A stretch of DNA of 30,942 nucleotides from a virus. The notes under the pieces are model-generated. The model was not told where the DNA came from and made no database searches. It saw nothing but the letters and a program-made list of their open reading frames with translations. The stretch is taken from the IMG/VR virus record IMGVR_UViG_3300022074_000227, positions 1 to 30,942 of that record, one strand, 5' to 3'. Of this stretch, positions 1-30,942 are shown in pieces (the first letter of the stretch is position 1; every line of letters begins with the position of its first letter). Position numbers and translations under genes: made by a program.

Positions 1-33
1 ACAGACGTACTTGGTGATAGCCCTTACGCATAA
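1..33 (+). CDS. C-terminal end of an upstream gene (partial)
   Basis: The first frame is open from the window edge and reads TDVLGDSPYA before a TAA at 31-33. The next gene starts 32 nt later in the same direction, so this may be the tail of another rightward virion gene. The stop codon sits in the loop of a hairpin, as it does at the end of the gene at 29790-30383, which supports a real gene end. Only ten codons are visible, so no function can be given. Confidence 0.3.
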   Translation, partial: TDVLGDSPYA

Positions 34-42
34 GCGTAGGGG
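21..42 (+). terminator. hairpin with stop codon in its loop, possible weak terminator
   Basis: CCCTTACGC (21-29) pairs with GCGTAGGGG (34-42), a nine-pair stem with one G-T pair and the loop ATAA. A run of five T follows only after seven more bases (50-54), so termination would be weak or partial. It may instead mark an RNA processing or attenuation point ahead of the fibre genes, whose Shine-Dalgarno GGAG follows at 55-58. Confidence 0.35.
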
Positions 43-65
43 TCATCCCTTTTTGGAGCAGATAA

Positions 66-497
66 ATGGCACTGACAAAAACACAAGCTGACGGTATTAA
101 CCTTGCAGATACATTTGCATTTACTGGAACTGTATCTGGTGCGGGTGATGTGACTACAAGCACTGCTATTACCAAAGGCTCTGCCAGCATTAACGTGCTT
201 AATGGGTTGAACAAAGCATGGTGGCATTTAGACAGCAACAACGGTGTTATTGATGATAGCTATAATGTTAGTTCATTTACAGATGCTACAGGCTATTCTC
301 AAGTTACATTAACAAACACAATGGCTAATAACAAATGGACTTGTGTTTTAACGAGTGATGAACTTGAAGCTGTAATGTCTATCTTTGGTGGTTTTGAAAC
401 AACTACAGAGTGCTATTATCGCTCGTATTACCCAAGGGTAACATCTAATGCTGAACCAGATGATGTGTCTGGTATCCTAACAGGAGACCTTGCATAA
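66..497 (+). CDS. small tail-fibre-like virion protein, paralogue 1
   Basis: This 143-residue protein is rich in Thr, Ser, Asn and Gly and belongs to a family repeated four times in this window (here, 952, 1341, 1724). Shared features are a KAW motif near residue 50, a following DSYNVSSFTD stretch, a TNTMANNKW beta-like segment and the C-terminal GDLA. The composition and position suggest a short beta-rich fibre or virion surface protein; the exact role is unknown. GGAG at 55-58 supports the ATG. The stop overlaps the next ATG as TAATG, so translation is probably coupled. Confidence 0.75.
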   Translation: MALTKTQADGINLADTFAFTGTVSGAGDVTTSTAITKGSASINVLNGLNKAWWHLDSNNGVIDDSYNVSSFTDATGYSQVTLTNTMANNKWTCVLTSDELEAVMSIFGGFETTTECYYRSYYPRVTSNAEPDDVSGILTGDLA

Positions 498-955
498 TGC
501 CATATATAGGTAAATCCCCAGAGTTCGGTGTTCGCAACCGTTTTGTCTACCAAGCTACTGCTGGTCAGACTAGCTTTAGCGGTAGTGACGCAGACAGTAA
601 GACACTAACCTATCAGGATAGCTTGTACTTAGACGTGTATCAGAATGGTGTGCTACTCAAGCCGGGTACTGACTACGCTGCTACGACAGGCACAAGTGTT
701 GTGCTGGTCACAGGGGCATCTCTGAATGACATTGTTGAGATGGTATCGTATGATACGTTCAGCATTGCTAATAGTTACACCAAGACTGAATCGGATAACC
801 GTTACCCGTTCAAGGGCAACAACTCAATCATCCGTTTGAATGGTCAGACTATCTCTGCAAACATCACTATTGATAGCGATGAGAATGGCGTATCGGCTGG
901 GCCAATCACACAGAACGCAACCGTCACTGTTAACGGTTATTGGAGTATCGTATGA
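497..955 (+). CDS. phage tail fibre-like protein (MPYIGKSP type)
   Basis: The protein has 152 residues and opens with MPYIGKSPEFGVRNRF, a start I recognise from marine phage tail-fibre-region proteins. Residues about 14-95 form a beta-rich domain including DVYQNGVLLKPGTDY and VEMVSYDTF, a fold module common in phage fibres and collars. The C-terminal third is Asn/Ile/Thr rich. It differs from the four small paralogues around it, so it interrupts that array. It starts inside the TAATG junction and ends in an ATGA overlap with the next gene. Adhesion or fibre assembly is inferred from sequence style and context. Confidence 0.75.
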   Translation: MPYIGKSPEFGVRNRFVYQATAGQTSFSGSDADSKTLTYQDSLYLDVYQNGVLLKPGTDYAATTGTSVVLVTGASLNDIVEMVSYDTFSIANSYTKTESDNRYPFKGNNSIIRLNGQTISANITIDSDENGVSAGPITQNATVTVNGYWSIV

Positions 956-1341
956 CCAGTGTACTAAACGTAGATGAGATTGCGGCAAAGGATGGTACGT
1001 CACCTGTTACCTTGACGAAGCAGAGTGCGGCTAAGGCTTGGGCTAATCTTAATGGAAACACTTTTGGACTGCGGGATAGTTTTTCGGTTAGTTCTGCAAC
1101 AGACCAAGGTGCTGGAGACTACACTATCAACTTTACCAATAGCATGAACAACGATGATTATTCGGTTTCTGTAAATGCTGGGGATAGTGCTAAAACTTAT
1201 CCTAGAATATGCGCTTGCGGAACATCTCAAGACAGTGGCTTTGCAACATCTTCACACGGCATTACTTGTATAAGACCAGATACTTTGGCAATTGATGATA
1301 TGGAATTTGTTAATTCATCAGTACACGGAGACCTCGCATAA
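952..1341 (+). CDS. small tail-fibre-like virion protein, paralogue 2
   Basis: This 130-residue protein starts MTSVLNVDEI, and residues about 30-75 carry KAWANLNGN, then DSFSVSSATD, then DYTINFTNSM, the core shared with the paralogues at 66, 1341 and 1724. It ends HGDLA. The ATG at 952 overlaps the previous stop (ATGA) and has GGAG at 942-945. A TTG start four codons upstream (940) is possible but would place the start before that site. Two cysteines (ICACG) are unusual for the family. A fibre or host-surface role is inferred. Confidence 0.72.
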   Translation: MTSVLNVDEIAAKDGTSPVTLTKQSAAKAWANLNGNTFGLRDSFSVSSATDQGAGDYTINFTNSMNNDDYSVSVNAGDSAKTYPRICACGTSQDSGFATSSHGITCIRPDTLAIDDMEFVNSSVHGDLA

Positions 1342-1724
1342 TGGCTAGCATACTTAAAGTAGATGACCTAAGAGGTAACACAGCGTCTGGCAACATTACT
1401 GTTACTGGTGAAGGTGGCTCTGGAACTATGCAGTTGCAGCAGGGGTTGGCGAAGGCTTGGAATAATACAAACAATACTGGAACAACCATAAACGATAGTT
1501 TTAACATCAGCAGCTTGACTGATACAGATACAGGAAAGCAACACCACAACGTAATAAATTCTTTTAATAGTGCTAATCATGTTCCGACTTTTAGCATAGA
1601 TAATAATATTGACCAAGAGTGGACTTGGGATTTGACTACATCAAAATGGGCTACAGCAGTTTATACAGGTTCAGCTTATTATGACTCTTCAGTTAGAACT
1701 GTATCACACGGAGACTTAGCATAA
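1341..1724 (+). CDS. small tail-fibre-like virion protein, paralogue 3
   Basis: This 127-residue member of the array starts MASILKVDDL, an N-terminal pattern seen in many phage fibre proteins. It then has KAWNNTNNTG, DSFNISSLTD and the C-terminal SHGDLA. The middle beta segment is Asn rich. TAATG junctions on both sides give tight coupling, and the GGAG Shine-Dalgarno lies inside the last codons of the previous gene. The sequence is least like the other copies after residue 65, which suggests that the central part varies while the ends stay fixed. Confidence 0.72.
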   Translation: MASILKVDDLRGNTASGNITVTGEGGSGTMQLQQGLAKAWNNTNNTGTTINDSFNISSLTDTDTGKQHHNVINSFNSANHVPTFSIDNNIDQEWTWDLTTSKWATAVYTGSAYYDSSVRTVSHGDLA

Positions 1725-2119
1725 TGGCAAGCGAACTAAGAGTAGACACCCTGAAGGATGCCGCTGGGAACAACAGTATTGCCACCAGTTTTGTTGCACA
1801 GGGTAGTGCAAAAGTCTGGCTGCTTACCAATGCAGGTGCAGCGGCATCGGACTCGTTGAATGTTGCCAGTATGACAGACAACGGCACTGGTGATTACACG
1901 GCAACGTATACAAGTTCTATGGCAAGCAGTAATTATTCAATATCTGGCATCAGTGCTACTGTAGGCACAAACATGAATCAGCACTGGGTCGGAAATTCTT
2001 CGTATATTGCAACGGGAAGCTATAGAATACAAATACTGCATGTGACCAACTTTACAGGTGGTGGTGCGAATGCAGACGCAACCTATGTTTCTATTCAAAA
2101 TATGGGAGACCTAGCATGA
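1724..2119 (+). CDS. small tail-fibre-like virion protein, paralogue 4
   Basis: The last copy of the array has 131 residues. It starts MASELRVDTLKDAAGN, continues with AKVWLLTNAG, DSLNVASMTD and DYTATYTSSM, and ends MGDLA. The C-terminal half is Gly/Ala rich and beta-like. It overlaps the larger fibre gene by four bases (ATGA), with GGAG at 2105-2108 serving that gene. The paralogues may be alternative or cooperating fibre components; nothing in the sequence identifies a ligand. Confidence 0.72.
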   Translation: MASELRVDTLKDAAGNNSIATSFVAQGSAKVWLLTNAGAAASDSLNVASMTDNGTGDYTATYTSSMASSNYSISGISATVGTNMNQHWVGNSSYIATGSYRIQILHVTNFTGGGANADATYVSIQNMGDLA

Positions 2120-3150
2120 GTAAAGCAGCAGAACTAGCCGCACTGATAGGTTCGCAAACAGCCCTGTCAAACAGAAATCTGATTATCAATGGTGCGATGC
2201 AAGTTGCCCAGAGGGGGACGAGTGCTAACACTTCAGGCAGTGGTCAATATAAAGCTACAGATAGATTTGCTTGGTTTCAAGAAAACACAGACCAAGTTAT
2301 TGCTACAGTTTCGCAAGATACCAATGCACCAGACGGGTTTTCTAATTCACACAAAATTGTGATAAGTACAGCAGAAACGACATTAGACTCAGATGAAATT
2401 GCAGGGGTTTATCAGCCTATAGAAGGTCAAAATCTTCAGCATCTAAAATTTGGTACGAGCAACGCAAAAAGTTTGACACTTTCTTTTTGGGTGAAAAGTA
2501 CAGAAACAGGCACTTACGCTGTTTTGTTCTATCTAGCAGACGGAACAGCAAGGGGCATTACAAAAAATTACACTATAAACACAGCCAACACATGGGAATA
2601 TAAGACCATAACTATTGATGGTGATACAAGTGGTACTATAGATAACAATAATGATTTAGGTATGGGTGTTTACTGGGTTATGAGTTCTGGTTCAGGCAGA
2701 GGCACTGTAGATGGTTCTAGCTGGAGAAATTATGATGCTAATCAATTTGGCTACGGTCATACTGCGGATGTATTAACAGACTCTAGCGCAACGTGGCAAA
2801 TCACAGGCGTACAGCTAGAACTAGGCGAACAGGCCACACCATTTGAACATCGGTCTTATGGGGATGAGTTGGCTAGGTGTCAGAGGTATTATGGAAAATA
2901 TTATCTAAACAAAGGTTCTGAATATATGACGAATGGTGCAAATATTTCTCTTTCGTCAAACTTTTCTTTCCCTACCACAATGAGAGCCACGCCAACATCA
3001 AGTCATGTTCAAAATATAAACGCAAGTAACTGCAATAGTTCTAGCACAGGTTTTTTAAGTTTTGATGGATGTGCTTATCAAGTTAATATGAGCGTTGTAT
3101 CTGGCACAATTAGTCGCAGAGATATTTATGCTTTTGATGCGGAGTTATAA
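2116..3150 (+). CDS. tail fibre / receptor-binding protein candidate
   Basis: This 344-residue protein has three parts. Residues 1-20 are a short helical lead. Residues about 20-250 look like a phage carbohydrate-binding-type beta domain, with NLIINGAMQVAQRGTS, DRFAWF, SFWVKSTETG and WQITGVQLELGEQATPFE. A C-terminal variable tip (about 265-344) follows the motif RCQRYYGKYYL. The INGAMQVAQRGTS and QLELGEQATPFE signatures are familiar from marine phage fibre proteins. It follows the small fibre array and precedes a holin-like gene, as fibre genes often do in T7-like phages. Host binding is inferred from family and position. Confidence 0.75.
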   Translation: MSKAAELAALIGSQTALSNRNLIINGAMQVAQRGTSANTSGSGQYKATDRFAWFQENTDQVIATVSQDTNAPDGFSNSHKIVISTAETTLDSDEIAGVYQPIEGQNLQHLKFGTSNAKSLTLSFWVKSTETGTYAVLFYLADGTARGITKNYTINTANTWEYKTITIDGDTSGTIDNNNDLGMGVYWVMSSGSGRGTVDGSSWRNYDANQFGYGHTADVLTDSSATWQITGVQLELGEQATPFEHRSYGDELARCQRYYGKYYLNKGSEYMTNGANISLSSNFSFPTTMRATPTSSHVQNINASNCNSSSTGFLSFDGCAYQVNMSVVSGTISRRDIYAFDAEL

Positions 3151-3152
3151 AC

Positions 3153-3374
3153 ATGGAAAATAATCTTAACATATTGTCTGCTAAATATGTAAAAGAACAA
3201 GAAACACAAGTCATAAATGAAGAGAATGTTTATGTAAGTGTTGGTGATAATGTTGCAGTAGACGTTGTAATTGATGGCGAAACAATGCGAGTTCCACTTG
3301 ACCCAGCCAACCGCCACTACGCAGCCATCCTTGAGTGGGTAGCTGAAGGTAATACCATTCAGGATGCTGACTAA
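3153..3374 (+). CDS. small conserved phage protein after the fibre gene
   Basis: This 73-residue acidic protein includes the C-terminal pattern VPLDPANRHYAAILEWVAEGN. I recognise this style from short phage proteins encoded beside tail fibres, where the stretch P-x-D-x-x-N-x-x-Y is followed by a W and a GN. Its role is unknown; fibre assembly or attachment is a guess from position. It starts three bases after the previous stop and ends in a TAATG overlap with the holin-like gene. Confidence 0.65.
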   Translation: MENNLNILSAKYVKEQETQVINEENVYVSVGDNVAVDVVIDGETMRVPLDPANRHYAAILEWVAEGNTIQDAD

Positions 3375-3523
3375 TGAAGCCAGATGATTTGCTCATAGCA
3401 ACAGGCGGTGTGTCTGCACCACTTTGGTTGCCAGCACTTAACCAGTGGGTAGCACTCGTGTTTGGTTTGCTGTCTGTTATATACGTGTCGTGGAAACTCT
3501 GGAATATGTATAAAGGTAAATAA
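3374..3523 (+). CDS. small single-pass membrane protein, holin-like
   Basis: The protein has 49 residues: a short acidic N-terminus (MKPDDLL), a hydrophobic stretch over about residues 7-42 with its strongest part WVALVFGLLSVIYVSW, and a basic tail (KLWNMYKGK). The size, charge pattern and position directly after the fibre genes resemble T7 gp17.5, the holin. The stop of the previous gene overlaps its ATG (TAATG). It could also be another virion membrane peptide. The likely endolysin is far away on the other strand (26191-26619). Confidence 0.6.
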   Translation: MKPDDLLIATGGVSAPLWLPALNQWVALVFGLLSVIYVSWKLWNMYKGK

Positions 3524-3525
3524 TC

Positions 3526-5739
3526 ATGATGCAGTTTAAGGCATTTAAGCCAGAGGCACTTAACAAGATTGCAGGTGCTATGGGTTACTCTGGCAACATG
3601 GCTGAGTTTCAACGGTTTGTTGAAAGTGACCCACAGCGTCAGGCACAGATGGATAAGTACACCAATGCTGCACGTATGATGGCTAAAGGTGGTGCAGTAC
3701 AAAAGTTTGCACCCGGTGGTAGCGTTTCTGCCTCTGCTCCTGCACAGTCTAGTTTCCCATCTTTTACTGCAGGTACTGTTAATGTAGCAGGTGGCTCTAA
3801 TCCAGTACAAGCTACCACACCTCAAACTACAGCCACTGCACCAACGGCTGGTCAACCTTTAGATATTGGTCAAGAGACTACACAACGCATGTTCCAACCT
3901 GCACTGCCAACAGGCGGTGTAGTGCAAGCTGCTGCTACTCCTGCTACTGCTGCACAAGATGTAGCTGCAGGTACGGGTGCAGTAACAGGTGCTATTGCTG
4001 TTGGCCCTGCGGTAGCACAAACAGCTACAGCTACACAGCCACAACAAATGCAAGCTAACTTAATGCAAGCTGATATGGCATCAGGTGCTGTAAATACTGC
4101 TGTAAACGCTGTACAAGCTGCACAGGCTAACCCTCAAGACCCTCGTGCGCAGGTAACTGCTGCACAACAAACAGCCTCGTCTGTAGGCAATCTACAGGCT
4201 GCACAGGGCAATGCTATCCTGATGAACAATCCTCAACAGAGGCAGATTCAACAAGGTGAACTTATCAGTGGTACAGGTGTGGATGCAACTAAAGCTGCAC
4301 AAGCTACTGCTCAGACACAGGCTGCTGCTGCATCAGCACAGCCATCACAGCAAGCATTAGTACAGGGTCAGCTTGCTAACCTGATGACACAGTTTGGTGG
4401 TACTAACCCACCTGCGTGGGCCGCTGGTGCTATGCGTACTGCTAATGCACAGATGGCTGCACGTGGTTTAGGTGCTTCATCTCTTGCTGGTCAGGCTATT
4501 GTGCAAGCAGCTATGGAAGCATCACTGCCTATTGCACAGGCGGATGCAAGTGTCATTGCTAGTTTTGAACAGCAGAACTTGTCTAACCGTCAACAGTCAG
4601 CAATGCTTGCTGCAGAGCAACGTGCAAAGTTCTTAGGTCAAGAGTTTGACCAAACATTCCAAGCTAAAGTACAGAATGCTGCAAAGGTAGCTGATGTAGC
4701 TAATATGAACTTTACTGCTGAACAACAGGTATCGTTAGAAAACTCTCGTATTGCTAACACAATGAACCTAAACAATCTGTCTAATAACCAAGCAATGGTT
4801 ATGGCAGAGGCAGCAGCATTATCACAGTTAGACTCACAAAACTTAAACAATCGCCAACAGTCTGCTGTACAAAATGCAAATGCTTTCCTGCAGGTTGATA
4901 TGGCTAACCTGTCTAATCAACAACAGACTGAACTGTTTAAAGGTCAGCAGCGTATTCAATCTCTGTTTACTGACCAAGCGGCAGAAAATGCATCACGTCA
5001 ATTTAATGCAAGTTCACAAAGTCAAACAGACCAGTTTTTTGCTAACCTGTCTAATCAAGTGTCTCAGTTTAATGCAGCACAGACAAATGGTCAGGCACAG
5101 TTTAACGCAGGTCAGATTAATACTATTGAAAGATTTAATGCGGAACTCAATAATCAGCGTGACCAGTTTAATGCGCAGAACCAGCTTGTAATTGCACAGT
5201 CTAATGCACAGTGGCGCAGAGAAATTGCTACTGCCGATACTGCCGCAGTTAATCGTGCTAACGAACTTAATGCTACTGCAATCGTAGATGTATCAAAACA
5301 AGCCTACGATAATCTGTGGAACTATTATTCTGATACTATGGAGTGGGCATGGACATCTGCAGAGAACGAGTTAAACCGTTATGCAGATATGGCTATTGCT
5401 ACACTAAATGCAGATGAACGTGCTAAGACAGCCGCACAGTCAGCAAAGACTGCTGCTGGTAGTGCAGTAGGTGGATTGATTGGTACACTAGGTAGTGCCT
5501 TTATCAGTGCCAAGTTCTGTTGGGTAGGACGTGAAGTATACGGTAAGTCAGACCCACGTTGGTTTATATTCCGTATGTGGGTAAAGCATGAAGCCCCTGC
5601 ATGGTTTAGAAACTTGTATGGTAAGCATGGTAAAGCATACGCTAAGTTTATTAGTAACAAACCTATACTAAAATGGATGACAAAGAAACTTATGGATATT
5701 GTAGTAGAACGTAAGGAGATAAGAAGTGCCGCTTATTAA
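3526..5739 (+). CDS. large repetitive internal or tail virion protein
   Basis: This 737-residue protein starts MMQFKAFKPEAL. Residues 1-70 include FQRFVESDP and MAKGGAVQKFAPGG, seen in marine phage structural proteins. About 70-340 is low-complexity Ala/Gln/Thr. About 345-550 holds repeated NLSNxQQ and QFNA units. Residues about 645-737 form a distinct, less repetitive C-terminal domain with FCWVGREVYG, FRMWVKHEAPAWF and KPILKWM. That last domain recurs at the ends of many phage virion proteins. AAAGG lies just upstream of the ATG; a second ATG at 3529 is equally possible. A role in the virion core or tail is inferred. Confidence 0.7.
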   Translation: MMQFKAFKPEALNKIAGAMGYSGNMAEFQRFVESDPQRQAQMDKYTNAARMMAKGGAVQKFAPGGSVSASAPAQSSFPSFTAGTVNVAGGSNPVQATTPQTTATAPTAGQPLDIGQETTQRMFQPALPTGGVVQAAATPATAAQDVAAGTGAVTGAIAVGPAVAQTATATQPQQMQANLMQADMASGAVNTAVNAVQAAQANPQDPRAQVTAAQQTASSVGNLQAAQGNAILMNNPQQRQIQQGELISGTGVDATKAAQATAQTQAAAASAQPSQQALVQGQLANLMTQFGGTNPPAWAAGAMRTANAQMAARGLGASSLAGQAIVQAAMEASLPIAQADASVIASFEQQNLSNRQQSAMLAAEQRAKFLGQEFDQTFQAKVQNAAKVADVANMNFTAEQQVSLENSRIANTMNLNNLSNNQAMVMAEAAALSQLDSQNLNNRQQSAVQNANAFLQVDMANLSNQQQTELFKGQQRIQSLFTDQAAENASRQFNASSQSQTDQFFANLSNQVSQFNAAQTNGQAQFNAGQINTIERFNAELNNQRDQFNAQNQLVIAQSNAQWRREIATADTAAVNRANELNATAIVDVSKQAYDNLWNYYSDTMEWAWTSAENELNRYADMAIATLNADERAKTAAQSAKTAAGSAVGGLIGTLGSAFISAKFCWVGREVYGKSDPRWFIFRMWVKHEAPAWFRNLYGKHGKAYAKFISNKPILKWMTKKLMDIVVERKEIRSAAY

Positions 5740-5941
5740 TCCTGCAAAGCAATTATATAATAGCATGGACATTGAAAATTTAAATGTGCCAGCAAAACGT
5801 AATGACAGCAAAGGTCTGCTTGCTCCTACAAGAAACCCTATGTCAGATGAACAAGATGGCAGAACAAAGCAACCTGCATTTAAGGTAGGGCATCACATGT
5901 TGCTCCTACGTAAAGAAAGAGAAAGATTGCAAGATGTTTGA
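5726..5941 (+). CDS. short hypothetical virion-region protein
   Basis: A GTG start at 5726 has a good Shine-Dalgarno (AAGGAGAT, 5713-5720) and overlaps the end of the previous gene by 14 bases in another frame. The product is 71 residues, basic and polar, with PTRNPMSDEQDG in the middle and LLLRKERERLQDV at the end. No family is recognised. It overlaps the next gene by eight bases. Its place among internal virion genes suggests a small structural or scaffold-like partner, but nothing in the sequence shows this. Confidence 0.6.
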   Translation: MPLINPAKQLYNSMDIENLNVPAKRNDSKGLLAPTRNPMSDEQDGRTKQPAFKVGHHMLLLRKERERLQDV

Positions 5942-6404
5942 TGCTCCTATTCCCGGCATGTCATTGACCCACGAGTTGGGTGCAAGGCCGTGGCAAAGTC
6001 CACCACAATACACCACTGTAGATGAAGCGGTTGAGTACTATCTTGAGCGTATGTCTACAGATGAGTTTATGGACCAGATGGCTGATGTTCTGGAAATGAA
6101 TGTTCCAGTAACTACACTTGCAAACACGATACAGCTTGCAAGTGTAATGGACGGTAAGCATACTGTGGATGTGGGTATGTTGGTAATGCCGTTGCTTATG
6201 GAAATGATTATGCTTATCGGAGACAACGCAGGGGTAAAGTATGATAGTGGTCTTACTGATGCACCAGATAATACTACTAAAGATACACTCATTGAAGCTG
6301 TTCGCAAAGAGATGCAACAGAAAATTGATGAGTCTGAAGAAGAACCAGAAGTAGAAGAAGTAAAAGAAGAAGAGCCTAAGTCTGGCCTAATGGCACGGAG
6401 ATAA
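5934..6404 (+). CDS. hypothetical virion-region protein with acidic tail
   Basis: This 156-residue protein starts MFDAPIPGMSLTHELG. The central part (about 35-100) is helical and methionine rich, including ERMSTDEFMDQMADVLEM and LVMPLLMEMIMLIGDN. The last 30 residues are strongly acidic (EESEEEPEVEEVKEEE-like). It sits between two probable internal virion genes and is co-translated with both. No family is recognised; a packaging, chaperone or core-assembly function would fit the acidic tail, but this is only a guess. Confidence 0.65.
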   Translation: MFDAPIPGMSLTHELGARPWQSPPQYTTVDEAVEYYLERMSTDEFMDQMADVLEMNVPVTTLANTIQLASVMDGKHTVDVGMLVMPLLMEMIMLIGDNAGVKYDSGLTDAPDNTTKDTLIEAVRKEMQQKIDESEEEPEVEEVKEEEPKSGLMARR

Positions 6405-6407
6405 AAC

Positions 6408-8012
6408 ATGAGTTTCTTTTTAGGAATGGTATCAGGTGCTGCGAGTGCTGTAGATAAGCAATTGCAAAACGATATGAAGCGTACTCAGGACCGCATTGAT
6501 GGTATGGGTCAGTATCGTGTTACTCGCAGACGTGCTGAACTAGAACAAAAAGAAAAGGATAAGAAAGAACTACGTGATGTTCTTGACCAACTTGCTGCCT
6601 ATACAGGCGGTGATGAGGATAAAGCTATCCAACTATACAATAGTGCAGGTAAAACAATTGCTGGTGGTAAAGACTTAGCTTCTGAGTTGCGTGAAAATGA
6701 AAAAGCAGGTATTGATGTAAAGTCTGCTTTGACGTTTGACCCAATTAAAGAGGGGGCGGAAGCCACTAACTTTACTGACTTTATATCTCGTGATATTGGT
6801 ACTGTTACAAGTCTTCCTCTTCAAACAGAAGAAATGGAAGCATCTGGTTTGTATAAGTTATTTAAACCTGATGTGGGTAAACAGTTAATGCAACAGGTAG
6901 AAGAGGAAGCCCCACTACCAGAGGTTTCTGTTCCAGAAGGTTTAGGACAAACTGCACAGGCACAAATTGATAGGTCACAATTTAAAGCTGCTACCCAGCA
7001 AGCCGAACTTGTTAAGAAAAGAGAACGTGAAGCTGGTATGTTTACTATGGCAGAAAAAGAGTTTATTCTTAAAAAGGATGCTGCTTCTCTAAACAAGGAA
7101 CGTATTAAACAACAGATGAACATTGCAGAGTCTTCGGAAGCAAGGTCTAAAGACCAAGCAACGGCTGCGGAAGAGCAGAGGAAAATAGATAATGCCAGAA
7201 ATGAAGTTGCTGACTTGCAGCGTCAAGCACAGTTAATACAAGAGGCTGAACGTCATGTTCTTGACGTAGCTTCTAAAAAGTTGAGTATTGCAGAACAACA
7301 AGACGCTGCTGAAAAACGCAAAGAACATCCTGTATTTAGCAGCTTTGAAGATATGGCTGTATATGCATCTCAAAAGCTATCGCAAGGTGGGCTGAACGAG
7401 CAGGAAACAAAAGACTTTGAACGCATGTATGATGATGCAGTTAAAGGTGCTAATGACTACACTAGAGCCACAACAGAGGAAGATGGCGTAGGTGGTATTG
7501 AGTTTTCCAAACAAAGCCTAGATAGTATGGTTAAAGCTGGTATAGATTTGCAGCTTAAAAACATTCCTCAAAAGAGCATCGGGGATAAAGTTGAGTATGT
7601 CTTAAAGGGTAATGAGTCAGACTATTATGGTGGTATAGACACTGCATTAAATGTACTAACTAAACGATTGACTAATGAACAGGGTTACATGCCACCCCAA
7701 GCTAAGCGATACATTGATGAACTACGTGTAGCAAATAATGCAAAGATTTTTAACTTTGCAAGTGATGTAGGTAAAGAGTATCAAAAAGCAAAAGATGCAA
7801 ATACATCTACGGCACAAATTGCATTTACACCTAGTGCAGAAGTAGACGCTGCTGTACAGCAGATAATGTCTTCTCAGAGTCTGGGCATAAAAGATGCATT
7901 AAACTTATACGGCAGAGAAAATCTGAAGAAGGGTACTGTTATAGCCCTTAACGAAGAAGGTACGCAGTACGGTATATGGACAGGTACTAAGTTTATTCGG
8001 GCCAAACAATAG
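6408..8012 (+). CDS. probable internal virion protein, coiled coil
   Basis: The protein has 534 residues. Residues 1-20 are mildly hydrophobic (MSFFLGMVSGAASAVD). About 20-70 and 190-310 are long charged helices rich in Lys, Glu, Gln and Ala that should form coiled coils. The C-terminal part (about 310-534) is more globular and ends with WTGTKFIRAKQ. Such helical proteins next to a very large partner match the internal core or ejection proteins of T7-like phages (gp14-gp16 in role, not in visible sequence). No enzyme motif is visible. Confidence 0.65.
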   Translation: MSFFLGMVSGAASAVDKQLQNDMKRTQDRIDGMGQYRVTRRRAELEQKEKDKKELRDVLDQLAAYTGGDEDKAIQLYNSAGKTIAGGKDLASELRENEKAGIDVKSALTFDPIKEGAEATNFTDFISRDIGTVTSLPLQTEEMEASGLYKLFKPDVGKQLMQQVEEEAPLPEVSVPEGLGQTAQAQIDRSQFKAATQQAELVKKREREAGMFTMAEKEFILKKDAASLNKERIKQQMNIAESSEARSKDQATAAEEQRKIDNARNEVADLQRQAQLIQEAERHVLDVASKKLSIAEQQDAAEKRKEHPVFSSFEDMAVYASQKLSQGGLNEQETKDFERMYDDAVKGANDYTRATTEEDGVGGIEFSKQSLDSMVKAGIDLQLKNIPQKSIGDKVEYVLKGNESDYYGGIDTALNVLTKRLTNEQGYMPPQAKRYIDELRVANNAKIFNFASDVGKEYQKAKDANTSTAQIAFTPSAEVDAAVQQIMSSQSLGIKDALNLYGRENLKKGTVIALNEEGTQYGIWTGTKFIRAKQ

Positions 8013-8024
8013 GGTATTAAATAG

Positions 8025-11000
8025 ATGGCACTAGACCTTACTTCTGCATTTGAAGATGAAGAAGACGATAAAAAAATTGCATCTCCCGTTGTTTCAACCA
8101 GTAGCTTAGACCTTACTTCTGCGTTTGATGAAGATGATGAAGATGCTGTAGTAGAGCAGCAACCTGAATCTGAGACACCAGAGGCAGCTTACTTGCGTAC
8201 AGGCGAAGTTCCTGAAGGGTTTAAGTATGTACCAAGTGTACCTATCAGCGAAACAAACCCTGAACTAAACATAAGGCTAGAACCTATTGATGCTCCTGAT
8301 GTAAATGAGCAAACAAATGAAGTGTTTGATTACCAAACAACAAGGGAATTAAAAAGTAATATATTTGGGGATGAAGGTATCCCCGGAATAACTGCAGGTG
8401 CTTCTGATTTCTTGGGCATAAAGGAAACTTCTCAAGAATACGTTCCTGAAGTGCTGCAACCGTTGTCTAATGTATTAGCACAAACTTCAAATGATATTTT
8501 GGGTCTTCTTTTAACTGGTGCTTTTGGTGCTGGAGAAACGGTAACCGACTCTGCGGAGAAGTTTACCCGTGCTATACATGAAACCTTTGATAAAGATAAT
8601 AAAATTATGGGCATGACAGGAAAGGAATTAATACCTTTCACCCCTGAAACGTCAGGTAAAAAATTCGGTAGAGATATTATGGCTATGTTGGAAGTTTCAG
8701 GAACGCAAGTACCTGCAGTAACCGCTGGCACAGCTAATAAACTGTTAAAAAAAGCTTTAAAGGAAACAAAAGAAGAAGCAAACGCTCTTGAAAACTTTAA
8801 CAGAAGGCGTATGCGAATTGACATAGCTAAAAACGCTACGGAAGAAAACATTGCAAGTAAACAAGCTGCTGCTGTAGAGGTAGCGGCAGAAAATACTGCT
8901 CTTAAAAATGAACTTATCACCAATTTTGAGGAGACCACAGGCAAAATAATTTCGAGAGAGGTTGAAGGTGTTAAAGTTATTGATGATGAAGCTGCTCGTA
9001 AAGCTGGTGAAGAAACATTAAAAGAGATACAATTTACACAAAGAAAAACTACACCCGGTGATGTAATTACACGGGGGGAAGATGTTGTTGTTGCTGAAGA
9101 TGATACATCTAAGCTGTTATTTGAAATGCAAACAGCAGATGATGATTTAGTAACACCAGTACTTAAAGCAGAAAAACTAGACAGTCTTGTGGCGGCAACT
9201 GCAGAACTAAAAGAGCGTGTACCTTCAGCCTTTGAACCTAAATTCTTTACTAATATTGATGGCAGTAGAGGTAAAGAATATGGTGTTATAGACCATCTAT
9301 TGGACCTGACAGTAGATACTAAAGCACTTCCGGGCGATGAACTTATTGATATATTAAACAAATACAATCTTTCTTTTGAAGATTATATTCTTGCTGTTGT
9401 TGGTTCTGGTTCAGAAGCTGGTAAAGTTCTTAATAGGCTTTCTCAGATTAAACGCTCCAGACCTATTAATGAAATGCAGAAGTTGCAGAGAGAGGCAACT
9501 GAAGCACAACAAGGTTCTATACGTAATACCATAATGCGTATAGAGGGAATACGTAGAGGTGGTCTTGTATCTCAAGTTGCTACAGCGGCACGTAACTTAA
9601 CTTCTGCTGGTATTCGTGCGCCATTAGATAGTGTTGCAAATTTAATGGATACTGCTCTTTATAATATGGGTAGAGCAGAAGGTGTTGGCGGTAAGATAAA
9701 AGCTGGTGCTAAATCTATGGTAGATAGGGAAAACTGGAGTGGTAGCTTTGCTAATATGAAGTACATGTTTGGGCCTGATGCAAAAATAGATGCTGCTGAA
9801 TACGTAGACTTTATTTTAAAACGTCCAGAGTTAGGCAAGCAGTTTGACTTGATGTTTAATCAGCTTAATGAGTTACAGCAAGGCACAGGAAGAGGGCTTC
9901 CTAGACAAAAGCAAATAGACCAATATATCAAGATGGCTAAAGAGGATGCTAGAAAAAAAGGAAAGCGTTTAAATAAACGTGAACTACAGAGACAGGCAGA
10001 AGAGTATGCTGACAGAGGTATATTCGGCATCGAGAGAGGCAAAGAGTACACTAAGAATTTTAACACATTAGGTAGGGCTGGTGATACTATACTATCTGAG
10101 TTAGAAGATGCTGTAAGCGTTCTGAATACAGCCAACCGTTGGCAAGAATATTTAGTTAGGCGTGGTTCTTTTTTAGGTGAATTAGAACGACTAACAAAGC
10201 GTGAATATAATATTGATTTGATAGACGCTTTGAATGACGGCAAGCTACCAGATTTGTTAAATGATGCTAGTAGTGTTCGTCCTAAAGATGCTAGGTCATT
10301 TAAAGAACTAATAGCTGATTCCACTAATAAAGCACTTGATGTAACCTACGCTAAACAACCTGAGAATGAAGTGTTCAGAGAGATTACTTCGTTTATCACT
10401 CGTAATGGTCTAACGGTGGGTATGCCATTCCCACGCTTTATGTTTAACTCGCTAGAGTTAATGGGTAACTATGCAGGTGGTATGTCTATACCCCTAACGA
10501 AAAAGCTAATGGGTCAGTATCCAAAGGGTACTGCGTTAACTGCAAAAGATAGACAGCGTATTGCACGTAACTTAGTAGGTATGGGTGCTGTGGGGGCGGC
10601 TTACATGGCTCGTAGTGACCCTGATGCACCTGCAGATTACAAAGAACTAGCAGTAGGTGATGATACAGTACTAGATACTACACCACAATTTCCTGTTAGG
10701 CAAATGCTGTATTTAGGAGAAGCAACTAAGAGGCTAAAAGACGGTACGTTTGGCGACTTTTGGAATGGTAGAGAGTTTGCTGAGACATTCTTAGGTACTA
10801 ACATACGTGTTGGTGTAGGTAATAGCATTGTAGATGAAGTGATAGAACTTTCTGGTGGTTCTGATTTAACCACGAATGAGGCAGCAGCTAGAAGAACAGG
10901 CCGTTTGTTGGGTAACTATCTATCAACGTGGGCTGTTCCATTTGCACAGGTAATTGATACAGAACGTGCGTTAGGTATGCGAGGTGAAGAGTACAAGGAT

Positions 11001-11675
11001 TCAGCTAAAGACCCTGTATTAGACTTTACTACCACACTTAGTAATGAAATACGTAGAAGTTTAGATGCACGTGGTTATACTATTTCCGCTGAAGAAGAAG
11101 CTAATTTACCGACACGTGAAAGTCTATTTCAAGAAAAACCTAGTAGAGTAGGTTCTGGCTATAAAGTTAGCATGGGTTTAAGTATGCGAACTAGGGATAG
11201 TGAAGAAGGTGAATATATCAAACGTCTAGGCTTATCTGAGTTTGAATTGGGTAGCACTTCCAAAGTTAAAAGTATACGTAACTTTGAAAATGCACAGCTT
11301 CGTGACCTGATACCGGGTATTGTTAGTGCAGCACAGGGATATGAAGAAGAGTTGAGAGACACGTACCGTAATAATAAGTCGCTACAAAAAGAGATGAGTG
11401 AGCAGAAGTATGTTAACAGTCAGATAAAGCCTCTCATTAAAATTCAAATAAGGGATGCTAAACGCAACCTTACGGACGGTAACACTGTTAATTCAGAAGC
11501 ACCAGAGTACATAGCATCTATGATTGCATATCGTAGATTGCCCTCTGACTTACGTAAGGCTGCAGCAGCAGAGTTTATAAAGGAAAATGAAAGACCTGCT
11601 AACGGTGCAAGTGCAGAAGATTTGTTTGCATTAGCAGAAATAGGTAAAGGATTACAACAAGCATACAAACCATAA
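8025..11675 (+). CDS. very large internal virion / DNA-ejection protein candidate
   Basis: This is the largest gene in the window, with 1216 residues. The N-terminus carries two copies of LDLTSAF followed by acidic runs (about residues 3-15 and 28-45). About 230-300 is a charged helix. Residues about 510-720 contain basic, Arg-rich helical segments. About 830-890 has hydrophobic patches including GMGAVGAAYMARSDPDAP. I see no lysozyme or transglycosylase motif. Size, composition and last place in the structural operon match the large ejected core proteins of short-tailed phages. Transcription ends at a strong terminator five bases after the stop. Confidence 0.65.
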   Translation: MALDLTSAFEDEEDDKKIASPVVSTSSLDLTSAFDEDDEDAVVEQQPESETPEAAYLRTGEVPEGFKYVPSVPISETNPELNIRLEPIDAPDVNEQTNEVFDYQTTRELKSNIFGDEGIPGITAGASDFLGIKETSQEYVPEVLQPLSNVLAQTSNDILGLLLTGAFGAGETVTDSAEKFTRAIHETFDKDNKIMGMTGKELIPFTPETSGKKFGRDIMAMLEVSGTQVPAVTAGTANKLLKKALKETKEEANALENFNRRRMRIDIAKNATEENIASKQAAAVEVAAENTALKNELITNFEETTGKIISREVEGVKVIDDEAARKAGEETLKEIQFTQRKTTPGDVITRGEDVVVAEDDTSKLLFEMQTADDDLVTPVLKAEKLDSLVAATAELKERVPSAFEPKFFTNIDGSRGKEYGVIDHLLDLTVDTKALPGDELIDILNKYNLSFEDYILAVVGSGSEAGKVLNRLSQIKRSRPINEMQKLQREATEAQQGSIRNTIMRIEGIRRGGLVSQVATAARNLTSAGIRAPLDSVANLMDTALYNMGRAEGVGGKIKAGAKSMVDRENWSGSFANMKYMFGPDAKIDAAEYVDFILKRPELGKQFDLMFNQLNELQQGTGRGLPRQKQIDQYIKMAKEDARKKGKRLNKRELQRQAEEYADRGIFGIERGKEYTKNFNTLGRAGDTILSELEDAVSVLNTANRWQEYLVRRGSFLGELERLTKREYNIDLIDALNDGKLPDLLNDASSVRPKDARSFKELIADSTNKALDVTYAKQPENEVFREITSFITRNGLTVGMPFPRFMFNSLELMGNYAGGMSIPLTKKLMGQYPKGTALTAKDRQRIARNLVGMGAVGAAYMARSDPDAPADYKELAVGDDTVLDTTPQFPVRQMLYLGEATKRLKDGTFGDFWNGREFAETFLGTNIRVGVGNSIVDEVIELSGGSDLTTNEAAARRTGRLLGNYLSTWAVPFAQVIDTERALGMRGEEYKDSAKDPVLDFTTTLSNEIRRSLDARGYTISAEEEANLPTRESLFQEKPSRVGSGYKVSMGLSMRTRDSEEGEYIKRLGLSEFELGSTSKVKSIRNFENAQLRDLIPGIVSAAQGYEEELRDTYRNNKSLQKEMSEQKYVNSQIKPLIKIQIRDAKRNLTDGNTVNSEAPEYIASMIAYRRLPSDLRKAAAAEFIKENERPANGASAEDLFALAEIGKGLQQAYKP

Positions 11676-11679
11676 GCAA

Positions 11680-11704
11680 GGGGGCAATTACGCCCCCTCT
11701 TTTT
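11680..11704 (+). terminator. strong intrinsic terminator ending the virion operon
   Basis: GGGGGC (11680-11685) pairs perfectly with GCCCCC (11692-11697) around a six-base loop, and a flanking A-T pair extends the stem. The T-rich run TCTTTTT follows at once. It lies five bases after the stop of the rightward operon and a few bases from the end of the last leftward gene, so it separates two converging transcripts. The leftward side lacks a U-run. Confidence 0.9.
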
Positions 11705-11708
11705 ATGC

Positions 11709-12089
11709 CTACCTATTATCACCATCACCGCCAATCTTTCCTCTAGCATTCCTGTCTGATAGCTTTGTGTAGTTCTCAGCAGCAATATCAGAAAGGTTGT
11801 AGCCCAAGTCACGTGCCAATGCAGAGCAGTACCACAGCACATCTCCTATCTCACTGGCAAGTTCAATTTTCTTCTGCTCAAAGTTCTCTTGGTCATACCC
11901 GTCACGTATGAATTTCTTAACTTTGTTTGCTACTTCACCTGCTTCTCCTGCAAGCCCAAGTGCTGGGTACAGAATGCTATGTGAGTTGGGATATATAGCA
12001 AATTCTACAGACTTGCGTTGGTAGTCATTCATTTCCATATCTTTGTATTTCTCCTTCATCCAATCTTTAGCTTGCTGCTCTATGCTCAT
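11709..12089 (-). CDS. mazG: MazG-like nucleoside triphosphate pyrophosphohydrolase
   Basis: This 126-residue protein belongs to the MazG family, which hydrolyses (d)NTPs to monophosphates and pyrophosphate. The family's metal-binding pattern is clear: E49-x-x-E52 in LGLAGEAGEVANKVKK and E80-x-x-D83 in ELASEIGDVLWY. The length fits a single-domain phage MazG. Proposed roles are cleaning or balancing the nucleotide pool, or lowering ppGpp, during infection. It is the last gene of the leftward operon, with its ATG overlapping the upstream gene by 23 bases, alongside ribonucleotide reductase in the metabolic segment. Confidence 0.88.
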   Translation of the reverse strand: MSIEQQAKDWMKEKYKDMEMNDYQRKSVEFAIYPNSHSILYPALGLAGEAGEVANKVKKFIRDGYDQENFEQKKIELASEIGDVLWYCSALARDLGYNLSDIAAENYTKLSDRNARGKIGGDGDNR

Positions 12090-12564
12090 TTTCTAACTCC
12101 ACGAGTATGGCATCTTCATAAGGAATGTGGAAGAAGTGTTCACCCTTCTCAATCCTAAAGCCTTGTGCCTCTTTCACTTCTGACTTCTCAAGTAGTGTAT
12201 CCTTGATACGCCACGCTTGCTTGCAATCCCCACGTATCACATAGAAGTTTAAGAATGTAGTGTTTGACTTAACTTCCTCGAACTTATTAATTAGTTTGTG
12301 CTTACGGTAGGGTATACGTATTTCTTTCCAGCTTGGATTCCAATCTCCTTTCCATTGGTTCTTCATCTCTACTTCACTGTAGTAGATGTTACCGTTCTTC
12401 TCACTCTTGATGTCAAACGAATAGTTTTCCTCTGAGTTCAGGATGGTATGTCCATCCGCTTCTAGGTATGCAATGATTGTTTCTTTCGCAAGAGAATCAT
12501 TCCTATTGTACGAAGACGGTCTAAATCTACGGTTAACTGCTCCTTTAATCGGTTTCATTGACAT
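12067..12564 (-). CDS. possible PD-(D/E)XK nuclease-fold protein
   Basis: The 165-residue product contains YSFDIKSEK followed by YYSEVEMKNQW. D51, E66 and K68 fit the D...ExK pattern of the restriction-endonuclease-like fold, where these residues bind metal and cut DNA. An upstream helix (KETIIAYLEADGH) also fits the usual layout. No familiar family name comes to mind, and the pattern is short, so a DNA-binding or inactive version is possible. It overlaps both neighbours and has GGAG upstream of its ATG (12564). If active, it may process host or phage DNA. Confidence 0.5.
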   Translation of the reverse strand: MSMKPIKGAVNRRFRPSSYNRNDSLAKETIIAYLEADGHTILNSEENYSFDIKSEKNGNIYYSEVEMKNQWKGDWNPSWKEIRIPYRKHKLINKFEEVKSNTTFLNFYVIRGDCKQAWRIKDTLLEKSEVKEAQGFRIEKGEHFFHIPYEDAILVELENEHRAAS

Positions 12565-12790
12565 CTGTATTCTCCTCTTCCTGTGTAATAAAGAACTTAC
12601 TTAGCATCTCTAGCTTATCGTGGTAGTCAGCTATCTGCGCCAACTCCATTTCTATTGCCTCTAGTATATCCTGATGCTCACCTATACCTGCTGGGTTTTC
12701 TAATAGCACCTCAATATTTGCGAGGTGTTTATTTATATGACCAGCAAAGTGTGACCGGGAAGCATTGATAAGTACCTGACGTAAACTCAT
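12545..12790 (-). CDS. small conserved phage protein (GHINKH / GIGEH type)
   Basis: This 81-residue helical protein contains HFAGHINKHLANIEVLL, PAGIGEHQDILEAIE and ADYHDKLEML. I recognise this pattern from small proteins in many marine and other phages, often near replication or nucleotide genes. Their function is unknown to me. His and Asp/Glu residues recur in conserved places, which might mean metal binding. The start codon overlaps the upstream micro-gene (ATGA) and the end overlaps the downstream gene by 20 bases. Confidence 0.75.
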   Translation of the reverse strand: MSLRQVLINASRSHFAGHINKHLANIEVLLENPAGIGEHQDILEAIEMELAQIADYHDKLEMLSKFFITQEEENTDVNETD

Positions 12791-12915
12791 TTCTTATCTC
12801 CTTTAAATCTGTGCTTAAAGAATACAACGGTATTCAAAGCTGTGTTAAGTGTAACCATTGCAAGCAACCACCATTGCCACCATAGTAACGTAAACTGTCC
12901 TGTATCGTCAAGCAT
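12787..12915 (-). CDS. 42-residue membrane micro-protein
   Basis: A short gene reads MLDDTGQFTLLWWQWWLLAM and continues hydrophobically to residue 33 before a basic tail (KHRFKGDKK). It predicts one membrane span with the positive end in the cytoplasm. A good Shine-Dalgarno (AAGGAGAAG) lies upstream inside the previous micro-gene, and the stop overlaps the next ATG as ATGA. The operon fit is the main evidence, as the sequence matches no family I know. It is one of three consecutive tiny genes here. Confidence 0.65.
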   Translation of the reverse strand: MLDDTGQFTLLWWQWWLLAMVTLNTALNTVVFFKHRFKGDKK

Positions 12916-13018
12916 TTTCTTGCTTCTCCTTTTCTTTTTGTTTCATCCATTCTGCATAGCAGGGGTGGCCTCTAGGTGGGTCGTATTGAACCCACCCCTC
13001 GCCTTGTTTCCATACCAT
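12908..13018 (-). CDS. 36-residue micro-protein
   Basis: The gene starts within a TAATG junction at 13018 and encodes MVWKQGEGWVQYDPPRGHPC, then a Lys/Glu-rich tail (KQKEKEKQENA). The compact W, P and C content suggests a small folded or zinc-assisted peptide, though only one Cys-His set is visible. The lysine-rich end carries the Shine-Dalgarno for the next gene, which could explain its composition. The frame stays open upstream to a TTG at 13090, but the coupled ATG is preferred. No function is recognised. Confidence 0.6.
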   Translation of the reverse strand: MVWKQGEGWVQYDPPRGHPCYAEWMKQKEKEKQENA

Positions 13019-13179
13019 TACCACCAGTCCATCTTCTGCGTATTGTGCAGAATAATGGCTAGGCAAGCAAGCACGTGAAGAATAACCCAAGCTGTTCGTA
13101 GTATTGCTACCTTATTAGCTTTGTCATCATCATCATCGTATGCCTTGCTGCCCATTGCCTTACACCAGTACTCCCACAT
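13018..13179 (-). CDS. 53-residue membrane micro-protein (MWEYWCKAMG type)
   Basis: The protein starts MWEYWCKAMGSKAYDDDDDK and then has one hydrophobic span, about residues 29-45 (TAWVILHVLACLAIIL), before a short polar end. This layout, with MW-x-x-WC followed by acidic residues and a single span, is familiar from marine phage genomes. The function is unknown. The gene starts inside the stop codon of ribonucleotide reductase (TAATG) and ends in another TAATG. Together with the micro-protein at 12787 it puts two membrane peptides between enzymes of nucleotide metabolism. Confidence 0.72.
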   Translation of the reverse strand: MWEYWCKAMGSKAYDDDDDKANKVAILRTAWVILHVLACLAIILHNTQKMDWW

Positions 13180-15122
13180 TAGGCTGCACTTATGTCCACT
13201 ACTTCACAAACGCCAGCAGTACATGCCAACTCACGTCCACCTGATGTAGTGTCTTCCTTCTCAAAGTCTTGCAGCTTTGACCAATCAATTGACTTAGGCA
13301 TTTGTTTCATTGCCTCTTTGTAATCATGCTTGTCAATATCCTGATATGGTGCTTGCTTATATGTATGCTCACTAAATGGTAGGAAGCTGATGCCTGACAC
13401 CTCATCAAAGTGTTTATACACCCATGAGCCTACGTCCATCCACTCTTCTTCTTTTACAGAGATTGTAACGGATGGTTTGTGTTCACACCAATGACGCTGG
13501 TATGCAAGCCACAACTCAAGCTGTTCAATAGCTGACATCTCAGTACGTGTTACTGCCAAGTCTGGTGACTTCATAGGGAAGCTAAACACTGTAGTTGAAT
13601 CAGGTTTCATGACATCAGGTTCTGCTGGGATACCTGAAGCAATCATGAACTGTGTCAACGGGTCTTTGTTATCGCCACGAACAGTACGAATGTAGTACGG
13701 ATTGTGACGGGCATGAATGCCTGATGCACTGTCTACCAACTGTGATACTGTACCTGATGGCTTAACACATGTGATAGCAGTAGACTGTGGTATGCCCAAC
13801 TCTGCTGCAACACTAGCGTTTGTATTTACAGCAACAGACTTTAGTTGCTCTAGCAATCCGCTAATGTTCATACCTATCTTACTATCCTTACCAGCAAGTA
13901 ATGCATTGTCCATGATGCCTGTTAGGGATACACCAAGCAGTCGTTCTTCTTCTGTGTTGTCCTTCCATATCTTACGCAGGTACTTGAAGTCTGTCAATGT
14001 GGATTGAAACGTGCCTAGAATAGTAGCTAGGCGTACCTTCCTACCTAATGACTCTTCAGTATCACCAGCCCGTGCAACAACCTCAGATAGATTACAGAAC
14101 TGGTATGGGCGTAGGATAATCTCACTACAAGGATTACACCCGAAGTCCTGTTCCGAATCTCTGCGACCATTCTTAGCTGCTTGTACCTGTGCAGACTTAC
14201 GATTGAATATGCCACGTTCACCTGACTTACTCTCGTACAGTGAAAGCCATTCACGCATGAATGTACCCATCTGCGGCTTTCCTTTGTAGGCAACGCTGTT
14301 GTTTGCAAGCGCACGTTGTCCTTCGTTTTCCCACCACATACCTGACTTAGCATGAGCCATCTGGTCATCGTTCAGGTTGGATAGGCTGATGAGTGCGCTG
14401 CGTCTGACCCCTCCGACAACTACAACCTCACCAATCTTACACATGATATCATGACACTCAATAGGATACAGCCTACGACCTGCTGCATCTTTGAACTTGT
14501 CAATGATAAACTCAAACAATTCCTCTAGCGGTGCAGGGCCAGATGCTCTACCGCCAAATGTCTTGAGCCTTGCACCTGCTGCACGTACCTCTGATACATC
14601 CCACTTAGGAATCTGACCAGCATATAGCAAAGAGATAAGTTCACGTAGAGACTTAGCCCAGCCGGGGCGACTGTCACCTACCTTGATTACTGTATCTGTC
14701 TGATGCATGTCTTCATTTACAATGGGTAGCTTCTCGATGTGATGACGTTCTACTGAGAAGCCAACGCCAGTGCCGCACATAAGAATATACATAGTCTCAT
14801 CAAATGCACGTGCATTATCTACTGGTACATAAGAACAGTTGTAGCCACCTACATGGCATCTGTCTAGTGCAGGTCCAGCAGTCATCAATGCCCTCATACT
14901 GGGCATGATTTCTTGTGTTAGGACAGCTTGCTCTAACTCATTCCTTAATGCATCAGCCAGCTTATAATCATGCTTAGTGAGCAGATGCCCAGTAAGATAA
15001 TCAAAGTATCGTGTGACTGTTTCACTCCATGTCTCCCTTCTTTGTTCGTCCTCTTTCCATCTCGCATAACGAGACAGAGCAATAAAGTTCTGGTAATCTG
15101 TAGGTAAATGGTTACTTAACAT
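13179..15122 (-). CDS. nrdJ: class II (adenosylcobalamin-dependent) ribonucleotide reductase, monomeric
   Basis: This 647-residue enzyme reduces ribonucleoside triphosphates to deoxyribonucleotides using a B12-derived radical. Active-site residues are visible: N330, C332 and E334 in NPCSEIIL (radical cysteine and proton acceptor), C343 in QFCNLSEVV spaced as C408-C419 in the Lactobacillus enzyme, and C96 as the probable other redox cysteine. C634 and C639 (CTAGVC) match the C-terminal dithiol that re-reduces the active site. It is about 90 residues shorter than the Lactobacillus enzyme. A separate small subunit is not needed. It starts 5 bases after the upstream micro-gene, with GGAG before the ATG. 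Confidence 0.93.
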   Translation of the reverse strand: MLSNHLPTDYQNFIALSRYARWKEDEQRRETWSETVTRYFDYLTGHLLTKHDYKLADALRNELEQAVLTQEIMPSMRALMTAGPALDRCHVGGYNCSYVPVDNARAFDETMYILMCGTGVGFSVERHHIEKLPIVNEDMHQTDTVIKVGDSRPGWAKSLRELISLLYAGQIPKWDVSEVRAAGARLKTFGGRASGPAPLEELFEFIIDKFKDAAGRRLYPIECHDIMCKIGEVVVVGGVRRSALISLSNLNDDQMAHAKSGMWWENEGQRALANNSVAYKGKPQMGTFMREWLSLYESKSGERGIFNRKSAQVQAAKNGRRDSEQDFGCNPCSEIILRPYQFCNLSEVVARAGDTEESLGRKVRLATILGTFQSTLTDFKYLRKIWKDNTEEERLLGVSLTGIMDNALLAGKDSKIGMNISGLLEQLKSVAVNTNASVAAELGIPQSTAITCVKPSGTVSQLVDSASGIHARHNPYYIRTVRGDNKDPLTQFMIASGIPAEPDVMKPDSTTVFSFPMKSPDLAVTRTEMSAIEQLELWLAYQRHWCEHKPSVTISVKEEEWMDVGSWVYKHFDEVSGISFLPFSEHTYKQAPYQDIDKHDYKEAMKQMPKSIDWSKLQDFEKEDTTSGGRELACTAGVCEVVDISAA

Positions 15123-15126
15123 AGGG

Positions 15127-15273
15127 TCACTCCTGTATTGTTCTAATGTTCTTGATTTGTATTCCTTCTATATCGTAGAAGTATTCTTGTATACTTTCCT
15201 CGATTTCCTCTGCCACATTCTCATCGGCTGGTACAGGGTAATCATCTGGGTCTACATCCATTGTGATAAACAT
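15127..15273 (-). CDS. 48-residue conserved acidic phage protein
   Basis: The gene encodes MFITMDVDPDDYPVPADENV, then an acidic helix (AEEIEESIQEYFYDIEG) and IQIKNIRTIQE. The pattern M-F-x-T-x-D-V-x-P-D-D followed by an amphipathic helix ending YFYDI-G is one I recognise in small proteins of many phages. Its function is unknown. It lies between the DUF3310 protein and ribonucleotide reductase, one base after the former's stop, and both are likely co-translated. Confidence 0.7.
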   Translation of the reverse strand: MFITMDVDPDDYPVPADENVAEEIEESIQEYFYDIEGIQIKNIRTIQE

Positions 15274-15274
15274 C

Positions 15275-15580
15275 TTAACTCTTATCATCGTAGCAGCCCT
15301 CTACTTCTGTGATTAGTTTATCCATGTACCAACGTGCTTTCTTTAAGTCTTCAGTGCCATTCTTATAACGGTAACGCCACAGATACTTCATGATGTTACC
15401 TTGTAGGTAGAACTCAAAGCCCTCACCCAATGCTGCAGCAATAGCATCAATACATTCAATGCCAGCTTCATTATAATGTGGTGGGCTGTTTACCATGTCC
15501 ACATTACCATAGGCTTCTTTACTAGCCCGTTCTGCATCTTCTTCTATCTTCATCATAATGTTTCTGTAGCTTGTCATCAT
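15275..15580 (-). CDS. DUF3310 family protein
   Basis: The C-terminal two thirds of this 101-residue protein match the DUF3310 (SaV-like) family: VNSPPHYNEAGIECIDAI, then LQGNIMKYLWRYRYKNG, then EDLKKARWYMDKLI. The family occurs widely in phages; its biochemical role is not established, although some records call members nucleotide kinases. The N-terminal 28 residues are a charged extension. Two ATG codons (15580, 15577) are possible; the second overlaps the upstream stop. Neighbouring nucleotide enzymes fit a metabolic role without proving it. Confidence 0.85.
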   Translation of the reverse strand: MMTSYRNIMMKIEEDAERASKEAYGNVDMVNSPPHYNEAGIECIDAIAAALGEGFEFYLQGNIMKYLWRYRYKNGTEDLKKARWYMDKLITEVEGCYDDKS

Positions 15581-15939
15581 GCACTCCCTTTCGTTGTAGT
15601 ACCAAAGTCAATAGTGATGATGTTATCATCTCTGTCAATAACCTTCGGACCTTCCTCTAGTTCTACCAGATACTCCCTCTCCTTGTCAACAATATCTGTA
15701 ACATATTCATGGACTAGGCTACGAAGTTCTTCATTGTCTTCCATTATAGGCACAGTAGATGCAAGCATCTTACAGAAGTGCGTTAGTTGAAAGTAGTCCT
15801 CATCATCGAAACTGTTTTCAGGTTGGGTTATAATCGCTATATCAATCTCACCATTCCATGAACCCTTCTTATCTTTAAAGGGTCTTACTCGTACTACGAA
15901 ATCATCTCTTTTTATAGCTGTGTATTCTTCATCTTCCAT
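15577..15939 (-). CDS. hypothetical acidic protein
   Basis: This 120-residue acidic protein starts MEDEEYTAIKRDDFVVRVRP. It includes WNGEIDIAIITQPENSF in a beta-like region, then a helical segment (ELRSLVHEYVTDIVDKEREY), and ends near DNIITIDFGTTTKGSA. No enzyme motif is visible. I chose the ATG at 15939 because AAGGAG lies about nine bases upstream; a GTG at 15945 would be too close. Similar acidic proteins occur near endonuclease I in marine phages, but the function is unknown. Confidence 0.65.
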   Translation of the reverse strand: MEDEEYTAIKRDDFVVRVRPFKDKKGSWNGEIDIAIITQPENSFDDEDYFQLTHFCKMLASTVPIMEDNEELRSLVHEYVTDIVDKEREYLVELEEGPKVIDRDDNIITIDFGTTTKGSA

Positions 15940-15941
15940 GT

Positions 15942-16403
15942 TCACTTTCTCCTTTTTATCTTGCCACCACCAAACTTAATAAAGGCGGGGTGTTTGTTCT
16001 TGCCTTTTTCTTTGAGCCATTCTTCTGGGATGATACGTGTGTAGCATTGAAACCCATACTTATCACACCACTCTCCATAGGTAGACTTAGCACCCTTACG
16101 TAGCTTACGTCTACTGTTCTCAAAGACAAATCGTATATCAAGATTAGGATGCTGCCGTTTGATGGCTAAGTGCTTGCGCCTATCTGCGGCTGTGAACATT
16201 CCTTTACTCTCAATGATTATCCCATTGGGAAGCACGAAGTCTGGTGTATAGGTACGGTAGGCTAGGTCTTCCCATTCTATCTTAATACACTCGTAACCAA
16301 AGTCAATCTTTAGTTCTTTAAGATAGTCTGAAATCTTAACCTCTAAGCCAGACCGATACCCATACTTACGTGCCGCTTTAAATTGTTTAAAGTTAGGCGG
16401 CAT
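15942..16403 (-). CDS. endodeoxyribonuclease I (T7 gp3-like Holliday junction resolvase)
   Basis: With the ATG at 16403, which has AGAGGAA upstream, the protein has 153 residues, close to T7 gp3 (149). It resolves branched DNA and helps degrade host DNA. The catalytic set of T7 endonuclease I is present at nearly the same positions: E21 (RSGLEVKISD), D55 (YTPDFVLPNG), and E65 and K67 (IIESKGMF). Further matches are the RRKHLAIKRQHPNLDIRFVF region and an EEWLKEK element near the end. The gene overlaps the exonuclease gene by 11 bases, so both nucleases are made together. Confidence 0.93.
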   Translation of the reverse strand: MPPNFKQFKAARKYGYRSGLEVKISDYLKELKIDFGYECIKIEWEDLAYRTYTPDFVLPNGIIIESKGMFTAADRRKHLAIKRQHPNLDIRFVFENSRRKLRKGAKSTYGEWCDKYGFQCYTRIIPEEWLKEKGKNKHPAFIKFGGGKIKRRK

Positions 16404-17256
16404 CGTATTCCTCTGATAGTTTAATGTAGGAAACAATCTTAGGGTCACGTGCCTTTGACTTTACAGCAGGTAACTCTTTCATGTTAGGCCAACACGCTTT
16501 TCTGTATGAACAAAATGTACATCCCCTATTGAGTACAAGGTTGCCTGTTTCCTTACCGTTGAATGTCTCCTTCTCTGGTTCAAAACATCTCTCCAAGTCA
16601 TCACTCAATGCCTTGTCTATGTTCTCTTCAATCTTAACTAACTCTGTGTCTACATCCAGACCATCTGCTGGTACATACTTGAAGTCACCATTGGCTTTGT
16701 TTACAACCCACCAGCCGCCAGCTTTCTTTCCAGAGGCTGCTGCATATCCGGCAAGCTGACCAACATATCCAAAGCTGTCACCGCTTGCCAGACTCTCGTA
16801 TGATTGGAACTTGTTTCTGTATGACCAATCGGAAGCTGATTTAATATCATCAACTGCATCCCGAATGACAATATCGTATGTCCCAGAAATAGAATGGTCA
16901 GGCAACTCCAGAGTAACCTTTTTGCTATCTTCATATTCCACTCCTGCTTCTTTAAGTAAACCTTTAAACACTGCTTCAACAATATCGCCAAGCATCATGT
17001 TCATAACGAATGTTGTAGGGCGAGGCAACGCTGTCTCTGGCCTGTTCTTTTCAAACCAAAGCTGACAGGATGGCCTACCTATGTTAGACATACGTAAGCC
17101 AAACCCGTCACGCTTATTGCCCCCACCGAACTGACGCTTTAGTGCATCTGATACATCCTGTGCAACTTGTTGGATGGTATCATCTGACATGGTAGTAGTG
17201 CCTTTGACAGCATCTTCCATGTACTGATACAACGCCATTTCAGCAGGGTGATTCAT
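16393..17256 (-). CDS. Cas4/RecB-like PD-(D/E)XK exonuclease with iron-sulfur cluster
   Basis: This 287-residue nuclease has D128 (SGTYDIV), D137-I-K139 (DDIKSAS) and a QxxxY element, Q167-Y171 (GQLAGY), the core of the RecB/Cas4 family. Four cysteines, C64 (RPSCQLW) and C246, C249, C255 (CTFCSYRKAC), are placed as in members with a 4Fe-4S cluster. A likely role is 5'-3' processing of DNA ends, host DNA breakdown or recombination, like T7 gp6. It stands between the SSB candidate and endonuclease I. It is not a CRISPR gene, as no array or other cas gene is present. Confidence 0.88.
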   Translation of the reverse strand: MNHPAEMALYQYMEDAVKGTTTMSDDTIQQVAQDVSDALKRQFGGGNKRDGFGLRMSNIGRPSCQLWFEKNRPETALPRPTTFVMNMMLGDIVEAVFKGLLKEAGVEYEDSKKVTLELPDHSISGTYDIVIRDAVDDIKSASDWSYRNKFQSYESLASGDSFGYVGQLAGYAAASGKKAGGWWVVNKANGDFKYVPADGLDVDTELVKIEENIDKALSDDLERCFEPEKETFNGKETGNLVLNRGCTFCSYRKACWPNMKELPAVKSKARDPKIVSYIKLSEEYDAA

Positions 17257-18134
17257 TACGCTACCTCTTCATCAACTTCGATGTCTACAACATCATTAAT
17301 GTTCAAATCATCGAGTTCCTCATCGTTCTTGCTGGTAGCTTTCTCTGCATAAGCATTGATGATGTACTCATTATAGTTCTCAACCCATGATAGGAAGTCA
17401 CCGAAGGTGTCTTGCTCTTTGTCTGTCAACTCAAGTGTGTTTGACAGGTCAAGTGACACAATAGGAAGGTAGAAGCTGTTACCATTAGGTAGCTTACGCT
17501 CTTCTGAATTACCTGTCATTGTGTGCTGAACAGGGAAACGCTTCATCTTATTCAGCTTAGTAAACAAAGTACCCACGCTCTTAAACGCATCCCGGTTTTC
17601 AATCTCCCAGATAAATGGGGTCTCGTCAACCTGTACTTCATTACCGTTCTCATCCACAGCATCAACCAGTTCTACTGTACCAAGCACAACACGAACACGC
17701 TTAATCTGTTTAATTAAGTCCTGTGTTTTCTCTGGTAACGATTTGAAGTCAGCAATGTAACCAGCAGGTTTGCCACAGTTAAAGCCGCCATCATTGTCCT
17801 TCAGGTCAATGTTCAAGTCGTTAGCCATCACAGTCTTAACGTAACGGTTTGGCTGGTCTCCCATGCCCTTGATGAAACGCTTATACATAAAGCGTTGTAG
17901 GTATGGACGCATCTTGATAGATGAGCCATAGTATGTGCCACCATCTGGAACGTCTAGCTTATACGTACCACCCTTCACTAGAATCTTATCACTGCCCAAG
18001 ATGGGTGAATGGTTCAGACGAAGACGTGCTAGTGTGCTAGACTGCTTCTTTGCAGTGCCACCTTCAGACGCAATGCCCATAGCTGAAGCCATTGCTGCGA
18101 AGTTGTTAGTGTCAATAGTCATTACTTGTGTCAT
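17256..18134 (-). CDS. probable single-stranded DNA-binding protein
   Basis: The 292-residue protein has a mixed beta-rich body (residues about 40-230, with KILVKGGTYKLDVPDG, IKMRPYLQRFMYKRF and KRVRVVLGTVELVDAV) and a strongly acidic tail (about 270-292, including DEELDDLN and DIEVDEEVA). Acidic tails are typical of phage SSBs such as T7 gp2.5, where they contact the polymerase and helicase. It sits directly downstream of the DNA polymerase and before the exonuclease, where T7-like phages often place this function. I see no diagnostic motif, so the call rests on architecture and context. AAGGAGAT precedes the ATG. Confidence 0.55.
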   Translation of the reverse strand: MTQVMTIDTNNFAAMASAMGIASEGGTAKKQSSTLARLRLNHSPILGSDKILVKGGTYKLDVPDGGTYYGSSIKMRPYLQRFMYKRFIKGMGDQPNRYVKTVMANDLNIDLKDNDGGFNCGKPAGYIADFKSLPEKTQDLIKQIKRVRVVLGTVELVDAVDENGNEVQVDETPFIWEIENRDAFKSVGTLFTKLNKMKRFPVQHTMTGNSEERKLPNGNSFYLPIVSLDLSNTLELTDKEQDTFGDFLSWVENYNEYIINAYAEKATSKNDEELDDLNINDVVDIEVDEEVA

Positions 18135-18174
18135 GTTTTATCTCCTTATACATTTTGAAAGTTTGATAGTTATA

Positions 18175-20217
18175 TCAGATAACATCTTTAGTGTCAAGCC
18201 AATTATCGCCTATCTTTGACTCTAACAGAAGAGGTACATTAAAGTCAATACCCCATCGTAACGTAATCAAATTAGGTAACTCATTGTTAGTTCGATTGAT
18301 TAGTTCTATTACCTGCCTTTCTTCGTCAGGGTGTACATCAATCACGATACTGTCATGTACAGTATTTACCACACATGACTGCATACCGTCAAGTAGTTTA
18401 TCAATATGCAACAGTGCAATAGGCACGATGTCTGCCGTTGCAAACGACTGTACGGGGTAGTTCTTTATCTGTGTAAAGTGTGATACCCTACCATTATGTT
18501 TACGTACCACATCGGGGAAAGAAAACTCACGACCAGAAGGTGTGGTAATCTTACGTGTGTTTATAGCTTCTTTAGCCAATCGGGTATGCCAAAGCCCGAT
18601 ACCTTCGTACTTCTCTGTGAAGTGTGTGTAGTACTTTGCTTCGGCAGGTGTGCGTCCGAACCCTGTTGCCCCGTAAAGGGGCGCAAAGGTGTGTGCTTTT
18701 GCAGTCTGCCTATCCGTAGGCTGACCAGCTTCGGTAATAACTTTAGCGGTGTAACTGTGTACATCAAATCCAGTAGATACTTCTTCAATTGCAACTCCAT
18801 CCTGTGATAAATATGCGGCAGTACGAAACTCTAGCTGTGCCATGTCAGCCTCAAGTATCTTGCCACCATTGAACCTAGATACAAACACCTTCTTGACAGG
18901 GAATGTACCACCTCTTGGCATGTTCTGCATGTTGGGGTCTGCCCCACTGAACCTGCCTGTTGATGTGCGATGCTGTAGCAAACGTACATGCAACTTGCCA
19001 TCAGGCTTAGTAAACATACGTATGCCCTCAACGAATGAAGAGAGGTACGTGTCAACGGCTGATAGCCTACGTACTTTAGCTAGGAAGTCTACTGCATCAT
19101 CCATGCCCTTGGCACGAGCAGCACCCTCTAGTGTCTCAAGGTTCTGCTTGCTTGTGCTGAAGCCATTGGCACTAGCCCACTTAGCACTTGGTGGTTTGAA
19201 CTTTAGTCCAGCCAAGTCTTTAGTAGGTATAAACAAATAACCAGACCCACTGCAATTCGTACATCTGTTTGGTTTAGCAAAAGGTGTTCCATCTTTCTTT
19301 ACCTTTCTTATGTATCCAGTTCCAGTGCATGGGGAACACTGCTCTGCTTTAGTTTTGTAAACACGCTCAGTACCGCCAGCAACTAGACTACGAAAGTCTG
19401 CGTCACCCATGTAAGGGTCAATGGCATTACCCCAGTACTGCTTGTCTACAACCTTGCGTCCATAGATTACCCAAGATAACTGCTCTGGGCTATTAAGATT
19501 AATAGGACTATCACCCATAAGATTCCTAACGTGTACTTGTAACTCATGTATCAATGTCTCCTTCTCTTGCAAGAACTCATCATGTACTTCTTGTAGTGCG
19601 TTCATGTCTACAGTAAAGCCACGCTGATACATACGGGCTAGTGTAACGCATACTTCATTAGTAAGCACGACACTGTTCATAAGTCCCGCATCTTCAGGTG
19701 TATTTAATCTGTACATCTGTCTGTTAGATAACTGCTGTGTAGCATGGATGTCAGCAGACAGGTACTCTGCCAGCTTGTTGTATTCCATGTTGTATGCAGT
19801 ACCACCTTTGGCTAGGTGTTCCTTCAAACTATCCTGCTTCTGTGTGTCCAACTCGTACCGTTCAGCACATGCCTCAAGAGACAGTGGCTCTTTCAACCCA
19901 CGTTGTAACACATATTCAGCAAGCATAGTATCAAAGACAGCACCTGTATATGTAAAGCCAGACTCCCACAACCACAGCAGGTCATGTGCTGCATTGTGCA
20001 TGATAAGTACAGTTGCTTTATCTAACCACTCCTGTACCAAAGCGTGTCCGTTTGGCGTAGGCTCACAGTCCTGATGGTCAAACGTGACCAGCCTTTCTTC
20101 ATTTGTATCGGTAAGCATACCGACCATAGTAAGAGAATTGTCAGGTTCAAAAGGGTCAAGGTGTAACTTACCATCCCTCTTCTGTCCTACGTTCTCTACG
20201 TCTAGTGTTATCTTCAT
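18175..20217 (-). CDS. polA: family A DNA polymerase with DnaJ-like zinc finger
   Basis: This 680-residue replicative polymerase has a 3'-5' proofreading domain with D6/E8 (LDVEN), N75-D79 (HNAAHD) and Y152-D156 (YLSAD). Polymerase motifs follow: A with D458 and E463/R465 (EADMAQLEFR), B with R503, K507, F511 and Y515 (AHTFAPLYG), and C with H621/D622 (VHDSIV). The residue matching E. coli F762 is Phe. Residues 294-326 hold CSPCTGTG and CTNCSGSG, two DnaJ-type zinc-binding halves inserted between the exonuclease and polymerase parts. I recall the same unusual insert in phage HMO-2011. ATGA overlap with the helicase couples synthesis. Confidence 0.95.
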   Translation of the reverse strand: MKITLDVENVGQKRDGKLHLDPFEPDNSLTMVGMLTDTNEERLVTFDHQDCEPTPNGHALVQEWLDKATVLIMHNAAHDLLWLWESGFTYTGAVFDTMLAEYVLQRGLKEPLSLEACAERYELDTQKQDSLKEHLAKGGTAYNMEYNKLAEYLSADIHATQQLSNRQMYRLNTPEDAGLMNSVVLTNEVCVTLARMYQRGFTVDMNALQEVHDEFLQEKETLIHELQVHVRNLMGDSPINLNSPEQLSWVIYGRKVVDKQYWGNAIDPYMGDADFRSLVAGGTERVYKTKAEQCSPCTGTGYIRKVKKDGTPFAKPNRCTNCSGSGYLFIPTKDLAGLKFKPPSAKWASANGFSTSKQNLETLEGAARAKGMDDAVDFLAKVRRLSAVDTYLSSFVEGIRMFTKPDGKLHVRLLQHRTSTGRFSGADPNMQNMPRGGTFPVKKVFVSRFNGGKILEADMAQLEFRTAAYLSQDGVAIEEVSTGFDVHSYTAKVITEAGQPTDRQTAKAHTFAPLYGATGFGRTPAEAKYYTHFTEKYEGIGLWHTRLAKEAINTRKITTPSGREFSFPDVVRKHNGRVSHFTQIKNYPVQSFATADIVPIALLHIDKLLDGMQSCVVNTVHDSIVIDVHPDEERQVIELINRTNNELPNLITLRWGIDFNVPLLLESKIGDNWLDTKDVI

Positions 20218-21437
20218 CCTTCATACCTCGCTGTCTTGTAGTCCAGTTCAACATTAACCATACCGTGCCAGCCATTAAGCTTGTTCTTCACGATATTAAT
20301 GTGACGCATTGGACTATCTTCTTCCTGTCCTTCGACAGTAGCTGCTTTACCAATCAGTATCATAAGGTCAGCCTCTGCTGCCTTACCTGTACGTGAACCT
20401 TCCATCATGGATTGGTTCAGTGTAGTACGACCCTCTGCTTCTGCCGACAACTGTGACATGTAGAATACAGCACAGTCGTATGTCTTTGCTATCTGTCTAG
20501 CATAAATAGCACAGGCTTTCAAGGCTTCATCCGGTCTGGAATATGAACCAGCTACACCAAACTTGTCACCCATGTCAAGCACCAGTATGTCAGGCTTGTA
20601 TGCTTTACATACAGACTCAACCCACGGCATATCACGACCACCTGCATCTTTAATCTTGATGTTGTTCATCACGGGTTCGTACAATGATTTAGCCTTGCCC
20701 ATGTTGTTCTTCACCTCTGCGGCAGACATACCTGCTGCTGCTGTAAGGTATCTAGCACCGACACGGTGGGTAGGCTCTTCGTTACATAAGATAACACACT
20801 TAGCACCCTGATGTGCAAACCCACCCGGTGCAGCAATCAAGCTGGCGTGGAAGGATGTCTTACCAGTGTTGGGTCTTGCGCCTACCTCAATAAGCTGACC
20901 ACCACTTACGCCCTCTACCTTACGTGTTACAGAAGGTAGGTTGAATTGCCAACGTGCTTCTAACTCTGCCTTTGCCATGAGTGTTTCAATACTGATGTCA
21001 TCCCACTCAATGTTAAGGTTAGGCACGAAGTCATCACCGTAGCGTTCAAGCAGACTGCGTAGTGTTTCAAGTGTAGTGGCATCACCATTGACCATATCAA
21101 AGCCTATGTTAGCTACATCCTCACCGACTACTTGCTGGAATAGTTTAGACAGCACCTCTTGTGCGATGTCACCACCCATAGGCTGTTCCTTCTTGATAGA
21201 GGCAAACAAACTAGCAAAGGCTTGCTTCTGTGCAGTAGTCAGCGTTGGATTGTTAGACATGAACAATGCTTCAATCTCATCTGGCGTAACGGTACGTTCA
21301 TACCTATCCATTGCTGTATCAATTGCCTGTTTAATCTTACGTACATCCTTACTGAACAGGCGGTCAGGACATTTAGAACCACGATGGTCATCGTAGAACG
21401 ACTTGTCCATAAGGCTACGTACTAATGATAGTTCCAT
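20214..21437 (-). CDS. DnaB-like replicative DNA helicase
   Basis: This 407-residue RecA-fold ATPase would unwind DNA ahead of the polymerase. Walker A is GARPNTGKTS (residues 186-195, K193/T194), Walker B is DILVLDMGD (283-291), a sensor-like element is MSQLSAEAEGR (about 327-337), and a final conserved element is KNKLNGWHG (384-392). The N-terminal 150 residues are helical and would contact the primase. It corresponds to the C-terminal half of T7 gp4, but the primase is encoded separately just upstream. The gene begins after AGGAG and ends in an ATGA overlap with the polymerase. Confidence 0.92.
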   Translation of the reverse strand: MELSLVRSLMDKSFYDDHRGSKCPDRLFSKDVRKIKQAIDTAMDRYERTVTPDEIEALFMSNNPTLTTAQKQAFASLFASIKKEQPMGGDIAQEVLSKLFQQVVGEDVANIGFDMVNGDATTLETLRSLLERYGDDFVPNLNIEWDDISIETLMAKAELEARWQFNLPSVTRKVEGVSGGQLIEVGARPNTGKTSFHASLIAAPGGFAHQGAKCVILCNEEPTHRVGARYLTAAAGMSAAEVKNNMGKAKSLYEPVMNNIKIKDAGGRDMPWVESVCKAYKPDILVLDMGDKFGVAGSYSRPDEALKACAIYARQIAKTYDCAVFYMSQLSAEAEGRTTLNQSMMEGSRTGKAAEADLMILIGKAATVEGQEEDSPMRHINIVKNKLNGWHGMVNVELDYKTARYEG

Positions 21438-21441
21438 GTTG

Positions 21442-22212
21442 TTAGTCTCCTATGTGGGTTAGGGTTTCAAAGTCTATTGGATTACGGTATTTCAAATCAT
21501 CTGTCAAGCGTAAGACACGAACATTATCTACATAACCTCGTAACTCTTTAGCCATAGCCAGAGTCTTTGGCAGTGCATCAGGGTCTAATGCAATGACTGC
21601 CGTTGAGAACTGTGAGAGATACCTCTTGTGTGATTCGGATAGTGACGTACCCAACACGGCAACCCCACACCATACGTCATTCCCTACAACTGCGGCACTC
21701 ACACAGTCCTCAACAACTACAGCGACCTTACCATAGCCATGAGCGTAAGGCAAGCCACTATTTCCATATCTTTTCCATTTAGGCAAACGATTTGTTAATG
21801 CACGTCCTGTTGCGTCCACAAACTTTGTACCATGCCTTATAGGAAAGACAGCACGTTGCTCCTTGACATCATACATCAAGCCCAACTCCTCTGCGTCAAG
21901 GCCATACAATTCCATAGCCCATTCAGCCACATCGAAGTTAGCTGGCACGATGTACTCAGGCATACTGAATGTTTCCTGAGAAGCAAAGTCTTCAGCACCA
22001 GCAAAGCCAGCACGTATGTCATCTACCGTAAGATGAACACGAGTACCGCCCTTGATATTGCACGAAGCCTTGTAACAATTCCACACAAGAGAACCCATGT
22101 TGTTAGTGACAGTAAATGTTTTGTACCCATTACAATTAGGACAATTCATTCTCTTTGTACTACCATTAGGTATATCTATATCACTTATAGTGTTTAATAT
22201 ATTATTATACAT
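21442..22212 (-). CDS. DNA primase (zinc-binding plus Toprim domains)
   Basis: The 256-residue protein has an N-terminal zinc ribbon with C24, C27, C46 and C51 (CPNCNGYK, WNCYKASC), which reads template sequence in T7-like primases. A Toprim catalytic domain follows, with E168 (VVVEDCVSA) and D210/D212 (ALDPDA) as the metal ligands. It makes RNA primers for lagging-strand synthesis. It resembles the primase half of T7 gp4 split from the helicase. It lies three bases after the integrase stop and four bases before the helicase start, with AGGAG before its ATG. Confidence 0.9.
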   Translation of the reverse strand: MYNNILNTISDIDIPNGSTKRMNCPNCNGYKTFTVTNNMGSLVWNCYKASCNIKGGTRVHLTVDDIRAGFAGAEDFASQETFSMPEYIVPANFDVAEWAMELYGLDAEELGLMYDVKEQRAVFPIRHGTKFVDATGRALTNRLPKWKRYGNSGLPYAHGYGKVAVVVEDCVSAAVVGNDVWCGVAVLGTSLSESHKRYLSQFSTAVIALDPDALPKTLAMAKELRGYVDNVRVLRLTDDLKYRNPIDFETLTHIGD

Positions 22213-22215
22213 GTA

Positions 22216-23115
22216 TCACTCTCCTGTGCGGCACTTGTGTATGCTTATATCATGCATTTCTCGTGTCGTCAATGCATAATTTGCACTCGCAAATGTATTT
22301 TTCATGTATGGTTTAACTGACTGCGGGTTACTATGTCCTGTAACCGACATGATTTGTGCCATACCGACACCAGCTTCAACCATTTCTGTTGTGCCTGTTC
22401 TACGCAAGTCCATCAGGCGTAACTCCTCTGCTAGCCCTGCAAGCCTCATAGCTTGCCGACCTGCTTTAGACAGTCTATCTATACTGTATGGATGATAAGA
22501 GCCACTGACGGGTCTTGGACGGGGAACAACGTACTGTTGAAAGCCGAAGTCATCCTTCTGCTGTACCAGCATAGCTGTCAGGTCATCACTGATAGGTAGA
22601 GTTACCTCTGCCCTACGCTTCGACTGTTCAAGAAACAGCTTCTGTTCATCCAAGTCCAGTACATCCCATGTAAGTAATCGCATGTCACCCAGCCGCTGAC
22701 ACCATTCGTATGCCATGTGTACAATCAGGCCAATGTTACGATAAGCAAAGTCACTGTAGCAGAATGTCAGGAACTTCTGTATGTCTGGCTCTGTCCATAC
22801 AACCTTGCGTTGTTTAGGTGTCTTACGTTTGATGTTAGCAAAAGGATTGTTAGTGGTGTACTCCATCTCCATTGCGTACCTGTACACAAGCGATGACACA
22901 GTACACACATGATTGGCAAACGTGATGCCACGCTTTACCCATTCTTCATATGCGTGTTTAGCTTGCTTACTTGTCACTTCGTTATACAACTCATTGCCAA
23001 ACTCACCGACCAGCACATTGAGAAAGTATTGATAGTCTTTCTTAGACTTCTCTCTCAACATACTGAAATCGTTGGAAGAATAGTATGTCAATACTAAATC
23101 TTCTACGGTCTTCAT
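22216..23115 (-). CDS. int: tyrosine recombinase (integrase)
   Basis: This 299-residue enzyme would catalyse site-specific insertion and excision. Residues 1-95 are the core-binding helical domain. In the catalytic domain R141 (CQRLGDMR), K166 (EQSKRRAE), R238 (LMDLRRTG), H261 (VTGHSNPQS) and the nucleophile Y270 (VKPYMKNT) are visible. The His that usually comes three residues before the second Arg is Met235 here. Such changes occur in other active members. It sits between DUF932 and the primase in one coupled operon, an unusual place for a lysogeny gene. No excisionase or att site was found nearby. Confidence 0.9.
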   Translation of the reverse strand: MKTVEDLVLTYYSSNDFSMLREKSKKDYQYFLNVLVGEFGNELYNEVTSKQAKHAYEEWVKRGITFANHVCTVSSLVYRYAMEMEYTTNNPFANIKRKTPKQRKVVWTEPDIQKFLTFCYSDFAYRNIGLIVHMAYEWCQRLGDMRLLTWDVLDLDEQKLFLEQSKRRAEVTLPISDDLTAMLVQQKDDFGFQQYVVPRPRPVSGSYHPYSIDRLSKAGRQAMRLAGLAEELRLMDLRRTGTTEMVEAGVGMAQIMSVTGHSNPQSVKPYMKNTFASANYALTTREMHDISIHKCRTGE

Positions 23116-23960
23116 GCTGCAATCAACTCCTTAAATGGCTTGCTTTCAATCCACTGTGATACCTTGTTCTCACGTTGGAACATGGACACAGCCGTTGTAT
23201 CCTTGCCAGTGTTACGTAGGTTGAAGCCGTTACGTTCATCGGCATAGCTGGCATAGTTAGTAAAGGCAGAGTACAGTGACCAGACATTCTGTCCACGCAC
23301 ACTCGCCTCTTGATTGTATAAGCCGAACATCTTCTCTGCCATGCGGTCAGACTTTAGCAGTGTCTCAAGCATAGCTTTAACATCACCTACATACAGAGGC
23401 TTGTTAGCCCAGCCTTGCAGACGCTCTGACTGTGCATAGAAAGACTGCGTAGCTTCACGTAGGTCACGAATAAACCTGTCCATTGTAAAGTTAGCAGTGT
23501 TCTTCCTGCGTATCTTGTCATGCTCACCACGTATCATGCCATTGGTGCAGAAGAAATCAATAGCACCAAAGAATGTCTGGTTAGAACAGCTACCATCAAT
23601 GCCATGCAAAGCAATGATACGCTGGGCAATAGTAGTGCTGTGTTTGTCTGTCTCAATACGGGCAGTCACATTAGGCAGGGTCATGTCAAGCATAGCCCAA
23701 GCATTCTGACGAGCAGTACGCCACTTCATGTTCATGCTATCGCACTCAGCCTCACCTAAGTTCTCAGTCACAGTGTTGTGTACACCTTCAAAGAAATCTG
23801 TGTGTGATGCACACTGGAATGTGTCACCTACGACACCAATGTATTCGCCTGTATCACCATTGATTACATACTTCTTGTCCTTCACCTTTGTAGGCTCAAA
23901 CTCTACAGCAAAGTCAAGGTTCTCAGGAATCATGTCCTGCATTGGAATATCAAACGGCAT
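23112..23960 (-). CDS. DUF932 family protein
   Basis: This 282-residue protein looks like DUF932, a family of phage- and plasmid-encoded proteins. It has a YIGVVGDTFQ segment early, TTIAQRIIALHG in the middle, and the characteristic CSNQTFFGAIDFFCTNGMI, followed by helical regions rich in Arg and aromatic residues. The family has no settled function; roles near replication or defence are only proposed from context. Here it is the first large gene of the replication operon and starts after AAGGAG. Its stop overlaps the integrase start. Confidence 0.8.
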   Translation of the reverse strand: MPFDIPMQDMIPENLDFAVEFEPTKVKDKKYVINGDTGEYIGVVGDTFQCASHTDFFEGVHNTVTENLGEAECDSMNMKWRTARQNAWAMLDMTLPNVTARIETDKHSTTIAQRIIALHGIDGSCSNQTFFGAIDFFCTNGMIRGEHDKIRRKNTANFTMDRFIRDLREATQSFYAQSERLQGWANKPLYVGDVKAMLETLLKSDRMAEKMFGLYNQEASVRGQNVWSLYSAFTNYASYADERNGFNLRNTGKDTTAVSMFQRENKVSQWIESKPFKELIAA

Positions 23961-24002
23961 AATACGTCTCCTTCTGTTTGTTAAATGTCAACTGATAGTG
24001 TG

Positions 24003-24068
24003 TTATATACTAGCAACTATGAATGTAATAATCAAGTTACCAATAATAATTCCGGCAATTATTTCCAT
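24003..24068 (-). CDS. possible 21-residue hydrophobic peptide
   Basis: An ATG three bases after the stop of the upstream gene opens MEIIAGIIIGNLIITFIVAS, a single membrane span. Its place in a tightly packed operon suggests it is translated by re-initiation. No clear Shine-Dalgarno is present, and AT-rich DNA often gives such short hydrophobic readings. It overlaps a promoter candidate for DUF932. If real it may be a toxin-like or regulatory membrane peptide. Confidence 0.3.
   Translation of the reverse strand: MEIIAGIIIGNLIITFIVASI
24007..24035 (-). promoter_or_regulatory. possible sigma-70-type promoter before the replication operon
   Basis: On the leftward strand TTGATT (24030-24035) and TAGTAT (24007-24012) are separated by 17 bases. 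The segment 23985-24070 is the widest gap in this part of the leftward operon and is unusually AT rich. It would drive DUF932, integrase, primase, helicase and polymerase using the host RNA polymerase. Matches are moderate and the site overlaps a possible tiny gene. Confidence 0.35.
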
Positions 24069-24071
24069 TAC

Positions 24072-24344
24072 TTATCGCCCATCCATGTTAAATTGTCTAT
24101 TTATTATCTGCACTGTGTCCTCTAATTCATTGAATGTATCACAGTATATGTAACGCACACCAGCACCATACAACGCTTCATCTACAATATCTTTAGCTAG
24201 TTTGTACATTGTATGCACGGCAAGTAGTTGTTCAGTAGATAGTGCATCAATAGCTTTTTGTCTATCTTTGCGTTCAGCTTCCTGTTGCTTTGCCCAATAG
24301 GCAAGGCGTTCATCTTGTGTCATGTTCTCTAGTTTTTTGCTCAT
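24072..24344 (-). CDS. hypothetical helical protein
   Basis: The product has 90 residues and begins MSKKLENMTQDERLAYWAKQ, a highly charged helix that continues to about residue 45 (EAERKDRQKAIDALS). The second half includes LYGAGVRYIYCDTFNELEDT. No family is recognised. I chose the ATG at 24344 because it overlaps the upstream stop (ATGA); a frame extension of seven codons runs into the upstream gene. It is the last small gene before the replication module. Confidence 0.65.
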   Translation of the reverse strand: MSKKLENMTQDERLAYWAKQQEAERKDRQKAIDALSTEQLLAVHTMYKLAKDIVDEALYGAGVRYIYCDTFNELEDTVQIINRQFNMDGR

Positions 24345-24874
24345 GCTACTTCTCCTTTCATCCAATGTGGCATACTACGCCCTTTGTTATAGCTGGCAAA
24401 CTCAATCTTGTCAACCCTGTAAAATGCACGATATGCTTTTATAGGCCAGTGTTCATCTGTCTTGAGATGGTCAAGCCCACTGAAGCACTGAGGGTGAGGG
24501 GTCACAAAGTTTGTATGGTCTGGCATATACTTCTGAGCCTCAACCAGTGCATCAAAATGACGCATGGATGCGTGACCTGTATTTGTTTCCCCCGTACTCC
24601 TGACAGGGTATCTGTACATATACTCCTCGTTCATAGCCTTGAGTAGGCGTAAGCCAAACCTATAGTTCATTTTGTTATCTCGTACCCACACAGTACAGGG
24701 GTGAGGTACATATGCTTTCTTATACAAGTCAGCTTCCTCTGCAAACTCAGGCGCATGGATACGCACCGCAGTATTTAGCATCTGTGCTTCTTCCAATACC
24801 ATCTTTACAATGTGTTCATCACACAGTTGCTTTGCGATTTCAACAGGGTGATGGTCAATAATAAATCTATTCAT
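24341..24874 (-). CDS. conserved phage protein of unknown function
   Basis: This 177-residue protein starts MNRFIIDHHPVEIAKQLCDE, followed by HIVKMVLEEAQMLNTAVR. It then has HPCTVWVRDNKMNYRFGLRL, and a C-terminal half with HPQCFSGLDHL and YRAFYRVDK. The combination of a KMVLE-AQML-TA helix with HPC-VWVR is one I recognise from uncharacterised proteins in many phages. Conserved His and Cys residues could bind metal. Start and stop overlap neighbouring genes (ATGA at both ends). No enzymatic role can be claimed. Confidence 0.72.
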   Translation of the reverse strand: MNRFIIDHHPVEIAKQLCDEHIVKMVLEEAQMLNTAVRIHAPEFAEEADLYKKAYVPHPCTVWVRDNKMNYRFGLRLLKAMNEEYMYRYPVRSTGETNTGHASMRHFDALVEAQKYMPDHTNFVTPHPQCFSGLDHLKTDEHWPIKAYRAFYRVDKIEFASYNKGRSMPHWMKGEVA

Positions 24875-25017
24875 CCTACTATCCTTTCTACTATCCCATC
24901 TATGGCTACATAAAACATATAGCCAAACGCAGACCAGATTACAATGAACCCAACGATGCTGGTGTCACAGTAGCCGTAGTCATCTTTTAGTCCTAGCCTT
25001 CTCATTATCTTATTCAT
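24871..25017 (-). CDS. 48-residue membrane micro-protein
   Basis: The gene encodes MNKIMRRLGLKDDYGYCDTS followed by a hydrophobic span (about 21-39, IVGFIVIWSAFGYMFYVAI) and a short end DGIVERIVG. One membrane span with a positive N-terminus is predicted. GGGGGTGAAC lies just before the ATG as part of a 20-base repeat shared with the next junction upstream. Its stop overlaps the following start (ATGA). No family is recognised. Confidence 0.65.
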   Translation of the reverse strand: MNKIMRRLGLKDDYGYCDTSIVGFIVIWSAFGYMFYVAIDGIVERIVG

Positions 25018-25031
25018 GTTCACCCCCATTG
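25012..25031 (-). repeat. 20-bp direct repeat, copy 1, at a gene junction
   Basis: The bases attcatgttcacccccattg recur exactly at 25188-25207. In leftward sense this copy holds the end of the gene at 25020-25193, its stop codon, a G-rich Shine-Dalgarno and the start of the gene at 24871-25017. Confidence 0.85.
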
Positions 25032-25193
25032 ATATTTGTAGCTGTAGTTGTATTCAGCATCCAGTGAATGCCATGCATCCTCATAGGCGTGATTCCAGTT
25101 TGTGTGATAGCCTGTAGCTATGTCATCGTTGGCAATACACTTTGCCCAATGGTTAAAACTAGGCTCATGGTCAAGTGGTAGTTCCTCATTCAT
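25020..25193 (-). CDS. 57-residue aromatic-rich hypothetical protein
   Basis: The protein begins MNEELPLDHEPSFNHWAKCI and continues with a His/Trp/Tyr-rich stretch (HTNWNHAYEDAWHSLD, YNYSYKYQWG). No family is recognised. I chose the ATG at 25193, which follows the G-rich Shine-Dalgarno GGGGGTGAAC and overlaps the upstream gene by eight bases. Two bases separate its stop region from the next ATG. Both its ends are made by the two copies of the 20-base repeat, so it may be an inserted cassette. Confidence 0.6.
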   Translation of the reverse strand: MNEELPLDHEPSFNHWAKCIANDDIATGYHTNWNHAYEDAWHSLDAEYNYSYKYQWG

Positions 25194-25467
25194 GTTCACC
25201 CCCATTGCCCCGGCCTAGCCCACCGAAATAGGTAGGCTTACGCTTGGCTGTCTCAAACACACCCACTGTAATGAATATACCAGCAATAACCAAGGCATGT
25301 ATTGCGGCACTGATACCAAAGGCAACAATGCTGCCCAGATACATACTGAATATGATGCACCACATCCATGCCAATACTTGCATCACCATGTGCCGTGTGT
25401 TTGTGTCAGGTATGTGGGACAGAGGGTTGTGTCTACTGTCCATAATTAAGTTGTATATGTTACTCAT
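25186..25467 (-). CDS. two-span phage membrane protein
   Basis: The 93-residue protein has a polar N-terminus with MSNIYNLIMDSRHNPLSHIP and TRHMVMQVLAWMWC, then two hydrophobic spans (about 31-51 and 53-71) separated by a tight turn near FGIS, and a basic, Gly-rich tail. The N-terminal pattern RHNPLSHIPD-TRHMVMQVLAWMW is one I recognise from a small membrane protein conserved in marine phages. Its function is unknown. It starts after AAGGAG and overlaps the upstream gene by eight bases. Confidence 0.75.
   Translation of the reverse strand: MSNIYNLIMDSRHNPLSHIPDTNTRHMVMQVLAWMWCIIFSMYLGSIVAFGISAAIHALVIAGIFITVGVFETAKRKPTYFGGLGRGNGGEHE
25188..25207 (-). repeat. 20-bp direct repeat, copy 2, at a gene junction
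   Basis: This is an exact copy of the sequence at 25012-25031. It lies across the junction between the genes at 25186-25467 and 25020-25193. The 176-base spacing equals one small gene plus its junction. Confidence 0.85.
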
Positions 25468-25591
25468 CTTTATTCTCCTTATGCTTTATCTCATTACTAC
25501 ACACATAGCATACCAGCTTGTGTGCATATAGCAACCATTCTTTTGGTATGTGCATGGTGTTCTTGCAATGCTGGCAGATGTGTTTAATCAC
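25460..25591 (-). CDS. small zinc-ribbon protein
   Basis: With a GTG start at 25591 the product is 43 residues with two CxxC knuckles: C6/C9 (HICQHCK) and C28/C31 (LVCYVCSN). These should bind one zinc ion. The GTG is embedded in the upstream stop (GTGATTAA) with GGAG about ten bases before it. A longer reading upstream would run through the neighbouring gene and is unlikely. Such mini zinc ribbons may bind DNA, RNA or host RNA polymerase; the target here is not known. Confidence 0.65.
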   Translation of the reverse strand: MIKHICQHCKNTMHIPKEWLLYAHKLVCYVCSNEIKHKENKDE

Positions 25592-25790
25592 CGTGATTCT
25601 CCATGTACCATTGCTTGTACCTTTTGTATGCCAGCAGTCGGTAGGCATACAGGTCTGCACTTTCCCAGTCTGCAATCGGGTCAATACCATCATATGTGAA
25701 GATGGTTTCTATCTCACTGTCAAGCATGACCATCAGAGCGTTAGCTTCCATCGGGGTCAGTTCTAATGTAGTCTTATTCTTCTTGCTCAT
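25584..25790 (-). CDS. hypothetical 68-residue protein
   Basis: The protein opens MSKKNKTTLELTPMEANALM and has helical segments through ADLYAYRLLAYKRYKQWY. The N-terminal LTPMEANALMVMLDSEIE resembles a short helix-turn-helix-like pair of helices seen in small phage proteins. No family is certain. GGAGATAG precedes the ATG. It overlaps both neighbours, upstream by 17 bases and downstream by eight. Confidence 0.65.
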   Translation of the reverse strand: MSKKNKTTLELTPMEANALMVMLDSEIETIFTYDGIDPIADWESADLYAYRLLAYKRYKQWYMENHGD

Positions 25791-25965
25791 TGCTATCTCC
25801 CTCTTCTAAAAATACCATATCCTCATGGTGTTCCCAATCACCACCAACCTCATACCATTCTACTTTATCTGCATCAGCCAAGGCAATGGCTTCTTCCTCA
25901 TCCTTCGCCTCAACGATAGCGTCCATATATGTGAACATAGTTCCATGTAATTTGTATTTAGGCAT
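25774..25965 (-). CDS. hypothetical 63-residue acidic protein
   Basis: The product MPKYKLHGTMFTYMDAIVEA continues with an acidic helix (KDEEEAIALADADKVEWYEV) and a very acidic end (EEGDSNEQEE). The pattern of a short strand, then EA-D-EEA--LA, then WYEV resembles small phage proteins with a beta-alpha-beta fold, whose function is unknown. I chose ATG 25965 because GGGAG is then about eight bases upstream. It overlaps both neighbours. Confidence 0.62.
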   Translation of the reverse strand: MPKYKLHGTMFTYMDAIVEAKDEEEAIALADADKVEWYEVGGDWEHHEDMVFLEEGDSNEQEE

Positions 25966-26191
25966 CTTCATTCTCCCTTCCATCAATGATGTCTTGTATA
26001 GCCCATTCAAAGTTATCCCATGTTATACCATAGTTAGCATCAAAGCCATCTGCAACAGAGTGCAGTACATCTTCCATTTCATCTTTGGTCAGTGTTACTT
26101 CCATCTGTTCACACACTGATTCTACATCTTCAATGTGCCAATCATTGGATATGTAAGGTGTGTTATCTTCTGTGTATTTAATGTGTGCCAT
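25958..26191 (-). CDS. hypothetical 77-residue acidic protein
   Basis: This protein starts MAHIKYTEDNTPYISNDWHI. It contains DVESVCEQMEVTLTKDEMEDVLHSV in two parts, then DGFDANYGITWDNFEWAI. The DWHIEDV and GFDAN-GI-WD motifs are familiar from small conserved phage proteins of unknown role. The gene starts within the stop of the cell-wall hydrolase (TAATG) and ends eight bases into the next one. Confidence 0.68.
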   Translation of the reverse strand: MAHIKYTEDNTPYISNDWHIEDVESVCEQMEVTLTKDEMEDVLHSVADGFDANYGITWDNFEWAIQDIIDGRENEDA

Positions 26192-26619
26192 TATTCATTC
26201 TCCCATCTATAAAATATGTGTTCACCTATTTGTACAACCTTTGTCTTTGTATCTGCCCACTCAGGCAGAACATAGGATGCGTGATAATGTGTAGCACCCT
26301 CAACGAAATCATCTAAGTTGCCGTGATACACACCGTAAGAAATCATCAGGGCTTTCTCCCATGCTGTACTGTCAGGCGTTTTATCTGATTTACCATCGCA
26401 GTACCAGCTAAACTGACACCTATGCCGCACAGGAAAGTCAGGCTTCCACGAATATGTCTCACCTTGTTTGACTACCTCGCATACATCATTCGGATATCTG
26501 TTATCACGCACCCTGTTCATCACTACCTGTGCCACTGCAACCTGCCCAATAAAGGGTTGGTCACGGGCTTCATGATACACGTTAAGTGCTAGGCATACAA
26601 GTGCTTCAGCTAGCATCAT
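26191..26619 (-). CDS. SleB-like cell wall hydrolase (probable endolysin)
   Basis: With the ATG at 26619, which has AGGAGAGG just upstream, the protein has 142 residues. It matches the cell wall hydrolase SleB family (Hydrolase_2): E17 in LALNVYHEARDQP is the probable catalytic acid, followed by GQVAVAQVVMNRV, CQFSWYCDG and GATHYHASYVLPEW. Family members cut glycan bonds in peptidoglycan. In a phage this is most likely the lysis enzyme, or less likely one used at entry. It has no clear export signal, so a holin such as the protein at 3374-3523 would be needed. It lies among early small genes. Confidence 0.85.
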   Translation of the reverse strand: MMLAEALVCLALNVYHEARDQPFIGQVAVAQVVMNRVRDNRYPNDVCEVVKQGETYSWKPDFPVRHRCQFSWYCDGKSDKTPDSTAWEKALMISYGVYHGNLDDFVEGATHYHASYVLPEWADTKTKVVQIGEHIFYRWENE

Positions 26620-26776
26620 ACCTCTCCTGATTGAATTTATTCCATGCCTCAGTGAATATCTCATTAAAGGTATGGAAGTTGGCATCTTCAAATGCAGCTT
26701 GGGCAATCTCAAAAATGGCTTGCCCATCCCACTTCACAGATTGTGATAGCTTTGTACCTCGTTCTAAATTATTCAT
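26606..26776 (-). CDS. hypothetical 56-residue protein
   Basis: The sequence MNNLERGTKLSQSVKWDGQA continues as a helical stretch FEIAQAAFEDANFHTFNEIF and ends NQERYDAS. No family is recognised. Three ATG codons occur in a row; 26776 is favoured because GGAG is seven bases upstream. It overlaps the zinc-ribbon gene by eight bases and the hydrolase gene by 14. Confidence 0.62.
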   Translation of the reverse strand: MNNLERGTKLSQSVKWDGQAIFEIAQAAFEDANFHTFNEIFTEAWNKFNQERYDAS

Positions 26777-26930
26777 CATCATTCTCCTTTGGTAAATATA
26801 CATCTACATCACACCCACAATTAGGGCAATGCAAGTTACTAACTATTAAATATGTATCTTCACATCCATATGCTTCTGCGTCATGGTCACATCCCCATAC
26901 CAGTTCTGTGTTACAGTGCCAGCAGTTCAT
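26769..26930 (-). CDS. small zinc-ribbon protein (MNCWHC type)
   Basis: The 53-residue product MNCWHCNTELVWGCDHDAEA continues to LIVSNLHCPNCGCDVDVYLP. Two CxxC pairs, C3/C6 and C36/C39 (LHCPNCG), form a zinc ribbon; additional Cys and His lie between them. This layout (MNCWHC-TELIWG ... NL-CPNC-----VY-P) is one I recognise from many phages. The function is unknown, with nucleic-acid or protein contact possible. GAGGAG precedes the ATG, and the gene begins 20 bases inside the preceding one. Confidence 0.75.
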   Translation of the reverse strand: MNCWHCNTELVWGCDHDAEAYGCEDTYLIVSNLHCPNCGCDVDVYLPKENDDE

Positions 26931-27261
26931 TATCTATCTCCTCTGTTAGTGTCCAGCTACGACTGCAATTAGTCTCCCAGTTATCACCAATCCAATCGCA
27001 CTCATAAACATCCACCCACACTTTACCATCAACGAAGTGCATACACAAGTCAAACATTCTGTCGCTGTCTGCAAACTGGATGCCATCGTAGTGCATCTCC
27101 TCGTATTCCTCACCTGCATACACAGAATAGGTTGTATAGCGGCCTGTGCTTGGTTCTACATCTTTAGGTAGCCAGTTAGAAATCCAATCAGGATACGCCT
27201 CTGTCCTGTAGTAATATATCAACTGCTCTTTCTCATAGTCAGATAATATAAGGTCAGTCAT
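26911..27261 (-). CDS. hypothetical 116-residue acidic protein
   Basis: The protein begins MTDLILSDYEKEQLIYYYRT. It is rich in Trp, Tyr and acidic residues, with WISNWLPKDVEPSTGRYTTY and WVDVYECDWIGDNWETNC. No domain is recognised. AAAGGAG lies seven bases before ATG 27261, which is preferred over an ATG six bases upstream. The gene overlaps both neighbours, so it is translated as part of the same chain. The acidic, aromatic composition could suit a DNA-mimic or inhibitor, but that is only a guess. Confidence 0.65.
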   Translation of the reverse strand: MTDLILSDYEKEQLIYYYRTEAYPDWISNWLPKDVEPSTGRYTTYSVYAGEEYEEMHYDGIQFADSDRMFDLCMHFVDGKVWVDVYECDWIGDNWETNCSRSWTLTEEIDNELLAL

Positions 27262-27433
27262 TGTCATACTCCTTTACATAGTCAAACTCAATATTGTGCT
27301 TTGGATACAGTGATTGTGCCATCTCCATAGCGTGTTCCACTGCGTTGCTCCACTTGCTATGCTTAAGGGCCTGAGGGTGGACAGTTACCTGCCCACGCTC
27401 CGCACCAATCTTCATACCTACTTCCCAATACAT
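27254..27433 (-). CDS. hypothetical 59-residue protein
   Basis: The product starts MYWEVGMKIGAERGQVTVHP, followed by a helix (QALKHSKWSNAVEHAMEMAQ) and a short end YPKHNIEFDYVKEYDND. No family is recognised. The start overlaps the upstream stop (TAATG), and the end provides the Shine-Dalgarno AAAGGAG for the next gene. The fully coupled layout is good evidence that the gene is real. Confidence 0.65.
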   Translation of the reverse strand: MYWEVGMKIGAERGQVTVHPQALKHSKWSNAVEHAMEMAQSLYPKHNIEFDYVKEYDND

Positions 27434-27819
27434 TATGCTACCGCCTTTCTTGCTTTGCCACGACCCTGACGAGCAAGGTCACGTAGATTGTCTACAGTTA
27501 CACTGCCAATCTCAATAGTGATAGGCTTGTCTGTGTTCTTCCTACGCACAGCCTTGCCCAGTTCCTTGTGCATAGCATCCAAGAAGATGCCAGCAATAGC
27601 CTCTGTTGTGTACTGCAAGTAACCACCTGCCTCTGCCTTTGCTTCACGAGCATACTCAAGGGCAAGGTTATAGAAATTGTAACGGCCTAGCTTTACACCA
27701 TGATATTGCTTGTACAATGCCTCTACCTTAGACAGCTTACGCTCAATCTCTGGTGATGCAAGCACCTGACCTGTCTTACCTGTTGAACGCTGATGAAATG
27801 TGATAGTTTGAATAGTCAT
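27433..27819 (-). CDS. hypothetical basic protein
   Basis: This 128-residue protein has beta-like ends and a helical middle. Notable segments are SPEIERKLSKVEALYKQYHG, RYNFYNLALEYAREAKAEAG and the basic C-terminus NLRDLARQGRGKARKAVA. The positive tail suggests nucleic-acid binding, but I recognise no motif. A good Shine-Dalgarno (AAGGAGATA) precedes the ATG. One copy of the GTCC...GGAC palindrome lies 33 bases upstream of the start, so this gene may begin its own regulated unit. It ends in a TAATG with the next gene. Confidence 0.65.
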   Translation of the reverse strand: MTIQTITFHQRSTGKTGQVLASPEIERKLSKVEALYKQYHGVKLGRYNFYNLALEYAREAKAEAGGYLQYTTEAIAGIFLDAMHKELGKAVRRKNTDKPITIEIGSVTVDNLRDLARQGRGKARKAVA

Positions 27820-27834
27820 GATAATATCTCCTTT

Positions 27835-28086
27835 TTACTGTTGGTTAGTTGGTCCAATGTTGGACTTGAGAGGGTTAGTCTTTTTTAGCATTTCCAGTTT
27901 AACTCTAATCCATGCCCTGTCAATGTGTAGTCTTGCTAAATACTCTATATGCACGTCTCTTTGTAAAGATGTAAGACGTTCCAATTCATCTCTGTTGGAA
28001 GCCTTACTAGCCTTTCTTTCCAAGAACTCAACAAAACTTTCAAGGTATTCTGACGTTTTAGCTGGTGTAAAGTCATGTTTAGGCAT
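27835..28086 (-). CDS. hypothetical helical protein
   Basis: The product has 83 residues and begins MPKHDFTPAKTSEYLESFVE, then a long helical region with FLERKASKASNRDELERLTS and RLHIDRAWIRVKLEMLKK. No family is recognised. ATG 28086 lies in an ATGCCTAA overlap with the upstream micro-gene and has AGGAG before it. The last codons (LKSNIGP) are formed by the GTCC...GGAC palindrome, so a control site is embedded in the gene's end. Confidence 0.62.
   Translation of the reverse strand: MPKHDFTPAKTSEYLESFVEFLERKASKASNRDELERLTSLQRDVHIEYLARLHIDRAWIRVKLEMLKKTNPLKSNIGPTNQQ
27852..27865. promoter_or_regulatory. palindromic operator-like site 1
   Basis: GTCCAATGTTGGAC is a perfect 14-base palindrome. 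It lies 33 bases upstream of the gene starting at 27819, inside the last codons of the previous gene, and is followed on the plus strand by TTGAG as at 30679. Confidence 0.6.
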
Positions 28087-28210
28087 ACCATCTCTCCTGT
28101 GTTTCACGCTTTGCCTTTCGCATTACTTTGCGAGTACGTTTCCAATCATCACGCTTTACTTTGCGTGGCTTAGTCTTTAGTGCTTTCATCTTTTCTATTT
28201 TGATTTGCAT
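28079..28210 (-). CDS. 43-residue strongly basic micro-protein
   Basis: The gene encodes MQIKIEKMKALKTKPRKVKR followed by DDWKRTRKVMRKAKRETQER and WYA. About 19 of 43 residues are Lys or Arg, so nucleic-acid or ribosome binding is likely. GAAGGA lies upstream of ATG 28210, which gives a 41-base out-of-frame overlap with the previous gene. ATG 28189 would shorten the overlap but has a weaker ribosome site. The stop overlaps the next start (ATGCCTAA). Confidence 0.58.
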   Translation of the reverse strand: MQIKIEKMKALKTKPRKVKRDDWKRTRKVMRKAKRETQERWYA

Positions 28211-28322
28211 TGTCTTTATCCTTCTTGCGATTGTATTTCTTTTTGTCAGGTATTACCTGAGTAGATGTTTTACGCCTACTCATAGCTACCGCTTTGGCAA
28301 CGGGATTGATACGCCTAATCAT
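28170..28322 (-). CDS. 50-residue basic protein (NPVAK ... KKKYNRK type)
   Basis: The protein MIRRINPVAKAVAMSRRKTS continues TQVIPDKKKYNRKKDK. The pairing of an N-terminal RRINPVAK with a later KKKYNRK is a pattern I recognise from short basic phage proteins; the second half resembles the lysine-rich tail of ribosome-rescue factor ArfA (KKGKGSYxRK). A ribosome or RNA contact is therefore plausible, not shown. The start lies in an eight-base overlap with the upstream gene. Confidence 0.68.
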   Translation of the reverse strand: MIRRINPVAKAVAMSRRKTSTQVIPDKKKYNRKKDKDNANQNRKDESTKD

Positions 28323-28494
28323 CCATCACCTGCCCATACTCATCCAGCAACACAGACTGCACATTAGTCCGGTAGCCTTTGGCGTTTAACTCTAGCGATA
28401 TATCTGCCGCTACAGACAGGTCATGCACTGTAGAATAGCACTCCCACAATGTTTCATCTTTGGGTGAGTACAGCACTAAGAATAATTCAGTCAT
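28315..28494 (-). CDS. hypothetical 59-residue protein, first gene of a regulated unit
   Basis: The product MTELFLVLYSPKDETLWECY continues with STVHDLSVAADISLELNAKG and a beta-like end VQSVLLDEYGQVMDD. No family is recognised. GGAG is eight bases before ATG 28494; an ATG two codons earlier is too close to it. A GTCC...GGAC palindrome lies 17 bases upstream of the start and a large inverted repeat beyond that, which suggests its own promoter and operator. Confidence 0.65.
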   Translation of the reverse strand: MTELFLVLYSPKDETLWECYSTVHDLSVAADISLELNAKGYRTNVQSVLLDEYGQVMDD

Positions 28495-28510
28495 TTTCAA
28501 TCTCCATTTT

Positions 28511-28524
28511 GTCCGACATCGGAC
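28511..28524. promoter_or_regulatory. palindromic operator-like site 2
   Basis: GTCCGACATCGGAC is a perfect palindrome, one matched base-pair change away from the other copies. It lies just upstream of the Shine-Dalgarno of the gene at 28494. The leftward -10-like TATACT is about ten bases before it, so a bound protein would block transcription at its start. Confidence 0.65.
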
Positions 28525-28531
28525 TTGTCTA

Positions 28532-28594
28532 GTATATCTAAGTGATAAAACACTTTCACTAAAGTTTCAAGTGTATTTATCACATAAGATATAC
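28532..28594. repeat. extended inverted repeat with shared core
   Basis: Outer arms GTATATCT (28532-28539) and AGATATAC (28587-28594), next arms GTGATAAA (28542-28549) and TTTATCAC (28576-28583), then CAC and GTG pair around the core ACTTTCACTAAAGTTTCA (28552-28569). The same core, with one base changed, occurs in the inverted repeat at 29301-29338. It fills the gap between two leftward genes and may be a promoter or activator site, or an RNA hairpin. Confidence 0.75.
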
Positions 28595-28601
28595 ATAAGG
28601 G

Positions 28602-29246
28602 TTAAGCGATGCCGTGCATCTTGCGCCATGTGACCCATGTAACTGCTTGCAGTTCGTATGCTTTGAACTTGCGACCATTGACAGTGCAACGCTTGGCGGC
28701 TTGGCGATATGCCTCTTGCAGATTGGCATATTCTTTCACGCCAATGCTAGTCTTAGCATCGGTAAGAGTAACACGTTCATTGTAGGCAATGTTACGAGCA
28801 TGACCATCAATAGTGCAAGTATCATCACCCATGATGTTCTCGTAGAAGCATACAATTTTCTTGCCATTGAGTGCCACTTTCACATCATCATCTTCAGATG
28901 AATTGCGATTGAGAGACTTCCAGTTGCACAGGATATCCCATGCCTTTTGCTTCATAGCAGTGTAAGTGCATACTGATACATCATCCATTGTGCTACCACA
29001 AGCAAAGGCACAAATCAAATCATTGGCATTGCGAATATTCAATTCCCAGCGATTGTTTGGTGACAGTGCCGCAACAACACCTACCACTATGTGGATAGGT
29101 AATTTGAACCTGTCAGCTATGATACGGCACTCCTCATACGCTTCTGCATACCATGCAATGCCATGTGCTACATCTTCAGGCGATGCTTTGCGTCTGATAG
29201 CGATAATGTTTTTCACTGCAATTTGCATATTAAATTCTACAGTCAT
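28602..29246 (-). CDS. possible HhH-GPD-like (DNA glycosylase-fold) protein
   Basis: The 214-residue protein contains VVAALSPNNRWELNIRNAND (about 57-76), then ALNGKKIVCFYENIMGDD and CTIDGHARNIAYNE (about 124-157). The order SP-N-W--N, then a G-K hairpin, then TIDGHA recalls phage proteins distantly similar to helix-hairpin-helix DNA glycosylases, with D in IDGHA in the position of a catalytic acid. Base excision or modified-base recognition is possible but unproven. CGGAG precedes ATG 29246, and a GTCC...GGAC palindrome lies 22 bases upstream of the start. Confidence 0.55.
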   Translation of the reverse strand: MTVEFNMQIAVKNIIAIRRKASPEDVAHGIAWYAEAYEECRIIADRFKLPIHIVVGVVAALSPNNRWELNIRNANDLICAFACGSTMDDVSVCTYTAMKQKAWDILCNWKSLNRNSSEDDDVKVALNGKKIVCFYENIMGDDTCTIDGHARNIAYNERVTLTDAKTSIGVKEYANLQEAYRQAAKRCTVNGRKFKAYELQAVTWVTWRKMHGIA

Positions 29247-29267
29247 ATTTAACTCCGAAAATGTTTA

Positions 29268-29281
29268 GTCCAACGTTGGAC
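29268..29281. promoter_or_regulatory. palindromic operator-like site 3
   Basis: GTCCAACGTTGGAC is a perfect palindrome 22 bases upstream of the gene starting at 29246. On the leftward strand a -10-like TATACA lies about 14 bases before it and the inverted repeat at 29301-29338 just beyond, the same order as at site 2. Confidence 0.65.
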
Positions 29282-29300
29282 TTGGTTAAGTGTTGTATAA

Positions 29301-29338
29301 GTAATATATACTTTCACTAAAGTATCAGTATATATTAC
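29301..29338. repeat. inverted repeat with shared core
   Basis: GTAATATATACT (29301-29312) and AGTATATATTAC (29327-29338) are perfect 12-base arms. A second palindrome, ATACTTTCACTAAAGTAT (29308-29325), overlaps them. The core ACTTTCACTAAAGTATCA (29310-29327) matches 28552-28569 except for one base. Two alternative hairpins are thus possible, or two overlapping protein sites near a leftward promoter. Confidence 0.8.
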
Positions 29339-29346
29339 GTTACACA

Positions 29347-29571
29347 CTAAAGCATTGAATCCAGAATAGCGATTGCCTCACGCTTGTCAAGCATCTTTTT
29401 GTGCTTTTCATACGAGGCAATCATACTGGCTTGTTGACCAGTAACAAAACACTGGTATTCAAGGCGTGTCTCAGGCTCATAGCTACGGCTATAGGCTAGT
29501 GTATCCATAGCCGCCCAGCTTGACCGGACAGGCTTATGTTTGCCCATAGGGATGATATGACGCTTTGCCAT
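29347..29571 (-). CDS. hypothetical 74-residue basic protein
   Basis: The product MAKRHIIPMGKHKPVRSSWA continues through AYSRSYEPETRLEYQCFVTG and a helical end KHKKMLDKREAIAILDSML. The basic N-terminus may bind nucleic acid; no family is recognised. The start lies in a TAATG overlap with the membrane-protein gene before it. It ends just before the control region at 29268-29338, so it closes the first leftward transcription unit. Confidence 0.62.
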   Translation of the reverse strand: MAKRHIIPMGKHKPVRSSWAAMDTLAYSRSYEPETRLEYQCFVTGQQASMIASYEKHKKMLDKREAIAILDSML

Positions 29572-29750
29572 TATGCTGATTCCTCACAAATATGTATTCC
29601 ATACATAATGCCACCAAAGCCTGTTGCCATTGCAATCAAGGCATAAACAGTGTCATGATTTACTGTGTAAATGAGTGACAAACAGATTAGGCAAATGCCT
29701 AATGAGAATGTGATGCATCCTAATAGGATGAGAAATAATTGTGCTAACAT
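29571..29750 (-). CDS. 59-residue membrane protein, two spans
   Basis: The protein starts MLAQLFLILLGCITFSLGIC and has two hydrophobic spans, about residues 4-28 and 34-53, joined by a short polar loop (TVNHDT). The end is ICEESA. CGGAG precedes ATG 29750. Such small early membrane proteins may modify the host envelope or exclude other phages, but nothing here proves that. It ends in TAATG with the next gene. Confidence 0.62.
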   Translation of the reverse strand: MLAQLFLILLGCITFSLGICLICLSLIYTVNHDTVYALIAMATGFGGIMYGIHICEESA

Positions 29751-29782
29751 TGTATTATCTCCGATAATCAAAAATGGTTAGA

Positions 29783-29800
29783 CAGTAGCTTATGCTACTG
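29783..29800 (-). terminator. hairpin with stop codon in its loop, possible partial terminator
   Basis: On the leftward strand CAGTAGC-ATAA-GCTACTG forms a seven-pair stem whose loop contains the TAA stop of the gene at 29790-30383. A run of five T follows after eight bases. The layout (loop ATAA, delayed T-run) is the same as at 21-42 at the other end of the window. Confidence 0.4.
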
Positions 29801-30383
29801 CCTGATTTGTGTCAAGCATTTCTAACTGCTCTTTAAGAGCAAGCATGAAATCCTTAATGGCTACGCCATTTGTTTCGCACTGGATAAGTGCTTCCAAAGC
29901 AATATCACTAGGTGATAAAGGCTCTGAATTTGCTGTATCAGCTTCGCTGTCTAGTCCAACATTGGACTCTGTATCAGCCTTTGGCTCATCCTGTGTTTCA
30001 GCCTTTGGCTCAGAAGCCTTCTCAGCTTTCCTCATAGCAGCTTGTAAAGCTGTCAGGGATGTAAATCCTTTCTTTGAGGATTGAACAAACTGTCTTGCCT
30101 CAGTTTCGTTTTCAACGAACCAAAGTGCTTCACTTCTTCTACGCTTATCAATTCCATTGATGCCGCAATCCTTTAGCCTTTGGCTAGGGATACGACCATT
30201 GCTTTCTTGCTTGAGAGCAAACATAAGTTTGCCAAGCCTTGTATCAAAGCCATCGGCTTTCGTAGACTTGGTGAAGCGTGATTTATCTGCTTTGCAGATT
30301 GACTTCCATTCTTTGGCAAGGGCAAAGCCTTCAGCTTCAAGAGTGTTGATTTCAGCAGAGATTGTTGCGATTTGGTTTGTCAT
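29790..30383 (-). CDS. first gene of the leftward block, unknown function
   Basis: The 197-residue protein begins MTNQIATISAEINTLEAEGF. Residues about 20-120 are charged and helical, with KLMFALKQESNGRIPSQRLK and GIDKRRRSEALWFVENETEA, which could hold a DNA-binding helical domain. About 125-165 is a Glu/Ala/Lys/Asp linker with repeated PKAET/PKADTE units, and the end is a helical domain. GAGGAG precedes ATG 30383 and overlaps the base of a large inverted repeat, so translation may be controlled. Being first expressed, it could be an early regulator; this is inference. It contains operator-like site 4. Confidence 0.65.
   Translation of the reverse strand: MTNQIATISAEINTLEAEGFALAKEWKSICKADKSRFTKSTKADGFDTRLGKLMFALKQESNGRIPSQRLKDCGINGIDKRRRSEALWFVENETEARQFVQSSKKGFTSLTALQAAMRKAEKASEPKAETQDEPKADTESNVGLDSEADTANSEPLSPSDIALEALIQCETNGVAIKDFMLALKEQLEMLDTNQAVA
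29954..29967. promoter_or_regulatory. palindromic operator-like site 4 (inside a gene)
   Basis: GTCCAACATTGGAC, identical to site 5, is inside the coding sequence at 29790-30383, in the linker region. The flank TAGTCC is shared with sites 3 and 5. An intragenic copy could act as a roadblock or looping site. Confidence 0.5.
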
Positions 30384-30393
30384 TGTACTTCTC

Positions 30394-30474
30394 CTCATTT
30401 GAAGTGTTACTAATAAAAATATCTCTCTCACCCCAAGGGGAGAGATATTATTTATGTAACACGTAACAAATGAG
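30394..30474. promoter_or_regulatory. 81-nt extended palindrome overlapping a ribosome binding site
   Basis: Nested arms pair about one centre: CTCATTTG (30394-30401) with CAAATGAG (30467-30474), GTGTTAC (30404-30410) with GTAACAC (30456-30462), AATATCTCT (30418-30426) with AGAGATATT (30441-30449), and CCCC with GGGG. In leftward RNA the base of this hairpin includes part of GAGGAG, the Shine-Dalgarno of the gene starting at 30383. The inner hairpin is followed by U-rich sequence and could also terminate transcription. It looks like an attenuator or translation switch, or a DNA site for a dimeric protein. Confidence 0.7.
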
Positions 30475-30942
30475 AGAGTATTTGGGGTCGGCCTTTTCGT
30501 GATGCGTCATGATGTGATGTGCCATCCTCTGCCCCTGCCGTTTCGCCTAGGATTGCAGGTAACTACGTTACCGAAATTGGTGCGTGAAACTCGTACATCA
30601 CATGATGAGACCAGCCATGATGAGCAGAACAAATGAAGAACAGCCTTGCTGTTAGGGGGGTGTAGTCCAACATTGGACTTGAGATACCGAAGGTAGGGTA
30701 GAAAAGATGCATCGGCATTGCAACGCAATGACAGTTTTCAAATCCAATCCTTCACATCATTCTTTCAGAATGGCGACTGATAACATAACAGTTGGCACAA
30801 CTGGGATGAAACACATCATCTATTACATCCATAGATGTAGAGGCACATCATCTAGTGGCTAACTGGCTCTGACAGCGCACATCTGGACGCATTATGCCAT
30901 CACATGCACACGCAGTCAGGGGGGCTGGGCAGGGGGCAGGTG
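30475..30942. other. non-coding, repeat-rich region at the window edge
   Basis: No convincing gene lies in these 468 bases. They hold a palindrome GGTAAC-tac-GTTACC (30558-30572), a direct repeat CATGATGAG (30601-30609, 30616-30624), a hairpin AACAG/CTGTT (30639-30653), operator-like site 5, three copies of CACATCAT (30753, 30812, 30844; the last two extend to CACATCATCTA), a hairpin TACATC/GATGTA (30824-30839), and a G-rich end (30919-30940). It may be an origin, a packaging or integration site, or an early promoter region; none can be proved here. Confidence 0.6.
30665..30678. promoter_or_regulatory. palindromic operator-like site 5 (non-coding)
   Basis: GTCCAACATTGGAC sits in the non-coding edge region with flanks TAG and TTGAG. 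It is the outermost copy, about 280 bases upstream of the first leftward gene, and may control early transcription or replication. Confidence 0.55.

Follow-up and report, generated by a model that had tools for sequence, protein, structure and literature searches.

RNase III processes the early RNAs of phages lambda and T7 and can open a hidden ribosome site, for example in lambda cIII and adhE (PMC5371410). The minimum target of the enzyme is about 22 bp of double-stranded RNA (PMC5371410). That the lambda N leader is processed was reported by Steege et al. (1987), as cited in PMC5371410. In phage T4, structure shields GGAG from RegB (PMC3014915). Phages of the HMO-2011 type rank among the dominant groups of marine phages (PMC9038755). 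A text search of PMC9038755 gave no mention of intergenic regions, promoters, hairpins, or RNA polymerase; therefore, early gene control in these phages seems undescribed.

A long palindrome before the first leftward gene of such a phage was analysed together with the same region of its relatives. From the sequences, the locus is best read as a leader module that acts in cis on the early operon, seems undescribed, and consists of two structured elements, E4 and E5; covariation supports this reading.

Source Phage and Gene Organization

The whole stretch of DNA that was analysed (the window) was one IMG/VR record of 30,942 bases. Gene content and DNA similarity assigned it to an HMO-2011-type marine podophage. 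The gene set includes a family A DNA polymerase with a DnaJ-like central domain, a DnaB-like helicase, a primase, a class II ribonucleotide reductase, and a tyrosine integrase. At the DNA level, it resembled Roseobacter phage CRP-1 and Puniceispirillum phage HMO-2011.

Two divergent gene blocks are separated by a non-coding stretch of about 900 nt with several hairpins. The leftward block was as claimed in the preliminary description: it covers about 18.7 kb, from 30383 to 11709, and the ATG of its first gene is at 30383–30381. This first gene of the early block (29793–30383, (−) strand) encodes a mostly helical protein of 197 aa. No Pfam or PHROG family was found for the product, and its predicted helical fold (mean pLDDT 76) had no PDB match at E ≤ 0.001.

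The stop codon TAA of the first gene lies in the loop of a conserved hairpin (29780–29803, (−) strand). The 5′ arm of this hairpin is coding, and its arms change together in many relatives, with a recurring G.U pair. No strong T-run follows it in the window or in most relatives.

Structure of the Leader Hairpin

Nested arms had been described at 30394–30474, and they were present as described. The helix extended beyond these 81 bases. It covered 30391–30478 on the (−) strand, contained 36 pairs with asymmetric bulges, and ended on the Shine-Dalgarno (SD) sequence of the first gene. This long bulged hairpin is E5. The leftward RNA of 30370–30490 (121 nt) folded at −36.8 kcal/mol, compared with −18.7 ± 3.2 kcal/mol for dinucleotide shuffles (z = −5.6), and none of 200 shuffles folded as stably. 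For the 81-nt core on the opposite strand, the z score of the fold was −7.9.

The outer helix P1 is formed by the 5′ arm CTC(T)CTCATTTG (30467–30478, (−) strand) and the 3′ arm CAAATGAGGAG (30391–30401, (−) strand). The 3′ arm includes the SD AGGAG (30391–30395). P2 (GTGTTAC/GTAACAC, 7 bp) follows a TTAC loop on the 5′ side. P2 and the inner stems, which carry 3′-side bulges, occupy 30404–30462 on the (−) strand.

This plan was shared among relatives. The outer part consists of P1 (7–12 bp, at or beside the SD), a 5′-side loop (often TTAC), and P2 (about 7–11 bp). The inner part consists of a 3′-side bulge, inner stems, a second 3′-side bulge that carries GUGA or a like sequence, and a small loop. 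The bulge pattern (5′-side loop at J1, P2 of 7–11 bp, 3′-side bulges inward) recurred without sequence conservation. Across loci, the total length of E5 was 35–50 pairs.

In all loci, the apical stems of E5 were drawn from a few cassettes (CTCTCCCTTTAGGGTGAGAG; ATTAATCACC..GGTGAGTAATTAAT; CCCCTTGAACGTAGTGAAAGGGG) common to otherwise different hairpins. GUGA was found on their 3′ side.

Several known classes of element were considered for E5 and rejected. No family of Rfam 15 reached its gathering score in the window. Whalefall-1 RNA (RF01762) scored 19.7 bits over the 3′ half against a gathering score of 37, and ten relatives gave no match; the resemblance was attributed to chance. In our judgement, a telomere-resolution site was ruled out by the asymmetric bulged loop at the centre, which leaves no symmetric palindrome. 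An integrase attachment site was rejected because the sequence can vary almost without limit and because the integrase gene also occurs in the module-less relatives L101, L102, and L106.

Covariation of the Hairpin

The pairing of P1–P3 was counted in 12 sequences of the window's subtype. A total of 98.6% of 276 cells were paired. Shuffles averaged 78% paired and slid structures reached at most 54%; since the E5 structure was taken from members of the same set, part of the excess over the slid controls is expected. Both-sided changes occurred in 14 of the 23 pairs, with a total of 49 both-sided and 0 one-sided changes. Within P1, 6 of 11 pairs covaried, and the four SD-facing CUC.C pairs were invariant.

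The MAFFT alignment of all subtypes was without a fold, and model R1 built from it carried no pairs. Pairing was therefore counted per subtype and by arm swapping, a test independent of any alignment. In 36 representatives of all subtypes, own arms gave −37.0 kcal/mol on average and combined arms of different phages gave −19.8 kcal/mol. Compensatory changes in relatives, which the preliminary description had named as its own test, were thus found. The conserved helix E5 is likely a leader element of the early operon that has been under selection.

G.U pairs were nearly absent from E5 (28 of 1422 pairs; 13 of 1278 outside the apical pairs). Because of this, the covariation does not distinguish RNA from DNA or show which strand works. 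Covariation free of wobble pairs is unusual for RNA helices. The scarcity may reflect unusually strict pairing or template-switch correction of palindromes, which is a question of its own for a helix that covaries so strongly. The conserved imperfections argue against mere template-switch correction.

Second Element and Distribution of the Module

E4 is a structured element of 70 nt (30524–30593, (−) strand; covariance model R2, 88.3 bits), situated 46 bases upstream of E5. Its hairpin was recovered unprompted by RNAalifold. There were 33 both-sided and 0 one-sided changes. Eleven genomes or records were searched with the covariance model: exactly one copy was detected in each of the 6 that bear E4, and the hairpin-less relatives among them gave no match. 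E4 was not found in Rfam. With its conserved loops and variable stems, E4 looks like a recognition element.

Several alternative hairpin cassettes of E4 (e.g., AAAATATATATGAAATATATTTTT) were swapped among otherwise different leaders. In GU557055 (HMO-2011), the hypothetical genes phage1322_72 and phage1322_73 (53665–53928 and 53776–53907) both fall within the conserved non-coding stretch and are upstream of E4 (53963–54032 in GU557055). These two annotated genes may be spurious.

A scan with the 197-aa protein identified relatives on 34 viral contigs, most of which had a hairpin of E5 build directly before the gene. Dozens of IMG/VR contigs, as well as the isolates HMO-2011, CRP-1, and CRP-345, carried the E5 hairpin in the same place. 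Place and shape were common to these three isolates and about 40 distinct leaders. In each of the 36 representatives, no more than about 20 nt separated the helix end from the start codon. The structure that had been claimed from the window to stand before the early block proved to be conserved, at a constant place directly upstream of the start and on the same strand.

E4 was also searched as a DNA pattern, which matched 58 IMG/VR contigs. One of them (L071) was a chance match and was left out. A long hairpin was present downstream of E4 in 56 of the remaining 57 loci; in the exception, L090, the contig end cuts the locus. The hairpin criterion applied in this count was loose, and 76 of 521 random pieces of those contigs also reached it. 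CRP-2, CRP-3, CRP-207, and HTVC033P were without E4, and their operon heads showed no long hairpin. Records without E4 were also without E5. Protein relatives carried as prophages by bacteria were considered and rejected: against GTDB genomes, the E4 pattern gave only two matches, in unrelated organisms, which were judged to be chance from the titles alone.

In L015, L017, L025, and L026, a promoter-like TTGACA-N17-TTACRA pair together with a small SD hairpin took the place of the module. The module is therefore not indispensable. In L083 and L099, it preceded a different first ORF, still against the SD of that ORF, and the 197-aa homologue came later. E4–E5 thus belongs to the operon start and not to the 197-aa gene. 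Autoregulation by the 197-aa product was rejected because the module stayed at the operon head when other ORFs led.

Three further elements were conserved in the leader region. E1 consists of CAGTTG/CAACTG inverted elements (CAACTGTTATGKTATCAGTTGCCAT; 30770–30803, (−) strand; 26-leader alignment). E2 is a small hairpin followed by TGCCGATGCAT (30707–30731, (−) strand), conserved upstream. Both were conserved even in relatives without E4–E5, and a promoter or operator is a possible identity for them. E3 is the palindrome AGTCCAACATTGGACT (30664–30679, no strand assigned), which varied in position. AGTCCAACATTGGACT also occurred inside the first gene, at 29953–29968, and similar palindromes were seen in other leaders.

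Proposed Function and Alternatives

E4–E5 is very probably a control switch within the phage's own message, as judged from its sequence features. We tentatively favour, with slightly less than even confidence, a two-part cis-acting leader in which E5 would be the 3′ half and E4 the other half. It would act by RNase III-type processing and gating of the ribosome site. Transcription of the leader would precede that of the first early gene, and in the RNA E5 would form a single long bulged helix with its end exactly at the ribosome site. This helix would most likely be cut by host RNase III or a comparable double-strand nuclease. The cut would separate the operon message from the leader, and the ribosome site would be freed or trimmed. 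In the window's subtype, the uncut helix would hide the SD, and cutting or unfolding would turn translation on. E4 would probably serve as the recognition site for a protein or for the transcription machinery.

A sequence-independent double-strand nuclease would be the simplest reader of E5, because the helix is very long and free in sequence, has conserved bulges, is linked to E4, and ends at the first ribosome site. With 35–50 bulged pairs, the helix exceeds the 22-bp minimum of RNase III.

The state of the ribosome site differed between subtypes. In the predicted fold of the window's leader, the SD AGGAG was wholly paired, with a mean unpaired probability of 0.18. The unpaired probability was 0.00–0.18 in the window's subtype and 0.25–0.70 in the other subtypes, where the SD was just outside the helix and half open. 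The sequestration of the ribosome site that had been read from the window therefore stood for the window's subtype and did not extend to the others. Since the SD is half open there, SD masking cannot be the shared function.

These values bear on a translation switch without cutting, in which a phage or host protein or refolding would open the helix that hides (window's subtype) or flanks the SD, and ribosome access alone would control the first gene or the operon head. The fully paired SD of the window's subtype agrees with such a switch, as do the invariant CUC.C/GGAG pairs beside covarying pairs. Small CGGAG hairpins that display the SD of other early genes also make ribosome-site structure a theme in these phages. 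However, masking was not common to the other subtypes, and 35–50 pairs far exceed what masking of an SD needs. An autoregulatory form is further opposed by the module keeping to the operon head, and not to the 197-aa gene, when new ORFs are inserted. We regard a switch of this kind as unlikely, though a serious candidate.

A DNA-level element, with extruded or single-stranded-DNA hairpins at a replication origin or control region between the divergent blocks, was considered rather improbable. The non-coding stretch with its several hairpins would suit such an element, and the covariation of both E5 and E4 was free of wobble pairs. However, the small SD hairpins, which are read most naturally as mRNA, were equally poor in G.U (5 near-misses vs. 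57 perfect hairpins), so the absence of wobble is no particular sign of DNA. The recurrence of asymmetric bulges and internal loops in E5 counts against a DNA-level role, and so does the tight coupling of the helix end to the first SD even with a different first gene.

Promoter-like boxes were found in some leaders. A TTGACA/T box was located between E4 and the hairpin in about 7–8 of 36 representatives (7 with TTGAC[AT]), with 0.9 expected. The -10-like hexamers lay inside the 5′ arm. The spacing from the box to TATAAT, TATCTA, TATCTC, or TATCTT was 15–17 in five phages (L057, L023, L027, L063, and HMO-2011). Because the box lies between E4 and E5, some transcripts in box-bearing phages may start inside the 5′ arm or lack it, and in some phages transcription from a proximal promoter may begin near P2. 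Promoter choice could then set the state of the SD: transcripts from an upstream promoter would carry the full helix with a closed or flanked SD, and those from a proximal promoter (-10 in the 5′ arm of P1) would leave the SD free. Such a promoter-choice switch was judged improbable, for no sigma-70-like -35 box was present in the window or in most relatives, and the complementarity of P1 was kept even where the box exists.

An attenuator or intrinsic terminator at the inner stem, also suggested in the preliminary description, is hardly credible: the U-rich run is real in the window (UUUUU after the inner stem) and a pattern scan gave a terminator on the opposite (+) strand, but a run of at least 4 T on the 3′ side occurred in 1 of 36 representatives, the window itself, and the outer helix would form over the run. 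A conserved intrinsic attenuator, defined by a G+C-rich stem and a U-run, was rejected on this count.

If the leader reading is right, E4–E5 would be a leader RNA family absent from Rfam and present in the growable isolates HMO-2011, CRP-1, and CRP-345.

Hairpins at Other Ribosome Sites

Small hairpins were also found at later ribosome sites. In the window, the loop of ATTATC-GGA-GATAAT (29754–29768, (−) strand) displays the second gene's SD. Before ORF starts, 57 of 124 distinct CGGAG sites were triloop hairpins of 5 or more Watson-Crick pairs. Elsewhere, 9 of 163 were such hairpins, and several examples shown of these 9 also precede ATG. The hairpins had a GGA triloop and 5–7 bp, displayed the SD, and were present at many loci. 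L017 carried five early genes with CGGAG SD hairpins (2990, 3641, 4210, 4554, and 4764). Control of these sites by a phage-encoded protein of the CsrA/RsmA kind was considered, but no CsrA homologue was found in 8 phage records.

HMO-2011-type phages might share a group-wide, structure-based translation programme, with E4–E5 at the operon head and CGGAG hairpins at later early genes; at present this is a speculative and rather doubtful proposal. If it is true, early expression would be co-ordinated by one shared regulator or nuclease able to recognise hairpins at ribosome sites.

Comparison with Known Leaders

Control of T4 early mRNA by RegB at GGAG ribosome sites, by RegA, and at the gp43 operator hairpin is similar in that it is post-transcriptional and acts at the ribosome sites of early genes. 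T4 belongs to a different phage group, and the analogy is limited to the CGGAG hairpins. The msiK motif is a bacterial leader with the ribosome site in a basal helix; its phylogeny, gene, and sequence differ from those of E5. The RNase III sites of T7 and T3 early mRNA are likewise long imperfect helices near early gene starts. In contrast to these sites, E5 occurs once per genome, is linked to E4, and comes with much more covariation data.

The lambda N leader (nutL, RNase III hairpin, N ribosome site) has the same order as the leader described here: a conserved element, then a long hairpin before the first SD. The two also differ. No boxA-like sequence was present in 85 leaders (400 nt), and none was found in the window's leader with one mismatch allowed, so the lambda nut/boxA system was rejected. 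In our judgement, E4 is unlike lambda boxB in size and shape. Lambda N is an antiterminator, whereas the first gene here encodes a helical protein of 197 aa without a match. By position and length, E5 would fit a candidate RNase III hairpin between a recognition element and the first ribosome site, as in the lambda N leader. On the favoured reading, the E4–E5 module would work like the lambda N leader.
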